Below are positions 1 to 64,000 of a stretch of DNA of 64,000 bases, piece after piece. The stretch lies in assembly GCA_001725155.1 (NCBI GenBank), contig MEFP01000008.1, forward strand, positions 1 through 64,000, given 5' to 3'. The notes under the pieces are model-generated. The model was not told the origin of the DNA. It did not search any database and saw only the letters and a program-made list of their open reading frames with translations. Source of the stretch: Lysobacteraceae bacterium SCN 69-320 (lineage in GTDB: Bacteria; Pseudomonadota; Gammaproteobacteria; Xanthomonadales; Rhodanobacteraceae). The first letter of the stretch is position 1. Each line of letters starts with the position of its first letter. Both the position numbers and the translations under genes were made by a program.

Positions 1-579
1 GTACTGGCTGCCGCGGTCGGTATGCATGATCACGCCACGTGGCCGTTTGCGACGGAACAGAGCCATTTTCAGCGCGTCACAGACCAGCGTGGCCGTCATG
101 CGGTCGGACATCGACCAGCCCACTACTTTGCGCGAGAACAGATCCAGTACGACGGCCAGATAGAGCCAACCTTCGTCCGTACCGATGTAGGTGATGTCGC
201 CAACCCAGACCTGATTCGGTCCAGCGGCGGTGAAGTTCTGCTGCAGCAGGTTCTGCGCCACCGGCAGCGAGTGGTTGGAGTTCGTCGTCGCCTTGAACTT
301 CCGGGCGGCCTTTGCCCGCAAACCTTGTCGGCGCATGCTCTCCGCTACCTGCCGTCGACCGACACTCAGGTGGCGTGCCAAACGTGGCGCGCCTGCGCGG
401 CCCTTCCTTGCATCGAACTCCGCCCGCACTCGTGCATCCAGCGCTGCTCGGGCCTGCGCCTGATGGGACGGCGTCCGGCTTCGCCAGGCGTAGTAGCCGC
501 TCGGCGATACCTTCAGCACCCGGCACATCAGCCGGACCGCAAATTCTCCCTGGTGTGCATGTATCGTCGCGTACTTCAC
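1..579 (-). CDS. IS3-family transposase OrfB (3' end beyond window)
   Basis: This is the DDE integrase subunit of an IS3-family element. It is read in the -1 frame from OrfA and would normally be made as an OrfAB frameshift product. The first 193 codons are visible and run off the left edge. A GTG at 579 overlaps the OrfA stop. The N-terminal HTH_21-like part (SGYYAWRSR) is followed by the rve catalytic core with the first Asp in VGDITYIG, then [11 protein letters not shown] and the second Asp in HTDRGSQY. The catalytic Glu lies outside the window. The family call is certain. Whether the element is intact cannot be judged. Confidence 0.9.
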
Positions 580-884
580 TTCGGCTGCTTCGCGAAGTAC
601 GCCGCCGCCTTTTTTAGGAACGCAACTTCCTCCTCCAGACGCGCAACCTCTCGCTTGAGCCGAGCGGTCTCCGATTGCTGTAAACGCTGCGTTTCCGCAT
701 CCTCTCCCAGCTGCTGCGCCTTGGCTCGCCATGCGTACAACTGCGCAGGCTCCAAGCCCAGATCACGCGCCACTGCCGGAACCCCGTCTCTCACTGCACG
801 CAACAGCGCCTGATGTTTGAACTCCGCGCTGAAGCGCTTGCGTTCCGCCTTGCCTTCTGATTTCTTCCTGCTCATCTGTCTCAC
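576..884 (-). CDS. IS3-family transposase OrfA
   Basis: This 102-aa protein is the DNA-binding subunit of the same IS3 element. It has an HTH_Tnp_1-type N-terminus ([15 protein letters not shown], then a second helix [15 protein letters not shown]). A leucine-zipper-like coiled coil at about residues 65-95 ends in [14 protein letters not shown], the usual OrfA tail where the OrfA-to-OrfB frameshift occurs. Its stop overlaps the OrfB GTG. The element ends close to the stop of the broken gene at 908-1450. Confidence 0.9.
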
Positions 885-907
885 TCCGGATTGCGATATT
901 GAATCGC

Positions 908-1450
908 TTATCCGGGTGTCCGAGAAGCAGGGGCAGGATCATCCAGCGCGCACACCTTGATGTAGTCCTTGGTGAACGCGCCTGGGGCCATCGCGGAGTT
1001 CCGCTCGTTGATGGTCCAGCAAGTCGTCCGATGCAAGGGCAGGTAGCCTGGCGAGGGATCGCGTTCGGCGTTCACCACCAGGCCTTCCGGGTGCGCTTTC
1101 AACCAGTTCAAGTAGGCGTCTTCGCCGTCGCGAAAGACCCAGGCGCCGCTTCCGGTTCGCTGAGGATCGACCCGTTGTACGACGAACCCCAGCCTGGTGA
1201 GCAGGCGCTTGACCGTGTTCGTGCCACCCCGAAAGTCGGCGGAGGAAAGCGGTTCCCGCTCGGGGAATTGCAGACCGTATGCCACTCCGGCGGTCGCCTT
1301 GCTGTCTTAGGTGCGGCCGTTGTGCGCGACCAGATACCGCCGGGCCTGCCCGAAGCCGTACTTTTCGCGGAATTTCTCCGGCGTCATCCGGTCGCACAGG
1401 TCCATTGCGGCCACAACCTTCGCGGGGTCCGTCAAGTCTGAAAGGCGCAT
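908..1450 (-). pseudogene. ScoMcrA-head-like protein broken by an in-frame stop
   Basis: The 181-codon reading frame is interrupted at codon 48 by a TAA (1307-1309). The upstream half ends YLVAHNGRT and the downstream half resumes DSKATAGVAYGLQFPER in the same frame. The intact paralogous region in the protein at 26018-27136 reads [20 protein letters not shown], so the stop replaces the conserved Tyr of YDSKA by a single base change. The first ~95 residues resemble the N-terminal head domain of ScoMcrA-type HNH endonucleases. The C-terminal part (YLNWLKAHPEG...LHRTTCWTI...GAFTKDYIKVCA) is an uncharacterised module that I recall from small stand-alone proteins. The start is the ATG at 1450 (MRLSDLTDP). 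A real nonsense mutation is assumed, but a sequencing error is possible. Confidence 0.7.
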
Positions 1451-1741
1451 GCGTTTTCTCGCAGTAGGTTGAGTAGACGACTGCTGCCGGGGGGCACTTC
1501 TCCCAGCCAGCTTCGCCGAGCGTCCCGAGACTGGGGGCGTGAGAATTTGGCGGCGCTCTCGGTCGTACACCTCAGGCGCGGTTGCCCCGGATGGGCCGCT
1601 CGGTTCCAGTCCTGGGCTCGCGGTCCTGGTTGCGAACCCGCGCTGAACACCGACAGGTCGCTGCTCCCAAAATCCCCCGCGCCGCTCTTGACGGCCTCCG
1701 GTACCTCGCTAGGTTGGGATTGAACCCACTGGAGCCTTACT

Positions 1742-2374
1742 ATGTCGCCGGATTTTCGAGACTGGAGCAACCCGAACGCCATCGCGCGCCTGAGTGCAGC
1801 GGAAACGCGTTATCTCGTCCACAGGACGCTGGAGGCCGCGAGCCCAGCCACACGCCCATGGCCGTGGCGCAACCCAGCAGCGGTGTGGGAGAGCCTGGCG
1901 GCCGATTTTGATCGCGTGGCGAATGACGCAGACGCATCGGACGCGATGCGGGATTTTGCAGCAGCGGTCGTGCGCGGCCCCCGCGTCCACGGCGCGAGCA
2001 TCCTGGTGGCCGCCGCCGGCCTCCACGGGCGCGAGGCCGAGCGGGCGATGCGGGACGCTCTGGAGAGGGCAAGCAGGCTGCATACGGCACGATTCCAGTG
2101 GGTGGACCCGACGAAGGCACCGCCGCCGCAGATCTTCCCCCGGTGCTTCTGCACGCGCTGGCGCGCCAGCGCCGCAGCTCGTCCCCGGACGGATGGATCC
2201 CGTGAGCGGCCGGCGGCGCGGGAGCTCATGAATGGCGGGCGTGCCCTACGCATAACCGGTGGTCTCGCAACGAGAGCGTTGCAGCCCGCGAGCAGTGGGA
2301 AGAATGGGAAGCCTGGGAAAGCCGGGGGGCGGGCAGCATCCCACCTGCGCGCACATGAGGTCAGCGAGCTCTGA
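1742..2374 (+). CDS. hypothetical protein, probably frameshifted near codon 120
   Basis: I do not recognise this protein. The first ~125 residues look like a genuine alpha-helical protein (MSPDFRDWSNPNAIARLSAAE..., later ILVAAAGLHGREAERAMRDALERASR). GGAG lies 8 nt upstream of the ATG. After about position 2105 the composition becomes unnatural (CFCTRWRASAAARPR). Another frame continues sensibly from there (DEGTAAADLPPVLLHALARQ) to a TGA at 2203-2205. A one-base indel near 2105 would give a protein ending at 2205. The opposite-strand frames here are less plausible. Confidence 0.4.
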   Translation: MSPDFRDWSNPNAIARLSAAETRYLVHRTLEAASPATRPWPWRNPAAVWESLAADFDRVANDADASDAMRDFAAAVVRGPRVHGASILVAAAGLHGREAERAMRDALERASRLHTARFQWVDPTKAPPPQIFPRCFCTRWRASAAARPRTDGSRERPAARELMNGGRALRITGGLATRALQPASSGKNGKPGKAGGRAASHLRAHEVSEL

Positions 2375-2433
2375 CATGCTGGGGGATGAAGTGCTGCTTT
2401 TTACCTGCCACGGCTGTCTCCCGGTGGTTCAAT

Positions 2434-2682
2434 CTACGGCTTGGGTCGGGTCTTCTGCGTCAGCGTGCTGGCCGCTACTTTTCTCGTGGCTGCCTTGGTC
2501 CGGCCGTCGTTCAGGGCCTTGGCGGCTACCGTCGCTACCCGCTTCGACGTGGTCTTTGCCGTACCGGCCTGCGCCAATGCACTCGCTGCAACGGTCTTGG
2601 CTGCCTTGCTGGCAGTGGGGCTTCGCAGAATTCCGGATGCCGTTGTCGCTACCCGCTTACTGGTTTTTTCGCCTTTTGCCAT
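2434..2682 (-). CDS. small basic protein made of two internal repeats
   Basis: This 82-aa Lys/Ala/Thr-rich protein starts MAKGEKTSKRVATTASGIL. It consists of two diverged ~35-residue repeats: K-T-S-K-R-V-A-T-T-A...K-A-A-K-T-V-A-A-S-A-L-A-Q, then K-T-T-S-K-R-V-A-T-V-A...A-T-R-K-V-A-A-S-T-L-T-Q. Small proteins of this layout are common in proteobacterial accessory regions and are normally left hypothetical. The high basic content is compatible with nucleic-acid binding, but no fold is proven. It is a lone gene, with the next gene on the same strand about 500 bp away. Confidence 0.6.
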   Translation of the reverse strand: MAKGEKTSKRVATTASGILRSPTASKAAKTVAASALAQAGTAKTTSKRVATVAAKALNDGRTKAATRKVAASTLTQKTRPKP

Positions 2683-3177
2683 GGTCTTCTCCGGCTTGAC
2701 GCTGCGTTTCGATGAACTCGTCTAGTTGGAATGCGGCGGCCTTTATTGCTGAAATCCGCGGAGGCGACCGCCGGCAGCTGACGAAAACAACGGTCTGCCC
2801 GTAGTGTGCAAAACCTCGCACCCGCCTGACAGTGAAACCGCTCGTTCGCGTGCAGACGGCACCGAGTCTGCCCGAACATTCCGAGGATCGAATCGGCAAA
2901 CACCCGACTCGCGTCTAGGAAGATTCCGATAAAAGGTCTCGGTTGTCATGGTGCACAACGGCGTCTCATCCCTTAAGACAACACGGCCGGTCGAGGCCGC
3001 GTGTGGGCCGGCCTCGCTCGATCGTTTGAAGCTGATCTTGGGTCTCTATCCTCGGCCGTCCGCTAAGCCTCAGCAGAAACTCAAGTGAAACTACAGCGAG
3101 AGCTTCTCCGTTCCCTTCGACCTGGCTGAAGCGTGCTGATGCCCTTCCAGCGGAGCTGGGTTGGCGGCTGAAGGTGA
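2683..3177. other. stretch without a convincing gene
   Basis: About 495 bp lie between the repeat protein and the end of the kinase gene. Short minus-strand frames exist (for example 2743-2958), but they lack a ribosome-binding site and recognisable protein composition. I see no repeat, RNA or terminator I can support. Confidence 0.5.
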
Positions 3178-5379
3178 TCAGTTCTTGACTCCTCTGCACT
3201 GGGGAAAGCGCGAGCAGCCCCAAAAGAAGCTCCCGGCGCGAGAGCCTTTGCGGGCTTGGCGCCGAACCATGACCGCGCTGCACACTGGACAAGTTGGGGT
3301 GGATGGCGGCGCGGGAGAGTTCCAAGCGGGCAAAGACGGTACCGCAAGGGAGGTGGGGCCGGGAGGCCGCGCCGGCGGCATCGGTGCCGGCGGCGCGGGC
3401 GTTGGGACAGAAAGCTTGAGGGCGCCGGGTGGCGGCACCTTGACGCCCACCGTGGCGCAATCTCGCGCCGCGCGTGCACGGTCGGACAGCGCCTGCGCCA
3501 ACGCGGGTGCCGGAGACGCTTTGCCGCTGGCGAACCTCGACGGTGCGGTCTGCAGTGCGGCCAGCCCGGCTCGAAGTTTGTCCTGCAACTGGATACGTTT
3601 GCTGGCAGCCGCGGACCTCAACGCGTCTTCGGCTTGCCGTTCCGTTGGATCCGGCGCAGGGTTGTACCTGAACTTTGCTTCCTGCTCGCCGCGCCACTTG
3701 AGCAATTTCTGAGTCAGCGCTTCCCCGAATCCGGGCACAGCCATGACCTTGGCGAAATCGACGTCCGCGGCTGATTCGATCCCGAAAGACGCCAGCGCCG
3801 CCATCTTGGCCTGACCAATGCCGGATATCTTCACCCGACGCAGCAGGCAACGATCCAGGAAGGCGTGCAGTTGCCGACCCTTCCGGTTCGCCTGCAGGTT
3901 CGCCAGATCGCGGGAAAGTTTGCCTTCCACCTGGGGATACTCTGCGATGCAGTTCTCCAACTCGTTGCGCAGCACCAGCAGTTCGGTGAACCCGACCCGT
4001 TGAAGATGCGCCAGAGAGGCCGCCCGTACGCGGTTGTCGGCTTCGCTGTAGGCCTTCAGCAACGGCGAGGCGTCGAACGTTGCGGTGCCGATTCGGAACA
4101 GGCCTATCACGGCGAGAACAACGCCGAAGACTGCGCCGGCTCCCCCGTTGGCGAAGCCGACCAGGGCCGCCAGGATGAGCAGCCCGCCAAACAGTCGGGC
4201 AAAGGTCTGCTTGGTTCTGGCAGCGGTGAGCGCCGGGAGTGCAGGGCCCGGATCGCCAGTCCAAACGGGAACCACGTCTTCAGGACGGGGAAGCGTTGCC
4301 GCACGAATGGCGGCGGCGATCGCGCCGAAGTCAAATGGGCCACTCGGCACTTCGGGGCGGCGGGCGACCCACGAATCGAGGCTCGGGGGGAACATGTCCA
4401 CGCCCGACTGGCTGACGATGCGGCACCACGGACAGCTTTGCGCGGAATGCGGGAAGTAGTGGGTGGGCGCAGAACCGCAGCGACGCAGGCTGGTTTTCAG
4501 CTGCTCCAGAAGGTGAACCCACGTGGCCGGGCTCGGGCGCGCGTCGGGATCGAGGCCGAACGCCGCCTCGAAGGCCGATGCGACCGGCGGAGGGAAATCG
4601 CTGAGTTGTACCGACGCCGGCGGTGGCGTCGTCCGGGTTGCGCTCTGCCGCACCGTGGAGTAGGCGAAGCGGTGCTGCGCGATGGCTTGCCCTAGCGAAA
4701 GGTCCGCACCGCTGTAGCGACCCATGTACGGATGCTTGCCCATGGCCAGCAACTGAAAGATCACCACCGCCAATCCAAAGTTGTCGTGCGCGTGCGTGCG
4801 CTCGACGCGGCTCAGCTCCTTGCCGTGAAGTTCCGGAGGCGTGAAGTCTTCGGTGCCCACCACGCACGGGTAGGCGCGGCCGTTCGCGGTGAACTGAAAA
4901 CTGTCCGCGTCGATTAGCGTGACGGTGGCGTTGTTGGCTACGAGCACGCCCGAATGATTGAAGTCCCCGATGACGCAGTCGGTTTGATGTACCGTCGCCA
5001 CCGCGCGCGCGGCGTTCTGGGCAGCTTGGACCAGAAAGCGGTAGTCGGCCTGCGGAAACTGGATCTTTCGAGATTTGGGGCTGTACAGCTCGTGGATGGG
5101 CCGGTATCCCGACACCAGCCGCATCGCAAAGCCGGCGAACGCGCCCGACCCGTCGGTGGCCAGCGCGGTCGGGAACGCGACGAGCGTGGTGCGTTCCGCG
5201 AGCCGGCTCTCGACCATGGCGCGCACTTTTCCTTCGCGCGACGATCGGATCGCCTCTTTGTAGATCTTCACAGCGAGGCCGGCTTGCTCGGGCAGGGCGT
5301 ACACGTCGCCTTCCCCTCCACGGCCAAGAGGTTTCCCGAGGGCCGTGCGCTTTCCGGCGATCTGAACGGAACCGCTCAT
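3178..5379 (-). CDS. TerY-P triad protein kinase with HhH and topoisomerase-type zinc finger
   Basis: This 733-aa predicted Ser/Thr kinase is the third gene of a vWA/PP2C/kinase triad. It has a G-loop GRGGEGDVY (~residues 18-26) and the ATP Lys in AVKIYK. The catalytic loop is altered (VIGDFNHSGVLV in place of HRDLKPxN), and the metal motif reads DADSF instead of DFG. A Cys/His cluster ending SCPWC (~325) is followed by two hydrophobic segments (~395-430), a helix-hairpin-helix region (ISGIGQAKMAALASFGI...VPGFGEALTQKLL, ~515-560) and a C-terminal topoisomerase-I-type C4 zinc finger (CPVCSAVMVRRQ...WGCSRFPQC). The chosen ATG overlaps the phosphatase stop as ATGA, so longer frames upstream are rejected. 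The family is known from Ter-linked stress systems and phage defence. The substrate is unknown. Confidence 0.85.
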   Translation of the reverse strand: MSGSVQIAGKRTALGKPLGRGGEGDVYALPEQAGLAVKIYKEAIRSSREGKVRAMVESRLAERTTLVAFPTALATDGSGAFAGFAMRLVSGYRPIHELYSPKSRKIQFPQADYRFLVQAAQNAARAVATVHQTDCVIGDFNHSGVLVANNATVTLIDADSFQFTANGRAYPCVVGTEDFTPPELHGKELSRVERTHAHDNFGLAVVIFQLLAMGKHPYMGRYSGADLSLGQAIAQHRFAYSTVRQSATRTTPPPASVQLSDFPPPVASAFEAAFGLDPDARPSPATWVHLLEQLKTSLRRCGSAPTHYFPHSAQSCPWCRIVSQSGVDMFPPSLDSWVARRPEVPSGPFDFGAIAAAIRAATLPRPEDVVPVWTGDPGPALPALTAARTKQTFARLFGGLLILAALVGFANGGAGAVFGVVLAVIGLFRIGTATFDASPLLKAYSEADNRVRAASLAHLQRVGFTELLVLRNELENCIAEYPQVEGKLSRDLANLQANRKGRQLHAFLDRCLLRRVKISGIGQAKMAALASFGIESAADVDFAKVMAVPGFGEALTQKLLKWRGEQEAKFRYNPAPDPTERQAEDALRSAAASKRIQLQDKLRAGLAALQTAPSRFASGKASPAPALAQALSDRARAARDCATVGVKVPPPGALKLSVPTPAPPAPMPPARPPGPTSLAVPSLPAWNSPAPPSTPTCPVCSAVMVRRQARKGSRAGSFFWGCSRFPQCRGVKN

Positions 5380-6146
5380 CGGCCCGAAATCAGAATCAGC
5401 GTCTTGTCGTCGTCGGTGCGCTCGCACAGCTTGGGGCCGTCGAGGTACCGGCCCAGTGCTTCGGAGAGAGCCACCAGGCACCCGGCGCTCGGTGCGTCGT
5501 CAACGGCTTTGAGCATCGGGTTGAAGAAGCGAGCGTAAGGCTGCTGGGTTTCGTGTTCGAGCGCGACGGATTCCAGCCCGTCGGAGAACAACGCGAAGGC
5601 GTCGTGTTCCAGCGGGCGCCGAACGACATGCAGTCTAGCTTCCGGATCGTCGGTGACGAAGTAAGTGGTCGAGGCGAATTCGCCGTTCTCCGGCCAACAC
5701 AACGCCTCCCAGTTCCCGTCGTACCTTCGGCCCACCAGTGCGCTGTCGCCGATCTGCAACGTCATCACCTGGTCGTCGAACACCACCAGCACGACCAAGG
5801 TTGCGGCAAATTGACGGCGCGTGAGTTCGCGCCTCGCAGCGGCTAGGTTCAACTGATCGCGCAAGTCGTCCAGCCAGTCCTTGACCGTTTCGCCGTCGGG
5901 GAGGCAATCGTTCTCGGAAAACCACCTGCGGAATGCCGACAGGAAGTGGCGGCAAACCACGGACGCACCTTCGCCGCCGTGGCTGGCGCTTCCAGCGCCG
6001 TCCGACACGATTGCACAAAGCGAGCGGGCGCCCCCGCGGACGCCGTAGGCGTCTTGCTTTCGGGTGCCGAGCCGCTGATGGGAGGTGCCGATGCGCGACG
6101 CAGAGGCCCATCGCCAGCGGCGATCAGCCTGCAACGGCCCACCCAT
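5376..6146 (-). CDS. PP2C-family Ser/Thr phosphatase of the TerY-P triad
   Basis: This 256-aa metal-dependent phosphatase presumably opposes the kinase encoded just downstream. Its PP2C motifs are QDAYG near the N-terminus, [17 protein letters not shown] (metal-binding Asp-Gly), FSDGLES, and a C-terminal DDDKTLILI (distal Asp). I chose the ATG at 6146 ([11 protein letters not shown]) because the upstream extension only re-reads vWA coding sequence. This start overlaps the vWA gene by 23 nt, and the stop overlaps the kinase start, so the three genes look translationally coupled. An exact start a few codons further in is possible. Confidence 0.85.
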
Positions 6147-6801
6147 CCGGTGCTGCGGGATTGGGCAAAGCTGGCGTGTCGCCCGGATTGGATTGCGAAA
6201 CCGCGCTGAGCGAGCTGGACAGCCACGCGAAGAGCTCACGGAACGCCAGACCTTTCAATTTCAGAGGTTGCCGGACGGCAAGCTGAGCCAGCGTAGACAG
6301 GTCGGCACCCTCCACACCCACCGCGAAAAACATGAACTCTTTGCGTTCTTCACCTGCATGAACTTGGCGGCGCGCCTCGACCCAACTGTCCGTCGGCGCC
6401 CCATCCGTGATCAGGAAGACCCACGGCCGGTAGTATTTGATTCCATTGGCGCGGTAGCGGTTCTTGCGCTCGCGCAGCAGTTCCAGGGCACGAACCACCG
6501 CTTCGCCCATCGGTGTGCTGCCGTTGGCTTCGAGCATCTCGGGGTAAAAGCCGTCCACCGTCGTGAAGTCGGATCGGAGGCTGACGGGGCCGAACGTCAT
6601 GACGGCGAGTTCCACGCGCTTGGCGGCCAAAGCATCGGCGTGGAGATCCTCCTTGAAAAACTGCAAGCCGTCGTTGAGTTGCCGGATCGGCTCGCCGCGC
6701 ATCGACGCCGAGGTGTCCAGCAGGAGTACGACCGGGCACCGTTGTTCGGGATTCTCGGCGAACTCAGCGTCGGCAAACGGTTGCTGTTCAAAGCTCTCCA
6801 T
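6124..6801 (-). CDS. terY: TerY-like von Willebrand factor A domain protein
   Basis: This 225-aa vWA protein opens the triad operon. The MIDAS residues are visible: DTSASMRG (DxSxS, Asp29), the Thr of GSTPMGEA, and the Asp of LITDGAPTD. It is a cytoplasmic protein with no signal peptide. AGAGGGA-type Shine-Dalgarno bases (agaggga) lie about 6 nt before the ATG at 6801, which supports this start over an upstream one. In known TerY-P systems the vWA protein is thought to be a scaffold or ligand sensor for the kinase/phosphatase pair. Genes of this type in mobile islands have been linked to anti-phage defence. Confidence 0.85.
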
Positions 6802-7158
6802 CGAAGTCCCTCTGTTTAGTTTTGAAGTGTCGCGCCGGCAGTCCCCGATGCAGGGACCGAGCCAAGCTCGGCTGCTGGCGACGGCCGCAACACAGCCTAT
6901 TGCGCGCGCGTGCTGTCCGGAAAAGCCGATCCAGCGGCCTTTCCGTATCCCGATCTGTTTAAGGGAATTGGCGGCTTTTGGCAAAAATCGCCACGCCGTC
7001 TCATTTGTTCGCGTTGTTGACCTCTGCGCGGCGACGCGACGCATCCGAGTTCGGCATCTCTTGAGCGTACATCGCACGCTCCAGTGAGCGTCTCGACGGC
7101 GAACGCGCTCAGTCTGGACTACGCGCGAACGGGCTACGGCGGGTCGGAGCGATAGGTC
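6802..7158. other. intergenic region upstream of the TerY-P triad
   Basis: These 357 bp separate the triad from the XRE gene. The triad promoter should be here, on the minus strand just above 6801. I could not pick out a convincing -35/-10 pair or hairpin. The frames present are overlapping shadows with no supporting features. Confidence 0.4.
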
Positions 7159-7530
7159 TCAACCGTTCTGGTCGGGTTTCGATCGCGTTCGCTGCTGTAT
7201 CAGCTCTGCGATGCCGGAAAGAACGGTCTGCAATGCCGCCGCTGCCGACGGGTCGTCGCCGGACAGTTGGACCACCAGGCGTGCGAGATCGGCCGGCGAC
7301 GCACCCGACTCCGGCTCGTGGCTGTCTAAACCGGCATATCGGCATAACGCGCTTATCGGGGCCGTAAGTCGTTTACGCTTGCCTCGCAACGCGCGGCTGA
7401 TCTGGGGTTGGGGAACCCCGGTTTCCCTTGCTACGTCAAGCTGCGTGTGTCCGAGAGCCTTCATTCGCGCCAGCAGCGCGGCGGGCAACCGTCCGAGTTC
7501 TGGATGTGGTGTGGAAATCTTTACAGGCAT
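7159..7530 (-). CDS. XRE-family HTH regulator, divergent from the OGG-like gene
   Basis: This 123-aa protein has a Cro/C1-type helix-turn-helix at about residues 20-60 (GHTQLDVARETGVPQPQISRALRGKRKRL). A C-terminal helical region (LARLVVQLSGDDPSAAAALQTVLSGI) probably serves for dimerisation. The start used is MPVKISTPHPELG. An in-frame start up to 39 nt further upstream cannot be excluded, and no clear ribosome-binding site precedes either. The gene is divergent from the OGG-like gene across a short AT-rich gap (about 7531-7588), so it probably autoregulates and controls that gene. Confidence 0.75.
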   Translation of the reverse strand: MPVKISTPHPELGRLPAALLARMKALGHTQLDVARETGVPQPQISRALRGKRKRLTAPISALCRYAGLDSHEPESGASPADLARLVVQLSGDDPSAAAALQTVLSGIAELIQQRTRSKPDQNG

Positions 7531-7588
7531 ATAAGCATAAAATACACTGATTTTCAGCCCCATTTCCAATCAGGCGCCTTCGAATTCC

Positions 7589-8440
7589 ATGAGCCCCCAA
7601 GTCGCCAGCGTGTATACCGGAAGCATCGGCGTGAGCCTGGAGCTGCCTCCGGCCGACGCCGAAGTGGTCCCGGGCGTTCGGTGGGGCGCGGTGGAGGCGT
7701 TTCCGACTCCGGCATATTGGGCCTATCAAGTCTTCGCACGGCGGTTGGAAAACCGAGTGGTCCGCTACAAGCTTGGGAGCACGCTTCGCGAGGAACTTGG
7801 CGCTTGCTTGCTGGGTGGGCACGGCATCCCCGCCAAAGTCGGGGTCGGAGCCTTTCGCCATTTGCGATCGAAGGGGGCTTTCGAGGGAGCGCCATCCGAG
7901 GCCTGTCTGTTGGCCTGGTTGTCCGAACCGTTGGACGTGGAGGGGCGCGCGGTTCGATACCGTTTTGCGGGGCAGAAGGCCAAGTATCTGGCCGGTACGC
8001 TGGCCGCCCTCAACGAGGGCGAATTACGCGGCTTGAGCGGTGTTCAACTGCGGAACCGGCTGGTTGGTCTCCCGGGGGTGGGTTACAAGACCGCATCATG
8101 GGTCGCCAGGAACTGGCTGGACGCGGACGACGTCGCCATCCTGGACATCCACATCTTGAGGGCGGGGGTCATCGCTGGGTTTCTGGACTCCGACCTGACG
8201 GTGGAGCGGCACTACCTGGAGCTGGAACAGCAATTCCTGAGGTTCAGCACCGGCCTGGGGGTTCGCGCATCGGAGTTGGACGCCCTCATCTGGCTGGAGA
8301 TGATGTCCGCGCCGCGTTCGGTGAGCAGCGTTCTGAGCGCCCTGCCAGACAGCCGATTCAAGTCGCGGCACGCGCCGCTAAAGCGGCGCGCCAACAATGG
8401 CCACGCCGACGCCATGCAGCTCGCCTTGCTCGTTCAATGA
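7589..8440 (+). CDS. OGG-like HhH DNA glycosylase/AP lyase
   Basis: This 283-aa protein has the HhH-GPD core of the 8-oxoguanine glycosylase superfamily. LVGLPGVGYKTASWVARNW carries the Lys nucleophile position, and AILDIHILRAG the catalytic Asp, at about residues 158-195, so it looks catalytically competent. The N-terminal half lacks a recognisable OGG1 N-domain. OGG-like enzymes also occur as accessory genes of type IV CBASS beside QueC-like genes, and here too a QueC-like gene lies close by. The 3' end overlaps the nitroreductase gene tail-to-tail by 63 nt. The substrate (oxidised or deaza-modified guanine in DNA or nucleotides) is inferred. Confidence 0.75.
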   Translation: MSPQVASVYTGSIGVSLELPPADAEVVPGVRWGAVEAFPTPAYWAYQVFARRLENRVVRYKLGSTLREELGACLLGGHGIPAKVGVGAFRHLRSKGAFEGAPSEACLLAWLSEPLDVEGRAVRYRFAGQKAKYLAGTLAALNEGELRGLSGVQLRNRLVGLPGVGYKTASWVARNWLDADDVAILDIHILRAGVIAGFLDSDLTVERHYLELEQQFLRFSTGLGVRASELDALIWLEMMSAPRSVSSVLSALPDSRFKSRHAPLKRRANNGHADAMQLALLVQ

Positions 8441-9022
8441 GGCCGCAGCGGCACTTCCTGTGAGACCCAGGAAGCAGAGGCTCAGGCCGGCGCGAGGGGC
8501 CACCAGCGCCAAACTGCCCTGTAATACGCCCGCGTCCCGCCAGACCAAACTCTCTGGGTTTTCGTACTTGGCCGCCGTCATCCCGAGTTCCGCGACGAAA
8601 AAAAGCAGGCAGCCATCGCCCGGGGCTACGTACTCCGCTGCGATGGCGCGCAGGCCGGGCAGCGCCCCCGGTTCGGCGAGGAACTCCAGCCGATGGGTTT
8701 TCGGATCGTATCGCGCCCACGCGCGATCCCGCGGGTGTTCGAGCAAAATGTGGATGGGGTGGATCGCGCCAGCTGACGGCGTTGGTCGCAGTTGAAGGTC
8801 GAAGCCCAGGGGCGAGGACGACGTCTCCTCGCACCGTGCGGTGTGCCAGAGCAGCGTACTCAACGCACCCAGGCTCGGCACAGCGAATGCGCGCTGCGAG
8901 CGTCGCTCCAACACATCTGCGAGAGGGCTTGGGAACGGCAGCTGCTCGCCGTGCCGAGATGGCCAGAGGCACGGGGCATGCGGGTTCGGTGTACCTCGAA
9001 CTCGTGGTTCACGGAAGTCCAT
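8378..9022 (-). CDS. SagB-like nitroreductase-family protein
   Basis: This 214-aa protein belongs to the FMN-dependent nitroreductase/SagB-type dehydrogenase fold. The typical stretch ADVLERRSQRAF near residue 35 is followed by RPTPSAGAIHPIHI (FMN-binding loop of SagB/ThcOx enzymes). The C-terminal region is WRDAGVLQGSLALVAPRAGLS...LGLTG. It is the last gene of the four-gene operon, and its ATG at 9022 overlaps the QueC-like gene by 14 nt. No azoline-peptide precursor or SagC/SagD partner is nearby, so its oxidation or reduction substrate may be linked to the deazapurine chemistry suggested by its neighbours. Confidence 0.75.
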   Translation of the reverse strand: MDFREPRVRGTPNPHAPCLWPSRHGEQLPFPSPLADVLERRSQRAFAVPSLGALSTLLWHTARCEETSSSPLGFDLQLRPTPSAGAIHPIHILLEHPRDRAWARYDPKTHRLEFLAEPGALPGLRAIAAEYVAPGDGCLLFFVAELGMTAAKYENPESLVWRDAGVLQGSLALVAPRAGLSLCFLGLTGSAAAASLNEQGELHGVGVAIVGAPL

Positions 9023-9614
9023 AGAAGCCGCCCCCAAGCTGTTCGAGAACCTCGTGGTGCTTGTAGCAGCCGCGGCACGCGCAGCAGGGGTAGTTTGCTT
9101 TGTGGCAACTGTGGGCCCAGGCCATCAGCCCGGCGGGAACCTTGCTCTGCCTGATGAGCTGCTCGGTGCTCAAATGGATTGCGGGGGCGTCGACCGTCAG
9201 TCGGCCTTCCTGGTGCTCCATCAGAGAACTGATTAGCTGCAAGAATTCCGGTGTGCCGTCGAGGTGCGTGGCGTCGCTGGCCACGGTTCCGATCAAGAGC
9301 CGGTTGCACGAGTGCTTCAGCGCGCACGCCCCGGCAAGCGTGATGAGCAGTTGGTTTCGAAAGGGCCACCAATCACTCGCTGGCGCTTCCGGCAGCGCGG
9401 TGCTGCCCGCGAGGTCCCCGGAGCCCAGCGCGCTCGCGTCCACGCGAAGAACGTGATGCGCAATTCCCAGCGCTCCGCAAGCTGCAGCCGATGCCGCGAT
9501 TTCGGCAGCTGCAGGCCGTTGGCCGTAATCGATGGTGATGGCGAGGTCCGGCTTACGCCACCACAACAGCGCGATGGAATCCATTCCTCCAGAGAGCAGC
9601 AGCGCGGATCTCAC
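9009..9614 (-). CDS. QueC-like 7-deazaguanine synthase homologue
   Basis: This 201-aa N-type ATP pyrophosphatase is related to QueC (CDG to preQ0). The PP-loop is SGGMDS at residues 8-13, then IDYGQRP, WPFRNQLL (QueC PGRN position), GTVASDATHLDGTPEF, APAIHLSTEQLIRQ, and a zinc site built from HSCHKANYPCCACRGC. A GTG at 9614 overlaps the previous stop as GTGA, which gives a compact start just before the PP-loop. The longer ATG frame (9668) would re-read 58 nt of the preceding gene. No queD/queE/queF genes are near. QueC-like proteins in type IV CBASS and Qat systems act in defence, and this one is probably of that kind rather than in queuosine synthesis. Confidence 0.85.
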   Translation of the reverse strand: MRSALLLSGGMDSIALLWWRKPDLAITIDYGQRPAAAEIAASAAACGALGIAHHVLRVDASALGSGDLAGSTALPEAPASDWWPFRNQLLITLAGACALKHSCNRLLIGTVASDATHLDGTPEFLQLISSLMEHQEGRLTVDAPAIHLSTEQLIRQSKVPAGLMAWAHSCHKANYPCCACRGCYKHHEVLEQLGGGFYGLP

Positions 9615-10828
9615 AAAGCGACGCCGATCCAGGCCGCGCGGTAAACGGAGCTGACGAAATCTTTGCACATGAAGCAGTCGGAACCTTCCATCATCTTGAG
9701 GTCCTCGCCCGATTCGTTCTCCGCATAAACCACAACCGGCAGGCCCAGCGCGCGCGCGTAGCCGACCTCGTACACCGTCCCCGAATCGAGGCCGTCCGCG
9801 ATGGCGTACATGAGGTCGCAGTCGTGAATGGCTTTCAGGTCAAGCGGTACCACGCGAGCTGCGTCGCCCGGGCCGACGTCGTGGTAGGGCGAGAACACGT
9901 CGAGGCCCATGTCGGTCAGATGATGTCGCGCCTGTTCCACCATCCAAATCTGTCCCAGCGTGAAGAAGGGGCCGGCCAGGTAGACCTTCGCTCGGTAGCC
10001 AGCGGACCACCGCGGGCCTTGCTTCAACGGGGCGGGGTGGAACGTGTTGAGATCGTTCAGCGAAGGGAACAATTGTCTCTCGCAATAGAAAGCAGTCGCT
10101 TGAGATGCGCGAGCGGCCGCATCGGCGGCGCTCAAGCCCCTGACCATCCATGCATGCGCGAAATGAGCAACGAACTGATCCCCTGAGCCCACTTTGGAAA
10201 CATGGCTCGTCTCAAACGTGGGGATTGTCGTGACGACGCCGTTCTCAAGCACCAAGGCTCCGCGCGGACCACGCTTCAGCACCACGGCATCGGCTTTTTC
10301 CAAATCCATGACCGCACGTGCTTTGTCCTGTGCCGCGACGGGAGCGTCTGCACCGAGCAGGGCCGACGCTTCGGTTTCGTTGAGCACGATCGCCAAGTGA
10401 TCCGCGCGCGAGCCGTTCGCCCTGAAGCGTTCGGGCTTGTGGGAGGTTTGAGGGTCGTACACGGCGCGGTGCGCGTGTACTACGGCAGTGCCTTCGATCA
10501 TGCCGTACCGAAGCACGCAATCGTCCTTTACCTGCAGTGGTTCAGGACTGGTGGCAGGTCTGCGAAACGACGGCGTATCCAATCCGTGCATGTAGCGAAA
10601 GGAGACGCCGCGGGGGATGCTCACGGGCTTCCATGTGAAGCCGTACTGCACCGCACGACCGCGCATCGTTTCGTCGGTTAGAGCGTCCGCGAAACCGACC
10701 AGGTTGACCGTCGTGCCGAGAGCCGCCATCGAACACGCGGCTCTGCCAGCGGACCCGTAAACTTCATCCGACGGTCGCCAGATGATTCTTTCGCGGTAAA
10801 CACCACCCACAATCGTGAGGGAAGCCAT
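9611..10828 (-). CDS. PfkB-family kinase fused to nucleoside 2-deoxyribosyltransferase
   Basis: This 405-aa protein has two domains. Residues 1 to ~270 are a PfkB/ribokinase-like fold (GSAGRAACSMAALG near the N-terminus; VGSGDQFVAHFAHAW retains the catalytic Asp of the GAGD motif). Residues ~285-405 are a nucleoside 2-deoxyribosyltransferase (KVYLAGPFFTLGQ, then ADGLDSGTVYEVGYA with the catalytic Glu). Such fusions point to salvage or exchange of a base on a (deoxy)nucleoside with phosphorylation. The gene starts 10 nt after the Gly-rich gene behind a GGGAGA site. It ends in a GTGA overlap with the QueC-like gene, so it is a middle member of one operon. Confidence 0.85.
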   Translation of the reverse strand: MASLTIVGGVYRERIIWRPSDEVYGSAGRAACSMAALGTTVNLVGFADALTDETMRGRAVQYGFTWKPVSIPRGVSFRYMHGLDTPSFRRPATSPEPLQVKDDCVLRYGMIEGTAVVHAHRAVYDPQTSHKPERFRANGSRADHLAIVLNETEASALLGADAPVAAQDKARAVMDLEKADAVVLKRGPRGALVLENGVVTTIPTFETSHVSKVGSGDQFVAHFAHAWMVRGLSAADAAARASQATAFYCERQLFPSLNDLNTFHPAPLKQGPRWSAGYRAKVYLAGPFFTLGQIWMVEQARHHLTDMGLDVFSPYHDVGPGDAARVVPLDLKAIHDCDLMYAIADGLDSGTVYEVGYARALGLPVVVYAENESGEDLKMMEGSDCFMCKDFVSSVYRAAWIGVAL

Positions 10829-10838
10829 TGCTGTCTCC

Positions 10839-11168
10839 CTAGATGATGTTCGGCGTGATGCGAACTCGGACTACGTTGCCCGCCCGTTTGTCGATGACGG
10901 TCGCCGAGTAAGACGTGCCGGCACGAATGCATTCGCGCAGGCGAGTGGCCTTCGGCGACACCAGTCCGCCGATTTCTTGCCCGCGCAGCACCAGGACGAT
11001 GGTGTCCGTCGCGCCAGGCTTCAGGGTGACGTCCAGCACGTCGCCGACCTTCACCTGCGAAATCGCTGCTTGCGGCGAGCGAATTTCGGTCTCGAACTGC
11101 AGGCGTTCGCAGGCGATGTCGTCGCCGTCGAAACTGGGGCCACCGCCCCCTCCACCGCCCCCAGACAT
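10839..11168 (-). CDS. small protein with an octaglycine N-terminus, first gene of the QueC-like operon
   Basis: This 109-aa protein begins Met-Ser followed by eight Gly, then PSFDGDDIACERLQF. The remainder looks like a compact beta-rich domain (VGDVLDVTLKPGATD, IVLVLRGQEIGGLV, RLRECIRAGTSYSATV, VVRVRITPNII). The start at 11168 is fixed by a strong AAGGAGAAGG site just upstream; an in-frame ATG 24 nt earlier lacks one. I recall similar short Gly-leader proteins but no assigned function. Its place at the head of an operon with a QueC-like enzyme, and its unstructured Gly-rich N-terminus, make it a candidate substrate or partner. That is inference. Confidence 0.7.
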   Translation of the reverse strand: MSGGGGGGGGPSFDGDDIACERLQFETEIRSPQAAISQVKVGDVLDVTLKPGATDTIVLVLRGQEIGGLVSPKATRLRECIRAGTSYSATVIDKRAGNVVRVRITPNII

Positions 11169-11476
11169 AACCTTCTCCTTCGTTGATTTCAATCGATGAC
11201 AATCGGCTGCAGACGCGGCCGGAATCCCAGTCGGTTAGCACGCCCCGGCTAATTCCGAGGCTTCCGACGATGTTCAACCTGACCCATCTGCCTCACGGCA
11301 GGGTCAGACCGAGGCACAAAAATCGACTGCTCTGAATTTCCGCAGCCGGCGCGTTTATCGCCACGCCGATGCGACCGACTTGTTCGTCGGCCAATCTTCC
11401 TTCTGACGCCACGGCGCTCAACCTCTCACCCCGTGCGCGAGCGTGCTCCCGCCGTCTGGCTCGCACATAGGCTTTG

Positions 11477-11504
11477 TTCCGAAATTTCCCTCGGAAATTT
11501 CCGA
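11477..11504. promoter_or_regulatory. AT-rich palindrome pair between luxR-like gene and QueC-like operon
   Basis: A perfect 14-bp palindrome TCGGAAATTTCCGA occupies 11491-11504. It is directly preceded by a near copy, TTCCGAAATTTCCC (11477-11490). The pair stands out in GC-rich surroundings within the 383-bp gap (11169-11551) that otherwise holds no convincing gene. It could be an operator for the upstream LuxR-type regulator or for another factor controlling the operon that starts at 11168. Confidence 0.35.
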
Positions 11505-11551
11505 TTCTGTCCAACCGCCTACCGACGCCGTATGGGTCCGCCACCTTCTGC

Positions 11552-12646
11552 CTACGTACCGGTCGCGCTTAGGCCTAGGACGGCGTTGAGGCTGCGCACC
11601 AGGGCCACCAGGGCGGCTTGGTGCCGGGCGCCCGTTTTCCCGTACACCACCTTCAGCCTTGTCCGCGCTCCTTCCTTCGATACCCCCATCGCCGCGGCCA
11701 CTTGGGCCAAATCCGACCCTTTGGCCAATCGCTCCGCCAATTCGGCTTCGCGCGGCGTCAGCCCGAACACGTTGCCGAGCGCCCATCGCAGCGCCTTCGG
11801 TTGGGTCGTCTCCACGGGTTCCACGAAGACCACGCCCCGCGCGAGCCCGAGCCCTCCGTGTCCGGGAAGTCGGTGCGTGGTCGCGTGGCCACCGACGCGC
11901 CCGTCCGACTGGCGGAGGGCGATCGGTGCCGCGGTGGGCAAAAACGACGGGCCACCACCGGGGTGGGCCGGCACCAGCTGCCCGCCGCGCAGGCGCACCA
12001 GGTTTCCGTCACGCAGGAGTGCCTCGCCCGCGGCGTTCCATCGATGGCATCGGCCGCGCTCGTCCAGAAAGAAGACGGCCGTGCCCAACTGGTCGAGCGT
12101 TCGTGCTGCATCCCAGCTGTCGCGATCAGCTGGGGCCAACCGATCCCTGAGCCTGCACGCGTTCACCCAATGCGGGGCGACGCCGCGCAGCCACGCTCGT
12201 TCCTTCGAGCCGTAAATTCCCACGCGCGACGAGCGCAGCAAAGTGATGCTCAGCACCTTGTGGGGCGAGCGGAATCCGATCAGGCCGCACCCGTGATCGA
12301 CGCCCATCGGTCGGAGGAAATCGGCCCAAAAACCCGTGCGCCGGAGCGCCGACAGCGGCAGGCGATCGTCCGGAACCACGACCGAACCGGGCGGTGGTCC
12401 CAGCGTTTCGTTGGGCGGGCGCCACGGGTTGCCGGCGCTGTGGCTCCGCTCGAACGCTTCGGCCGCTGCGCGCCCCTGGCCCACGTAAGCGGGGAGGGTT
12501 TGCCGGCCCGTGGCGACATCGACCTGCAAGACGGCCGCCGCGGGACTTCGGGTGGCTTCGCACACGCCGTGCAGGAATGCGGACGCCCAGTCGGACTCGG
12601 CGAGGTTCTCGAACAGCGACGCGACCAAACGATCGTCAGCATCCAT
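11552..12646 (-). CDS. LuxR-type HTH transcriptional regulator
   Basis: This 364-aa protein has a C-terminal LuxR/GerE HTH at about residues 290-350 (LTPREAELAERLAKGSDLAQVAAAMGVSKEGARTRL, with the usual TPREAE start). The central region (RTLDQLGTAVFFLDERGRCHRWN) is PAS-like, and the N-terminal ~180 residues resemble a sensory domain without a clear ligand motif. There is no receiver domain. It lies on the same strand upstream of the QueC-like operon (gap 383 bp), so it is a candidate regulator of it, although transcriptional linkage is not shown. Confidence 0.8.
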   Translation of the reverse strand: MDADDRLVASLFENLAESDWASAFLHGVCEATRSPAAAVLQVDVATGRQTLPAYVGQGRAAAEAFERSHSAGNPWRPPNETLGPPPGSVVVPDDRLPLSALRRTGFWADFLRPMGVDHGCGLIGFRSPHKVLSITLLRSSRVGIYGSKERAWLRGVAPHWVNACRLRDRLAPADRDSWDAARTLDQLGTAVFFLDERGRCHRWNAAGEALLRDGNLVRLRGGQLVPAHPGGGPSFLPTAAPIALRQSDGRVGGHATTHRLPGHGGLGLARGVVFVEPVETTQPKALRWALGNVFGLTPREAELAERLAKGSDLAQVAAAMGVSKEGARTRLKVVYGKTGARHQAALVALVRSLNAVLGLSATGT

Positions 12647-12755
12647 GGCTTACCTCTCCTGTGCGGGCAAGTCCCATGTGGGAATGCCGCGGAACGACCC
12701 GGATGCAGACGATCCCGGACGAGCCACTTGCGGCGCTTCTGGGAGATCCCCTGTC

Positions 12756-13076
12756 ATGAAGATGTCCTTCCTCGCGCGGGCGCTGCTCGCCGCAACTCTT
12801 GCACTGAGCGCCGTGCCCGGCTTCGCGGCTGGCCCCGCGGATCTGATGGCGTCCGCGGACGACGACGCGCTGGCAGAGGCCCTCGTGCGTCGCCGACTGA
12901 GCCAGGATGACCTGGCGCCGTACCACCGCCTTGAGGTGGTCGTCCGCGACGGCGTGGCGACGCTGACGGGCAGCGTCCGCACCAAGTCCACGCTCGATGC
13001 GGTCGTGACGGAGGTCGGCAAAGTGGCCGGCGTGGACCGGGTGGATGACCGGGTAAAAGTTGAGCCCAACCCGTAG
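12756..13076 (+). CDS. secreted BON-domain protein
   Basis: This 106-aa protein has a Sec signal peptide (MKMSFLARALLAATLALSAVPGFA, cut after AxA near residue 24). One BON domain follows (RRRLSQDDLAPYHRLEVVVRDGVATLTGSV...VAGVDRVDDRVKV). BON proteins are periplasmic or envelope-associated and are linked to osmotic and envelope stress. GGGAG lies about 10 nt before the ATG at 12756. A longer in-frame start upstream would bury the signal peptide and is rejected. The last codons overlap the next gene. Confidence 0.8.
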   Translation: MKMSFLARALLAATLALSAVPGFAAGPADLMASADDDALAEALVRRRLSQDDLAPYHRLEVVVRDGVATLTGSVRTKSTLDAVVTEVGKVAGVDRVDDRVKVEPNP

Positions 13077-13359
13077 GACGGCCGTGTACTTCGCCGCGCA
13101 GCGCGTCGCCGCCGCGGTCCGGGACGCCGCGCGCTTCCACGCTGCCCCGCTCGAACTGCGGGGCGGCGAGGTTGCCATAGCGCGCACGCGGGCGTTCTTC
13201 CAGGCGTTGGTGGACGACGCGCTTGAAGAACTACCCGATGGCTCGATCCCGAGCGACCTGCGGGCGGCCCTCACGTCGGGCGAGGCGGTGGGGCCGGACG
13301 CCCAACGCTGGCTGGCTCCGGTCCTCGACTGGCTGGCCACGGTTTGCCGCATGTCCTGA
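13060..13359 (+). CDS. hypothetical protein downstream of the BON gene
   Basis: This 99-aa protein is not recognised. It is Ala-rich and helical (FAAQRVAAAVRDAARF, RTRAFFQALVDDALEELP, RWLAPVLDWLATVCRMS). The frame opens with TTG at 13060, overlapping the BON gene by 17 nt. A GTG at 13084 is an alternative start with no overlap. It is probably cotranscribed with the BON gene. Confidence 0.5.
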   Translation: MSPTRRTAVYFAAQRVAAAVRDAARFHAAPLELRGGEVAIARTRAFFQALVDDALEELPDGSIPSDLRAALTSGEAVGPDAQRWLAPVLDWLATVCRMS

Positions 13360-13379
13360 ACGCTCGGTCTGGACGGCAA

Positions 13380-13997
13380 TCAGCTCAGCCCGAGGATGCG
13401 CCGGACGTCCTCGAACACGGCGTTCGCCGTGGCGCCAGTCATGCTGCCGGCCAGCGCGTAGCTCCGGCCTTCTGCTTCGACCTCGACTTGGTAAGACAGG
13501 GGGAGCAAGGCGTTCGCGTCCGCGGTGTGCCGGGCCGCGCCGAGCGCCGCGACGCCGCCCACCATGCCCGAGCCGCCACCGGCCGTTGTGATGATCAATC
13601 CATCCAAGGCGTTCCGGCACACCAGCCGGTGAACCGCCTTCGCGGGAATCTCTCGTCCGCTCGGCAGGCGAATCGCCTGCGCGCTGACGCTGAAAGACCC
13701 CGCGGGCGCGCGGTGGCGGCGGAAGGTGCTGAGGGATCCCAGGCGGCCCACGACGAAGCAGAGCGCCAAGAAGAACCCGGCTATTGCGCCACCCACCGCT
13801 TGGGCGGTGCCGATTTGAAACCCCAGCGACCCGCCCAATACGGGGCCGACCGCTAGCAACCACGCGGGCACAGTCGGGCCAACGGCGCCGACGACGTCGA
13901 AGCGCGTCCAGCCGCCTCCGGTGTCGGAGGCGTGGTAGCTGCTCTGGGTCGGATGGGACACGGCCGGGCGGGCAGCGGCTGCAGGGGTGGCAGACAT
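13380..13997 (-). CDS. hypothetical inner-membrane protein
   Basis: This 205-aa protein has a Pro/Ala-rich cytoplasmic N-terminus and a hydrophobic hairpin at about residues 45-90 (VPAWLLAVGPVLGG, GAIAGFFLALCFVVG). A soluble C-terminal domain follows (VSAQAIRLPSGREIPAKAVHRLVCRNALDG...YALAGSMTG). The start at 13997 (MSATPAAAARP) has GGAGG 7 nt upstream. I do not recognise the family. The layout resembles small membrane proteins with a PH-like domain. Confidence 0.6.
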   Translation of the reverse strand: MSATPAAAARPAVSHPTQSSYHASDTGGGWTRFDVVGAVGPTVPAWLLAVGPVLGGSLGFQIGTAQAVGGAIAGFFLALCFVVGRLGSLSTFRRHRAPAGSFSVSAQAIRLPSGREIPAKAVHRLVCRNALDGLIITTAGGGSGMVGGVAALGAARHTADANALLPLSYQVEVEAEGRSYALAGSMTGATANAVFEDVRRILGLS

Positions 13998-14172
13998 GGA
14001 AAAGCCTCCGTGGGTGAGACCTGGCAGGGCGGGCCGTGGCGGCGCCCGGGACAGGTCGGTGCGACGGACCGTACCATGCAAAGTGAGCTAAATATATGAA
14101 CTCCGCCTTATCGAAGTTCGTTTAAACGAACCTCGGGTATAGGTTGTTGGCCGCTCTCCCGGTCGGCGGCCC

Positions 14173-14460
14173 ATGCCCAAGTCCATCCACCGCGCTGAAT
14201 ACCTCGTGCTGTGCGAACTGCTGCGCGACGTGCGCCTGCACGCCGGGCTGACTCAGGCCGTCCTGGCCAGGAAACTCAAACGCCCGCAAACGTTCGTCTC
14301 GACCGTCGAAAGGGGGTTGGTGCGGCAGGATTTTCTGCAGCTGCGCGACTGGTGCCTTCAGTGCGGCACCACGCTCGAAGCCCTGTCGGCGGAGTTCGAG
14401 GTGCGGCTTAAGGAGACTAAAAAAATGGCGCGTGGCAAGAGAGCTGACGCTCAGAAATGA
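14173..14460 (+). CDS. XRE-family HTH protein
   Basis: This 95-aa protein has a Cro/C1-type HTH at residues ~10-65 (LLRDVRLHAGLTQAVLARKLKRPQTFVSTVERG). A short basic tail (KKMARGKRADAQK) follows. It is a single-domain regulator typical of mobile islands. It is divergent from the membrane-protein gene across ~175 bp that contains an AT-rich promoter-like stretch around 14085-14150. Confidence 0.7.
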   Translation: MPKSIHRAEYLVLCELLRDVRLHAGLTQAVLARKLKRPQTFVSTVERGLVRQDFLQLRDWCLQCGTTLEALSAEFEVRLKETKKMARGKRADAQK

Positions 14461-14596
14461 CCGCGCGGAGGCGCCTGCTGTCGGCCTCTATGCGGTTGCG
14501 CTCGAAGATCGCCCCACCATGGGGTCCGCAAACTTCGTCTTCTGCGGTACTCGTGCGAGCATCAGGCGCTCATCGAGCATTACCATTCTGCCGGCA

Positions 14597-16027
14597 CTAA
14601 CTGGCCGGTTTGTTGGTGCGGAGGTGTATCCACAACACGCTAGTCAGTGCCAGTGTGAGCATGCAGAGCGCCAGCATTCCCGGACTTGAAGCAGGGACGG
14701 CAACAGGGGCGACGACGGGTAAGCCACGGAGCTGAACGGAATAAACCAAAGTTCGGCTGCCGAGGCTTGGATCTGAGTCCGGGTGGCGCCAATCGAACGC
14801 AACTGTGGTGCCGTCAGCTGAAACGTCCGTCCGCGAAACCCAGGAATTTCGTGGTGCTCCGAGCGCCGTAGAGACGTTGACGATTTCCCCGGTCAAGCGG
14901 TCTTTGACGTAGACGGATGGAACCTGTGGTGTTGAAAGCAGGTTGGAGGCGCGACTGAAGAACGACACGTAGCGTCCGTCGGAGCTGATCGATGGCCAGA
15001 AGCTTGCGTTGTCGGGGCGGGCTCCATTGAAGCCGGTCGATATGAGCTCGTAGCGGCCGGTCTGGGTATGCACCACGTAGATGTCGGAAAAGCCTATGGC
15101 ATCGCCGGGCCCCAGCTCATCGCTGTTGGCTTCTACTGCCAATAGCTGGCCATCGGCGGAGAACCGTCCGCTACTGCCCTGGTAGTAGGGGGCTCCTGAG
15201 AACTCGCCGCCGGACTGCGTATAGCTCAATCGTTTCGTCGAACCTGTCGCCAGATCGTGGAGCATCAGCTGTTCGGTTCCCAGCGGATTCTCCGAGTTGA
15301 GGTCCGTCGCGTAGCTCAAGAAGGCGGCCCACCGACCATCCGATGAAAGCGTGCCCCCTGCTGAGTTTCCCGTGCTGAAAGTGCCGCTGGGCGTTCGCGT
15401 CACGAGCGTGACTATTCCGGTGCTCCAGTCGCGCACATAGACCTGCACCGGTCGGGAGAGTGGTGGTGTGCTCACGTCGATCATGTTCGATTCGGTCGTG
15501 AACAGCACACGGGTGTGCGAGAACGAAACACCGCCCAACTGCGTTGATCCGGTTTGCGGCGCGGGGTTTCCGGCGGCGTTCCTTCCGAGAAGTTCCGTCG
15601 TTCCCGTCAGGCGATCTCGGATGAACGCATTGTTCAAACCGCCGCCGGTGTAAGGAAAAGTCAGATCCGGATGCAGCGGCGCAGCTGAAGTGAACACCAC
15701 ATACCGCCCATCGACAGAGGGGAACCCGCCGCCGCTGCCGAAGCGGTATTCCACCTCATTGGAATCGACGCTGGCGCGTTCAACTGTGCCGGTATTTCTA
15801 TCCTTGATGAACGTGTCGCTGCGCTCGTTCGTATCTCCAGGAACGATGTCATCCGAGACGCAGGTGTACGTGAGGTAGCGACCTGTGGTGGATAGGAATG
15901 GGCCGATGCACGGCCCAACAGCTGCGCCGCCCGCAGCTGCGAGGCTTTCGAGCATCGGCGCGCCGGCGTCCAAAGCGCTCGCCGGCGAGCCGGCGAGCGC
16001 CAAAATCACCGAGGCCGCATACCGCAT
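14597..16027 (-). CDS. secreted TolB-like beta-propeller protein with a C-terminal membrane tail
   Basis: This 476-aa protein has an N-terminal signal peptide (MRYAASVILALAGSPASA). PD40/TolB-like repeats follow with recurring patterns such as LSSDGRWAAFLSYATDL, FSADGQLLAV and ISSDGRYVSFFSRASNL. The C-terminus is Pro-Ala-Ser-Ser-Pro, a hydrophobic helix (LALCMLTLALTSVLWIHL) and basic residues, like an IPTL/exosortase-type sorting tail. The start is placed 4 nt after the protease stop. A start at 16060 would overlap the protease by 29 nt. It is probably exported and membrane-retained. Ligand or function is unknown. Confidence 0.7.
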   Translation of the reverse strand: MRYAASVILALAGSPASALDAGAPMLESLAAAGGAAVGPCIGPFLSTTGRYLTYTCVSDDIVPGDTNERSDTFIKDRNTGTVERASVDSNEVEYRFGSGGGFPSVDGRYVVFTSAAPLHPDLTFPYTGGGLNNAFIRDRLTGTTELLGRNAAGNPAPQTGSTQLGGVSFSHTRVLFTTESNMIDVSTPPLSRPVQVYVRDWSTGIVTLVTRTPSGTFSTGNSAGGTLSSDGRWAAFLSYATDLNSENPLGTEQLMLHDLATGSTKRLSYTQSGGEFSGAPYYQGSSGRFSADGQLLAVEANSDELGPGDAIGFSDIYVVHTQTGRYELISTGFNGARPDNASFWPSISSDGRYVSFFSRASNLLSTPQVPSVYVKDRLTGEIVNVSTALGAPRNSWVSRTDVSADGTTVAFDWRHPDSDPSLGSRTLVYSVQLRGLPVVAPVAVPASSPGMLALCMLTLALTSVLWIHLRTNKPAS

Positions 16028-16031
16028 GCGG

Positions 16032-17639
16032 TCACTGGAAGTTGTTCGCGAAAATCGCATCCGGTCTGGCCCTGAAGTCGGCGACGATTGCCCCGAGACG
16101 CTGCATGGTATCGAAGGCATGGGACTTCTTCTGTAGTCCTCCGGGTATCCATGGCACCTGAACCCCGATGAGCGCCGACGAAGGCAGTAGCGGCAACGGC
16201 TGGATGCCAGATGGCCCGGCCCATTGCAAGTTCCAGTTGCTGTAAGCGTCGATCTGCTGGCAATCCGCACTGCTTGCACAGGGGCCTGGGCCCACTTCTC
16301 CGCCGGATGTCAGCACGTTATTCCAATAAGCCATCACGGTCCGGAAGCGATAGCTCTGCGCAACGCCGGTGTCCGGGCGCCGATGCCCGAAGGACCAGGG
16401 ACACGAAGGGCGCGCTCCACCAGCACCAACATCAGAGTTCTGAGGGTCGTGTTCCATGCCCAGGGTGTGACCAATTTCATGAGCAAAGTTAAGTCGGTCG
16501 CTATTGCACTGCGGGTCGAAAATGAAATATGGGAACTTCTCACCCCAATCCGCACCGGGCTCCATCGCGCAGCCGTTGTTGTAGACGACGCGCTGCACCC
16601 ATCCTGCACCGCAGGTCTGTTCAGGCGGATTCGTAGCGTCGCGGCGCGCCAACGCCACGATGTCTGCATGCTTGGCTTCGCGGCGATTGCGTACAGCCGT
16701 ATTGGGATTGGAAAAGCTGCAATACCCATCTATTGGTGGTACCACGGTATAGCCAGTCAAACGAAGGAGCGACGCCTCTATCCCAGAGACATCGTAGTTG
16801 AAGCCGGCTGGAACGGCTTCGACCCCCGCGAGAGCAAACCGTAGCGCGTACATTTGGCTGTTGCGCAGGCTTGTGTTGGCATCGTCTAGTCCGGCTTGGA
16901 CCTGCGCTTCAACCTGAGTTGCTGACCCCGCGTAGGACAAGTAGCCTGACGTATACATCACGAGCACGTCTACAACGTTGACGTGCGAGGTATCCAGGGA
17001 TGCGGCGCAGGAATCATCCCATGTTGGGCCTTTGGTAGACGCGGGAAGCGGCATGGGGAGGGTTGGACCGAGCGAAGATGCGCTTGCGGTTGCGGCGGGT
17101 GCAGCAGAAACGGCTTCGCGCTTGGGATTGTCCAATCCGTCATCGACGTGGGTTTTCCAGTAACTGCTGTTGATCCAACCCAATTGGGTTACCGGGCCGG
17201 GTCGGGGCTCCAGTCCGTAGCGGCGCTCTGCCGAGGAGGCACGGCCCGCGACGATGCCTTTATGCATGGTGAGAGAAACCGTCCATTCGCTACCGCGGCC
17301 ATACCAGAGCCAGGAAAAGTCTTCTGGTTTAGCGTTGGGATCCGGAATCATGTGTCCGTTCCCTTCCTCGTCGTATTCCATGACGAAGCCCGCGCGTGGT
17401 TCCCAATGATCCAACTGGACGGTGACGGGCGTCAGGTCGGGGAGGTTGAGCGTGATCTCAGGAGGCGAGAATTTGAGCTCGTCCGCGTTGATCGCAACCG
17501 ACCAGACGCCCTTGTAGGCGTCGGCGGGTGACGGGTCGCCGCCTTGAACGACTTTCGTGAAAACGTCGGGCGCGTTGCCGGCGTTTGTGGCGGCAAACGG
17601 CGCCACACAAGCCGCGAGAAGAAGCAACCATCTGGACAT
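16032..17639 (-). CDS. secreted reprolysin-like zinc metalloprotease
   Basis: This 535-aa protein has a signal peptide (MSRWLLLLAACVAPFAATNA), a ~200-residue propeptide-like region and a metzincin catalytic domain. The zinc motif HEIGHTLGMEHD is at about residue 370, followed by the Met-turn-like stretch RTVMAYWN. Many Cys suggest extracellular disulfides. It ends RPDAIFANNFQ, close to the endonuclease tail TVDAIFANGFEP at 27942, so both may carry one short C-terminal export or anchoring tag. GGGAGA precedes the ATG at 17639. It is followed at once by the TolB-like gene, probably as an operon. Confidence 0.8.
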   Translation of the reverse strand: MSRWLLLLAACVAPFAATNAGNAPDVFTKVVQGGDPSPADAYKGVWSVAINADELKFSPPEITLNLPDLTPVTVQLDHWEPRAGFVMEYDEEGNGHMIPDPNAKPEDFSWLWYGRGSEWTVSLTMHKGIVAGRASSAERRYGLEPRPGPVTQLGWINSSYWKTHVDDGLDNPKREAVSAAPAATASASSLGPTLPMPLPASTKGPTWDDSCAASLDTSHVNVVDVLVMYTSGYLSYAGSATQVEAQVQAGLDDANTSLRNSQMYALRFALAGVEAVPAGFNYDVSGIEASLLRLTGYTVVPPIDGYCSFSNPNTAVRNRREAKHADIVALARRDATNPPEQTCGAGWVQRVVYNNGCAMEPGADWGEKFPYFIFDPQCNSDRLNFAHEIGHTLGMEHDPQNSDVGAGGARPSCPWSFGHRRPDTGVAQSYRFRTVMAYWNNVLTSGGEVGPGPCASSADCQQIDAYSNWNLQWAGPSGIQPLPLLPSSALIGVQVPWIPGGLQKKSHAFDTMQRLGAIVADFRARPDAIFANNFQ

Positions 17640-18040
17640 CACCGATTCTCCCGTAGAGGAAAAGAGCCAGCGGTGGCAGCTGCTGGTCATCCTGCACTAC
17701 GCGTTAGGGGAGCATCGGTGATCAGCTCGGTTGGGATAGGGCAACGAAGCGGCGACCGACGAACGGCGTACTACAAGAAAGCTCTCAGCGGATACGCGGT
17801 GGTTGACGCTTCCCCCCAAAGGCGTCGTCGGTTTCCCGGCTCATGCCATGAAACCGAGCTCGACTGTAATCGGTCGAGGCGAGGGCGTAGTTAAGCGTGC
17901 GTAAAAGAGCGCCCTGCGGAGAGCGACGACGATTCCGGGTTCTGTGTGTCGCCCTTTCGGTTGTCCGTCACGAGCAGGTTGCGCGAGTGGTGACGACGCG
18001 GAAGGACTCCGTTTGGACGCATCTTGTTCGGCCTCCGTCT
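17640..18040. other. intergenic region without a supported gene
   Basis: About 400 bp lie upstream of the metalloprotease, between it and the end of the XRE gene. The protease promoter should be here on the minus strand. Frames in this stretch are short and unsupported, and no hairpin or repeat is evident. Confidence 0.4.
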
Positions 18041-18355
18041 TTACGGATCGAACAGATCAAGCACGGCCGCGCGTTTCTTTGGCGGGAGCGCACGAAAGCG
18101 CTTGATCAGGGTGCGCTCGACGGCGGATTGGACGGCGTCCCCGCCGTCGCCGGGCTCATCCCCGCCCACCAGCACGTCCAGGCTGACGCGAAGCATCGTG
18201 CGCAAGGCCACGAGGTTCGCGAGGTCCGGCTGACTGACGTTGCGCTCCCATTGGGAGATGGCGTTTTTCGTCAGCCCCAACTGCGCGGCGACGTCGTCCT
18301 GGGTCAGGCCGGCCTGCTTTCTGAACAGTTTGAGGCGTTCGCCAAAATCTCGCAT
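18041..18355 (-). CDS. XRE-family HTH regulator
   Basis: This 104-aa protein has a clear Cro/C1 HTH (FGERLKLFRKQAGLTQDDVAAQLGLTKNAISQWERN, residues 3-40). The C-terminal segment KKRAAVLDLFDP is typical of phage-type repressors. The start used is MRDFGERLKLF; an upstream in-frame ATG would add 13 basic residues. It is divergent from the RadC-like gene, with an AT-rich stretch near 18405-18430 that looks like the shared promoter region. Confidence 0.75.
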   Translation of the reverse strand: MRDFGERLKLFRKQAGLTQDDVAAQLGLTKNAISQWERNVSQPDLANLVALRTMLRVSLDVLVGGDEPGDGGDAVQSAVERTLIKRFRALPPKKRAAVLDLFDP

Positions 18356-18519
18356 CCGACCAGTTTGGCCGCGGGTGCGCATCCTGTCGCCCACAAAACG
18401 TTGACATTAAGTAACTAAATAAATTACTTTCCGTACAGGGAAGCAGTATTGCCACGGACGGCTCTCTTGGTTCCTCTGTCCCAACAATGGATTAGCTGAC
18501 ATCGCAGGAGGCGAGCGGC

Positions 18520-19083
18520 GTGAAGGAACGGGCTGAGGCGGCGGCAAGCCGCCAGGAAAAACTCATCGCAAGAGCGCTGCTGGCGCTGGAGGCCCGCGCG
18601 CGCAAGCCAGGTCCGGCGCTTGCCACCCAGTCCGCCTGTGCGGACTGGTTCCGACTGAAGCTCGCCGCGCAGGAGCGCGAGGTGTTCGCGGCCGCTTGGC
18701 TCGACACCCAATGCCGGCTGATCGCCTTCGAGGAGCTGGCACGCGGAACGCTGGACCGCACCAGCGTCTCGGTGCGCGAGGTCGTGAAGTCCGCACTGCA
18801 CCACAACGCGGCGGCCGTCGTCTTCGCGCACAACCACCCGTCAGGCGGCACCACGGCGTCCGGCAGCGACATCGATCTGACGGAAGCACTGGCCGAAGGA
18901 CTGGCACTGGTCGATGTGCGGGTGCTGGATCACTACATCGTCACGGCTCACCACGAGCCGATCTCGCTGCGCCAGGTGCTGGATCGCGTAACGGCTGCCG
19001 CCAGGAAGGTGCCCGTTCGACGCGGCAAGGGGGGAGGGAAGGAAGAAGGCATCACCGCGTCGGCGAAGGCGAAAGCGCGATGA
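18520..19083 (+). CDS. RadC-like JAB-domain protein
   Basis: This 187-aa protein has the RadC/JAB1-MPN metalloprotease-like fold with the signature [15 protein letters not shown] (HxHPSG-x8-D) at about residues 107-121. [21 protein letters not shown] lies before it. The N-terminal HhH part of full-length RadC is missing, as in mobile-element RadC proteins, and a basic Lys/Gly tail is added. GTG start at 18520 behind GCAGGAGG. The stop overlaps the following OrfA-like gene as ATGA. Despite the name, a repair function for RadC is doubtful in the literature. Confidence 0.8.
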
Positions 19084-19382
19084 GGGCGAGCCGATTCGGC
19101 ATCGACGAGATCGCGGCGATTCTTCGCGAGGTCGGGCCCGGAACCACCGTGGCGACGGTTTGCCGCCGCCACCGCATCAGCACGGCGACCTTCTACCTTT
19201 GGAGGAGCAAGTACGCCGGCCTTCCACTCCCCGACATGGCGCGCCTGTACGCCTTGGAGACGGAGAACGACCGGCTAAAGCGCATGTACGCGGACTTGGC
19301 ACTGGAACTGGCAGCGATGAAGGAAGCTCAACCTCGACGCGACGGGGAGAGCGTTGCCGATTCGGCCGCGAACGGTCCCTGA
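19080..19382 (+). CDS. IS3-type transposase OrfA-like HTH protein
   Basis: This 100-aa protein resembles OrfA of IS3-family elements ([40 protein letters not shown], then the coiled coil [25 protein letters not shown]). No OrfB follows, and no inverted repeats are apparent. Instead it starts within the stop codon of the RadC-like gene. It may be a stranded OrfA or a domesticated DNA-binding partner of the RadC-like protein. Confidence 0.7.
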
Positions 19383-19481
19383 CTCCGACTCCGCGTCCTT
19401 CGGGATTGCATCGTGGGAGGTTGCGCGCCGTGTCGCCACATAGAGGCTGAGGCGGTACGGACCGCGACAGGATGCGCAAGG

Positions 19482-20333
19482 ATGAGCAGAGGATCGGAGC
19501 TGCGGTCCATCCTCGCCGGGATGGCGCATTGGATCGCCATCCACCGGTGGAGCCTCGTCTATCGCGTCGCGGTCGCCGTACTGCTGCTGGCGTGGTTGCG
19601 CGTGTATCCGATGTATCTGCTGACGATCTACGCCGGCGTGCGCGGTATTCCGCCGTTCGAACTGGTGGAGGACGTCGCCGGTGTCCATGTTCTTCTGGCG
19701 TGGACGCTGATCTTCCTATCCGTGACCGCGCTGTATCTCTGGTTGCCGCTGGTTCTGCTCATCTTGCGGCGGGTCTATATCCGTGACCCGCTCCGAACGA
19801 GTGCCGGTGGTATTCACCCGTCGCGATTCGAGATCTTCCTGGCATCGAACACCCTGCGAAATTTCTCGTTTTTCCCGGCAGCGATCATCGTGGCGATGAC
19901 GCTGGCCATTGGCTTCGGATCGGGTCGAATGCCCTGGAAACTGCTGTTCGCCTTCGCGTTTATCAGCCTGTTGTTGGCGTTGTCGATCTTCCTGTTCGTG
20001 CGGCGCGACACCCTCAGCGCCATCATCAACTGGCAAGGGCCTTTGGCATTCGTGTTCCTGTCGCTGGTCGTGCCGCTCGGCTTCCTGGACGTGACCACGG
20101 AAGTCCTGGATTCGACCCTACGGCAATACCGCGTCGGCGGGGGACTTCCCGTGCGGGTCGCGCGCGCCGAGCCGGTCACCGGTAGCTCGGACATCGTGTC
20201 CGGACGCCTGCTCCTGCTGGGAAAGCGCAACGCCTATATCGAGCGAGGGGAGGGTGACGCTCGCGAGCTCGTCGTGGTGGCGCATCGGCAGGTGGAGATA
20301 GCGCGTCCGTCCAATGCTCATCAGGCGCCCTGA
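19482..20333 (+). CDS. hypothetical multi-pass membrane protein
   Basis: This 283-aa protein has about six hydrophobic segments (for example SLVYRVAVAVLLLAWLRV, VHVLLAWTLIFLSVTALYLW, FSFFPAAIIVAMTLAIGF, LLFAFAFISLLLALSIFLFV, GPLAFVFLSLVVPLGFLDV). A ~60-residue soluble C-terminal tail (VTGSSDIVSGRLLLLGKRNAYIERGEG) could be a small beta domain. The start used is MSRGSELRSI. A longer frame begins at 19413. I do not recognise the family. It follows the RadC/OrfA pair by 100 bp. Confidence 0.6.
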   Translation: MSRGSELRSILAGMAHWIAIHRWSLVYRVAVAVLLLAWLRVYPMYLLTIYAGVRGIPPFELVEDVAGVHVLLAWTLIFLSVTALYLWLPLVLLILRRVYIRDPLRTSAGGIHPSRFEIFLASNTLRNFSFFPAAIIVAMTLAIGFGSGRMPWKLLFAFAFISLLLALSIFLFVRRDTLSAIINWQGPLAFVFLSLVVPLGFLDVTTEVLDSTLRQYRVGGGLPVRVARAEPVTGSSDIVSGRLLLLGKRNAYIERGEGDARELVVVAHRQVEIARPSNAHQAP

Positions 20334-20432
20334 GGGACGCCATTGGGGCATTGACTGCGTCAGGACCGGCCAAACCGACCGGTTCCACTCGGCATGTGGC
20401 AATCAGAAGAATGCATTCACGTGGAGCAACCT

Positions 20433-21470
20433 ATGGCGTTTCGATCGGCTCGATGCCCTTCGTGCAACAAAGACATTCAGGTGCCGGACGATGTAGCGAG
20501 TCCGCTCTGCATGTATTGCGGAAAGTCAGTTCCGGCCCAAAATCATCTGCCCCGAGAGTCAGGGCCGTCCGTTGCCAATCTTCTCGGCTTGGCCCGGACC
20601 GCTGCGATGGGCGGAAATCTCGGCGAAGCGGAGTCGTATTTCAGCCGAGTTTTGGAACTGGACCCGACCGTTTCGGAGGCGTGGCTGGGCAAGGGCAAAT
20701 CCGCCGGCTGGCAATCCACCATTCTGAACATTCGTCTTGGCGAAGTTCTCGCGGCGTTCGGTCATTCGATCGGCACGGCGCCGCAGTCGAGCCGAGCCGC
20801 AGCCATCCAATCGTGTCTTCACGAGGTCAACGCGCTCGTCGTCGCGATCCACGGCATGGCGCGCAAGCACATGACCGAATTTATCTCCGTCCCGAATTCG
20901 TGGACCAACTACTTGGCGCAAGTCGGCCAACTCCTTGACGCCCTGGAAGCGGCGAGTATATGGAACCCCGGAGACCGAACAACCCTGGAAAACATCGTCC
21001 GCCTGTGTAAGGACAACATCGAGGGTGTGAAATACCGCGATCCGTTCGAAAACAATGCCGCGAAAGCGTGGCACCTCAGCCCGCAGTACGAAGCCCTCAT
21101 CCGGGGAAAAATGGAGAGAGCCTCGCAGGCACTCCGGGAGATCGATCCCGGGTATGTTCCGCCTGTCGCCGAAGCGAAAAAACCGGACGCTTGCTTTGTC
21201 GTCACCGCAACCATGGGCGATGAGCATCACCCAACCGTCGGGCTGATCAGACGACTTCGGGACGATTGGATGCTGACTTTTCCCAGCGGAAGAAAGGCTG
21301 TGGCGCTCTACTACCGCTACAGCCCTCCCGTTGCTCGTTTCATCGGGCGAAAGCTCTGGCGCCGCGCACTGTCCTACGTCCTGGTGGTCGCACCGGCGGC
21401 CTGGTTGGCTCGGCGCCTGTTGAAAAATCGCGTGGGCGACGGCGCGGAACGGGATCGCTTCGTTTCCTAA
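20433..21470 (+). CDS. zinc-ribbon/TPR protein with CFI-box C-terminus
   Basis: This 345-aa protein has an N-terminal zinc ribbon (RCPSCNKDIQV...PLCMYCGKSV). A TPR-like repeat (GNLGEAESYFSRVLELDPTVSEAWLGKGK, ~residues 55-85) and a helical middle follow. The C-terminal CFI-box motif is CFVVTATMGDEHHPTV...LRRLRDDW, then ALYYRYSPPVARFI, and it is followed by a hydrophobic/basic end. The CFI box is a known but uncharacterised C-terminal domain that often caps varied cytoplasmic domains. The ATG at 20433 has GGAG 7 nt upstream; an earlier ATG (20394) lacks one. Confidence 0.7.
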   Translation: MAFRSARCPSCNKDIQVPDDVASPLCMYCGKSVPAQNHLPRESGPSVANLLGLARTAAMGGNLGEAESYFSRVLELDPTVSEAWLGKGKSAGWQSTILNIRLGEVLAAFGHSIGTAPQSSRAAAIQSCLHEVNALVVAIHGMARKHMTEFISVPNSWTNYLAQVGQLLDALEAASIWNPGDRTTLENIVRLCKDNIEGVKYRDPFENNAAKAWHLSPQYEALIRGKMERASQALREIDPGYVPPVAEAKKPDACFVVTATMGDEHHPTVGLIRRLRDDWMLTFPSGRKAVALYYRYSPPVARFIGRKLWRRALSYVLVVAPAAWLARRLLKNRVGDGAERDRFVS

Positions 21471-21678
21471 GGGAAATTTCTCCCGCCCGCGTTCGGTCGG
21501 CGTGGTTGGACCTCAGCCGCTGCAGTCGGCCGGTCCCGGCTCCCAGGTCAGGTGGGGCTTTATTCGTCCGTCAGCGTATGCGGGCGTCCCTGTGCCCACC
21601 GCGTGCCCACGGCCTGGGAGCGAGGTCAGTATGGTCGCGCGCGTACCGGCGTTCATCGGACGGTTTCCGGCGATGGCC

Positions 21679-21921
21679 TCAGAGATTTCCGATTTTCGTA
21701 GCGGCGGCTGGCGGGATCACCGCGTACCAGCGGCCATCGACCGTGCGGGCGAAACCGCCATGCTGGAGATTGGCCAAATCCCGCGTCGTGTTGCTGGGAA
21801 TCGTGGCGATGGCGTTGGCGATTTCGCCGGGCAGCGCGCCGGCTTTCCCGCGGTCGATCAGGACGGACAGCGTTTGCAGGACACGCTGCTGCGCCCGGTT
21901 CCGGTGCTTCGATGCCGCCAT
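21679..21921 (-). CDS. small winged-helix-like DNA-binding protein
   Basis: This 80-aa protein starts MAASKHRNRAQQRVLQTLSVLI. The body PGEIANAIATIPSNTTRDLANLQHGGFARTVDGRWYAVIP looks like an IclR/MarR-type winged helix (recognition helix followed by a wing with DGRWYAV). It is preceded by GAAGGAAG. Its size and style fit small regulators of integrative elements. Confidence 0.55.
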   Translation of the reverse strand: MAASKHRNRAQQRVLQTLSVLIDRGKAGALPGEIANAIATIPSNTTRDLANLQHGGFARTVDGRWYAVIPPAAATKIGNL

Positions 21922-21994
21922 GGCTTCCTTCGATCCAACGGTAGAAGCGTGCCGCTACCGAGGCGAAACTCCCGGCCGGCGTGGCCAATCCGCG

Positions 21995-22315
21995 CTAGCG
22001 TGGCGCTGCCACCGTGCCGGTGGGTTCACGGACCTGGTGGGGCATCGCCGGCGCCGGATCGTCGGACAGGCGCAGCAACACGGTTCGCGCCGCCGGCGTC
22101 AGCTGCAGCAGCACGTGGTCCTCCACGCCATCGAGGAGGAACTGCATGGCGGCCTCGCGCTGGGCGAAGCTGCGGTTCTGCAAGCCGGTCGGCAGAAGCA
22201 GTGAGGCATGAAAGCCCGGCTTGCTCCGCCGCGTCGAGACCTCACCAAACGGCCGAGCCCCGATCAGCAGCACGCTGCTGCCCGAGGTGTCGTGGCGCCA
22301 CCGCGCGCGCAGCAT
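21995..22315 (-). CDS. hypothetical protein
   Basis: This 106-aa protein is not recognised. The body (VLLIGARPFGEVSTRR..., FAQREAAMQFLLDGVEDHVLLQLTPAARTVLLRLSDDPAP) looks like real protein sequence. Its ATG at 22315 shares one base with the stop of the upstream gene (TGATG), so the two are probably translated as a coupled pair. Function unknown. Confidence 0.5.
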   Translation of the reverse strand: MLRARWRHDTSGSSVLLIGARPFGEVSTRRSKPGFHASLLLPTGLQNRSFAQREAAMQFLLDGVEDHVLLQLTPAARTVLLRLSDDPAPAMPHQVREPTGTVAAPR

Positions 22316-22593
22316 CACGACAGCAGCCCCGCCTGGCGAAGTGCGGCGTGCGCGTCGTCGGACAGCAGATCCAGAACCCGCGTCTCGGCTTCAGCTGCCA
22401 AGGCTTCTCGCGCTGCGTCCAGCGTGGGGTAGCGGCATCCGCCGCCTGAGGCATCGCTGCCTCCGAACCGGCCCAGCCAAAGGTTGCCGTGGGGCCATGC
22501 TCGGCCGAGCTCGTGCTGGCCGTGCTCCAGCAGCCAGGCGCCGCCGTGCTCCCGCCAGGTCATCGCGACCGCTGCGCTCGTTGTCTTCGCCAT
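22315..22593 (-). CDS. hypothetical protein
   Basis: This 92-aa protein starts MAKTTSAAVAMTWREHG. Aromatic residues are plentiful in WLLEHGQHELGRAWPHGNLWLGRFGG, followed by a helical tail (YPTLDAAREALAAEAETRVLDLLSDDAHAALRQAGLL). It overlaps the next gene by one base. I do not recognise it. Small paired genes of this sort are typical of ICE and plasmid accessory regions. Confidence 0.5.
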   Translation of the reverse strand: MAKTTSAAVAMTWREHGGAWLLEHGQHELGRAWPHGNLWLGRFGGSDASGGGCRYPTLDAAREALAAEAETRVLDLLSDDAHAALRQAGLLS

Positions 22594-22855
22594 TGCCGTG
22601 CTCCCGTCCGCCGCTCTCGGTCGCCCGCACTCTACCGAGTGCGGTCTCACGGACTGATACGGGCGGACGGGTGAGCCGGATGCGGCTCGTCCTGCGAGTA
22701 GCTGTCACTGTGGGGCCTAACCGCACCACTCAACGACGCCCCACGGAACCCCCTGATCCGTGGGGCGTCGCGTTTCTGGAGGTGGCGAGCAACGTCGGCC
22801 TCGCCGACCGCGGAACGAATCGGCGACACCAGGCGCCGGTGGCTGGCGTGACGGT

Positions 22856-23311
22856 TCACCGCTCGCCCGACAGCGCTTCCAATCGAGCTCGGGCTTCGCG
22901 CTTGCCAACTTTGCGGAGCGCTGCCAGTGCCTCCAGCTGTTTGGCGCGGGGCGCGTTCTTGCCCTGTTCCCAGTTGTAGATCGACTGACCGGAAGCGCCG
23001 GCAAGCTGACCGAATTCAGCGGCCGACAGCCCGAGTTTGGCGCGCAGCGTCTTCAGGCCTTTCGCGGAAATGCGCGCGCGGGTACCGGTTTCGGCTTCGC
23101 CTTCGCCCTCGTGAGCGGCGGACGCTTTCGTCTTGCTCGTTTTCTCGGCGGATTTCTGCCCGCGTTGCAGCGCTGACACGGTACGTTTCAGTGCGGCAAT
23201 TTCCTTGCGGTAGCCGGCGCTGGCGCGACGCAGGGCGTCCAACTCGGCTTTCAAAGCTTTGCGCGCCACGCGGGTGATTTCGGTTTTCAGGACGGAACTG
23301 ACGTCGGGCAT
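22856..23311 (-). CDS. HTH regulator with N-terminal coiled coil
   Basis: This 151-aa protein has a coiled coil in residues ~5-60 (KTEITRVARKALKAELDALRRASAGYRKEIAALKRTV). A charged linker and a C-terminal XRE-type HTH follow (ISAKGLKTLRAKLGLSAAEFGQLAGASGQSIYNWEQGK, ~95-130). The start is MPDVSSVLK at 23311; the upstream extension is Pro-rich and unlike protein. It is a known style of small regulator, probably dimeric. Targets unknown. Confidence 0.75.
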   Translation of the reverse strand: MPDVSSVLKTEITRVARKALKAELDALRRASAGYRKEIAALKRTVSALQRGQKSAEKTSKTKASAAHEGEGEAETGTRARISAKGLKTLRAKLGLSAAEFGQLAGASGQSIYNWEQGKNAPRAKQLEALAALRKVGKREARARLEALSGER

Positions 23312-23753
23312 GCGGGCTTCTTTGGATGAAAAGGGCGGAGAACCTGCAAAGGGCGGAAGAATTCGGTTGGACGGTACCACACGGTGCTCCGGCACCCGTT
23401 GTGCAAAGTTTGGAATCCCCTAAACCTGTGACCCAAGTCGCAGTGCATCGCGACGTGCGCCGCGCACCGGGCGTCGGCGTGTTTGGGAGCCTGCCGCTGC
23501 AGCGGCAGGCGGGATGCTGGCGGACGTGCCTTTCTACCGATTCCGCAAGCAGTGCCCTGGAGCAGTTGAGGTTGCGATGGGAAGTGGGGCGGCTTGCTGT
23601 TCCCTTCATCGTGCCACGGCGTTCTCGTCGTCAAGGGCGGCGCGCCGGTGGCGCTGGCGTCCTGGCGGCCGTCGGTGACCCCTGACGGCTTGCGCTGCGC
23701 CGTGCCCCGGAAGGTCTGGGCCATTCCGCCCGGTAACCTTTCGGAACTTCACC

Positions 23754-24104
23754 ACGAAAAACGAACTCATCACCCACGAGCAGCGCGAACTGCTGCTGAC
23801 CAACGGCCGCGAGTCGCTGCTCAACCCGGACTTCGATCCGATTCCCGTCGTCAAACTGTTCACGCCGGACGCCGGTGCGACCTGGCTGCTGACCGAACTC
23901 GACCCGGATGACCACGATCACGCTTTTGGACTGTGCGACTTGGGGCTGGGCACGCCCGAACTCGGCTGGGTCAGTCTGCAGGAACTGATGCGGGTGCGCG
24001 GTACACTGGGTCTGTTGATCGAGCGCGACCTGAATTTTCGAGCGGTGAAGCGTCTGAGCGCCCACGCGCGCGAAGCGCGAAGCGCCGGCCGGATCGTGAG
24101 CTGA
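23754..24104 (+). CDS. DUF2958 protein lacking a standard start codon
   Basis: The 117-codon frame encodes KNELITHEQRELLLTNG..., then PVVKLFTPDAGATWLLTELDPDD, HAFGLCDLGLGTPELGWVSLQEL and LLIERDLNFRA, an unmistakable DUF2958 protein of integrative elements and plasmids. The codon where Met is expected is ACG (23754-23756). No ATG, GTG or TTG lies in frame between it and the upstream stop near 23676, and the first internal ATG is far down. Either the start mutated (ATG to ACG) and the gene is dead, or an unusual start is used. The rest of the frame and the terminator behind it are intact. Confidence 0.65.
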   Translation, partial: TKNELITHEQRELLLTNGRESLLNPDFDPIPVVKLFTPDAGATWLLTELDPDDHDHAFGLCDLGLGTPELGWVSLQELMRVRGTLGLLIERDLNFRAVKRLSAHAREARSAGRIVS

Positions 24105-24112
24105 TCCGGCTC

Positions 24113-24139
24113 GGGGGCGTCTTGCGACGCCCCCTCTTT
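24113..24139 (+). terminator. rho-independent terminator after the DUF2958 gene
   Basis: A perfect 9-bp stem (GGGGGCGTC / GACGCCCCC) with a 4-nt loop TTGC is followed by TCTTTA. It lies 9 nt after the DUF2958 stop. Confidence 0.75.
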
Positions 24140-24803
24140 ATGGCTTGAGCAAATCCGGCAGGCAGTCGGCGAAGCCGTACTGGACTCTGCTCATCCGTCG
24201 GGCTATAGCTGGGTTGCCCGTGAGAACCGCCATCGTCATGCCGGTCATGGTGCCCAGGCCGTTCGAGTTGCGCAGCACCTGGAGCGCGAGATCGACAGGG
24301 AAGCCCTCAGTGGCGCGGCGCAGCGGATGGATGCCGCCATGTACGAACGAGTTCATGGCGCGCCACGACACCTCCTTGAACTGCATCAGCATCTGGTAGG
24401 CGACGAGCGGAGCCCCGTGTCCGACGCGCTTGCCGATCTGTTCGATCATGTCGCTTGCGCCGGGCAGGTTCTTGGCAGCTTGTTCGCTGTCCAGGGTCAG
24501 TGGCGCCGCCAGCTTGCCGATCGCGGCGTCGTTGGCTGCATAGAGCAGCCACATCGCGCGCGTCAGCGCTTCGAACTGTAGGCGCAGCAGGCTGACGGCG
24601 GACGTCGGCAATCGCAGCGCCATCAGCGCGCGCAGCGCGGTTCCATGCTCCATCGCCACCACGCACATGCCGAGGACCACTTCGCTCCGGGGCGCGCCGT
24701 CGAATTCGGTGGTGCCCAACAGTTCGCCAATTCGTTCGTGCAAAGCGTTGGAGCGGTCGAGCATGTGCTCCAAGGGGTCGGCGTTGACGGTGTTCTGGTC
24801 CAT
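24138..24803 (-). CDS. hypothetical helical protein
   Basis: This 221-aa protein is mostly alpha-helical. It begins MDQNTVNADPLEHMLDRS. The central part (RLPTSAVSLLRLQFEALTRAMWLLYAAND) and the conserved-looking WRAMNSFVHGGIHPL near residue 160 recall DUF6988-type proteins; that assignment is from memory and tentative. The start at 24803 is preferred because the upstream frame is low-complexity. It is convergent with the DUF2958 gene and shares the terminator region. Confidence 0.55.
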   Translation of the reverse strand: MDQNTVNADPLEHMLDRSNALHERIGELLGTTEFDGAPRSEVVLGMCVVAMEHGTALRALMALRLPTSAVSLLRLQFEALTRAMWLLYAANDAAIGKLAAPLTLDSEQAAKNLPGASDMIEQIGKRVGHGAPLVAYQMLMQFKEVSWRAMNSFVHGGIHPLRRATEGFPVDLALQVLRNSNGLGTMTGMTMAVLTGNPAIARRMSRVQYGFADCLPDLLKP

Positions 24804-25189
24804 GCAGAAATAGTAATGCGTGCATCCCCGCGATGACGATCGGGTCGGCCTCGTCGCGTGTTGGCGAGTCACGCTCGGGCGTCTTGTGCTTTCTTGGATG
24901 ACTCCGCTCCGCTCGCCGCTGGTTCGTTCTGCGTGGAAACATCCGAGGTCAACTGCATCCGCGGTCCGTCGTTGCGAGCGACGGATAACTCATACATGTC
25001 CTCGATGGGCACGGTTTGCCTTTCAGCGAGCCACGGTGGCGCGGCGCGCGGGGACGCAAGGGGTAAACCCTGCTTCACGGTGTTCCGCCCTCCGAAGTCG
25101 CCGAGGGCTCCTGCTTCGGTGCTGCCCCCGCTGCTTCGCCGCGCTGTCCTGGGCTCGCGCACTCCGCGCTAGCCACCGAGGAAACACCC
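24804..25189. other. leader region without a gene
   Basis: These 386 bp lie between divergent genes. They should contain promoters for both. The sequence just before 25190 (CCGAGGAAACACCC) supplies a ribosome-binding site. I see no supported coding frame. Confidence 0.4.
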
Positions 25190-25426
25190 ATGAGCAAGAA
25201 GACCTCCAACACCGTCGCGCAGACGCCTGCTGCCGGCAGCCGTTTCGACGCCTACAGCGTGCGCGAATACGAGGCCAACGGCGAGAAGAAGTCTGATTGG
25301 ACGCGCATCGGCGTGGCGTTCGCCCACGCTGACGGCAAGGGCTTTAACGTTCTGCTCCAGGCCGTGCCGCTCGACGGAAAGATGGTCCTGCGTCTTCACG
25401 ACTCCAAGGAAAACAGCACCGAGTGA
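25190..25426 (+). CDS. small conserved-style hypothetical protein
   Basis: This 78-aa protein starts MSKKTSNTVAQTPAAGSRFD, followed by YSVREYEANGEKKSDWTRIG, VAFAHADGKGFNVLLQAVPL and DGKMVLRLHDSKENS. The pattern (three beta strands around W-x-R-I-G and G-x-G-F-N-V) is familiar from ICE-borne single-domain proteins of unknown function. It has a good Shine-Dalgarno site and its own terminator. Confidence 0.65.
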   Translation: MSKKTSNTVAQTPAAGSRFDAYSVREYEANGEKKSDWTRIGVAFAHADGKGFNVLLQAVPLDGKMVLRLHDSKENSTE

Positions 25427-25448
25427 TCGGCACGTCACTCTGCGAACG

Positions 25449-25470
25449 AGCCGGGCGTGAGCCCGGCTTT
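25449..25470 (+). terminator. terminator hairpin
   Basis: The stem AGCCGGGC / GCCCGGCT has a GTGA loop and is followed by TT. It lies 22 nt after the stop of the 78-aa gene. Confidence 0.65.
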
Positions 25471-25569
25471 CTGCAGCTGCCGCGCTGTCGCGGCGGTTCT
25501 GGTGCTCGCCTCCGTCCGACCCGTTGCGGAGGCTTGTGGCAGCGCGGTTCGGTGGTGGCCGGGCCCCGT

Positions 25570-26028
25570 TCACCGCAATGAAGCGCTGGCCCCGCTTTCT
25601 CGGAGCCACCGCAGCTGTTCGCCAAGGCGAAGGCCTTCCATTGGTACCGACATGGAAAAGCCCGCGCGTTGCAGCGGTGCCATGAGGCGTTCCCGATAGA
25701 CCGAACCCGCCAACACGACGAGGTGAGCGGGCGCGGCCAGTCTTTGCTGCAGTGCCTCCGTGACCTTCGCCGACCAGGCGGAGCGCTCGGCCGCCGATAG
25801 GCGATGAAGGGTTTGCTCGTAGGGCTCGACGAGATCGTCCGGGTGGAGTAACCCGTGTCGTGCGGACAGGATGAACCACCGGTCTGCCGTGCGTTCCGCA
25901 TACGCCGATGTCGCGCGGAAAAGCGATGAGGTGTACAGCGATCGTGCAGGCGCTCGCACGGGGGCTTTCGATTTCACGCAGGCGACGAGCGCGACCACCG
26001 GAGCAGAGCGCACCGGATTACACCGCAC
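25570..26028 (-). CDS. DUF6884 domain protein
   Basis: This 152-aa protein matches the DUF6884 pattern as I recall it: VALVACVKSKAPVRAPARSLY near the N-terminus, LFRATSAYAERTADRWFILSARHGLLHPDDLVEPY, and a C-terminal LVVLAGSVYRERLMAPL. The fold is thought to be Rossmann-like, with no proven activity. It overlaps the end of the DUF3883 gene by 11 nt, so the two are coupled. In accessory regions such proteins often sit beside restriction-type genes. Confidence 0.7.
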   Translation of the reverse strand: MRCNPVRSAPVVALVACVKSKAPVRAPARSLYTSSLFRATSAYAERTADRWFILSARHGLLHPDDLVEPYEQTLHRLSAAERSAWSAKVTEALQQRLAAPAHLVVLAGSVYRERLMAPLQRAGFSMSVPMEGLRLGEQLRWLRESGASASLR

Positions 26029-27136
26029 CCACGCGCGCTCGGTAGTTCAACGGCGTCAGTGCCAGCGCTTCCGTCAGAGCGCCGCGCAGAATGAAGAGGT
26101 GCGGGGCGGACGAGAAGGTGAACAGGCGATACAGGCGGAAGGCCGGTCCCGCTTCGATCGAAAAGGCAAGCTCGTTGCTCGTGACCACGAATGGGGTAGC
26201 GGCGTCGCCGTTGGTGGTCTTCACCTCGATGTAGCGGGTGGCTCCATCGTCGTCGAACGAAGCGATGTCGTAGCCGGCGCCGTCGCCTCGGGTGTCCGCC
26301 ACCCAATCGATCTGGCTCGCCAAGTCGTGGCGTTGGTTTTGGCTGAGCCGAAAGCGCTCGTAGCCGAGCGTCCAGCTCTCACCTGCACGTCCCAGTGCGC
26401 GATTGCTTTCATCACGGGCGGCATGGTCCAGCTTGCGCGGCAATCGGACGCGTTGTGCCGAGCTGGGAGCGGTCGCTACCGGGGCCGGTGGATCGACAAG
26501 GACGGCGGTGTAGTTGGGGCCGGAAGGGGCATGCACCGCGTCGTAGTCGTCCATGATGCGTGCAAGATCCTGCTGCCGCTGCCGAATCGACTGCACGACG
26601 ACCTCGCGCAGCAGCTCTTGGACGTTGGAACGGGGCTTGTAGCCACGGATGAACGGCAACCCGAGTTCATGCAGCACCGCACTGATGTTCTGGTGTTTGA
26701 GTTCGACCGACGCCTTGGTGCGACCGCTGAGGTGCCGGCGCAGCTCTTCGTTACGGGCGCTCTTGTTGAACGGTGTGCCTCTGGCTTCCAGAGCCAGCAT
26801 ATCGAGGTAGTCCCCCACCGTTCGTTCCACCTCGGGGCGAGACCACGTTTCGCCGATTCGCTCAACGGTGAAGCCGAGATCTTCGAGCTTCCGTTGGACC
26901 GTGTTCTCACCGCCGTTGAAGTCGGCGGACTTGAGTGGGCCGCGATCGGGAAACTGGTAACCGAAGGCGGCGCCAGCGATGGCTTTGCTGTCATAGGAAC
27001 GGCCCGATTCGCGGAGCACGTAGTCGCGCGCTTTACCAAAGCCGTAGCGTTGCAGGAAGGCCGCGCGGCCTAGCCGGTCGAATTCGGCCATGGCCTGCCG
27101 TACCGCTTCGGGGTCAGTCAGTTCGCTCAGTGACAC
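26018..27136 (-). CDS. ScoMcrA-head/DUF3883 restriction-type protein
   Basis: This 372-aa protein has an N-terminal ~100 residues ([37 protein letters not shown]..., [30 protein letters not shown]) like the head domain of ScoMcrA endonucleases. The C-terminal DUF3883 region ([47 protein letters not shown]) carries the E-x-K of a PD-(D/E)XK-like fold with the upstream Asp in YDIASF. The middle is helical ([28 protein letters not shown]). A nuclease or modified-DNA-reading role in defence is inferred. A broken paralogue of the head domain lies at 908-1450. Confidence 0.75.
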
Positions 27137-27373
27137 GGGCGGCCTCCGGGGTGCTTTGGTCAGGCTACCAGGTCATCCCGCCATCGGTGGGGCGAAGGGC
27201 AGGGAGGTTCACCTCAGCGCCATCTGCGCCTCACGGTGAGCACGATGGCACCGCTGAGGCCCGGCGCAACGCTGCGCGTGCTCCACGGTGTTTCGCCCCG
27301 GCGGGTGCGCCGACCCTCGGTTCGCGGCGCCGAACGGGCTCACCGGCGCACCCCACGCCGAGGGAGCCACACC

Positions 27374-27868
27374 ATGACCCTCATCCGCCATCCCGACGGC
27401 ACCTACCGCCTCCCGCGAAGCCGCGCGCCCATCACAGAAGCCGACGTCCTCGCCGCCGCCGAAGACGTCCTGCGCCGCCGGCTCGAACGGCTGGGCCGAA
27501 TCGAACGTACGCGCGACGCCATCGATTTCTTCCGCGCTCGCTTGGCGCACTTGAGCCACGAAGAGTTCCACGCGCTGTGGCTCGACAACCGCCATCGTAT
27601 TTTGGCCGTGGACCGACTTTTCATCGGCACACTAGACGGCACCGCCGTTCACCCGCGCGAGGTCGTCAAGCGCGCCCTGGAAGTCAACGCCGCCGCGGTG
27701 ATCCTGGCGCACAACCACCCCTCGGGCGTCTGCGAGCCCAGCGCGGCCGACGAACTCATCACACGCGAGCTGAAAGATGCTTTGTTGCTGGTCGGCGTCC
27801 GCGTGCTCGACCACCTCGTCGTCGGTGCGGGCTCCAGCGTCTCCTTGGCGGAGCGGGGCGCGCTTTAG
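27374..27868 (+). CDS. RadC-family JAB-domain protein
   Basis: This 164-aa protein has the RadC JAB fold with [34 protein letters not shown] at about residues 95-127, carrying the HxHPSG metal motif. The N-terminal ~55 residues are a basic/helical extension. ATG at 27374 behind AGGGAG. It is distinct from the RadC-like gene at 18520 but of the same class, which is common on integrative elements. Confidence 0.85.
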
Positions 27869-27941
27869 CGCGCCTTTCCGCGCAGCGGCGGTGAGCCACC
27901 GCTGCCGCCGCGTGGTGGTCGGAGCTTCCGACTCGAATCGC

Positions 27942-28600
27942 CTACGGCTCGAATCCGTTGGCAAAAATCGCGTCCACGGTGCACAGATCGAGGAACACGC
28001 AGTCCGCCCATTCCGGATGGTCGATGAACGGGTTGCGGTTGTGCTGGTAGCCGAACACGATTTCGTTGCGCAGCCGTTCGCGGTCGGTCGGCGGGTCCAT
28101 GTAGTGCCAGGTCAGGATGACGCTGAGCAGACCCATGTAGGCGGTGCCGGACGTGTTGGTGCCGGTGGTCTGGATCAGGCTCAAGTTGTCCGTGAGCACC
28201 AAGTCGGGCTCCGGGCTGTTCGTGATGCCGTTGAGGCCACCCTCGTAGCGCACGTCCATGTAGAGCAGCGCGCGCGCCAGATCGCCTTTGCGCGAACTCC
28301 AGACCTCCCAGATCACGCCATCCGACCAGTTGGAGTTGCCGGGATACACCCCGGTGCCACCGCCTTCCCCGTTGGTCAGAACCGTCGTGTATTCCTGGCA
28401 GACCGACGAGCAGGTGCCGAACGGCTTGGTGCCGCGCGTGCCGTTGTAGTTGTTGTCGGTCAGGTGGAGCATGTGCGTGTCGGTGTACGGGTGGTTCGTC
28501 GCGCCGTCGTCCGGGAAGCCATAGGCCTTGGGCCAGATGTGCTCGCGGTTGTAAGGGCGGTTGCTGGTCACCTTCGCGAACGACACGTTCTTGTAGGCGC
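27942..28600 (-). pseudogene. 5'-truncated secreted endonuclease I
   Basis: The C-terminal ~215 residues of an EndA/NucM-type endonuclease I remain. The catalytic motif NREHIWPKAYGF comes almost at the new N-terminus, followed by HPYTDTHMLHL and the tail TVDAIFANGFEP, similar to the protease tail at 16032. The signal peptide and first domain are missing. The frame can be followed back to about 28600 (SAYKNVSFAKV), where it meets IS3 sequence. The GTG at 28586 could start a fragment, but an intact secreted enzyme is not possible. Confidence 0.75.
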
Positions 28601-28604
28601 TCGA

Positions 28605-29351
28605 TCACGTGAGGACGAGCGATTGCTGGGCTTGATCAAGCACGCCTGGCTGGAGAGCGGTTCGGTCTACGGGCATCGCAAGATCACCAAGGATCTGCGC
28701 GAGCTGGGTGAGACATGCAGCCGGCACCGCGTGCAGCGGCTCATGAAGCAGGAAGGCCTTCGTGCGATGGTGGGCTACGGCAAGCGTCCACGCCCCTGGA
28801 GCGGCCCTGTCGGCGCGGTGGCCGATAACGTGCTGGCACGAGAGTTCACCACCGAGGCGCCCAATCAAGTCTGGGTGACGGACATCACGTACATCCGCAC
28901 TCACCAAGGGTTTCTCTTCCTGGCTGTCGTGCTTGACCTGTTCTCGCGGCAGGTGGTCGGTTGGGCGACACGGCCGACACAGCACACCGATCTGGTCCTA
29001 CAAGCACTGCTGGCTGCCGTGTGGCGTCGCAAACCCAAGCCGGGCTTGCTGCTGCACTCTGATCAAGGCTGTCAGTTCACCAGCGAAGAGTGGCAGAGCT
29101 TCCTCAAGGCTCACGGGATCGTGTGCAGCATGAGTCGACGTGGTAACTGCCACGACAACGCGGCGATGGAGAGCTTCTTCCAGTTGCTCAAGCGAGAGCG
29201 TATTAAGAGAAAGATATACAACACACAGGACGAAGCGCGCAGCGATGTGTTCAACTACATCGAGATGTTCTACAACCCGAAGCGCCGGCACAGTTCCAAT
29301 GGTGATCTGTCGCCGATAGAGTTCGAGAGGCGGTACGCACTAAACGGCTGA
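28605..29351 (+). pseudogene. 5'-truncated IS3-family OrfB
   Basis: The frame starts abruptly at SREDERLLGLIKHAWLESG and continues through the complete rve core: [33 protein letters not shown], and the catalytic Glu region NAAMESFFQLLK. The proper C-terminus is IEFERRYALNG. OrfA, the OrfB N-terminus and the left inverted repeat are missing. The junction with the endonuclease fragment is within about 28595-28610. A long open frame upstream of the junction is antisense to the endonuclease and is not coding. Confidence 0.8.
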
Positions 29352-29387
29352 CGGCTGTCTACAGAAGCCTGGGCGATTCACCTAAGG

Positions 29388-29502
29388 GGTGGCCGGCATC
29401 CGTCGGAACGGCGGCCGGCATGCCTCGGAATCGGTGGCCGGCATCAATCGGAATGGGTGGCCGGCTTGCGTCGGAATCAGTGGCCGGCATGGGTCGGAAT
29501 AC
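29388..29502. repeat. five tandem ~23-bp repeats (IS21-like terminal repeats?)
   Basis: Five units of 22-24 bp start at 29388, 29410, 29433, 29456 and 29479. Consensus: GGTGGCCGGCATC, two or three variable bases, TCGGAAT. Multiple terminal repeats with this GTGGCCGGC/TCGGAAT style occur at ends of IS21-family elements. No istA/istB gene is present, so this would be a stranded element end. The remaining bases 29352-29692 hold no gene. Confidence 0.7.
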
Positions 29503-29692
29503 GCACCCGGCGGCGTAATTGTTCCAAACCAGCGGAATCGGAATTCTGGAGGTCCTCATTCCGCTCGTGTTCGACGACACCGGGTTTGACTACAATCGGA
29601 ACCAGCTCCAGTCGACGCGGGGCTGTCCCAGTCCGGAGCAGTTCCAACGACCAGACGTCGCTAGCAGCGTGTCCGAGATTCAGGGGAAAGAC

Positions 29693-32680
29693 ATGCCAGG
29701 TAATGACACGGACCTCATGCATCCAGCTACGATCATAAAAATCGCGCACGAACTCGCAAGGCACTACTGGCGAGTGGATAGAGGCCTAGACTATGCAGCT
29801 TTCAAGAGGCTGCTCAAACAGCCGAACGTCAAGGCATTGATACCGTCACACTATTCCCATCTGACGAAGTATGGAAAGTGCGTCAACTACATCATGGACC
29901 AGCTACGGGAACCCCTGATCCAGGAAAAAATTGAAGAGGCGCTCGACTATCCAGGCCTGTTCCAGTGCAAGTCCGCCGAGGAAATCGAGAAACTCGTTGT
30001 CGCACGATCGTCCGTCAATCATCAGAACCGTCCAACATCAAACTCCCTGGACAGTGTCATCTCGCTGACAGCCGAAATGTACGAAGCGCTGCACCTGAGC
30101 GCGAAGGAGGAAAAAGAAATTAAGCACCTCCAGGGGGTTTGCATGCAACCGGAACACAACGTTATCTGTTGGGGAGACGCTCCGCCGATTGGCACATCCT
30201 TTCTAGCTTACGCGTTTGCAACTACTCAACTATTTCATAAAGTAATTGATTTCGCTTTTGTAATCCAGCCGCATGAGGGCATGATTGATGAATACCTCAG
30301 ATCCGGAAAGCCTTTAAGCTACGAGCAGCCATTCGAGCGCGCGCTGCTTCAAGTTGCCGAGAGATTGGGACTGGCAGGGCGACCCTCGGCAGCGACATTG
30401 CTTGGACGACTATCGGATCGACGAGGCGTCATCATCGTCCTCGACGCAAACTCCATTCCAGAAACAAGATCGAGTTACGTCCGCGAACTCCTGGACCAAG
30501 CTCTGCTGCCCAGCTTTCGGCGGCGACCTAAAAGCTGCGTTCCTATAGTGCTCGTCGGATCCCCGCCAGGGCAACGCACCACCAGCCGACTCAAGCACTT
30601 GGCCGGACTCAAAGAACTGATCGCGTTTACGGCAAAATCGACTCGCGAGCAAACCAGTTTCTTCGAACTTCAGTTGAAGCGATTTTCCCACCATCGCGGC
30701 ACGCCTCAGATCGGTACACCCGGAAACGTACGCTTGAAGACTGCCCAACGTCACTACGGTTCGGACAACGGTGCTCTCGTACTTCCGAGTACATTGCGCA
30801 TGCTCGCGTTTCTGGCGTCCAACACGATCAATCAGAACAGCTTTGATCCTACTAGCGGTTGGCTTCGCCAATCCGGGATGCCTGTGTCAGCGTTACCCGT
30901 CGAGATTTGGCTGCATCTTGCGGAGGTCGTCACCCATGCACGATCGGTCAGCGAGGAAGGCAAGCGAAACCCCGCGTTGCGCGCGCTTCGATGGTGCAGC
31001 ACGGCGCTTTACTGGTTCACTGAAGAAGCGGCCGAGGATTTGGGGCGCCTCGCCCCTCGGACCAATCTGGAGAGCTTTCGCGCAGCGACAGACACTCTCA
31101 AAAAGCACATCGAGTTCGAGCCCCAGGCGGCCGAACGTCCGCCTGAATACAAGATGGACATGGCACTTCGTGCCGTTGTGCAGAACAGGTGGGCGAACTG
31201 CGATCCGTTCGGCAGGGCGATCACTCATCACCGCATATCGCTTCGACTTATGGAGTCTAGCCACAGCAAGGAATTGCTCAGCACCGAGTACCCACTCCGC
31301 CCCCACTGGGGACGGTCCCGGATACACTTTCTGGCAGAGAGTCTTCGACATCTCGTAAGGTCGTGCGAGCATGCGCCGAGAAGCGCAACCAACAGGGTCA
31401 ATACGACTACCGCTCAGGAAGATTTCCCGAAACCACCCGGCAAGCCCGGCAATTGGCGGAAACAGTATGCGGAAGACGTCATGAACTATTGCTTCAGCCA
31501 GATCTTCTGGCTGCAGCTCAACGGAAACAAGGCAACGGGCACGATCAATAACCGAAAGCTTTCCCGTCAGCACGGAGCCTATCAACTTACTGCCGAACTC
31601 CTGCAGCTGATGAGTGAAGATGGGGAGCTGGGAAAGCCGCATTGGGCGTTGAACGCCGTCAACAGGCAGCGTTATCTGCGAGAAGTAGCCTATACCCAAC
31701 TGGATCTTGGCGAACTCCAGGCAGCCAAAGCCAGCTTTGAACGACTTATCGCCGCGTGGCGTGAAGAGGATGGCGATCGCGTAGAGGGGATTGCATTCAA
31801 ACTGGACCTTGCCATTGCATTGTCAGCGATGGGCGATCTTTCTTTAGCGCGCAAGACGCTGGGAGCAGTAAGAGACGAGTTCTATTCCCTTCTCTCCGAA
31901 GGCGGCAACTCAATGGCGCGCCGTAGCCGCATGAGCATCAAGACCCGCATAGACGCACGCGAGGCTCATCTCAGATACCTGGAGGGAGATCTTGATGGCG
32001 CCCTGCAAGCATGCATGAAAATCGAGAAAGCCAATCCCGGAGCAATTGCGAGAGACGTCGCCCATACCTATATCGCAACGCTTGGTGCTCTGGGCGGCGA
32101 GAGTCGGCTGAAACTTGCTACTGCCATTTGCGTACGGAATGTATTCGACAACACGACTCGTGGGCTTCATCATGAGGCACTGGGTTTCCGCGTCGCCCTA
32201 GGGCATGCATTCCGACGACTTCAAATGTTGGAGGTCGCGGAAGTCGTGCTTGACCAGGTTCATAGCGATGTACAGCTTTATGGGTGCTCTGAACGCACCT
32301 ATCTCGCTTTTCTCATTGAAGCAGGGCGTGTCGTGTTTAGACAGCGACGCTTCGCGAGGGCCTACGCTGCTTATTTGCGTCCGTGCTTCGACCGAGCGCG
32401 ATCCAGGGGCTTTTACCGCAATGCCGAAATCTCAAGGTCATACGCGCGCAGGTGTCTGGAGGAGCTCCTCGCTCTGTTGTCGGAGCCCACTGAGTCAGAC
32501 TGGATAGGCTCATTGAGAAGCGAGCTTGAAGGGAGAGCCGGAATACCATCGAACGATGGAGCATCTGCCGAGGTTGATTCGAAAAGCTCGCTTGACACCG
32601 CCTCATCGGACGAATGGTTGAGCCGGCTCGGTTCATCGGAACGTATTCGAGCCGAGCTGAGGCAGCTTCAGGAGGTGTAG
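29693..32680 (+). CDS. large STAND-like protein with degenerate P-loop and TPR-like C-terminus
   Basis: This 995-aa protein is not assigned to a named family. The helical N-terminus (~1-150) is followed by an NTPase-like region. ICWGDAPPIGTS (158-169) sits where a Walker A should be but lacks the Lys. RRGVIIVLDANS (243-254) resembles Walker B. IVLVGSPPG and a following helical segment resemble sensor regions. The C-terminal ~350 residues are helical, TPR-like repeats (YTQLDLGELQAAKASFERLIAAW, LRYLEGDLDGALQACMKIEKANPGA). Base composition is less GC-rich than its neighbours, which suggests transfer. The start at 29693 follows AGGGGA; an upstream extension to 29519 is unlikely. The layout is compatible with a defence STAND protein. 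Confidence 0.7.
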   Translation: MPGNDTDLMHPATIIKIAHELARHYWRVDRGLDYAAFKRLLKQPNVKALIPSHYSHLTKYGKCVNYIMDQLREPLIQEKIEEALDYPGLFQCKSAEEIEKLVVARSSVNHQNRPTSNSLDSVISLTAEMYEALHLSAKEEKEIKHLQGVCMQPEHNVICWGDAPPIGTSFLAYAFATTQLFHKVIDFAFVIQPHEGMIDEYLRSGKPLSYEQPFERALLQVAERLGLAGRPSAATLLGRLSDRRGVIIVLDANSIPETRSSYVRELLDQALLPSFRRRPKSCVPIVLVGSPPGQRTTSRLKHLAGLKELIAFTAKSTREQTSFFELQLKRFSHHRGTPQIGTPGNVRLKTAQRHYGSDNGALVLPSTLRMLAFLASNTINQNSFDPTSGWLRQSGMPVSALPVEIWLHLAEVVTHARSVSEEGKRNPALRALRWCSTALYWFTEEAAEDLGRLAPRTNLESFRAATDTLKKHIEFEPQAAERPPEYKMDMALRAVVQNRWANCDPFGRAITHHRISLRLMESSHSKELLSTEYPLRPHWGRSRIHFLAESLRHLVRSCEHAPRSATNRVNTTTAQEDFPKPPGKPGNWRKQYAEDVMNYCFSQIFWLQLNGNKATGTINNRKLSRQHGAYQLTAELLQLMSEDGELGKPHWALNAVNRQRYLREVAYTQLDLGELQAAKASFERLIAAWREEDGDRVEGIAFKLDLAIALSAMGDLSLARKTLGAVRDEFYSLLSEGGNSMARRSRMSIKTRIDAREAHLRYLEGDLDGALQACMKIEKANPGAIARDVAHTYIATLGALGGESRLKLATAICVRNVFDNTTRGLHHEALGFRVALGHAFRRLQMLEVAEVVLDQVHSDVQLYGCSERTYLAFLIEAGRVVFRQRRFARAYAAYLRPCFDRARSRGFYRNAEISRSYARRCLEELLALLSEPTESDWIGSLRSELEGRAGIPSNDGASAEVDSKSSLDTASSDEWLSRLGSSERIRAELRQLQEV

Positions 32681-33094
32681 GTTTGCGTGTCAGTGCCTCA
32701 TGAGCGACTGAGCGACGCTGGGTGCCTTGCCAGTTTAAGTCGAGGATGCTCGGCATTGTTCTCGAACAGGCAGGTCGGTGGGTCGGGAACATCAGATCCG
32801 CGTCAGCGCTCTGGCAGCATGGTTGCGCCCCGGAGCCATTGTGGCGCGCCGTCGGAAGTGGACCCTATCGGTGATACTTGGCTGCGGCATTACTGCCTCG
32901 CGACGAGGCCGACGACGAGCACTCGCGTCTTCATCGCTCAAGTCATAGCTCTTCGCGACGGCGCGAGCGGCTCGTCACAAGACGTACGATATTCCGATCA
33001 TGGCGATCCTTAGGTGTAGTGGTTGCGGCGTCGCCGATTTTTGCAGAATTGCCCGGTTCGCGAGGTTTTCGATGGAACCGAAGTATTGGCCCTC
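32681..33094. other. intergenic stretch without a supported gene
   Basis: About 410 bp lie between the ends of two convergent genes. Frames here are short and have no ribosome-binding sites. No repeats or RNA signals are recognised. Confidence 0.4.
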
Positions 33095-34132
33095 CTACCG
33101 ACCCACACGTTCCTGCACGAGCGATCGCGGTCGACGCTCCCCGGATCTCCGCCACGGGTCGTAGGCCACCATCGTGCGCAGCAGCAGGCGATCTTTGCCA
33201 TCGTAGTTCGCGCGAAAATCCGAGCGTCCATGACACGCACGCCGGTTGTCTATCAACAGGATATTGCCGGGCCGCAGCACGATGCCGACGGCTGCTTTCT
33301 CGACGGCATTGTTCAATGCGATGAGCGCTTTCTTGGCCGGTTCATCTTTCGGGTCCGCGGCGCGCATCAGGTCCGTGTCAATGAGGATGCCGGGGTCAGT
33401 TTCGCTGCCGTAGATCGGCGATACGGTCGGATCGTCCTCGGAATTGACGGATCCTCCGAAAGAGGCGTCGATACCGGTCTTGTAGCGTGGTTGTCGAAGT
33501 ATCTCGATCTGCGCGTCGCTCAGGTGTGACATGACCCTCGTGGCACACGAGAACGTGGTCATCGCCGCGCCGTCGGGATCGCCGCGGAGACAGAGCAAAG
33601 CCAGTACATCGGGACGGTTGGGATCGAAGGCGGTTTCGGAGTGAAAATCCAGTCGAACGGCGGAGCTCGACGAGGTCTGGGCCCTTGTGTCGGCCAGGAT
33701 CGGATAGAGCGGCTGAATGAGGCGACCCTGTGCTTCACCGCGGAATCCGAGGATGACGCCGAGAGACATACCGACGATCCCCAGGGTCATTTCAGAGACC
33801 GGCAGATTGATCTCGGCGCCACGAGACGTGGGCGTCAAGGGCAACGGGTTGTCGAGCGGAGCATCGGACAGCAGCAACGCGCCGTCGCTACCTCCCCTCA
33901 GCTTGAAATCCGCCAAGACCGCGTGGACCTCCCGCGGTAGCTCCGTCGCAAGCTCCGCAGCCAACGTAGCGAATGCCACAGGGTCGCGATCGCTCCGCGG
34001 CGCCGAAGGCCTTGAGACGGCCGCTCGGATGGCGCGCCTAGCCGGTGCCATCGAAATTCGATCGGCCTCTCGTTGTGCGCCTGCACGCGTTGCATGAGAC
34101 CGCTGATGACGATTTCTGGATTTGACGCTCAT
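33095..34132 (-). CDS. Fe(II)/2-oxoglutarate-dependent amino-acid hydroxylase (clavaminate synthase-like)
   Basis: This 345-aa protein is similar to the AsnO/VioC/enduracididine-hydroxylase branch of the TauD/clavaminate-synthase superfamily. The facial triad is visible as FHSETAF (His-x-Glu) and the distal His in RRACHGRSDF. The 2-oxoglutarate Arg is in RLLLRTMV. DNRRACHGRSDFRANYDGKDR is the family hallmark, along with LALLCLRGDPDGAAMTTFS. It likely hydroxylates a free or carrier-bound L-Arg/Asn-like amino acid. No biosynthetic partners surround it, so it is an isolated island gene. ATG at 34132 behind AAGGGGA. The short frame upstream (to 34428) ends in an ATGA overlap with this start. Confidence 0.8.
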   Translation of the reverse strand: MSVKSRNRHQRSHATRAGAQREADRISMAPARRAIRAAVSRPSAPRSDRDPVAFATLAAELATELPREVHAVLADFKLRGGSDGALLLSDAPLDNPLPLTPTSRGAEINLPVSEMTLGIVGMSLGVILGFRGEAQGRLIQPLYPILADTRAQTSSSSAVRLDFHSETAFDPNRPDVLALLCLRGDPDGAAMTTFSCATRVMSHLSDAQIEILRQPRYKTGIDASFGGSVNSEDDPTVSPIYGSETDPGILIDTDLMRAADPKDEPAKKALIALNNAVEKAAVGIVLRPGNILLIDNRRACHGRSDFRANYDGKDRLLLRTMVAYDPWRRSGERRPRSLVQERVGR

Positions 34133-34409
34133 GGCCACTTCCCCTTGCGAATTGCCAGTATCCGATCGAGGCGCCGCTTACTGGAATTGGCTCCTCGTCC
34201 TCTGGGTGTTTCGATGTTGCCAACACGGCATATAGCCGCTAGCAAAACTCGACGTCGCGGGTTGCGACCCTGAAGTCTGAAACTTGGGATGCCCTTGCAA
34301 CAGGGCGTGCGCTTCGGGTCAGACAGTTTCAATTGGGTAGGCAGCAAGTCGAAACGGACGTAACCGTCCGGCGCTGCCATCTTCCGCCGCTGATCATCGG
34401 CGCTGATCA

Positions 34410-34692
34410 TCACCCCACGGGCAGCCACCGGTGCGGCAGCAGCTCGGTGATGCGGCGATTGGGATGTGTCGGCAGGCGGGTCAGCACATCCTTGAGATAG
34501 GCGTAAGGTTCGTGGCCGTTCTGCTTGGCGGTGGTGGCGATCAGGCTCATGATCGCTGCGGCACGTTCGCCAGCGGCTTTTGAACCAGCAAACATCCAGT
34601 TCTTACGTCCGATAGCGACAGGGCGGATGGCGCGTTCTACCGGGTTGTTATGTGTGTCTTGTAAAGGTGCCATCGGTTCGTCGGTGCGAGAC
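34410..34692 (-). pseudogene. C-terminal fragment of an IS66-family transposase
   Basis: This fragment encodes HNNPVERAIRPVAIGRKNW, FAGSKAAGERAAAIMSLIATTAKQNG and PYAYLKDVLTRLP, ending LLPHRWLPVG. It is the conserved C-terminus of IS66 transposases. It is cut at 34692 by the IS3 element. Confidence 0.85.
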
Positions 34693-34731
34693 TGAACCGC
34701 CCCAGGAATCCCGGAGACTCGTTGGTGTGAG

Positions 34732-35951
<1,220 letters not shown>

Positions 35952-36001
35952 CGCTCTATCCTCTCAAGGGAAAGAGCCTCCGGGAAAGGCGGGGCGGTTC
36001 A

Positions 36002-36273
36002 CTTTGCGTCGGCAGCGCGCACGGTTGGTAGGCAACCTCCAGAAATGGGAGCAGGCCAACCGGCTGCGCGTTTTCATCACGGCTGTTGCAGCCATCGGAG
36101 ATAATTCACCTCCGACGTTGCAATGGCTGGCCTGGGCTACGGAACAGGTGAATTTGCTTGATGCGACGCAGGAGAATTTGGCCCGTCTGACAAATCTCAA
36201 CATAGATCTGAGCGGCTACATTCCTCCTCAGCCCTATGCGGAGAAGCCTCTGCCGGACTGGTGGAGCTGGTAG
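36002..36273 (+). pseudogene. C-terminal fragment of an unidentified protein, cut by the IS3 element
   Basis: A continuous frame leaves the IS end and encodes about 88 residues with natural composition: RQRARLVGNLQKWEQANRLR, PPTLQWLAWATEQVNLLDAT and IPPQPYAEKPLPDWWSW before TAG. I do not recognise the family. The 5' part is absent on the other side of the IS, which carries IS66 sequence instead. Confidence 0.5.
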
Positions 36274-36287
36274 AGACTGTCGCCTGG

Positions 36288-37796
36288 TCAGCGCCGTGTG
36301 CCGAGGGTTGCGGCTGCAGCATCCGGTGTAATGCCGGCGGCGCGCAGCATCGACTCGGCCGCTTCCATGACGATGCGTTGCTTGTCGGTCAGGTGAGCTA
36401 GCGGATCAGTGGCGGCCTCGACGCCTGCGATTCGGCGGAGGTCTCGCTCGCGGTTCTCATACAGGGGGCGCAGCGCCCGGAGGCGCGCCCGGTCCGGAAC
36501 ATAGCCCGCGGATACGTCCCCTTCGCTTGTCGCGTGGCCCAAGACCATGCCGACTGTGCGCAAATCCCGCGTGTCGCCAAAAATATCAGAGGCCATCGTG
36601 CGCCTCAGATCGTGCGGGCCGATCCACAGGCCCGAGGCCTCCCTCAGCCGCTGCTGCACGTCCCGGATTTCGACGATGTGCCGTCCTTTGAATACGGACG
36701 GGAACACCCAGTCCTTCGCTTCGGCGGGGAAGCCGGCCACTCCGTTGCGTTTACGCCGCTCCTCTAGGATGGACTTGGCCCACGGCGCCAGGGGCAACCA
36801 CAGGTTCCTCCGCGTCTTGGTCAGCTCTTCCCGGAACAGGACCGCTCCCTCGTGTTCACTGACGTCCTGCCAGCACAACGTTTGGATTTCGGACCGCCGC
36901 CCGCCCCACAATAGGACGCAAACTAGGTAGTCGGCCACCACCGCCGTGGCATGGTCCGGTGCGTCGCGGAGGGCGAGCAGAGCTTTAAGCCAGGCCACCC
37001 CGGCTTCCCGGTCGGTCGGCAGCGCGGTTTCGCGCCTCGCGACCTTTGGTAAGGTCTTGCGGTGCTCGCGGCGCCAGGCCGTGAACGGATTGGCCGGACC
37101 CTTGTCCGCCTCGGTCGCGTTCCAGGCGGCTGAGCAATGGCGGAGCAGCTTCCAAGCACTAGCGACGTCCGCATGCGGACCGCCGCCGCGCTTGCGCGGA
37201 ACAGTATTGCCCGGAGCCTTGCGTGCCGCGGTCGCCTTATCGGCAGCCATCATCATTGGCGCAAAGGTGGCGTGAACGTCGGCCCTGGATACCTTATATA
37301 GAGGAATGCCGGCGATGGATTCCTGAGCCAGCCAGCGCGAGGCGAGGGCGCGGTCCGCCACCGTCCCTTCGCGCAGTCCGACACCGCCCGTCGCATAGGC
37401 ATCGAAGACAACCGCGAAGGTCATGGCAGCTCGTTCCTTGTCCTTCAAGCGCGCGGAATTGGCGTCCGCGCGATCCCTGCGTGGATCCTCGCCGCGGGCC
37501 ATGCGGGCCAACCAAGCCTGGGCCTGCGCCCGTGCGGCCTTCAGCGAATGCTGGTCGGTCAGCACGTATCGGTCGGAGGTCGTGCCGCCACGCTTGCGCT
37601 GGACGAAGAAGGTCTTACTCCCTTGCGTCAGTCGAACGCCGAAGCCGGGCAACTGCGTGTCCCGGATGGACCAATCGCGAACGGTGCTGGGCAGGGGATC
37701 TGCATCGTAGATAAGCTGGCCGTCCGCATCGACGCCCGAGGGCCGCCGGTCGAAGCGGAGCGATCGAATGAGGTCCGCGGTGAGCAGTGTACGCAT
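36288..37796 (-). CDS. tyrosine site-specific integrase of the island
   Basis: This 502-aa tyrosine recombinase has an N-terminal arm-binding-type region (DTQLPGFGVRLTQGSKTFFVQRKRGG, as in DUF4102-like integrases). The central core-binding domain is at ~120-280 and the catalytic domain follows, with the first Arg in WGGRRSEIQTL, HDLRR, the GHA of VLGHATSEGD, and the nucleophile Tyr in SAGYVPD. It sits 186 bp inside a tRNA-Lys 3'-half copy, so it very likely drives integration at tRNA-Lys. The start at 37796 (MRTLLTADLI) is preferred over a Pro-poor extension upstream. Confidence 0.9.
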   Translation of the reverse strand: MRTLLTADLIRSLRFDRRPSGVDADGQLIYDADPLPSTVRDWSIRDTQLPGFGVRLTQGSKTFFVQRKRGGTTSDRYVLTDQHSLKAARAQAQAWLARMARGEDPRRDRADANSARLKDKERAAMTFAVVFDAYATGGVGLREGTVADRALASRWLAQESIAGIPLYKVSRADVHATFAPMMMAADKATAARKAPGNTVPRKRGGGPHADVASAWKLLRHCSAAWNATEADKGPANPFTAWRREHRKTLPKVARRETALPTDREAGVAWLKALLALRDAPDHATAVVADYLVCVLLWGGRRSEIQTLCWQDVSEHEGAVLFREELTKTRRNLWLPLAPWAKSILEERRKRNGVAGFPAEAKDWVFPSVFKGRHIVEIRDVQQRLREASGLWIGPHDLRRTMASDIFGDTRDLRTVGMVLGHATSEGDVSAGYVPDRARLRALRPLYENRERDLRRIAGVEAATDPLAHLTDKQRIVMEAAESMLRAAGITPDAAAATLGTRR

Positions 37797-37982
37797 GGGG
37801 CAGAGCGTAACGTACCGAAAGCGCCTTTTGTGGCTCCGCTGTGGCTCCCCTGAGTGCCATTCGAACCCCACCGAAGGCACCCGTATCCCACCGGATATCT
37901 CGCGGCCAAGTTATTGGTCAATATATCTTTTATTCTATAAAGCCAGTCCTGGCGCGGGCGGGGCGTTGGTGTTGTTTCCGCG

Positions 37983-38027
37983 CTTTTAATCCGTTGGTCG
38001 ATGGTTCGAGTCCATCACGGCCCACCA
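37983..38027 (+). other. attachment site: 3' half of tRNA-Lys(TTT)
   Basis: These 45 bp start in the anticodon loop (CTTTTAA, anticodon TTT) and run through the T-arm (GATGG TTCGAGT CCATC), the acceptor 3' strand ACGGCCC, A and CCA. The 5' half of the tRNA is not present: the preceding bases cannot pair with the anticodon stem or the acceptor. This is therefore a duplicated att core marking the right border of the island. The intact tRNA-Lys should lie beyond the left end. Confidence 0.85.
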
Positions 38028-38521
38028 CAAACTAGTCCGGCGACGTCCGCCGGAATCCAGAAATCCCCTTGTAGTCCCCGCGAAATCGACGTTTCCCGTT
38101 CGTCGGTGTCCGACCTTGTCCGTTAACACTCGCCCAGAAATGGGGGCATTTTTGGGGTTCTTCTCCCACCTGAGTGGGTGGCGCACGGCCGACCCGGCAG
38201 ACTTGCTGGTGTCTAGACAACAAATCGAGGCCGGCCGTGGCTGCAGGGTGGGCGGGTCCTTCCCCTGCCCCCGGTGGCAACCGCGGGGGCGAGACTCGCG
38301 GTTATCGACATTTTTCCGGATTTTCTAGCCGCCACCACCACTCTGCTCAAACCGTTGGTGTAGCTCAAAAACGACCGGCGGGACTGGCGGAAAACAGTCC
38401 GGCGGAAGGCCGGGTGAGGGCTATACGGCCGCCAGTGCGGCATGCCGTCGTCGCGCCCGCTTGCTACTTCGGGAACTGCAAACGTCGTGTGAGAATCAGC
38501 GGCGATCTGTGGGGGCGAGCC
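38028..38521. other. post-att region without a supported gene
   Basis: About 490 bp lie just outside the att copy. They contain TGGGGGCATTTTTGGGG (38140-38156), a motif that recurs almost exactly at 39755-39771 (TGGGGGCATTATTGGGG). No coding frame is convincing. It may be the relic of a second integration event. Confidence 0.4.
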
Positions 38522-38761
38522 GTGAACCAACGACTGAAATTCACATTGTCTATATCGCTGGCTGTGTCGATTGTCGCGGGCGCCGCATGGTTGTTCCGCT
38601 ATTCGCTGATTGCTGCCCCGTCGCATCCTGTGGCATTTCGTCTCGACCGCTGGACGGGAGAGGTGTGTACGGTATTTGCTCGCGGTGACACCGTGTGTCC
38701 AACGCCTCCAAAAGCGATCGAGGTTCCCGCATCAGTATTCGAAGGGCTGGAAGAAAAATAG
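38522..38761 (+). CDS. small membrane-anchored hypothetical protein
   Basis: This 79-aa protein starts at a GTG behind GGGGGCGAG. An N-terminal hydrophobic segment (FTLSISLAVSIVAGAAWLF) is followed by a short periplasmic-type part (AFRLDRWTGEVCTVFARGDTVCP) with two Cys. Similar single-TM proteins with a 'R-x-D-R-W-T-G' motif occur widely without known function. Confidence 0.55.
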   Translation: MNQRLKFTLSISLAVSIVAGAAWLFRYSLIAAPSHPVAFRLDRWTGEVCTVFARGDTVCPTPPKAIEVPASVFEGLEEK

Positions 38762-38797
38762 AACTGGCTCAAGTCTCCTCACGATGAGGTCAGCGTC

Positions 38798-39664
38798 ATG
38801 GCTCGATCAATTGCCCAGCTTGCAGCAGAGCTCGAGCAGGCCATCATTTGGCTACGTCGGCATCGTGTAGAGCCTGGGGACCGAATTCTTCGCTACGTCG
38901 AGTTGCTCGGTGCGGCGGTCGCGGCTGGTCCCGGCCAGCCATTGCCGATCGCCGAGGATGCGTACTACTCGACCGTGTTCGAAGTATCTCAGCTTTGCGA
39001 CATCGCCCAGCTTCCCGACCCCGTCTTTGCCTCGGCGGAAAAGAGAACGAAACTGCGCATACTCGGGCGAGGCGAATTGCACTACTTTGAAGCGGGAAAC
39101 GACGACCAAGGCCGAGACATAGGGTTCGAACTGTCAACCGCTGCATATTTCTGCATGGCTGGATTGAACGCGCAACTCGATGCGCCAGCCGACGTTGCCG
39201 TGGTTCGCGAGGACGGGCGCAGTTTTCAGATTGAGTGCAAGCGGCCCCGCCGCGTTGCATCGCTGGCGGCAAACTTGATGCGCGCCTATGAGCAAATTGC
39301 TGACCACAGGCACGAAGCGCCAGATGCGATTGCGATGGTAGCCATCGACCTCACGCTCGTTTGGAATCCAGAGTTCCGGCCGATTCGCTATCCGACAATG
39401 CTGGCCGCAGCTAACGCTTTCGACGAACACCTTTACAATTTCGAACTGAAAAACCGGCAGGCGTACGTGGACGCAAGACATAACAGCCGTGGGGCCGAGC
39501 TCATGTCAGGTCGGCTGTATAAATTCCAAGGAATGTTTCATCTAGATGATGGGACAACGAACGTTGGCACGTTCTGGAGAATCGCGATGACACAGGCCGA
39601 GCAGGATTCGCCGACGGGACAGGAGATTCGACGCGTTTTTGAGCGGCTTGTCGAGAACGATTGA
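38798..39664 (+). CDS. PD-(D/E)XK-like hypothetical protein
   Basis: This 288-aa protein is soluble. The middle contains APADVAVVREDGRSFQIECKRP (~residues 127-148), with an Asp and E-x-K spacing like the catalytic core of PD-(D/E)XK nucleases. A helix follows (NLMRAYEQIADH) that fits the same fold. The C-terminal part is not recognised. Nuclease activity is inferred from the motif only. It lies 37 bp after the small membrane-protein gene, in a patch of island character outside the att copy. Confidence 0.6.
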   Translation: MARSIAQLAAELEQAIIWLRRHRVEPGDRILRYVELLGAAVAAGPGQPLPIAEDAYYSTVFEVSQLCDIAQLPDPVFASAEKRTKLRILGRGELHYFEAGNDDQGRDIGFELSTAAYFCMAGLNAQLDAPADVAVVREDGRSFQIECKRPRRVASLAANLMRAYEQIADHRHEAPDAIAMVAIDLTLVWNPEFRPIRYPTMLAAANAFDEHLYNFELKNRQAYVDARHNSRGAELMSGRLYKFQGMFHLDDGTTNVGTFWRIAMTQAEQDSPTGQEIRRVFERLVEND

Positions 39665-40411
39665 TCAGCGATCAGTGCGTACTGACGCCCACGCGATCAC
39701 ACCGAGAAGCGCTATTTGCGGTCAAGTGGAGAGCCGCGGGGTATGGTCGTGCGGGTGGGGGCATTATTGGGGGCATGCGGCCGACCGGCGATCTCGGGGG
39801 TCTTCTACTTCAGTCGGTTAGGTGTCTAGTTCGGTAGCATCACGGCCACCGAATCCATATTCTCGACTGCCGACCCGCAAGGCGCGATGCTCAGGCGCGG
39901 CATGCTGCCGATTCGTCGGGCCTGGCGATGGCTCGCGCGGCGTGCCGATGTGGCGTGCGCCGGCGTATTACGGCGGCCTCACGGCGTTTTCGCTCCGGGC
40001 GGATTCGTGCTGACGTCGGACAGACGCCGGCGACGCTGATCGACGCACCGATCGCGGCTGCACCGGTCCGGCGACGCGTTAACCTTCGCGACGAACCCGC
40101 AGACAGTGTCGCCATGAACCGCCCTCTCGTGGTGGTCTGCGACAACGTTCCCGGCTTCGTGCGCGACGCGGCCGGGCCCGGCGTCACGCTCTGCTGTGCC
40201 GCGCAGGTGGAGGTGACGCCACCGCAGGCCAGCGGCGTGTTGGATGGTTCGCCGCGGTGGCGTCTCGATGCGAGCGCAGCTGCCGACGCTGTCGCGGAAC
40301 GGGATTCCGGCTTTCGCGACTGCCGCACGCCGGTGACGGTTCCGGCAACGGCTGCGGCACGGACACCGCCCGGCCATCGGATTGACGACGGCCGGGCGTT
40401 ACGGCGCTGCC
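39665..40411. other. 747-bp stretch without a supported gene
   Basis: Both strands have long open frames here, but their composition is Arg/Ala/Pro-rich and shadow-like, and none has a ribosome-binding site. Notable bits: the second TGGGGGCATT motif (39755-39771) and TTCGGTAGCATCACGGCC (39833-39850), whose last ten bases match the tRNA-Lys acceptor arm. The chromosome proper probably resumes within this stretch. Confidence 0.4.
40367..40398 (-). terminator. hairpin after the siderophore receptor gene
   Basis: A perfect 9-bp stem (CGCCCGGCC / GGCCGGGCG) with a 14-nt loop lies 13 nt past the receptor stop. There is no U-tract, so it would be a weak or Rho-aided terminator. Confidence 0.35.
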
Positions 40412-42595
40412 TCAGAACCGCGCGTTGAGGCTCAGACGGAATGCCCGCGGCGAGCCCGGCGTGATGTTGTTGTTGCTGTGGGCCGAGGCGTAGTACTTGC
40501 GGTCGAGCAGATTCTCGACGTTGAGCTGGGTGTCGACGTTGTCGTTGACGCGGAAGAACAGTGCACCATCGAAGCGCATGAAGCCCGGCAGCTGGACGAG
40601 ATTGTCGGTCGAGGCGTAGATGCGGCTGCGGTACAGCGCGCCGAGGCCGACACCCCAGCGCGGCGAGATGTCGTAGCGATTCCACAGCGAGAAGGTGTTG
40701 CGCGGCACCTGCGCCAGGGTCGCGCCGGCCTGCACGGTGGCGCTCTGCGTCTCCAGCACTTCGCCGTCCTGCCAGGCATAGGCGCCGAGCACGCGCCAGT
40801 TGTCGGTGATGTTGCCGGACAGGCCCAGCTCCACGCCTTCGACGCGCTGGCCCTTGACGAGGATGGACCGCGTCGGGTCCAGCGGATCGGGGGCGACCAC
40901 GTTGTTGCGGTCGAGGCGATAGACCGCGGCCGTGGCCGACAGTACCGGAGTGACGTCCCACTTCGCGCCGATCTCGTAGTTGCGGAATTTCTCCGGGTCG
41001 AACGCGGCGTTCGTCGGCGACAGTGAGGAGAGCTGCTCGCCGGCGCGTGGCACGTAGGCAAGGCTGTAGCTCGCATACAGCGAAACCGGTTCCGTCGGCT
41101 TGTAGATCAGGCCGGCGCGCGGCGAGATCAGGCCGTCGTCGCTGTCGATGGTGCTGCCGTTGCGGTGGTTGCTGAAATCCACGCGGAAGCTGTCGTAGCG
41201 CAGGCCGAGTATGGCCTGCCACTGGGGCGAGAACTCGATCTGGTCCTGCACGTAGACGGCCGCAGTCCTGGCGACGCCGTGATTGTCTGCGTCGGTCGCC
41301 GACTGGCGGAAGGAAACCGGCAGACGCGGTCGCGGGTCGGTCAGCGGCACCGATACCGAAGTGCGCTCGGCGCCGCCGTTCGCGGCGGCCGGGAAATAGC
41401 CGGTTTCGCGGAAGTTGTCGGTGTCCTGATCGGCCAGTTCCACGCCGGTCAGGAAGCGATGCACGACCGCGCCGGTGTCGAACGAGAACGTCAGGTCGGT
41501 CTGGTTGATGAAGTTCTCGCGCTGGGTCCAGGCGCGGTAGGCCGAGATCGCGACCGTGCCGTTGGCAGGATTCACCGCGCCCGGAAAGACGTTCTGATAG
41601 AACTTGTCGTAGTCGGCATAGCGCGTGTGGTTGCGCAGCATCGTGCCGTTGCCGAAGTCGTGTTCGATCAGCGCGCTGAACGCATTGACCCTGGCCCAGG
41701 TCGGGCTCAGCTCCGGATCGCCGAAGAACGTCGACGGATCGGTCTCCAGCGGGCGGCCGCCGAGCGAGGGAATGCCGCGATCGGCGGTGCGCTCGTCCTT
41801 GAAGTGTTCGTAGCCCAGGGTGACCTGCGTGTTCTCGCCGATGCGGAAGGCGAACGTCGGGTTCACGCCGTAACGCTCGACGGACACGCCCTCGCGATAG
41901 GAATCGGAATTCTCGTAAACGCCGGTCACGCGGAATGCCGCGTTGTCGCTGAGCGCACGATCGACGTCGGCAGTCACGCGGCGGTTGCTCCAGGAACCCA
42001 GCGTTACCGAGACCTGGCTCGCGTCGTTCCAGTCGGCCTGCTTCGTCACGCGATTGATCAGGCCGCCCGAGCCGCCGCGGCCGAAGATCATCGCGTTCGG
42101 CCCCTTGAGGCCTTCGACGCGATCCACGTTGTAGAGGTCGCGGAAATACTGCACGTCGTCGCGCAGGCCGTCGACGAAGAAGTCGGCGGTGGACGCCGTG
42201 CCGCGCAGGATCGGTGCGTCGCGATTGCCTTCGCCCTGGGCCATGCCGAAGCCCGGGATGTAACGCACGACGTCGCCCATGCTCTGCATGGCCTGATCGC
42301 GGATCAGGTCTTCGGTCACGATGCTGATGGACTGCGGCACGTCGCGCAGCGGCGTGTCGGTCTTCGTCGCCGTGCTGCTGCGATCGACGGCATAGCCCTT
42401 GGCCAGCGCCTTCACTTCGACCTTGTCCAGCGTATCGGCCTTGTTGCGGTCGAAGGCTTCAGGCGCCGGCGCGGCCTCGGCTTCGGCCAGCGTTTCGGCG
42501 AATACGGCCTGGGACTGCGCGCCGAGTGCGCAGCAGATCGCCAGTACCAAGGGCAGATGAGCGCGCGGGGCAGCGCCTCGGGAAGGTTCGTACAT
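40412..42595 (-). CDS. TonB-dependent siderophore receptor (Fiu/FhuA-like)
   Basis: This 727-aa outer-membrane receptor has a signal peptide (MYEPSRGAAPRAHLPLVLAICCALGAQSQAVFA region). The plug domain shows TKTDTPLRDVPQSISIVTED (~70-90), PGFGMAQGEGNRDAPILRG, and VEGLKGPNAMIFGRGGSGGLIN. A 22-strand-type barrel ends in a terminal Phe (LSLNARF). The plug sequence is of the catecholate/hydroxamate siderophore class. The chosen ATG at 42595 gives a normal signal sequence; the longer upstream frame does not. It is a single gene with an inverted repeat upstream that may be an iron-responsive operator. Confidence 0.9.
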   Translation of the reverse strand: MYEPSRGAAPRAHLPLVLAICCALGAQSQAVFAETLAEAEAAPAPEAFDRNKADTLDKVEVKALAKGYAVDRSSTATKTDTPLRDVPQSISIVTEDLIRDQAMQSMGDVVRYIPGFGMAQGEGNRDAPILRGTASTADFFVDGLRDDVQYFRDLYNVDRVEGLKGPNAMIFGRGGSGGLINRVTKQADWNDASQVSVTLGSWSNRRVTADVDRALSDNAAFRVTGVYENSDSYREGVSVERYGVNPTFAFRIGENTQVTLGYEHFKDERTADRGIPSLGGRPLETDPSTFFGDPELSPTWARVNAFSALIEHDFGNGTMLRNHTRYADYDKFYQNVFPGAVNPANGTVAISAYRAWTQRENFINQTDLTFSFDTGAVVHRFLTGVELADQDTDNFRETGYFPAAANGGAERTSVSVPLTDPRPRLPVSFRQSATDADNHGVARTAAVYVQDQIEFSPQWQAILGLRYDSFRVDFSNHRNGSTIDSDDGLISPRAGLIYKPTEPVSLYASYSLAYVPRAGEQLSSLSPTNAAFDPEKFRNYEIGAKWDVTPVLSATAAVYRLDRNNVVAPDPLDPTRSILVKGQRVEGVELGLSGNITDNWRVLGAYAWQDGEVLETQSATVQAGATLAQVPRNTFSLWNRYDISPRWGVGLGALYRSRIYASTDNLVQLPGFMRFDGALFFRVNDNVDTQLNVENLLDRKYYASAHSNNNITPGSPRAFRLSLNARF

Positions 42596-42643
42596 GACTG
42601 TTCCTGTTTGAAATGACGGCGATCTGTGGTCGCCTGAAGATAA

Positions 42644-42664
42644 AAACAAGAATCACTCTTGTTT
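42644..42664 (-). promoter_or_regulatory. inverted repeat upstream of the siderophore receptor
   Basis: The perfect arms AAACAAGA and TCTTGTTT flank the 5-bp centre ATCAC, about 49 bp before the receptor ATG. It is AT-rich and partly similar to a Fur box (starts within GATAAAAA). It could be a Fur or other iron-response operator. Match to the Fur consensus is only moderate. Confidence 0.4.
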
Positions 42665-42836
42665 GCATGCCGGCGCGAACAATAGCGCAAATCGCCGGGC
42701 AAGGGGCGTGGCAACCGGTCGCAGCCGCCGTCCGGCTGCGGACACGCCGGCGAAATCGTGCGGATCGGTCGATGAGCGCTGCTCGGTGGCGGTGCCGGTT
42801 CCAGGACTGCACCGACGCCTGCATCGCCCCGGCATC

Positions 42837-43031
42837 ATGAGCGGCCCCAGGGCCGCGCTCGTGACCGAATACGCCGGCGACGCGGCGTTCGCGCGCAAGT
42901 CAGCGGTCAAGGACGCCTACAAGAAGGCGCTGCTCGACACACATCCGGAATGGAAGCGCAGCAACGACACCAAGACGCAGATCCGCAGCGACCTCGACGA
43001 GACGCTGGCGCGCGCGGTTTCGCTGAACTGA
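42837..43031 (+). CDS. small hypothetical protein
   Basis: This 64-aa protein starts MSGPRAALVTEYAGDAAFAR. It is helical and charged (KSAVKDAYKKALLDTHPEWK, DLDETLARAVSLN). A strong hairpin 23 nt after the stop supports it as a unit. No family is recognised. Confidence 0.5.
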   Translation: MSGPRAALVTEYAGDAAFARKSAVKDAYKKALLDTHPEWKRSNDTKTQIRSDLDETLARAVSLN

Positions 43032-43054
43032 CGGCTGCCGGGATTCACGACAAG

Positions 43055-43082
43055 CCCTGCGATCGGGTGCTCGATCGCAGGG
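43055..43082 (+). terminator. terminator-like hairpin
   Basis: A perfect 11-bp stem (CCCTGCGATCG / CGATCGCAGGG) encloses a 6-nt loop. No U-tract follows. Confidence 0.5.
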
Positions 43083-43173
43083 CCGCTCCTTCGCCGTCGC
43101 GGTGCTTTCAACCCGCCCGCATCTTCCCGCATCCTAGCCCGCATCTCTCCGACTGATACGGGCGAAACTGCGC

Positions 43174-44667
43174 GTGAAACGAAGCGGCTTGCTGTGCTGT
43201 GCGACCCTGCTGGCGTGGAATCTGTCCGCGCTGGCGCAATCGGCTTCGATACCGGCTTCCGGCGAGGCGGTTGCGCCGGCGGTGCAGGCGCGCATCCATC
43301 GCGTCGAGAACGGGCTTTCCACGCGCGTCGTCGTCAAGGGTTCGCCCGAACGCACGATGAGCCTGGCCCAGCGCATGACCTTTCATCAGGTTCCCGCGGT
43401 CGGCATCGCGCTGATCAACGACGGCAAGGTCGAATGGACGCGTGCCTATGGCCTGGCCGATGTCGCAAGCCGCCGGCCCGCGACGCCGACGACCTTGTTC
43501 CAGGCCGGATCGGTCAGCAAGGCCGTGACTGCCGTCGGCGCCCTGCGCCTGGTCGAGCAGGGCAAGCTCGCGCTCGACGGCGACGCGAATCGCCAGCTGA
43601 CGTCGTGGAAGATCCCGCCGAACGCCTTCACGCAGAAACAACCGGTCAGCCTGCGCATGCTGCTCAATCACAGCGCCGGCACGACGGTGCATGGCTACGA
43701 CGGCTACGCGCAGGGGCAGAAGCTGCCGACCTTGCTGCAGGTGCTCGACGGTGCGGCACCGGCGAATTCCGCGCCGGTGCGTGTCGACATCGCGCCGCAC
43801 AGCACCTGGCGTTACTCCGGCGGCGGCTACAGCATCATTCAACTGATGGTGACCGAAGCCGCCGCGCAGCCGTTCGATGTGCACATGAAGACCGCGCTGC
43901 TCGACCCGCTGGGCATGGTCCACAGCACGTTCGCCGCGCCGCTGCCGGACAGCCTGCGCAACGAGGCGGCTGTCGCGTACGACGGCAACGGCAAGGCCAT
44001 GGCCGGCCAGTGGCATGTCTTTCCGGAATCCGCGGCTGCCGGTCTGTGGACCACGCCGGGCGATCTTGCCCGTGTCGTGCTCGAAGTGCAGCAGGCCGAA
44101 GCCGGCAAGTCCGGCAAGATCCTGTCGCGCCAGACGACCAGGACCATGCTCGCGCGCGACCTCGGCGAATATGGCCTCGGCTTCTTCGTCGAAAACCTCG
44201 GCGACCGTACCAGCTTCAGTCATAGCGGCGCCAACGCGGGATTTCGCGCGCAGATCTACGGCTATACCCGCAGCGGTCAGGGTGTTGTGGTGATGACCAA
44301 CAGCGACGGCGGTGCCGCGTTGATCGAGGAAATCCTCGGCAGTGTCGCCGCCGAATACCACTGGCCTGAGTTCAAGGTGATCGAGAAGACCGCGATCGCC
44401 GGCGATGCCGCGACGAACCGGCAGCTGGCCGGCGACTATCGCCTCGTGAACCGGCCGGCGCATATCGTCGCCGAAGGGGATCGCCTCTATTTCCAGAGCG
44501 ATCTGTTCGGTTCCCGCCGCATGGAGCTGTTCGCGCAGTCCAGGACCGAGTTCTTCATGACGGCGCAGGACATGGCGATCCGTTTCGAGCACGACGGCGA
44601 CGGCGCCGTCAGCGGATTCGCGCTGCTGCGCGGCGGGCAGAGCTATCCGGCTGCGAGAGAGCGGTAG
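43174..44667 (+). CDS. secreted class-C-type serine hydrolase (beta-lactamase fold)
   Basis: This 497-aa protein has a signal peptide (MKRSGLLCCATLLAWNLSALA). The beta-lactamase/PBP fold shows the nucleophile motif SVSK (FQAGSVSKAVTAVGALRLV, ~residue 112), then LLNHSAGTT and YSGGGYSIIQLMV (the Tyr of YxN/YSG). HSGANAGFRAQIYGY takes the KTG-box position. A C-terminal ~100-residue lipocalin-like extension (LAGDYRLVNRPAHIVAEGDRLYF) is usual in this family. Likely a periplasmic esterase or D-amino-acid peptidase-like hydrolase rather than an antibiotic-resistance enzyme. Confidence 0.85.
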   Translation: MKRSGLLCCATLLAWNLSALAQSASIPASGEAVAPAVQARIHRVENGLSTRVVVKGSPERTMSLAQRMTFHQVPAVGIALINDGKVEWTRAYGLADVASRRPATPTTLFQAGSVSKAVTAVGALRLVEQGKLALDGDANRQLTSWKIPPNAFTQKQPVSLRMLLNHSAGTTVHGYDGYAQGQKLPTLLQVLDGAAPANSAPVRVDIAPHSTWRYSGGGYSIIQLMVTEAAAQPFDVHMKTALLDPLGMVHSTFAAPLPDSLRNEAAVAYDGNGKAMAGQWHVFPESAAAGLWTTPGDLARVVLEVQQAEAGKSGKILSRQTTRTMLARDLGEYGLGFFVENLGDRTSFSHSGANAGFRAQIYGYTRSGQGVVVMTNSDGGAALIEEILGSVAAEYHWPEFKVIEKTAIAGDAATNRQLAGDYRLVNRPAHIVAEGDRLYFQSDLFGSRRMELFAQSRTEFFMTAQDMAIRFEHDGDGAVSGFALLRGGQSYPAARER

Positions 44668-44887
44668 GCACATCGGGGCGATACGAGGGTCCGATGCGCG
44701 TCACGCCGGTGCCGACATCGAGCAGCCGCGCATCGCGCGCCGGCGCGGCCGCGGTGATCCGGGCCAGCGAGCACTCCAGGTGAGGGTGGTACCAGCTGAG
44801 CTGCGCGGGCCGGCGCGTGCGGTAGACCTGCCGCCAGTGATCGGTAGTCACTGTGGCACCGGCGGCGGGCTTGAACCTGGAGGACAT
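44609..44887 (-). pseudogene. N-terminal remnant of a SAM-dependent methyltransferase
   Basis: This 92-aa frame begins MSSRFKPAAG and then reads DHWRQVYRTRRPAQLSWYHPHLECSLARI...DARLLDVGTGVTRI, which is the start of a class I methyltransferase including motif I. After motif I the sequence diverges into PSYRPDVPTALSQ and stops inside the end of the serine hydrolase gene. The remaining two thirds of the enzyme is absent. Confidence 0.6.
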
Positions 44888-45053
44888 CGGTCTGGCGGCA
44901 GCGAAAGGGCGGCCAGCCCGGCGCGTCGCCGGAACGGCGGCGAGCCGGTCCGCCCGGAGGTCTTCTGCCCGCGAGCCGTGCTGCTGCGTCGTGCGGCGAT
45001 CCTCGGCCGCCGCGTATCGGCATCGCCGCGTCGTCGCGATCGCCGCCGTCTGC

Positions 45054-46091
45054 TCAGCCGGAAACGGTCAGGCGGTCGGTATCTTGCGGCAGCGCGTCGG
45101 CGATCTGGTCGAACCACGGCGTCATGGCGGCGCGGATGCGCGCGACGCCGTCATCGCCCGCGGTGGCGGCCGTGCTGAACGGAAACGCGGTCTCGTCGGC
45201 GCGGGCGCCGAGCTGGCGCCACAGGGTGATCGCAAAGCCCGACGCCGTGACGCGGCGCTGGCCGTTCGCGCCGACGATCTGATACGGCACCTTCTCGCCG
45301 CTCAGCGGCGCGATCGCGTCGGCGACGTTGTTGGCGACCAGGGCCAGGCGCGGCTGCGCGGCGATCGCGGTCAGCGGCGCCAGGCGCAGGCCGTGGCGGC
45401 AGACGCGCTGGCGTTGTGCCGGCGCGAGTTCCAGGCGCTCGGCACGATGCAGCGCCGCCTTGATCAGCGCATCGCTGGCGCGATTGCCGCGTTCGGCGGC
45501 GAGCTCGCAGGTGGCCTCCAGGCTGGCTGCGGCAAATTCGCGCGCGATCTGCGCCGCAGTCTGCGCGCCCGCTTCGGAGGCATAGTCGACGCCGAGCATG
45601 GCCAACGCGTCGGCCAGGCCGAGTATGCCCAGCTGCGGCGGCGCGCCGGCGGGGCCGTCGGCGGCCAGGTACATGTCGTCGATGAGGCGCAGCGCGAGCC
45701 GCGCGATCTCGGCCAGGGCCTGGTGCTGAAAGCTGGCCTTGGCCGTGAACGGCAGGCTCACGAAGCGGGCCAGGTTGATGCCGACATACAGCGCGTCGGA
45801 TGGCCAGACGAAATGGCGCTGGCCGGCGCCGGCCAGCACGCGCGCGTCGGGCAACAGGCGCCAGCTGCTGATCGCCTCGCCGACCTGCTGCTCGTGCTGC
45901 GCCGGTTCCGTGGGCGCGAGCGCACAGAGCGCCCGCGTCACGCGCGACCAGGTCGCGTCGATCGTGACGTCGCGCAGCTCGTTGCCTTCGCGCCAGCGGA
46001 ACCAGGCGTCCCAGGCCTCGACCGCGGCCGGGTCGACGAAGGAGGCCTGCATGGCATGCACGCCGTGACGGTAGCGGAAACCGAAATCCAT
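45054..46091 (-). CDS. ribonucleotide-reductase-like protein without an obvious active site
   Basis: This 345-aa protein resembles the second half of RNR large subunits. LGILGLADALAMLGVDYASEAGAQTA (RNR: LGxxGxAD...LGxxYxS) is followed by SLEATCELAAERG and LRLAPLTAIAAQPRLALVANNVADAI, at the place of the RNR 'NATLTTIAPTGTIS' loop. Only a few Cys remain and the usual active-site Cys context is not visible. Catalysis is doubtful. Start MDFGFRYRHG at 46091. An FNR-type box lies 35 bp upstream, so it is probably induced at low oxygen. Confidence 0.65.
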   Translation of the reverse strand: MDFGFRYRHGVHAMQASFVDPAAVEAWDAWFRWREGNELRDVTIDATWSRVTRALCALAPTEPAQHEQQVGEAISSWRLLPDARVLAGAGQRHFVWPSDALYVGINLARFVSLPFTAKASFQHQALAEIARLALRLIDDMYLAADGPAGAPPQLGILGLADALAMLGVDYASEAGAQTAAQIAREFAAASLEATCELAAERGNRASDALIKAALHRAERLELAPAQRQRVCRHGLRLAPLTAIAAQPRLALVANNVADAIAPLSGEKVPYQIVGANGQRRVTASGFAITLWRQLGARADETAFPFSTAATAGDDGVARIRAAMTPWFDQIADALPQDTDRLTVSG

Positions 46092-46125
46092 GCGGACACT
46101 GTGTCTGCATCGCCGCGGACATGTC

Positions 46126-46139
46126 TTGAGGCAAGTCAA
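46126..46139. promoter_or_regulatory. FNR/Anr-type box
   Basis: TTGAG-GCAA-GTCAA matches TTGAT-N4-ATCAA with one change per half-site. It lies between the RNR-like gene and the Crp/Fnr gene, 35 bp from the former's ATG. Confidence 0.55.
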
Positions 46140-46150
46140 TTGAGGCCGGT

Positions 46151-46186
46151 GTTACCGATCCGTTACTCATGGTTACCCAGCGTTGC
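46151..46186. promoter_or_regulatory. GTTAC direct-repeat array
   Basis: GTTAC occurs at 46151, 46162 and 46172, and GTTGC at 46182. Spacing is 11, 10 and 10 bp, one helical turn. The same pattern occurs at 49853. It fits an OmpR/PhoB-family response-regulator operator, possibly for the regulator encoded at 48984. Confidence 0.5.
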
Positions 46187-46260
46187 AGCCGCGTCGTCAA
46201 ACCGCGGGGAGGGCCTGGCTACTGTGGCGCCCACACCCTCCCGCCACCCGGAATTCCGCC

Positions 46261-46983
46261 ATGACCGTCGCCGCCGCCGTCACTGCCGCCATGCCGCTGC
46301 CCATCCCGCGCTGCGTCGAGGAAATGATCGACATCGCCGCGCTTTCGGCCTATGTCCCGGTGACGCGGCGCCGCCTGCGCGCGGGCCAGTACCTGTACCG
46401 CGCCGGCCAGCGCTTCAACGCGCTGTACATCGTGCATGCGGGCTTCCTGCGCACCAGCCTGTGCAGCGACGATGGCCGCCAGCAGGTCACCGGCTTCCCG
46501 ATGCGCGGCGAGCTGCTCGGCGTGGAATCCATCGGCAGCGATCGTTACAGCGTCGATGTGGTCGCGCTGGATACCTGCGAAGTCATCGAGTTGGCGTATC
46601 CGGCCGTCATGACCGCCTGCGCCGCGATGAATGCGCTGCAGGCGCTGCTGACTCAGGCGCTGGCCACCGAACTGCGCCGCGATCATTACTGGATGCTGAC
46701 CCTCGGCACCCTCGGCGCCGAGCAGCGCGTCGCGGCCTTCCTGCTCGACCTGTCGCGGCGTCATCGCGCGCTGGGCTTCTGCGCCAGCCATTTCCTGCTG
46801 CGCATGAGCCGTGTCGACATCGCGAGCTTCCTCGGCCTCAAGCACGAAACCGTCACGCGCGCACTGAGCCAGCTGGCCGCACGCGGCATCATTGCGGTGG
46901 AGCGGCGCGAGATCCGCATCGTCTGCACGGAAAAGCTGCAGCGCCAGGCCGACGGCCCGCAGGTCGAGCGCCGCGCGGCCTGA
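46261..46983 (+). CDS. Crp/Fnr-family transcriptional regulator
   Basis: This 240-aa protein has a cyclic-nucleotide-binding-like beta barrel (RAGQYLYRAGQRFNALYIVHAGFLRTSL...GRQQVTGFPMRGELLGVESI). A dimerisation helix and a Crp-type HTH follow (MSRVDIASFLGLKHETVTRALSQL). The recognition helix keeps the E-x-x-T-R pattern that reads TTGAT half-sites. The N-terminal Cys cluster of classical FNR is not present (a single Cys in IPRCVEEM), so oxygen sensing by a 4Fe-4S cluster is uncertain. ATG at 46261. Its stop abuts that of the histidine kinase (TGA/TCA). Confidence 0.85.
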   Translation: MTVAAAVTAAMPLPIPRCVEEMIDIAALSAYVPVTRRRLRAGQYLYRAGQRFNALYIVHAGFLRTSLCSDDGRQQVTGFPMRGELLGVESIGSDRYSVDVVALDTCEVIELAYPAVMTACAAMNALQALLTQALATELRRDHYWMLTLGTLGAEQRVAAFLLDLSRRHRALGFCASHFLLRMSRVDIASFLGLKHETVTRALSQLAARGIIAVERREIRIVCTEKLQRQADGPQVERRAA

Positions 46984-48987
46984 TCAGGCGCCGCCGCGCA
47001 GCGCGGTCTGCGCCGCGGCGACCAGTTCTTCCCGCCGATACGGCTTGCGCAGCAGCGCGAACGCATGCGGCGTGGTGTTGCCGAGTTCATGCCCCGACGT
47101 CAGCAGCACCGGCAGGCCCGGACGCAGGCGGCGCGCGGTCAGCGCGAGCTCGATGCCGCTGGCGCCGTCGCCGAGCACGACGTCGCTGAACAGCAGCGCG
47201 ATCGGCGCGGCCGTGTGCAGATGCTGCAGCGCCTGATGCGCGTCGCCGGCTTCGAGCACGTCGTAGCCGAAGCCGCGCAGGAACGCGACGGCGACATCGC
47301 GCACTTCCGCCTCGTCCTCGACCACGAGGACGGTGCCGCTGCCGCGCGGCAGTCCGGCAGCGACCGTCGTGTCGACGGCGGGTGCGGAGTCCGCGGCCAG
47401 CGGCAGGATCAGGTCGATCGTCGTGCCGTAGCCGAGCCGGCTGCTTGCGAGCAGGTGGCCGCCGGACTGCTTGACGAAACCGTAGACCATGCTCAGTCCG
47501 AGGCCGCTGCCCTTGCCGGCGTCCTTGGTCGTGAAGAACGGTTCGAACGCGCGCGCGAGCACGTCGGGCGGCATGCCCAGGCCGGTGTCGGCGACGGTGA
47601 AGCGGATGTAGCGGCCGGCCGGCAGCTCGCTGCCATCGGGCGGCTGCTCCAGTTCCTCCTCGCTGGCGCTGATCGCCAGGCGGCCGCCGCGCGGCATCGC
47701 GTCGCGTGCGTTCAGTGCGAGGTTCAGCAGCGCGTTCTCCAGCTGCACCGCATCGGCGTAGACCGGCGGCAATGCCTCGTCGCAGCCGATGCGCACCTGC
47801 ACGGCTTCGCCCAGGGTGCGCTCCAGCATGCGGCCGAGGTCGGCCAGCAGCGCAGCCGGCGCTATCGCCGCCGGGCTCAGGCGCTGGCGTCGCGCGAACG
47901 CGAGCAGCTTGCGCGTGAGTTCGGCGCCGCGGCCGACCGCGCGCAGCGCGCGCGCGATCGAGTCGGCGGCGGCCGCGTCGTCGGCACAGTCGGCCTCCAG
48001 CAGCTGCAGGTTGCCCGAGATCACGGTCAGCAGGTTGTTGAAGTCGTGCGCGATGCCGCCGGTCAGCTGGCCGACCGCTTCCAGCCGCTGCGAATGGGCC
48101 AGCTGTTCCTGGGCGTGATGGCGCAGCGCCGCGGTGGCCAGCACGTTGGCGACGACGGCGAGGAAATGCTCCGCATCGCGGTCCACGACCAGCGGTTCGG
48201 CGCCGAGCAGGATCAGCGCGCCGAGCGCGCGGTTGCGGTCCAGCACCGGCACGAGGCGACCGCCGCGGATGCCGGCCTCGGCCCAGCCGTCGCCGGCTTC
48301 GTCGCGCCGCAGCCAGGCCTCGAAATCCAGTTCGGCCAGCGCCGGCGCGGCGCCTTCGTCCAGCGCGAGCGCGGCGCAGGCGCGATCGACCAGGCCCCGG
48401 TCGGCGCCGTCGCGCACGGCGCTGACCAGCGACGGCCGCAGCGGCACGCGCAGCAGGAACACGCCGACGGCGACGACCTGCAGGGCTTCGAGCACGAACG
48501 CGGCGATCTTGTCGGCGAGGTTCTCCACATCGGGCGATTCCAGCGCGCGCTGGCCGATCTGTGCGACGTAGGCGTCAAAGCGCGCGCGGCGCAGCGCCTG
48601 GCGCTGGCGCTGGGTCTCGGAGATGTCGCGGATCGACGCGGCAAACAGCGCGTCGCTGCCGCTGCCCATCGGGCTCAGCGCGATCTCCACCGGAAAACGC
48701 GCGCCGTCGCGGCGCTGGCCGACGAGTTCCTGGCCCGCACCCATCGGCCGCACGCGCGGCCGCTGCATGTAGCCGTCGCGATGGCCGCGGTGCGCGGTGC
48801 GCGCAGCTTCGGGCATCAGCATTTCCACGGGCTGGCCGATCAGTTCCTCCGGCGCATAGCCGAACAGGCGCAGGGCCTGCGGATTGGCCAGGCGGATACG
48901 GCCGTCGGACGCGACCACGATCATCGCGTCGGGCGCCGTATCGAACAGCGCGCGATAGAGGTCGGTTTCTTCGACTACGGCGTTCAC
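46984..48987 (-). CDS. hybrid sensor histidine kinase (PAS-GAF-HisKA-HATPase-REC)
   Basis: This 667-aa soluble sensor has a PAS domain (YRALFDTAPDAMIVVASDGRIRLAN...FGYAPEELIGQP) and a GAF-like domain (~150-320). HisKA has the phospho-His in LTGGIAHDFNNLLTVISGN. The HATPase has N (ALNARDAMPRGG), G1 (VADTGLGMPPDV), F and G2 (GKGSGLGLSMVYG) boxes, and a C-terminal receiver follows (VLVVEDEAEVRDVAVAF...DVVLGDG...). No membrane segment, so it senses a cytoplasmic signal. GTG start at 48987 overlaps the response-regulator stop as GTGA. Longer open frames reaching into the regulator gene are out-of-frame shadow. Confidence 0.85.
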   Translation of the reverse strand: MNAVVEETDLYRALFDTAPDAMIVVASDGRIRLANPQALRLFGYAPEELIGQPVEMLMPEAARTAHRGHRDGYMQRPRVRPMGAGQELVGQRRDGARFPVEIALSPMGSGSDALFAASIRDISETQRQRQALRRARFDAYVAQIGQRALESPDVENLADKIAAFVLEALQVVAVGVFLLRVPLRPSLVSAVRDGADRGLVDRACAALALDEGAAPALAELDFEAWLRRDEAGDGWAEAGIRGGRLVPVLDRNRALGALILLGAEPLVVDRDAEHFLAVVANVLATAALRHHAQEQLAHSQRLEAVGQLTGGIAHDFNNLLTVISGNLQLLEADCADDAAAADSIARALRAVGRGAELTRKLLAFARRQRLSPAAIAPAALLADLGRMLERTLGEAVQVRIGCDEALPPVYADAVQLENALLNLALNARDAMPRGGRLAISASEEELEQPPDGSELPAGRYIRFTVADTGLGMPPDVLARAFEPFFTTKDAGKGSGLGLSMVYGFVKQSGGHLLASSRLGYGTTIDLILPLAADSAPAVDTTVAAGLPRGSGTVLVVEDEAEVRDVAVAFLRGFGYDVLEAGDAHQALQHLHTAAPIALLFSDVVLGDGASGIELALTARRLRPGLPVLLTSGHELGNTTPHAFALLRKPYRREELVAAAQTALRGGA

Positions 48988-49715
48988 GACAGCGGCTCCA
49001 CCGGCGGCACGAACAGATAGCCAGCGCCGCGCACCGACTTGATCAGCTCGGGCTGCTCCGGCGCGGATTCGATCTTGCGCCGCAGACGGCCTATCTGCAT
49101 GTCGATCGCGCGGTCGAACGGACCGGCCTCGCGGCCGTGCAGGCTGTTCATCAGCACGTCGCGCGACAGCACGCGGTTGGGCCGCTCGACGAATGCGCAG
49201 AGCAGGTCGAACTCGCCGCTGGTCAGGGTGACCGGATTGCCGTCGGGCGCATGCAGGCTGCGCGCGGCCAGATCCAGGGTGAAGCCGGCGAAGCCCAGCC
49301 GCGTGCGCACGTTCGCGGCCGGTGCCGATGCCGGCGCCGCTGCGGTACTGCGGCGCAGTACGCTGCGCACGCGCGCCAGCAGCTCGCGCAGGTCGAACGG
49401 CTTGGTCACATAATCGTCGGCGCCGAGTTCCAGGCCGACCACGCGGTCCACCGAATCGCCGCGGCCGGTCACGATGATGATGGCGCCGTGCCAGTGTTCG
49501 CGCAGATGGCGCGTCAGCGCCAGGCCGTCCTCGCCGGGCAGGCCCAGATCGAGCAGCACCAGGTCGACCGGTCCGCGCGCGATCGCCTCGCGCAGCTCGG
49601 CGCCGTTGCGTGCGGTGCTGACGCGGAAGCCCTGCCGGTCGAAATAACGGCTCAGCAGCTCGCGGATCTCGTCCTCGTCGTCGACGCAGAGCAGGTGCAG
49701 CGCATCCGTTTCCAT
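48984..49715 (-). CDS. OmpR-family response regulator
   Basis: This 243-aa protein has a receiver domain (LLCVDDEDEIRELLSRYF; phospho-Asp in VLLDLGLPGEDG; Lys in YVTKPFDL). A winged-helix C-terminal effector domain follows (LTSGEFDLLCAFVERPNRVLSRDVLM, DMQIGRLRRKIE, VRGAGYLFVPP). It is encoded just before and overlapping the hybrid kinase. The start METDALHLL at 49715 avoids a Met-Ser extension. The GTTAC repeat array 138 bp upstream may be its own operator. Confidence 0.85.
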   Translation of the reverse strand: METDALHLLCVDDEDEIRELLSRYFDRQGFRVSTARNGAELREAIARGPVDLVLLDLGLPGEDGLALTRHLREHWHGAIIIVTGRGDSVDRVVGLELGADDYVTKPFDLRELLARVRSVLRRSTAAAPASAPAANVRTRLGFAGFTLDLAARSLHAPDGNPVTLTSGEFDLLCAFVERPNRVLSRDVLMNSLHGREAGPFDRAIDMQIGRLRRKIESAPEQPELIKSVRGAGYLFVPPVEPLS

Positions 49716-49852
49716 GGGCCAGACTGTGGACAAAGGCTGGCGCCATCATAGGAAGGACGGCGGCCATCTCCAAATCAGGGCTGCCGCAGGCCGCCGCGGT
49801 TGTGACGGAGCCGCGACATGGCGCCGGCGATGCTGTGGCCCGGGCGGCCGCT

Positions 49853-49877
49853 GTTACCCACTGTTACCGTCCGTTGC
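49853..49877. promoter_or_regulatory. GTTAC direct-repeat array
   Basis: GTTAC occurs at 49853 and 49863, and GTTGC at 49873, with exact 10-bp spacing. It lies between the divergent response-regulator and universal-stress genes. It is the same motif as at 46151. Confidence 0.5.
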
Positions 49878-49960
49878 GGCGCTGTCGTCGTCGCGGCGGC
49901 CGGCCGTCCTAGGCTAGTCTCATTGCGCCGACAGGGCGCGCCGACCCTTGGGAGATCCGC

Positions 49961-50380
49961 ATGAAGATCCTGCTCGCCGTCGACGGAAGCACGCACAGCC
50001 GCCTGGCCGTCAAGCACGTCATCGCGCAATGGTCGCGCGCCGCCGACCTCAAGCTGGAGCTGTTGCACGTCGATCCGCCGCTGACGCAGCGTGTCGCCTC
50101 CGCGCTGGGCAAGGCCGAGGTCGTGCGCTATCACGAGGAAAATTCGAACGAGGCACTGCGCTACGCGCGTTCGCTGCTGCACCGCAGCGGCATGGTGTTC
50201 ACCGAGCAGACGCTGGTCGGCGATCCGGCCGAGCTGATCGCGCGCACGGCCACGCGCGGGCGCTTCGACCTGCTGGTCATGGGCTCGCACGGCCGCGGCC
50301 TGTTCCGCAATCTGCTGCTGGGCTCGGTGGTCAGCAAGGTGCTGCAGTCCTGCAAGACGCCGCTGCTGATCGTGCGCTGA
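49961..50380 (+). CDS. universal stress protein (UspA family)
   Basis: This 139-aa single Usp domain starts MKILLAVDGSTHSRLAVKHV. The ATP-binding motif is MGSHGRGLFRNLLLGSVVSKVL (G-2x-G-9x-G-S/V), with a C-terminal CKTPLLIVR. A GGGAG ribosome-binding site lies 9 nt before the ATG. It is followed after 10 bp by a second Usp-like gene. It probably functions in low-oxygen or stationary stress together with its neighbours. Confidence 0.9.
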   Translation: MKILLAVDGSTHSRLAVKHVIAQWSRAADLKLELLHVDPPLTQRVASALGKAEVVRYHEENSNEALRYARSLLHRSGMVFTEQTLVGDPAELIARTATRGRFDLLVMGSHGRGLFRNLLLGSVVSKVLQSCKTPLLIVR

Positions 50381-50390
50381 TCATCCGGTC

Positions 50391-51017
50391 ATGTACGCCG
50401 ACGTGCTGGTCTACTGCCGGTCGCCGCAGCGCTGGCCGGCGGCCGTGGACTATGCGCGGCGCCTCGTAGAGCCCGGCACCGGCCAGGTTCAGCTGTGGGC
50501 CGAGGCCACGGCGCCGTCGGCCGAAAGCCTGAGCCGGCAGGCGGCCTGGACCGATGCCGTGCTGCTCGACGGCATCCAGGATCTGCAGCAGCTGCGCGAG
50601 CTGATACAGGCGGTGGCCCGGCCCTGCCTGCTGCTGCCGCGCGGCACCGATGCGCCGCCGTCGCCGCGGCGCATCGCCGTGGGCTGGAACGGTTCCCTGC
50701 AGGCGCGCCGTGCGCTGCATGCGGCGCTGCCGCTGCTGCGCGCGGCGCAGCAGGTCGTGCTGCTGCAGGCGGCCGGCTGCGCCGAGACCGCGCAGGTACA
50801 GCGCTTCCTGCGCCGCCACGGCGTGCAACCCGACTGCGTCGACTGCGGTTGCCGCGGCGCGGCAGGTCCGCAGTTGCTCGAACTCTGCGCGGCGCAGCAG
50901 GCAGACCTGCTCGTGCTCGGCGCGTATGCCGAGCGCGGTCTCGGCGAATGGGACGGTGCGCAGACCCTGCTGCCGATCCTGCGCGAGCATGCGTTGCCGC
51001 TGCTGCTGCAGCACTGA
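50391..51017 (+). CDS. divergent universal-stress-type protein
   Basis: This 208-aa protein starts MYADVLVYCRSPQRWPAAVDYARR. The C-terminal Usp-like half shows RRIAVGWNGSLQARRALHAALPLLRAAQ and QADLLVLGAYAERGLGEWDGAQTLL, where the ATP-binding glycines are partly lost. The N-terminal half is a degenerate Usp domain. It is probably coregulated with the preceding Usp gene and resembles the two-domain Usp at 54299. Confidence 0.75.
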   Translation: MYADVLVYCRSPQRWPAAVDYARRLVEPGTGQVQLWAEATAPSAESLSRQAAWTDAVLLDGIQDLQQLRELIQAVARPCLLLPRGTDAPPSPRRIAVGWNGSLQARRALHAALPLLRAAQQVVLLQAAGCAETAQVQRFLRRHGVQPDCVDCGCRGAAGPQLLELCAAQQADLLVLGAYAERGLGEWDGAQTLLPILREHALPLLLQH

Positions 51018-51058
51018 CGCACCGGGTCGGCCGCGGCCGGTTGCTGTATGGCGGTGGT

Positions 51059-51072
51059 TTGATCCGGATCAA
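51059..51072. promoter_or_regulatory. perfect FNR/Anr box upstream of the alcohol dehydrogenase
   Basis: TTGAT-CCGG-ATCAA is an exact match to TTGAT-N4-ATCAA. Its centre is 63.5 bp before the adh ATG, the same distance as the box upstream of the Usp gene at 55117. Confidence 0.8.
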
Positions 51073-51128
51073 TATCGCGGCAATTGCCGCGAACTAGCCT
51101 GCCTGTGCATTCATTGCCGGAGTAGCCG

Positions 51129-52160
51129 ATGAACAGCACCATGCGAGCCGCCGTTGCACGCACGTTCGGCGGACCTTTGCGTATCGAGGAACTGCCGGTG
51201 CCGCGGCCCGGACCGGGCGAGGTGCTCGTGCAGCTCAAGGCCAGCGGCGTCTGTCATACCGACGTGCACGCGGTCGACGGCGACTGGCCGGTCAAGCCGG
51301 CGTTGCCGTTCGTGCCCGGCCACGAAGGCACCGGCCTCGTCGCCGCACTCGGCCCGGGCTATGCCGGGCCGCTGCGCGAAGGCGATCCGGTGGGACTGCC
51401 CTGGCTGCACGATGCCTGCGGTCACTGCGAGCACTGCGTCGGCGGCTGGGAGACGGTCTGCGCCGATCAGCACAACACCGGCTACGGCGTGAACGGCACC
51501 TTCGCCGAGTACGCGATCGGCCGTGCCGACTACGTCGCGCGCCTGCCGCGTCTGGCGGATTTCCGCGCGCTCGCGCCGATACTTTGCGCCGGCGTGACGA
51601 CGTACAAGGGCCTGCGCGAGACCGAAGCGCGTGCCGGCGAATGGGTCGCGATCGCCGGCATCGGCGGTCTGGGGCATCTCGCCGTGCAGTACGCCAAGGC
51701 CATGGGTTTCTACGTCGTCGCGCTCGACGTCGGCGAGCAGAAGCTCGGACTGGCTTCCGCACTCGGCGCCGACGTCGTCGTCGACGCCAGCTTCGAGGAC
51801 GCCGACGAACAGGTGCGCCGCGTGACCGACGGCGGCGCGCACGGCGTGCTCGTCACGGCAGTGTCGCTGCCGGCGTTCCGCCAGGCGCTGGCCTATGTAC
51901 GCCGCCGCGGCACGGTCAGTCTGGTCGGGCTGCCGCCCGGGGACTTTCCGACGCCGGTATTCGACGTCGTGCTCAAGCGCATCACCGTGCGCGGCTCCAT
52001 CGTCGGCACACGCAACGATCTGGCCGAGGCGCTGGCGTTCGCCGCTGCCGGTCATGTGCGTGCGCACTACGAGACCGTCGCGCTGGCCGATGTCGATGCG
52101 GTGCTGACGCGGCTGCGCCGCGGCGAGGTGGAAGGCCGCGTCGTGCTCGACATTGCCTGA
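51129..52160 (+). CDS. adhP: zinc-dependent alcohol dehydrogenase (AdhP-like)
   Basis: This 343-aa MDR-family enzyme has a catalytic zinc site (GVCHTDVHAVDGDWP, PGHEGTG) and a structural zinc motif CGHCEHCVGGWETVC. The NAD-binding loop is GIGGLGHLAVQYAKAMG, followed by a conserved Asp at the strand end (VVALDV). The length is typical of AdhP/AdhA. A perfect FNR box upstream points to fermentative or low-oxygen alcohol metabolism. It is convergent with the DUF1003 gene. Confidence 0.9.
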   Translation: MNSTMRAAVARTFGGPLRIEELPVPRPGPGEVLVQLKASGVCHTDVHAVDGDWPVKPALPFVPGHEGTGLVAALGPGYAGPLREGDPVGLPWLHDACGHCEHCVGGWETVCADQHNTGYGVNGTFAEYAIGRADYVARLPRLADFRALAPILCAGVTTYKGLRETEARAGEWVAIAGIGGLGHLAVQYAKAMGFYVVALDVGEQKLGLASALGADVVVDASFEDADEQVRRVTDGGAHGVLVTAVSLPAFRQALAYVRRRGTVSLVGLPPGDFPTPVFDVVLKRITVRGSIVGTRNDLAEALAFAAAGHVRAHYETVALADVDAVLTRLRRGEVEGRVVLDIA

Positions 52161-52167
52161 AGCCCGG

Positions 52168-52190
52168 CGCCGCCGGCCTCGCCGGCGGCG
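52168..52190. terminator. GC-rich hairpin between convergent genes
   Basis: A perfect 10-bp stem (CGCCGCCGGC / GCCGGCGGCG) with a 3-nt loop lies between adhP and the DUF1003 gene. It could end transcription in both directions, although no U-tract is present. Confidence 0.45.
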
Positions 52191-52220
52191 GACGGCCATC
52201 TGTGCAGTGCGGGCACCGCG

Positions 52221-52799
52221 TCAGTGCGGCGCGGCGTCGTCGGCCGAGGTCGACAGCCGCGCGACGAGGCCGGTCAGCAGGTCGAGCTGGGCCTGCTGGC
52301 GTGCGAGCAGTTCGCGCAACTGCTCGCCGCGCAGCGCGTCGAGCTTGTCGTGCAGGGCCATGATCTCGATCTCGGCCTTGACGTTGACCTCGTAGTCGTA
52401 GGCGGCCATCTCGCGGTCTTTGGCCGCCTGTCGGTTCTGGCTCATCATGATGACCGGTGCCTGCAGCGCGGCGATCATGGACAGGATCAGATTCAGGAAC
52501 ACGTAGGGATACGGGTCGAACGCGCCGCCGCGCAGCAGCCAGGTGTTCAGGCCGGCCCAGATGAGCAGGAACACGGTGAACAGCATGATGAAGCTCCAGG
52601 AACCGCCGAGCTGCGCGACGCGGTCGGCCAGACGTTCGCCGAATGTCGGCTCCGCGGCGCAGCGGCTGGGATCGCCGCTGGTCGCGCGCCGTTCCGACGC
52701 ATGCGTCAGCGCGCGCCGCACGCGTTCGTCCAGTTCCTCCAGACGGCGGCCGAACCAGCGCGGGGCGGCTTCGAAATAGCGGGGCAGGTCGGACGACAT
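52221..52799 (-). CDS. DUF1003 membrane protein
   Basis: This 192-aa protein has a cytoplasmic N-terminus. The DUF1003 core consists of two membrane segments (GGSWSFIMLFTVFLLIWAGLN and DPYPYVFLNLILSMIAALQAPVIMM) joined by the conserved W-x-N-x-x-L region. MSQNRQAAKDREMAAYDYEVNVKAE and a coiled coil (HDKLDALRGEQLRELLARQ) follow. It is the last gene of the Usp-MBL-DUF1003 unit. Function unknown; the family is often near stress genes. Confidence 0.85.
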   Translation of the reverse strand: MSSDLPRYFEAAPRWFGRRLEELDERVRRALTHASERRATSGDPSRCAAEPTFGERLADRVAQLGGSWSFIMLFTVFLLIWAGLNTWLLRGGAFDPYPYVFLNLILSMIAALQAPVIMMSQNRQAAKDREMAAYDYEVNVKAEIEIMALHDKLDALRGEQLRELLARQQAQLDLLTGLVARLSTSADDAAPH

Positions 52800-52876
52800 G
52801 AGGGACTCCGGAGGCTGAAGGCGTCGCCGCTAGCGTAGCCGCAGCGCCGCGCGCCGGGCACCCGGGCCAGATGGAC

Positions 52877-54262
52877 TCAGGCGTGCAGGTCGACGCTGTC
52901 GCGGTATTCGGGAATGCGTGCGGACCAGCCGAGCTCGTGCTCGATGCGCTGGCGCAGCGCGTCGGCCGCATCCGCTTCGCCATGAGTCACGAACACGCCG
53001 CGCGGCGGCCGCGGCGCGCTGCGCAGCCAGGTCAGCAGCTCGTCGGCGTCCGCATGCGCCGAAGCGCTCTGCAGGCTGATGACTTCGGCGTTGATGGCGA
53101 CTTCCTCGCCGAAGATGCGCAGGCGCCGCGCACCGCCGGCCAGTGCCGCGCCGCGCGTCCCGCCGGCCTGGTAGCCGGCCAGCACGATCGCGTTGCGCGC
53201 ATCGGGACCGAACGCGCAGACGTGATGCAATACGCGCCCGCCGGTCAGCATGCCGCTCGCGGATACCACGATCAGCGGCCCCTGGCGTTCGTTCAGCGCG
53301 CGCGACTCCTCGGCGCTGCCGACGATCTGCACGCGTTCGCGCAGCAGCGCGAAATCGTCGCGGCCGAGGTTGTGCTCGCCGGCGTAGCGCTCGTACAGCG
53401 CGGTCACGTCGGCGGCCATCGGGCTGTTGAGGTACAGCGGCGCGAGCGGCAGTTCGCCGCGCTGCTGCAGGCGCGCGATCAGCACGAGCAGCAGCTGTGC
53501 GCGGCCGACCGCGAAGGCCGGAATGACCACGGCGCCGCCGCGGGCGAGCACGCGGCGGCAGGCGCGCGCCAGATCCGCTTCGAGCGTGTCGCCGCCATGG
53601 CTGCGGTCGCCGTAGGTGGATTCGACGACGATCCAGTCCGAGGCCGGTGGCGGCGTCGGCGGCGGCATGACCGGATCGTGATAGCGGCCTATGTCGCCGC
53701 TGAAGGTGATGCGCGTGCCGGCCTGCTCGAGCGTGACCGCGGCCGCGCCGAGGATGTGACCCTGCGGCTGTAGCCACGCGGCCACGCCGGGCACGGGCTC
53801 GAAGCGGCGGCGCCAGGCCACCGGCCGGATCAGGCGCAGGGACTTCAGCGCCTGCGCTTCGTCGTACAGCGGTTCGGCCGGATGGTGCTTGGAATAGCCG
53901 CCGCGGTTGGCGTGGTCGGCATCGTCCTGGAGCAGGCGGCCCGAGTCGGGCAGCAGGATGCCGCAGAGCGAGCGCGTGGCGCGGCTGGCCCAGACCGGTC
54001 CGTCGAAACCCTGCGCGGCCAGGCGCGGCAGATAGCCGGAATGGTCGAGATGGGCATGCGTCAGCACGACGGCGTCGATGTCGGCCGGTTCGACCGGAAA
54101 CGGCGCCCAGTTGCGCAGGCGCAGGGGCTTGTAGCCCTGGAACAGGCCGCAGTCCACGAGCAGGCGGTGGTCTGCGGTTTCGATCAGATAGCGCGAACCG
54201 GTCACGGTCGAGGTCGCGCCGAGAAAGCTCAGGCGCAGCGGCGGCACTTTGGGCTTGCGCAT
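52877..54262 (-). CDS. beta-CASP metallo-beta-lactamase protein (RNA-processing type)
   Basis: This 461-aa protein has an MBL core with LTHAHLDHSGYLP (HxHxDH), a third His in QGHILGA, and FSGDIGRYHDPV (motif 4). The beta-CASP insert has VVESTYGDRSH and VIPAFAVGRAQ. The C-terminal RNA-specificity motifs are SASGMLTGGRVLHH and SAHADADELLTWL, and VTHGEADAADALRQR ends it. The family includes archaeal CPSF-like and bacterial YsfB-type nucleases. It starts 37 bp after the Usp gene and is cotranscribed with it. Confidence 0.85.
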   Translation of the reverse strand: MRKPKVPPLRLSFLGATSTVTGSRYLIETADHRLLVDCGLFQGYKPLRLRNWAPFPVEPADIDAVVLTHAHLDHSGYLPRLAAQGFDGPVWASRATRSLCGILLPDSGRLLQDDADHANRGGYSKHHPAEPLYDEAQALKSLRLIRPVAWRRRFEPVPGVAAWLQPQGHILGAAAVTLEQAGTRITFSGDIGRYHDPVMPPPTPPPASDWIVVESTYGDRSHGGDTLEADLARACRRVLARGGAVVIPAFAVGRAQLLLVLIARLQQRGELPLAPLYLNSPMAADVTALYERYAGEHNLGRDDFALLRERVQIVGSAEESRALNERQGPLIVVSASGMLTGGRVLHHVCAFGPDARNAIVLAGYQAGGTRGAALAGGARRLRIFGEEVAINAEVISLQSASAHADADELLTWLRSAPRPPRGVFVTHGEADAADALRQRIEHELGWSARIPEYRDSVDLHA

Positions 54263-54298
54263 GCAATGGCTTCCGCCGGCGCGGCCGGCAACGGGGCA

Positions 54299-55117
54299 TC
54301 AGTGGCGCAGCAGCACCGGGATCTCGGCTTCGGCCACGATATGTCGCGTCGCTCCGCCGAACACCCATTCGCTGAAGCGCGTGCGGCCGTAGGCACCCAT
54401 GACCAGCAGGTCGGCGCCGGCGTCGCGCGCGGCGGCGAGCAGGCTGCGGCCGGCCTCGCCTTCGGGGCCGGTGATGCCGCGGTATTCGGCCTGAATGCCG
54501 TGACGGTGCAGGTAGACGTCCAGATCGAACGGCGGCAGCCAGCCGATTTCCGCGTAGCGGTCGTGGAGTTCGCCGCGCAGCACGACGACGCGCTGCGCGC
54601 ATGCCAGCAGCGGCCGTGCCGCCTGCAGCGCGCGCAGCGCTTCGGCCGAGCCGTTCCAGGCCACGGCGATGCAGTCCAGCCTGGCCGCGGCCTGGGCCGG
54701 CACGAGGATCACCGGCATGCCGCATTCGAGCACGATGGCGCCCAGCCGCGCGCGCTGTTCCTCGCTCTGCGCATCGCGGGCGAGCAGCAGCAGATCGTGG
54801 CGGTTGCCGAGCCGGCGCAGTACGGCCGGCAGGCTGCCTTCGGCGACCTGCCAGGCCGGCGCGCGCACGCCGGCGGCGGCGGCCCAGGCGGTGAACGCCG
54901 TGCCGTCGGCCTGCGCGCTGCTTTCGGCTCTGCGCACGCTGTCGAGCACCAGCGCCGCGGTGTCGCCGACGCCGTAGCCGTAGAGACCGTCGGCGACATA
55001 CGGCGACGGGAATACACGCAGGCCGGTCAGGCCGGCGTCGAGGCGCCGGGCCAGACCGGCCGCATAGTCCAGATGCTGCCGCCAGTCGGCGTCGGTCAGG
55101 GCGAGCAGGTCGTACAT
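54299..55117 (-). CDS. tandem universal stress protein
   Basis: This 272-aa protein contains two Usp domains. The first (MYDLLALTDADWRQHLDYAAGLARRL) lacks a clear ATP motif. The second has CIAVAWNGSAEALRALQAARP and VMGAYGRTRFSEWVFGGATRHIV (G-2x-G-9x-G-T). An FNR box centred 63.5 bp upstream indicates induction at low oxygen. It is the first gene of the Usp-MBL-DUF1003 unit. Confidence 0.9.
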   Translation of the reverse strand: MYDLLALTDADWRQHLDYAAGLARRLDAGLTGLRVFPSPYVADGLYGYGVGDTAALVLDSVRRAESSAQADGTAFTAWAAAAGVRAPAWQVAEGSLPAVLRRLGNRHDLLLLARDAQSEEQRARLGAIVLECGMPVILVPAQAAARLDCIAVAWNGSAEALRALQAARPLLACAQRVVVLRGELHDRYAEIGWLPPFDLDVYLHRHGIQAEYRGITGPEGEAGRSLLAAARDAGADLLVMGAYGRTRFSEWVFGGATRHIVAEAEIPVLLRH

Positions 55118-55173
55118 GGCAGGACTCCGCAGCGGGAAACGCGATCAGCCTAGCCCGCCGCGATGCGCACGCG

Positions 55174-55187
55174 TTGATCCGCATCAA
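55174..55187. promoter_or_regulatory. FNR/Anr box between the usp and cyd operons
   Basis: TTGAT-CCGC-ATCAA matches both half-sites of the FNR consensus exactly. Distance fits control of the usp gene on the minus strand. cydA is ~280 bp away on the other side. Confidence 0.75.
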
Positions 55188-55351
55188 GTCTTTCGCAGCT
55201 TTGCCCGAAGGCAGTGGACGCGCCTGTCGGCGAAGTGCTGCCGGCAAACTGTTCCGTATCGCACGCGCTCGACCGCAGCGTGCGAGTGCAGTCGGATTCC
55301 TGTATTGATGCACCGCGGCGATTCGCCACGGTTGCGGCGCCGTCGCGCGGC

Positions 55352-55379
55352 TTGGCGCCGCCGCGCCGCTTTGTACAAT
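55352..55379 (+). promoter_or_regulatory. putative sigma-70 promoter of the cyd operon
   Basis: TTGGCG (55352-55357) and TACAAT (55374-55379) are 16 bp apart. A start near 55386 would give an ~80-nt leader before cydA. Confidence 0.5.
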
Positions 55380-55467
55380 TGCGCCCAGAGCGCCAGTACG
55401 GACGGCACCGGCCCGCAGGCCGGCGCCTTCCGCCGGACGCCGCCGTCCGCAGCCAGGAGGCCTGTCG

Positions 55468-57051
55468 ATGATTTCCGATACCGTCGTCGAACTTTCGCGG
55501 CTGCAGTTCGCCGCCACCGCGCTGTATCACTTCCTGTTCGTGCCGCTGACCCTGGGACTGTCGTTCCTGCTCGCGATCATGGAGTCGGTCTATGTGATGA
55601 CCGGCAACGAGATCTACCGGCAGATGACCAAGTTCTGGGGCAAGCTGTTCGGCATCAACTTCGCGCTCGGCGTGGCGACCGGCATCACGATGGAATTCCA
55701 GTTCGGTACGAACTGGTCCTACTACTCGCAATACGTCGGCGACATCTTCGGCACGCCGCTGGCGATCGAAGGCCTGATGGCCTTCTTCCTCGAATCGACT
55801 TTCGTCGGCCTGTTCTTCTTCGGCTGGGAACGTCTGAGCAAGGTGCAGCACCTGACGGTGACCTGGCTGGTCGCGCTGGGCTCGAACTTCTCGGCGCTGT
55901 GGATCCTGATCGCCAACGGCTGGATGCAGTATCCGGTCGGCGCCGAATTCAATCCGGAAACGTTGCGCATGGAGCTCACGAGCTTCGCCGAGGTCGTGTT
56001 CAGCCCGGTCGCCCAGGTCAAGTTCGTGCATACGGTCTCGGCCGGCTACGTCACCGGCGCCTGCTTCGTGCTCGGCATCAGCGCCTGGTATCTGCTGCGC
56101 GGCCGGCACGTCGCGTTCGCGCAGCGTTCGTTCGCGATCGCCTCGGCCTTCGGCCTGGCCGCGACCCTGTCGGTCATCACGCTCGGCGACGAGTCGGGCT
56201 ACGAGCTCGGCCACGTACAGAAGGTCAAGCTCGCGGCGATCGAAGCGATGTGGGAAACCCATCCGCCGCCGGCGCCGTTCACCGTGGTCGGCTTCATCGA
56301 CCAGCAGAACATGACGACGAACCATGCGATCGAGATCCCATGGCTCATGGGCCTGATCGCGACGCGTTCGGTGACCGAGCCGGTCACCGGCCTCAAGGAT
56401 CTGGCCGCCGAACACGAGGTGCGCATCCGCAGCGGCATGCAGGCCTACGCGGCGCTGCAGCAGGTGCGCGCGAATCCGGCCGACGTGCAGGCCCGGGCGA
56501 AACTGGTCGAGCTGCAGCGCGACCTCGGCTACGGCCTGCTGCTCAAGCGCCGTGCGCCGAACGTCGTCGATGCGACTGACGCGCAGATCGCGCAGACCGC
56601 GCGCGACGCGATACCGCCGGTCGCACCGCTGTTCTGGGCGTTCCGCATCATGGTCGGCTGCGGCGTGATCACCCTGCTGACCTTCGTGCTCGCGCTGATC
56701 TCCGCCTCGCGCCGCGCGATCATGCGCCAGCGCTGGCTGCTCAAGCTCGCCGTGATCACGATCCCGCTGCCGTGGATCGCCGCGGAAATGGGCTGGATCG
56801 TCGCCGAGCTCGGCCGCCAGCCCTGGACCGTGGCCGAGGTGCTGCCGACCTGGATGAGCGTGTCGTCGCTGACGGTCGGCGATCTGATCTTCAGCCTGAC
56901 CGGCTTCGTGCTGCTGTACACGGCGCTGCTCGTCGTGGAGATGTACCTGATGGTGAAGTTCGCGCGCAAAGGCCCGAGCGAGCCCGACGCGGCGCCGAGC
57001 CATGCGATCGTCATCGGCGCCGATGCGCCGGCCGAACCGGCCAAGGCCTGA
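55468..57051 (+). CDS. cydA: cytochrome bd ubiquinol oxidase subunit I
   Basis: This 527-aa nine-helix membrane protein carries the three haems. [27 protein letters not shown] supplies the b595 His, and [23 protein letters not shown] follows. [13 protein letters not shown] carries the b558 His. The quinol loop contains [23 protein letters not shown], and the long (E. coli-type) Q-loop insert is present. [20 protein letters not shown] closes the conserved core. AGGAGG lies 8 nt before ATG. First gene of cydABXDC; gives a high-affinity respiratory oxidase for low oxygen. Confidence 0.95.
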
Positions 57052-57061
57052 GGAGAACGCC

Positions 57062-58216
57062 ATGTCGGATCTGCTGAGCTTCCTCATGAGCTACGAAACC
57101 CTGCGCGTGATCTGGTGGCTGTTCCTCGGCGTGCTGCTGATCGGCTTTGCGATCATGGACGGCTTCGATCTCGGCGTCGGCGCGCTGCTGCCGTTCGTCG
57201 CGAAGAACGACGACGAGCGCCGCGTGCTGCTCAACACCGTGGGCCCGACCTGGGAAGGCAACCAGGTCTGGTTCATCCTCGGCGGCGGCGCGATCTTCGC
57301 GGCGTTTCCGCTGATCTATTCGGCGGCGTTCTCGGGCTTCTTCGTCGCGCTGATCCTCGTGCTGTTCGCGCTGATCCTGCGGCCGGTCGGCTTCGACTAC
57401 CGCAGCAAGCTGCCCGATCCGCGCTGGCGCGCGCTGTGGGACTGGTGCCTGTTCATCGGCGGCTTCGTGCCGGCGCTGGTGTTCGGCGTGGCCTTCGGCA
57501 ACCTGCTGCAGGGCGTACCGTTCCGCTACGACGACAGCCTGCGCGTGCACTACGAAGGCGGCTTCTTCGGTCTGCTCAATCCGTTCGGCCTGCTCGTCGG
57601 CGTGGTCAGCCTGTCGCTGCTGGTCATGCATGGCGCGGTGTTCCTGCGGCTCAAGACCGTCGGCGAACTGCGCGAGCGCGCGCGCCGCTGGCACGGCCTC
57701 GCGGCGCTGGTGTTCGCGGCGAGCTTCGTGCTGGCCGGCATCTGGCTCGCGTTCGGCATCGCCGGCCATCGTATCGTGACGTTCGGCGGCACCGCGGCGG
57801 CGTCGAACCCGCTGGCCAAGCAGGTCGTCGTCGAGGCCGGCGCCTGGTTCGCGAATTTCCGCGCGGCGCCGCTGCTCTGGCTGATTCCGGCAGCCGCGCT
57901 GGCCGCCGCCGCAGCGGCCTGGCGCCTGGCGCCGCGGCGTCCGGGCTTCGCCTTCATCGCCAGCGGCAGCGCCGTCGCGGCGACGATACTGACCGCGGCG
58001 GTCGCGATGTTTCCGTTCATGATGCCGTCCAGCCTCGCGCCTTCGCACGGACTGACGGTCTGGGATTCCACGTCGAGCCTGCTGACCCTGCGCTGGATGT
58101 TCTGGATGACCCTGCTGTTCCTGCCGCTGATCGTGCTCTATACGAGCTGGGTGTTCCGCGTCATGCGCGGCCCGGTCACCATCGAGCAGGTGCGCGGTTC
58201 GGACGCCCACTACTGA
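57062..58216 (+). CDS. cydB: cytochrome bd ubiquinol oxidase subunit II
   Basis: This 384-aa membrane subunit has GFAIMDGFDLGVGALLPFVA, the typical N-terminal signature, then VGPTWEGNQVWFILGGGAIFAAFP and LRPVGFDYRSK. The C-terminal part is FPFMMPSSLAPSHGLTVWDSTSS. It starts 10 nt after cydA behind GGAGAA. Length is normal. Confidence 0.95.
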   Translation: MSDLLSFLMSYETLRVIWWLFLGVLLIGFAIMDGFDLGVGALLPFVAKNDDERRVLLNTVGPTWEGNQVWFILGGGAIFAAFPLIYSAAFSGFFVALILVLFALILRPVGFDYRSKLPDPRWRALWDWCLFIGGFVPALVFGVAFGNLLQGVPFRYDDSLRVHYEGGFFGLLNPFGLLVGVVSLSLLVMHGAVFLRLKTVGELRERARRWHGLAALVFAASFVLAGIWLAFGIAGHRIVTFGGTAAASNPLAKQVVVEAGAWFANFRAAPLLWLIPAAALAAAAAAWRLAPRRPGFAFIASGSAVAATILTAAVAMFPFMMPSSLAPSHGLTVWDSTSSLLTLRWMFWMTLLFLPLIVLYTSWVFRVMRGPVTIEQVRGSDAHY

Positions 58217-58226
58217 GGAGCGAGCC

Positions 58227-58340
58227 ATGTGGTACTTCGCCTGGATACTCGGCGTGCTGATGGCCTGCTTCGCGGCGATCATCAACGCGATGTGGCTGGA
58301 GTTCAAAGGCTATCCCGACGACGAGCAGCGCAAGCCCTGA
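58227..58340 (+). CDS. cydX: cytochrome bd small subunit CydX
   Basis: This 37-aa single-helix peptide is MWYFAWILGVLMACFAAI followed by INAMWLEFKGYPDDEQRKP. The MWYFxWxLG start is diagnostic of CydX (YbgT family), which stabilises the oxidase haems. It has a GGAG site, 10 nt after cydB. Confidence 0.95.
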   Translation: MWYFAWILGVLMACFAAIINAMWLEFKGYPDDEQRKP

Positions 58341-58380
58341 GGTCGCCGCGCAGCGCTGGCTCGCGGCGCGTCTGCGGCGC

Positions 58381-60024
58381 GTGCGCGGCTGGACGGCGAC
58401 GGCGGCTGCCGCCGGCACGGCCGCGACCCTGGCCTATGCGGTCTTCGCCGCGGCGCTCGCGGCGATCGTCGCGTCCTGGACCGGAACCGGCACGGTTGGC
58501 CGCGGCGCGTGGATCGCGCTCGTGCTGGCCCTGGTCGCGCGTAGCGCACTGAACGCGCTGCGTGAAGCGGGCGGCGCACAGGCCTCGCTGATCCTGCGCC
58601 GGCAGGTGCGCAAAGACTTGCTGGCCGCGCTGGAGCGACTCGGGCCATTGCGCCACCGCGCCGGCGATGACGGCGCGCTCGCGACGGTCGCGGTCGAGCA
58701 GGTCGATGCGCTCGACGGCTATGTCGCGCGCTATCTGCCGCAGCGCCATGTCGCGGCGTTCGTGCCGCTGCTGCTGTGGCTGCTGGTGCTGCCGCGCAGC
58801 TGGCTCGCGGCCCTGCTGCTGCTGGCGACCGCGCCGCTGATTCCGCTGTTCATGCTGCTGGTCGGCCGCGGTGCAGCGCGCGCGAGCGAGGCTCAGGCCG
58901 GCGCGCTCGGCCGGCTCGGCGCGCAGTTCCTCGATCTGCTGCGTGGCCTGCCGACCCTGCGTCTGCTCGGTGCGACCGCCCGCGGAGCGGCACGACTGGC
59001 GGCCAGCGCCGAGGACTATCGGCAGCGCATGCTCGCCGTGTTGCGCCTGGCCTTCCTGTCCGCGGCGGTGCTCGAACTGTTCGCGTCGATCGGCATCGCG
59101 CTGGTCGCGCTGTATCTGGGCCTGGCGCTGCTCGGTCGCTTCGACATCGGCCATTACGGCGTTCCGCTGCGCCTGGACACCGCGTTGTTCGTGCTGCTGC
59201 TCGCGCCCGAATGCTATGCGCCGCTGCGCCAGCTCGGCGTCGACTATCACGCGCGCGCCGATGCGCTGGCCGCCGCCGCGGCGATTGACGCCATCTGCGC
59301 CGCCGCGCCGCCGCCGCGCGCCGCCGGCACGCAGACGATTTCACAGGCGGCCGCGCCGGCGATCGAGTTCGATGCAGTGACCCTGCGCCACGCCGACGGC
59401 CGCGTCGCGCTGCAGGATCTGAACCTGCGCATCGCTGCCGGTGAACGCGTCGCGCTGCGCGGCGCCAGCGGCGCGGGCAAGAGCACGGTGCTGGCGCTGC
59501 TCGCCGGCTTCGTCGCGCCGACGGCCGGCACGATACGCGTGGACGGCGTCGATCTCGCGGCGCTCGATCGCGATGCCTGGTGGCGTCGCCTGGCGTGGCT
59601 GGAACAGCGGCCCGAGTGTTTCCGCCGGCCGCTGCGCGAGAACGTGCTGCTCGGTCTCGCCGACGACGATGCGCGGCTCTGGGACGCGCTGGCCGGAGCC
59701 GGTCTCGCCGAGCTCGTGCGCGCGCTGCCCAACGGCGCCGACAGCGTGCCCGGGGAGGCCGACGGTTCCCTGTCCGGCGGCCAGCTGCAGCGCCTCGCCC
59801 TGGCCCGCGCGCTTGCGCGCGAGGCGGATGTCTGGCTGCTCGACGAACCGCTCGCGCATCTCGATCCGGCGACAGCCGCGGCGCTGCGCCAGCGCCTCGC
59901 CGAGGCCAGCCGCGGCCGCACCGTGCTGATCGCGACACACAGCGACGAAGACCTGGCCTGGGTCGACAGGGTCATCGAACTGGGCGGCGGGCGTTTGCGC
60001 GAGAGCGCGGAGCAGGGCCCATGA
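58381..60024 (+). CDS. cydD: ABC transporter CydD, cytochrome bd assembly
   Basis: This 547-aa half-transporter has six membrane helices in residues 1-310 and an ATPase domain with Walker A GASGAGKST, signature SGGQLQRLALARAL and Walker B VWLLDEP. With CydC it forms the heterodimer needed for bd oxidase assembly (thiol or haem export). The GTG used as start is uncertain. The same frame is open upstream and reads EVAAQRWLAARLRR, which looks like the true N-terminus, but no standard start codon lies in it and it runs into cydX. Confidence 0.85.
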   Translation: MRGWTATAAAAGTAATLAYAVFAAALAAIVASWTGTGTVGRGAWIALVLALVARSALNALREAGGAQASLILRRQVRKDLLAALERLGPLRHRAGDDGALATVAVEQVDALDGYVARYLPQRHVAAFVPLLLWLLVLPRSWLAALLLLATAPLIPLFMLLVGRGAARASEAQAGALGRLGAQFLDLLRGLPTLRLLGATARGAARLAASAEDYRQRMLAVLRLAFLSAAVLELFASIGIALVALYLGLALLGRFDIGHYGVPLRLDTALFVLLLAPECYAPLRQLGVDYHARADALAAAAAIDAICAAAPPPRAAGTQTISQAAAPAIEFDAVTLRHADGRVALQDLNLRIAAGERVALRGASGAGKSTVLALLAGFVAPTAGTIRVDGVDLAALDRDAWWRRLAWLEQRPECFRRPLRENVLLGLADDDARLWDALAGAGLAELVRALPNGADSVPGEADGSLSGGQLQRLALARALAREADVWLLDEPLAHLDPATAAALRQRLAEASRGRTVLIATHSDEDLAWVDRVIELGGGRLRESAEQGP

Positions 60025-61703
60025 GCGCGCCGTCTCTGCGCCTGCGCGAGTTGCTGGCCCGGCGCGCGGGCAGTCTCGCGCTGTCGCTGCTGCTGAGCGC
60101 ACTGGCCCTGCTCGCGGCGTTCGGCCTGCTCGCGTTCTCCGGCCATTTCATCACCGCGACGGCGATTGCCGGCGGCGCCGCGGCGAGCGCGGCCGCGTTC
60201 GACATCTTCCGTCCCGGCGCGACGATACGGCTGTTCGCGATCGTGCGTACGGCCGGCCGCTACGGCGAACGCCTGGTGTCGCACGAGGCGGTGCTGCGCC
60301 TGCTCGCCGGCCTGCGCCAGCGCCTGTATGCGCGCCTGGTGGCATTGACGCCCGAGCCGCTCGCGCGCTGGTCCGAAGGCGATCTGCTGCAACGGATCGT
60401 CGGCGACGTCGACGCGCTGGCCGAGGCGCCGCTGCGCGCCGGCCTGCCGCTGGCCGGCGGCGCGGCCGTCGCCGGGGCGGCCGTGCTCGTCGTCGCCGCC
60501 GCCGATGCGAACCTGCTCGTGCCGGCGGCGACGGGCCTGGCTGCCGCAGCTCTGCTGCCGGCGGCGACCGCCTGGCGCAGCCGTCGCGACGGCGAGGTTC
60601 TGGCGCGCTACGCCGCGCAGCGCCGCGACGCGCTCGTCGACGCGCTGCGCGGCCTGACCACGTTGTCCCTGTGCGGCGCCTGGCCGATCTGGCGCGAAAC
60701 CTGGCTGACCGATGATGCGCAGCTGCTGCGCGCGCAGTTCGCCCAGCGGCTGCGCGAAAGCCTCGGGCAGGCACTGGCCCTGCTGCTGCTCGGCGGCGCC
60801 GCGGTCGCGCTGCTCGCGCGCGCCGACGCGGCCGGCGTGAGCGTTGCGCAGGCGCCGTGGATTGCCGCGGCCGTGCTCGGCCTGCTCGCGAGCTGGGAAG
60901 CGCTGGCGCCGCTGACCGCGGCCTGGCTGGCCTGGGGCCGCGCGCGCGCGGCGCTGCAGCGCCTCGACACGCTCGTCGCGACGCCGCCGCTGCTGGCATT
61001 TCCGGATCTCGCCGCACTGCCGCCGGCGCGTGGCGCACTAGAGCTCGAGGCGGCAGGCTATCGCTATGCGGGCCGCGACGGCGGCCTTGCACCGACCACG
61101 CTGAGCCTCGCACCCGGCGCGCGCCTGTGCGTGCGCGGCGAGTCCGGCGCCGGCAAGAGCACTCTCGCGGCGCTGCTCGCACGCAGCCTCGATCCGCAGC
61201 AGGGCCGCGTGCGGCTCGACGGCGTTGACCTGCGCGACTACGACGAGGCATCGCTGCGCGCACGCGTGGCCGTGCTGTTCCAGCGTCCGCATCTGTTCGC
61301 GGCCAGCGTCGCGGAGAACCTGCGCATCGCCGATGCGACTGCCGACGATGCGCGTCTGCGCGCCGTGCTGCAGGCCGTCGCGCTCGACACCTGGCTCGCG
61401 CAGCTGCCGCAGGGCCTGGACACGCCGCTCGGCGAATACGGATCGGGCCTGTCCGGCGGCGAGGCGCGCCGGCTCGCGCTCGCGCGGACCCTGCTGCGGC
61501 CGGCCGTGCTGTTCGTGCTCGACGAGCCCTACGAAGGGCTCGATGCGCCGCTGCGCCGGCGCGTCGCGGCCGGCATGGACGCCTGGATCGGCGCGGCCAC
61601 GCTGGTGCTGATTTCCCACCACGCCGTGCCGCTGGCGGAGTCGGCGACGACGCTGGACCTGCAGTCGATCGCGACGGCGATCGGCGGCCGGTCCGTGTCC
61701 TGA
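60021..61703 (+). CDS. cydC: ABC transporter CydC, cytochrome bd assembly
   Basis: This 560-aa partner of CydD has membrane domain residues 1-330 (with the CydC-typical GHFITATAIAG...FRPGATIRLFAIVRTAGRYGERLVSHEAVLR). ATPase motifs are GESGAGKST, SGGEARRLALARTL and VLDEPYEGLD. The ATG overlaps the cydD stop (ATGA). It ends the cyd operon, convergent with the next gene after 13 bp. Confidence 0.9.
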   Translation: MSAPSLRLRELLARRAGSLALSLLLSALALLAAFGLLAFSGHFITATAIAGGAAASAAAFDIFRPGATIRLFAIVRTAGRYGERLVSHEAVLRLLAGLRQRLYARLVALTPEPLARWSEGDLLQRIVGDVDALAEAPLRAGLPLAGGAAVAGAAVLVVAAADANLLVPAATGLAAAALLPAATAWRSRRDGEVLARYAAQRRDALVDALRGLTTLSLCGAWPIWRETWLTDDAQLLRAQFAQRLRESLGQALALLLLGGAAVALLARADAAGVSVAQAPWIAAAVLGLLASWEALAPLTAAWLAWGRARAALQRLDTLVATPPLLAFPDLAALPPARGALELEAAGYRYAGRDGGLAPTTLSLAPGARLCVRGESGAGKSTLAALLARSLDPQQGRVRLDGVDLRDYDEASLRARVAVLFQRPHLFAASVAENLRIADATADDARLRAVLQAVALDTWLAQLPQGLDTPLGEYGSGLSGGEARRLALARTLLRPAVLFVLDEPYEGLDAPLRRRVAAGMDAWIGAATLVLISHHAVPLAESATTLDLQSIATAIGGRSVS

Positions 61704-61716
61704 CCTGCGGCGAGCT

Positions 61717-62007
61717 TCACTCCGGATCGTCGTACTCGATCGCGACGCCGCGTTCGCGCGCGAGCGCTTCGACGACGCTGCGCACGCGTTCGACCGCAAG
61801 GGCGTTCGGCGCATGCACTTCGAACTGGTGGAAGCCTTCGGCCGCGTCGTCGGGCAGGCCGGCCGAGCTGGAATCCTCGTCGTCCATGTGCGGCATCAGA
61901 TCGCCGATTTCCTCGACGTGGTCCACGCCGGGAATCGCGCCGAGCAGGCCGATGAGTTCGTCGGCGACGTCATCGTTGCCGGTCAGTTGCAGGCGCAGCA
62001 GGGCCAT
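61717..62007 (-). CDS. hypothetical protein
   Basis: This 96-aa acidic protein has an ACT-like or ferredoxin-like pattern: MALLRLQLTGNDDVADELIGLLGAIPGVDHVEEIGDL..., then VHAPNALAVERVRSVVEALARERGVAIEY. Function unknown. It follows the Pro-rich gene after 3 bp. Confidence 0.65.
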   Translation of the reverse strand: MALLRLQLTGNDDVADELIGLLGAIPGVDHVEEIGDLMPHMDDEDSSSAGLPDDAAEGFHQFEVHAPNALAVERVRSVVEALARERGVAIEYDDPE

Positions 62008-62010
62008 GGC

Positions 62011-62151
62011 TCAGCCTGCCTTTGCCGCGCCACGCACCGGCGGCGGCGTCTGCGGTATCGGCGGCTGCTGCGGCGGTGTGGGACTGCCGGGCGGCTGCGG
62101 TTGCGGATCGCCCGGCGTGACCGGGCTGTGCATCTCGGGCTGGCGGTTCAT
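62011..62151 (-). CDS. small proline-rich protein
   Basis: This 46-aa protein starts MNRQPEMHSPVTPGD and is dominated by Pro, Gln and Thr (PQPQPPGSPTPPQQPP). Short Pro-rich proteins of this type are common in xanthomonad-like genomes. The start has GGAG bases upstream (aaggagcgccgc). It is probably cotranscribed with the 96-aa gene. Confidence 0.45.
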   Translation of the reverse strand: MNRQPEMHSPVTPGDPQPQPPGSPTPPQQPPIPQTPPPVRGAAKAG

Positions 62152-62292
62152 GCGGCGCTCCTTGTGGCTTGAACCATTCCGCAAGCGGCGTGCCAACGCA
62201 ATGCCGGCCGGGCGTGCAAGGTCGCGGTGCCGGCCGCATGCAGTACGCGGCCGCCGGCAGGCGCGGCCTTGCGTTCTGCACGGCGCGACGGC

Positions 62293-63375
62293 TCAGCGGG
62301 TCTGCGCGAAGACCGTGATTTCCTCGCGGTCGTGATACAGCTGCTTGGCGCGGATCTCCAGATCGCGGCCGGCTGCGCCGACCGTGGCGTGCATCGCGTC
62401 GAATGCCTGGCGCACTTCGGCGTAGCGCTTCTTCATGGGCAGTTTCAGGTTGAACACGCTGCGATGGCACCAGCCCGCGGCCAGCCATTCGGCCATGCGC
62501 GCGGCGACGCGGCGCGGCTGCTCGACCATGTCGCAGACCATCCATTCGACGCGCTGGCGCGGCTGGAAGCGGAAGCCGTCCTCGCGCTTGTGCGCGACCA
62601 GGCCCGAGGCCATCAGCGCCTCGTCCATCGGTCCGTTGTCGACCGCGGTCACATGCAGGCCGCGGCGCACGAGCTGCCAGGTCCAGCCGCCCGGCGCGGC
62701 GCCGAGATCGACCGCGCTCATGCCGGGCTTGAACCAGCGTTCGCGTTCGCCGGCGCTGAGCAGCACCTGCAGCGCCTCGTCGAGCTTGAGCGTGGAACGG
62801 CTCGGCGCATCGCGCGGAAATTTCAGCCGCGGTATGCCCTGGTGCCACGGCGCGGAATGGTCGATCAGCGCGAGTCCGAGCAGGCAGCGTTCGCCGGTCG
62901 GGAACAGCGCATGCAGGCGCCAGGGACTGCGCGGGTCCAGCGCGCCGTTGCGCCTAAGCTGCTGCACGAACGCGTTGTTCAAGCTGCGGCAGAACGCGGT
63001 CAGCGGCTTGGACGCATCGGTATCGGGCGTCTCGACCCAGACGTCGCCGACCTGGAAGCCGGCCGGCAGCGCCGCGAGCAGCGGCGTCAGCCGGTCCTCG
63101 CGCGGCAGCGCCTTGAACTGGCCGATCACCGCGAGCGACTGGCGCGCGAAGATCAGCCGCGACCAGCCGAGCAGGCGCAGCAGCGCATCGGGCGCGCCCT
63201 GCTGGGTCAGCACGAACTCGGCGAAACCGGCATTGCGCTCGGTGCGCGCGAAACCGGCCACGCCGGCTTCGGCCGCAGTCGCGTCGAGTTCCTGCGCGGC
63301 CTCGCTCTCGAAGCCTGCGCGGCAGTAGACGACGATGCCGCTCGCGAACGGGGCGTTGGTCAGTACGCTGGCCAT
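62293..63375 (-). CDS. rlmM: 23S rRNA 2'-O-methyltransferase RlmM (C2498)
   Basis: This 360-aa protein has a THUMP-like N-terminal domain (GIVVYCRAGFESEAAQELDA) and a Rossmann methyltransferase domain with motif I VDLGAAPGGWTWQLVRRG. The catalytic K-D-K-E set sits around FKPGM, CDMVEQP, LKLPMKK and HDREEITV. It acts on 23S rRNA C2498. A core housekeeping gene of gammaproteobacteria. Confidence 0.95.
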   Translation of the reverse strand: MASVLTNAPFASGIVVYCRAGFESEAAQELDATAAEAGVAGFARTERNAGFAEFVLTQQGAPDALLRLLGWSRLIFARQSLAVIGQFKALPREDRLTPLLAALPAGFQVGDVWVETPDTDASKPLTAFCRSLNNAFVQQLRRNGALDPRSPWRLHALFPTGERCLLGLALIDHSAPWHQGIPRLKFPRDAPSRSTLKLDEALQVLLSAGERERWFKPGMSAVDLGAAPGGWTWQLVRRGLHVTAVDNGPMDEALMASGLVAHKREDGFRFQPRQRVEWMVCDMVEQPRRVAARMAEWLAAGWCHRSVFNLKLPMKKRYAEVRQAFDAMHATVGAAGRDLEIRAKQLYHDREEITVFAQTR

Positions 63376-63464
63376 GAATCGTCCCGGCAGATCATGGCGG
63401 TGCGCGTCGGGAAGACCGGCTGCGGGCGTGGAAGCGGCGTTGCGGACACGGGTCGGCGCCGTCC

Positions 63465-64000
63465 CTAGTACATCAGGCCGCCGCCGCTGCTGTAGGCAGC
63501 CAGCACGCGGCGCGCCTCGTCGCGCAGCAGGTCGCGGCGTACCTGCACGCCGCGGCGTTCGAGTTCGCCGACCCAGTCGGCCGGCAACGGGCCTTCGTCG
63601 AACTCGGTCAGTTCCTCGACGTCCTCGCTGCGCGCGCCTATCAATAGCTCGTCTATTCCGGCCCAGACGCTGGCGCCATAGCACTGGCAGCAGGGCTGGG
63701 CGCTGGTCGCGAGCACGTAGCGGCGGCCGTCGTCGTTGAGGCGGTAGCGCTGGGTGCGGGCCTGGGCGGTCATGAACGCCATCATCTCCGCGTGGGCGAC
63801 CGAACAGTTGTGCGGCGCGACACGGTTGACGCCGACGGCGACCAGGCAGCCGTCGCCGTCGAACACCGCGGCGCCGAACGGTCCGCCGGTGCCGAGCTCG
63901 ACGTTGCGCTGGGCCAGGCGGATCGCGAGCGCGACCTTGTCCTCGTCGCTGGCATACGTTGCGGCCGCATCGACTTCCTCGTGCAGCCAGGCGGGCAGGG
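63465..64000 (-). CDS. nucleoside deaminase (5' end beyond window)
   Basis: About 177 residues are visible. This CMP/dCMP-deaminase-fold enzyme is of the guanine deaminase/tRNA-adenosine-deaminase-like group. VELGTGGPFGAAVFDGDG is followed by the zinc motif VAHAEMMAF (H-A-E) and SAQPCCQCYGASVWAG (P-C-x2-C). The C-terminus is YSSGGGLMY. The N-terminus runs off the right edge (LPAWLHEEVDAAATYAS visible). Substrate not fixed by the motifs. Confidence 0.85.
   Translation of the reverse strand, partial: LPAWLHEEVDAAATYASDEDKVALAIRLAQRNVELGTGGPFGAAVFDGDGCLVAVGVNRVAPHNCSVAHAEMMAFMTAQARTQRYRLNDDGRRYVLATSAQPCCQCYGASVWAGIDELLIGARSEDVEELTEFDEGPLPADWVGELERRGVQVRRDLLRDEARRVLAAYSSGGGLMY

Follow-up and report, generated by a model that had tools for sequence, protein, structure and literature searches.

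The operon described here seems designed to couple a modified base of the DNA type to the terminus of a small protein. We put at about even the chance that it is a mobile, defence-type operon with an acceptor protein and a modifying enzyme at its core, working through a predicted four-step scheme. The cassette probably belongs to a bacterial immune system, and 7-deazaguanine-related chemistry is our best guess for what it does.

Gene content and recurrence

Six open reading frames occupy positions 7159..11168 of the window, the whole 64-kb stretch of DNA that was analysed, where the initial annotation had placed them, and their gap and overlaps agree with it:

10839..11168, minus strand: leader, 109 aa, proposed acceptor; an MSGGGGGGGG tail joined to a small conserved domain, with a pair of invariant Cys
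9611..10828, minus strand: fusion of a PfkB kinase and a nucleoside 2-deoxyribosyltransferase (PfkB-NDT), 405 aa, both domains with catalytic residues
9009..9614, minus strand: QueC-like enzyme, 201 aa from a GTG start, PF06508 Cluster 4 signature
8378..9022, minus strand: SagB-like FMN oxidoreductase, 214 aa, azoline oxidases as best PDB relatives
7589..8440, plus strand: OGG-like HhH glycosylase/AP lyase, 283 aa, convergent, Lys/Asp catalytic pair
7159..7530, minus strand: XRE-family regulator, likely start ATG 7530, relatives in L015, L025 and L080

The coupling of the four minus-strand genes was verified throughout: a 10-nt gap separates the leader from PfkB-NDT, a GTGA overlap with the GTG start at 9614 joins PfkB-NDT to the QueC-like gene, and the latter overlaps the SagB-like gene by 14 nt. 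Beyond this run both further genes are present, the OGG-like gene convergent with the SagB-like one, whose end it overlaps by 63 nt (8378-8440), and the XRE gene divergent from it; the likely XRE start, ATG 7530, aligns with the first Met of the relatives from L025 and L080 and, in the case of L015, with an internal one. Domain searches of the six window proteins agree with the families assigned beforehand, with matches to QueC (1.6e-23), to Nuc_deoxyrib_tr (1.6e-15) and PfkB (6.2e-12) within one protein, to Ogg-HhH (1.8e-11), to HTH_3 (7.9e-6) and to SagB (5.7e-12, at 45.5 bits below the NCBIfam cut-off of 78.4). Genes for a kinase, a PP2C and a vWA protein come next, as in a TerY-P triad; this triad lies near the operon in only 3/113 related loci and was dropped as an operon part, leaving it a neighbour. 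The description of the region as a tRNA-borne island was not confirmed, ARAGORN finding no tRNA in the 64-kb window.

Does the set recur? Its failure to do so had been named beforehand as a refutation. The QueC-like protein was the query from which all 113 related loci were collected, in part with the patterns [ED]WWP[YF]RN(Q) and DYGQ, so the presence of this protein and the conservation of these motifs are by choice. Presence was scored anywhere in the fetched stretch, and loci that are nearly identical, such as L003/L055/L057/L072 and L009/L010, each count separately; L094-L108, L123 and L124 (the window, its second QueC-family gene, fragments and repeats) were excluded from the counts, as were L130-L132 and L153-L156. 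Among the 100 loci with at least 3.5 kb of flank on both sides, 98 hold the leader, PfkB-NDT and QueC-like genes together and 81 hold all five core genes, including those for the SagB-like and OGG-like proteins, in an order that is nearly always the same; the gene set is therefore more than chance. The leader is present in 108/113 loci and PfkB-NDT, the only other gene besides leader and QueC-like that is nearly always there, in 110/113. Where present, the partners mostly lie within 3 kb and in their usual place (leader 105/108, PfkB-NDT 109/110, SagB-like 92/93, OGG-like 94/96). The XRE regulator had been taken as a member and is present in the window; its kind occurs in 4/113 loci only (L015, L025, L080 and the window).

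Many bacteria carry the cassette next to genes of known anti-virus function, and its three-gene core also turns up in a few archaea. Carriers make up ~0.5-2% of sampled genomes, in samples that include groups chosen because each had a known carrier. Copies occur in 22 of 5,426 E. coli genomes, 10 of the 22 being at least 95% identical to a Citrobacter operon, and the system can therefore be studied in laboratory strains. Locations include plasmids, an ssb-adjacent element and viral-collection contigs, among them 7 IMG/VR contigs that may be prophages or satellites. Phages were considered as carriers and set aside, a phage collection having given 15 records, every one at most 30% identical.

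The leader and its predicted modification

In layout the leader resembles a substrate of Cap9 or QatC. Its starts are mostly MSG, with MGG, MTG and MCG also seen, and Gly/Ser make up 65% of residues 2-13 as opposed to 17% of the last 60 residues (105 leaders). Since leader calls required S, G, C or T after the start, the small residue 2 is partly imposed, but the Ser/Gly split is not; the start matches the record annotation in 12 plasmid loci (L001-L008, L011-L014), and the L056 leader was given an internal start, also with Ser. An alignment of 70 leaders out of the 108 shows no variation at M1, C20, G67 or C80. The window leader has no match in Pfam, NCBIfam or PADLOC, the family profile matches nothing in the PDB at E<=10, and family searches of Pfam give scattered weak matches only (PUA_4 in 4/70 members, best 0.022; S1 in 2/70). 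A HIRAN-like or OB-like fold would be a purely speculative guess for the domain. The initial annotation treated the tiny Gly-rich protein as a substitute for missing components; it is indeed part of the set, but most likely it stands in for the modified partner (CD-NTase or QatB) and not for an effector. A Ser-Gly tail beside a relative of azoline oxidases might also recall a peptide-antibiotic (RiPP-like) cluster, in which the leader is a precursor tailored by the QueC-like and SagB-like enzymes into a released toxin. We regard this as highly improbable, as what is conserved in the leader is a C-terminal domain rather than a variable core peptide, and no protease, exporter or cyclodehydratase is found among the conserved genes or the 30 largest neighbour clusters.

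In the QueC-like enzyme the ATP-loop serines, RN motif, base-reading Asp and Zn cysteines are intact, with R86, N87, D119 and the four Zn cysteines in 113/113 sequences. The window protein carries CH(x)5CxxCxGCxK, a signature kept in the 113-sequence alignment, and fits SGGxDS; its YGQ(x)5E spacing is one off the printed YGQ(x)6E of Cluster 4. Compared with canonical QueC, the preQ0 synthase, YPDC is replaced (HxDG in 108/113), and neither queD nor queE is found among the six window proteins. The base-stacking Tyr of QueC and Cap9 is His in 109/113, so that the base may be other than 7-deazaguanine carboxylate (CDG). In a PDB profile search Cap9 and canonical QueC tie (1.4e-14 and 2.6e-14), which leaves descent from Cap9 unsupported; a GSG-x-L stretch common to Cap9 (9nto) and this family was dropped as a sign of such descent, being absent from the Cap9-type protein of L130. 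QueE, the CDG maker, is not enriched in carriers (43/50 versus 121/150 across the phylum), with no match at E<=1e-8 in 7/50; the sample comprised 50 of the 79 genome-contig carrier loci, plus 8 genomes, of which 6 reach that threshold, and 2 plasmid records. In the genome of the window, a second QueC-family gene adjoins a QueE match on another contig (C1). The proposal of a 7-deazaguanine derivative in immunity has an intact QueC active site and defence-rich neighbours on its side, set against unenriched QueE and the Tyr-to-His change.

What would the SagB-like enzyme add? Its profile brings up CyaGox (5lq4), 8pz5 and BmdC first in the PDB, which we take to be azoline oxidases, with the KY Tyr aligned; generic nitroreductases are close behind (3hoi at 1.3e-11 versus BmdC at 2.1e-12), and McbC reaches only 0.14. 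The Tyr of the KY motif is shared with CyaGox and BmdC and present in 93/93 sequences, the Lys in only 67/93, and, in contrast to azoline oxidases, the six window proteins include no peptide cyclodehydratase. Residue 2 of the leader is Ser/Thr in 89/89 SagB-bearing rows; in the 18 SagB-less rows it is Ser (12), Gly (5) or Cys (1). Some entries were set by hand: L040 takes the upstream MSGSGN start, L114 is S with its leader upstream of its PfkB-NDT, L023 is S from a start in another frame of the poly-G run, and L129 is omitted. Fisher's test of the association gives p 1e-5, ignoring kinship. On a tree, 4 changes to Gly/Cys are needed, all within SagB-less rows that make up 31% of tree length (p ~0.009 by length, computed post hoc). 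The likeness to azoline oxidases and the Ser/Thr found with SagB together suggest, as a prediction from these comparisons, an N-terminal deazaguanine-oxazole on the leader. That the QueC-like and SagB-like enzymes build this 7-deazaguanine-oxazole hybrid on the N-terminal Ser, counting the azole cap alone, is a tentative and rather doubtful proposal. It is possible, if also doubtful, that the leader is deazaguanylated as in CBASS and Qat with no azole at all, the SagB-like protein working elsewhere, whether on the base or as a partner in electron transfer, and Ser2 being retained by descent: Ser2 does stay in most SagB-less rows, and an independent-pairs test of SagB against Ser2 is not significant, with too few pairs and a quick tree carrying long-branch warnings. 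That every departure from Ser/Thr falls in SagB-less rows, and that azoline oxidases are the nearest solved structures, speaks against this. The rule that SagB presence implies Ser/Thr at residue 2 offers a direct test of what would be a new nucleobase-azole chemistry.

Defence setting and a proposed mechanism

The expected enrichment near defence genes was borne out: 148 neighbour ORFs match 225 PADLOC models and 137 control ORFs match 7, a tally of models, not proteins, in which restriction families have many models. The neighbours are 148 of 959 ORFs, taken by a longest-ORF picker with each similarity cluster represented once and the window and six near-copies excluded, and 25 of the 225 matches are listed; the controls are 137 of 290 ORFs, among which mad3 by itself has matches to 7 members. 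Another, second operon has four families in common with this one and carries a TIR protein with an MGGG start directly after its QueC. We infer a 'defence' role. The published reading of the QueC-like/PfkB-NDT pair is different, namely purine salvage. On this rival view of salvage or modified-nucleotide supply, the pair would make or recycle a deazapurine nucleotide for the cell, and the leader would be a regulator or carrier. Both active sites of the fusion are intact (D217 in 110/110, N150 and E153 in 109/109 for PfkB; D330 and E354 in 108/108 for NDT), and a VUT-family transporter gene, annotated for queuosine salvage in the L009 record, lies within 5/113 fetched loci; we count both points for our own scheme too. 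Salvage would not be expected in so small a share of genomes, on plasmids and amid so many defence models, nor with a Gly-rich leader, an azoline-oxidase relative and a glycosylase, and we consider it quite unlikely.

The glycosylase raises another possibility, that a 7-deaza-dG nucleotide, the product of the QueC-like enzyme and PfkB-NDT, is built into DNA, from which the OGG-like enzyme excises it or unmarked bases, Dam marking self. Lys and Asp occupy the catalytic-pair positions in 96/97 aligned OGG-like proteins, whose catalytic residues are those of the Ogg2 type and which have a PDB match in 9o00 (1e-17); Dam methylase (51/113 loci) and dGTPase (24/113) are recurrent extra partners, and a restriction-endonuclease family occurs in 6 loci. 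This reading is unlikely, given that no DpdA/TGT-kind DNA transglycosylase is among the six window proteins, that the leader is nearly always there and that in 8/100 loci the three core genes are the sole members of the seven families.

We favour instead modification of the leader, as follows. Met would be removed and the QueC-like enzyme, using ATP, would couple the amine at the N-terminus of the Ser-Gly tail to CDG or to a closely related carboxylate, a step modelled on Cap9 of type IV CBASS and on QatBC. Where SagB is present, a second ATP would activate the new amide, as QueC does towards preQ0; the Ser/Thr hydroxyl would attack it to give an oxazoline, which the SagB-like FMN enzyme would oxidise to an oxazole. 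PfkB-NDT would then act on the N-glycosidic bond and 5' position of the base, either supplying the base from deoxynucleosides, with dGTPase feeding it deoxyguanosine in some loci, or adding phosphorylated deoxyribose to the protein-bound base. Finally, the charged leader would act against invading DNA, with the OGG-like protein as eraser, reader or DNA-acting effector. It is very unlikely that, on top of the azole cap, PfkB-NDT converts the base on the protein to a deoxynucleotide, giving a protein-tethered dGMP analogue; if it did, the analogue could enter phage DNA or trap it, and the OGG-like enzyme could take it out again. The scheme, if correct, describes a new protein modification made for immunity, and the partner set of azoline-oxidase relative and deoxyribosyltransferase-kinase yields exact, checkable mass predictions. 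Overall, the interpretation in the initial annotation retains its recurrent unit and defence-rich setting, gains Dam and dGTPase, and is corrected as to the leader's role, TerY-P, XRE, tRNA and a pair already in print.

Relation to known systems

A PF06508 Cluster 4 clade of QueC-like enzymes has been paired with PfkB-NDT and read as purine salvage (Libby et al. 2026, PMC13329287). Enzyme clade, Cys signature and PfkB-NDT neighbour are the same here (~89% in that paper), so the locus is not wholly undescribed; the results section of that paper does not mention, for Cluster 4, the leader, the SagB-like and OGG-like proteins, Dam, dGTPase or a defence setting. If our model holds, the 2026 assignment of this clade would be corrected.

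The claimed absence of CD-NTase, TGT, QatA and QatD stands for the six window proteins (Pfam, NCBIfam and PADLOC searches), and CD-NTase is also absent among the 30 largest neighbour clusters of the 113 loci. Type IV CBASS has an OGG-like partner. It likewise combines a QueC-like enzyme with a partner protein whose N-terminus is rich in Gly (MGGSGGG in L130) and a second enzyme of base-exchange fold, TGT there and NDT here; in place of CD-NTase and the TGT-like Cap10, the window set has PfkB-NDT and the SagB-like protein, and its acceptor starts mostly with MSG as against MGG. Protein deazaguanylation was reported for type IV CBASS in 2025 (PMC11996544); for Qat it is inferred, the QatC product being still open, and against some phages QatBC is enough for defence (PMC13279940). 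Qat also encodes, in one operon, a small partner with a disordered Gly-motif tail and a QueC-family enzyme, and the leader start resembles both MGGS of CBASS (L130) and MGTS of QatB (PMC13279940). The window set differs in having neither QatA (KAP NTPase) nor QatD (TatD) among its six proteins. Its 201-aa QueC-like enzyme has no extensions, whereas QatC has ~400 aa with N- and C-terminal ones, and has retained both the base-reading Asp and the RN motif, which two papers report lost in QatC; at 109 aa the leader is much smaller than QatB (29.7 kDa), a comparison by size and tail. On the best reading of these likenesses the operon would follow a logic akin to that of type IV CBASS and Qat and, if so, be a third architecture built on protein deazaguanylation.

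The operon, its recurrence and its setting

All six open reading frames claimed by the initial annotation are present where it placed them, and the joints it described, a 10-nt gap, a GTGA overlap and a 14-nt overlap, are exact. Pfam and NCBIfam concur on QueC, a fusion of PfkB with nucleoside deoxyribosyltransferase (NDT), an Ogg-HhH glycosylase and an XRE regulator. Their SagB-type nitroreductase call scores under the NCBIfam cut-off, and the leader, the small Gly-rich protein, has no Pfam, NCBIfam or PADLOC match in the window. The next genes downstream encode a kinase, a phosphatase and a vWA protein, which make up the TerY-P triad; it lies close to the operon in only 3 of 113 loci.

Window 3178-6789, directly past the XRE gene: TerY-P triad (kinase with Zn ribbon, PP2C phosphatase, vWA protein)

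The description of a tRNA-borne island is unsupported, as no tRNA was detected across the 64-kb window. An ALIL pseudoknot (Rfam RF01497, 119.7 bits) lies at 35557-35673 of the window.

How widespread is this arrangement? In a plasmid search 24 of 31 matches were of this type, 43-59% identical, contigs of one genome per species yielded 319 relatives, of which 79 loci were retained, and viral contigs contributed 7 matches. Whole-genome searches found carriers in 5/398, 7/395, 2/240, 1/199 and 1/200 genomes, the last four groups having been picked around known carriers. By record titles and annotation, bacterial carriers belong to Pseudomonadota, Bacteroidota, Balneolota, Verrucomicrobiota, Spirochaetota, Campylobacterota, Acidobacteriota and Cyanobacteriota; the three-gene core also occurs on three haloarchaeal plasmids, and a 4.4-kb contig of a myxobacterial bin displays only the QueC-like and SagB-like genes. 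Across the 113 loci, the QueC-like gene is present in 113 by selection, PfkB-NDT in 110, the leader in 108, the OGG-like gene in 96, the SagB-like gene in 93, a Dam methylase in 51 and a dGTPase in 24. In 100 loci the QueC-like gene has 3.5 kb or more of sequence to either side; 98 of them contain leader, PfkB-NDT and QueC-like gene, and 81 contain all five genes, including SagB-like and OGG-like. The set recurs, as the initial annotation had required. Gene order is near-invariant (leader, PfkB-NDT, QueC-like, SagB-like, all on one strand), and the OGG-like gene lies downstream in opposite orientation (69 loci) or upstream in the same orientation (27).

The surroundings are rich in defence genes. 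The 148 neighbouring ORFs within 8 kb of the operon matched 225 PADLOC models (E<=1e-10), as opposed to 7 models for 137 control ORFs, drawn from 20-kb stretches, 20 in all, in other parts of 20 carrier genomes. The 25 matches listed include IetA, IetS, BrxC, type I and III methyltransferases, a CBASS cyclase, JetA, AbiEi, KwaA and GajB. In E. coli KMi029 (L153), an environmental carrier of the river-water type, the operon sits inside an element bearing three genes annotated as integrases, adjoining ssb, that also holds a dGTPase and an ATP-dependent nuclease/UvrD-helicase pair, which we read as Gabija. A comparable run, with two integrases by annotation and one hypothetical protein, lies by an ssb gene of E. 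coli ABWA45 (L154), where the site looks like a prophage; here the neighbours of the operon are response regulators in place of the nuclease/UvrD pair. The pattern is that of exchangeable defence cargo; it falls short of proving defence. A conserved protein of ~470 amino acids is encoded close to the operon in eight loci (L006, L011, L030, L042, L049, L064, L068 and L073); its L042 copy has no Pfam match.

L042:5707-7119: ~470-aa conserved protein, example copy

Active sites and substrate

From their conserved residues, the enzymes of the operon look alive. The QueC-like protein retains the ATP-loop serines, RN, D119 and four Zn cysteines in 113/113, D119 being the Asp at the guanine-edge-reading position. 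The PfkB Asp is kept in 110/110, the NDT Asp and Glu in 108/108, and the OGG-like Lys and Asp in 96/97. In the KY motif of the SagB-like proteins, Tyr is present in 93/93 and Lys in 67/93. Distant PfkB proteins are found on 13 other plasmids, and the NDT motif is gone in all four examined; such a loss can therefore happen, but this operon has not undergone it. The Tyr of QueC/Cap9 that stacks on the base, as described in PMC13279940, is replaced by His in 109/113 QueC-like proteins.

What might the QueC-like enzyme use? In the window genome another QueC-family gene adjoins a QueE match, so the QueC-like protein of the operon comes in addition to it. Carriers show no enrichment of QueE (43/50 tested versus 121/150 genomes of the window's phylum), and at the same match level (E<=1e-8) it occurs in 6/8 further carrier genomes. 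For two of the seven QueE-less carriers the fetched locus includes a VUT-family transporter gene (L059; L050/L069). Such genes occur in 5/113 loci and range from adjoining the operon to ~4 kb off; of the five, the L042 match is short, and L009 and L010 are near-identical plasmids.

L009:8308-8847: VUT-family transporter; also in L010
L042:3580-3894: VUT-family transporter, short match
L059:3365-4012: VUT-family transporter
L069:6610-7230: VUT-family transporter

The L009 record annotates it as queuosine salvage, and its relative in E. coli, YhhQ, is reportedly linked with the transport of preQ0 (PMC5372724). The substrate is therefore likely a deazaguanine; CDG (7-deazaguanine carboxylate) specifically is not established.

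The leader and its second residue

The leader consists of a Gly/Ser tail followed by a conserved domain of ~85 residues with two invariant cysteines. The 106 starts, whose choice was partly filtered by requiring S, G, C or T as the next residue, read MSG (96), MGG (5), MTG (2), MSS (1), MCG (1) and MSP (1). By eye, haloarchaeal leaders (L012, L013, L014) apparently contain two tandem copies of the domain. In L023, at about 8465-8560, a poly-G run separates the leader start from the domain, which is in another frame, reflecting either a sequencing error or phase variation. Second leader copies occur at L114:8627-8974 and L129:2500-2841, one after the QueC-like gene and one several kb off on the other strand.

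We favour a reading in which the QueC-like enzyme would acylate the leader N-terminus with a deazaguanine and, with less likelihood, the SagB-like enzyme might complete an azole at Ser2. The nearest solved relatives of the latter are CyaGox 5lq4, 8pz5 and BmdC, presumably azoline oxidases, with generic nitroreductases close behind. Azole formation requires Ser, Thr or Cys adjoining the acyl group. Residue 2 was compared in 107 leaders: the 89 that accompany a SagB-like gene have Ser (87) or Thr (2), and the 18 that lack one have Ser (12), Gly (5) or Cys (1). On the PfkB-NDT tree, with 8 SagB changes and 4 residue-2 changes, all Gly/Cys rows are without SagB; branches without SagB make up 31% of tree length, giving a chance of ~0.009 by length, computed after the fact. 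A stricter independent-pairs test was not significant, with too few pairs. QueC forms an amide, which a second ATP then activates as an AMP-imidate (PMC13060819, citing Nelp and Bandarian 2015); a Ser hydroxyl within reach would, we infer, let the same QueC step yield an oxazoline.

A second operon and known QueC-family systems

A second operon occurs at four loci, on plasmids of Rhizobium, Agrobacterium and Neorhizobium, in the order PfkB (degenerate NDT), TIR protein, OGG-like/DNA-lyase, QueC and a small TIR protein with an MGGG start.

L131:6004-10366: second operon
L132:6001-10401: second operon
L155:4953-9364: second operon
L156:5001-9395: second operon

Pfam, scanned on L131 only, identifies the glycosylase as Ogg-HhH and the last protein as ThsB_TIR (9.4e-26), and gives the first TIR protein an additional weak TGT match (0.0014, under the cut-off). 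No SagB-like gene is annotated in the four stretches, and residue 2 of the acceptor candidate is Gly. This operon has the look of a TIR system yet to be described, with a candidate QueC-modified TIR protein, and supports a common logic of Gly-rich N-terminus, QueC-family enzyme and base-exchange fold.

The QueC-like clade is Cluster 4 of Libby et al. 2026 (PMC13329287), who report PfkB-NDT in ~89% of its neighbourhoods and propose a role in purine salvage. In the openly available literature that was searched, no other paper appears to describe the five-gene set. The leader resembles known or inferred QueC-family substrates in position, disorder-like tail and start motif: the CD-NTase of type IV CBASS begins MGGSGGG (L130) and QatB of Qat begins MGTS (PMC13279940). 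As Cluster 4 is already in print and no other description was found, we rate the operon as an addition to the known systems in which a QueC-family enzyme modifies a partner protein, one that possibly brings new chemistry to them.
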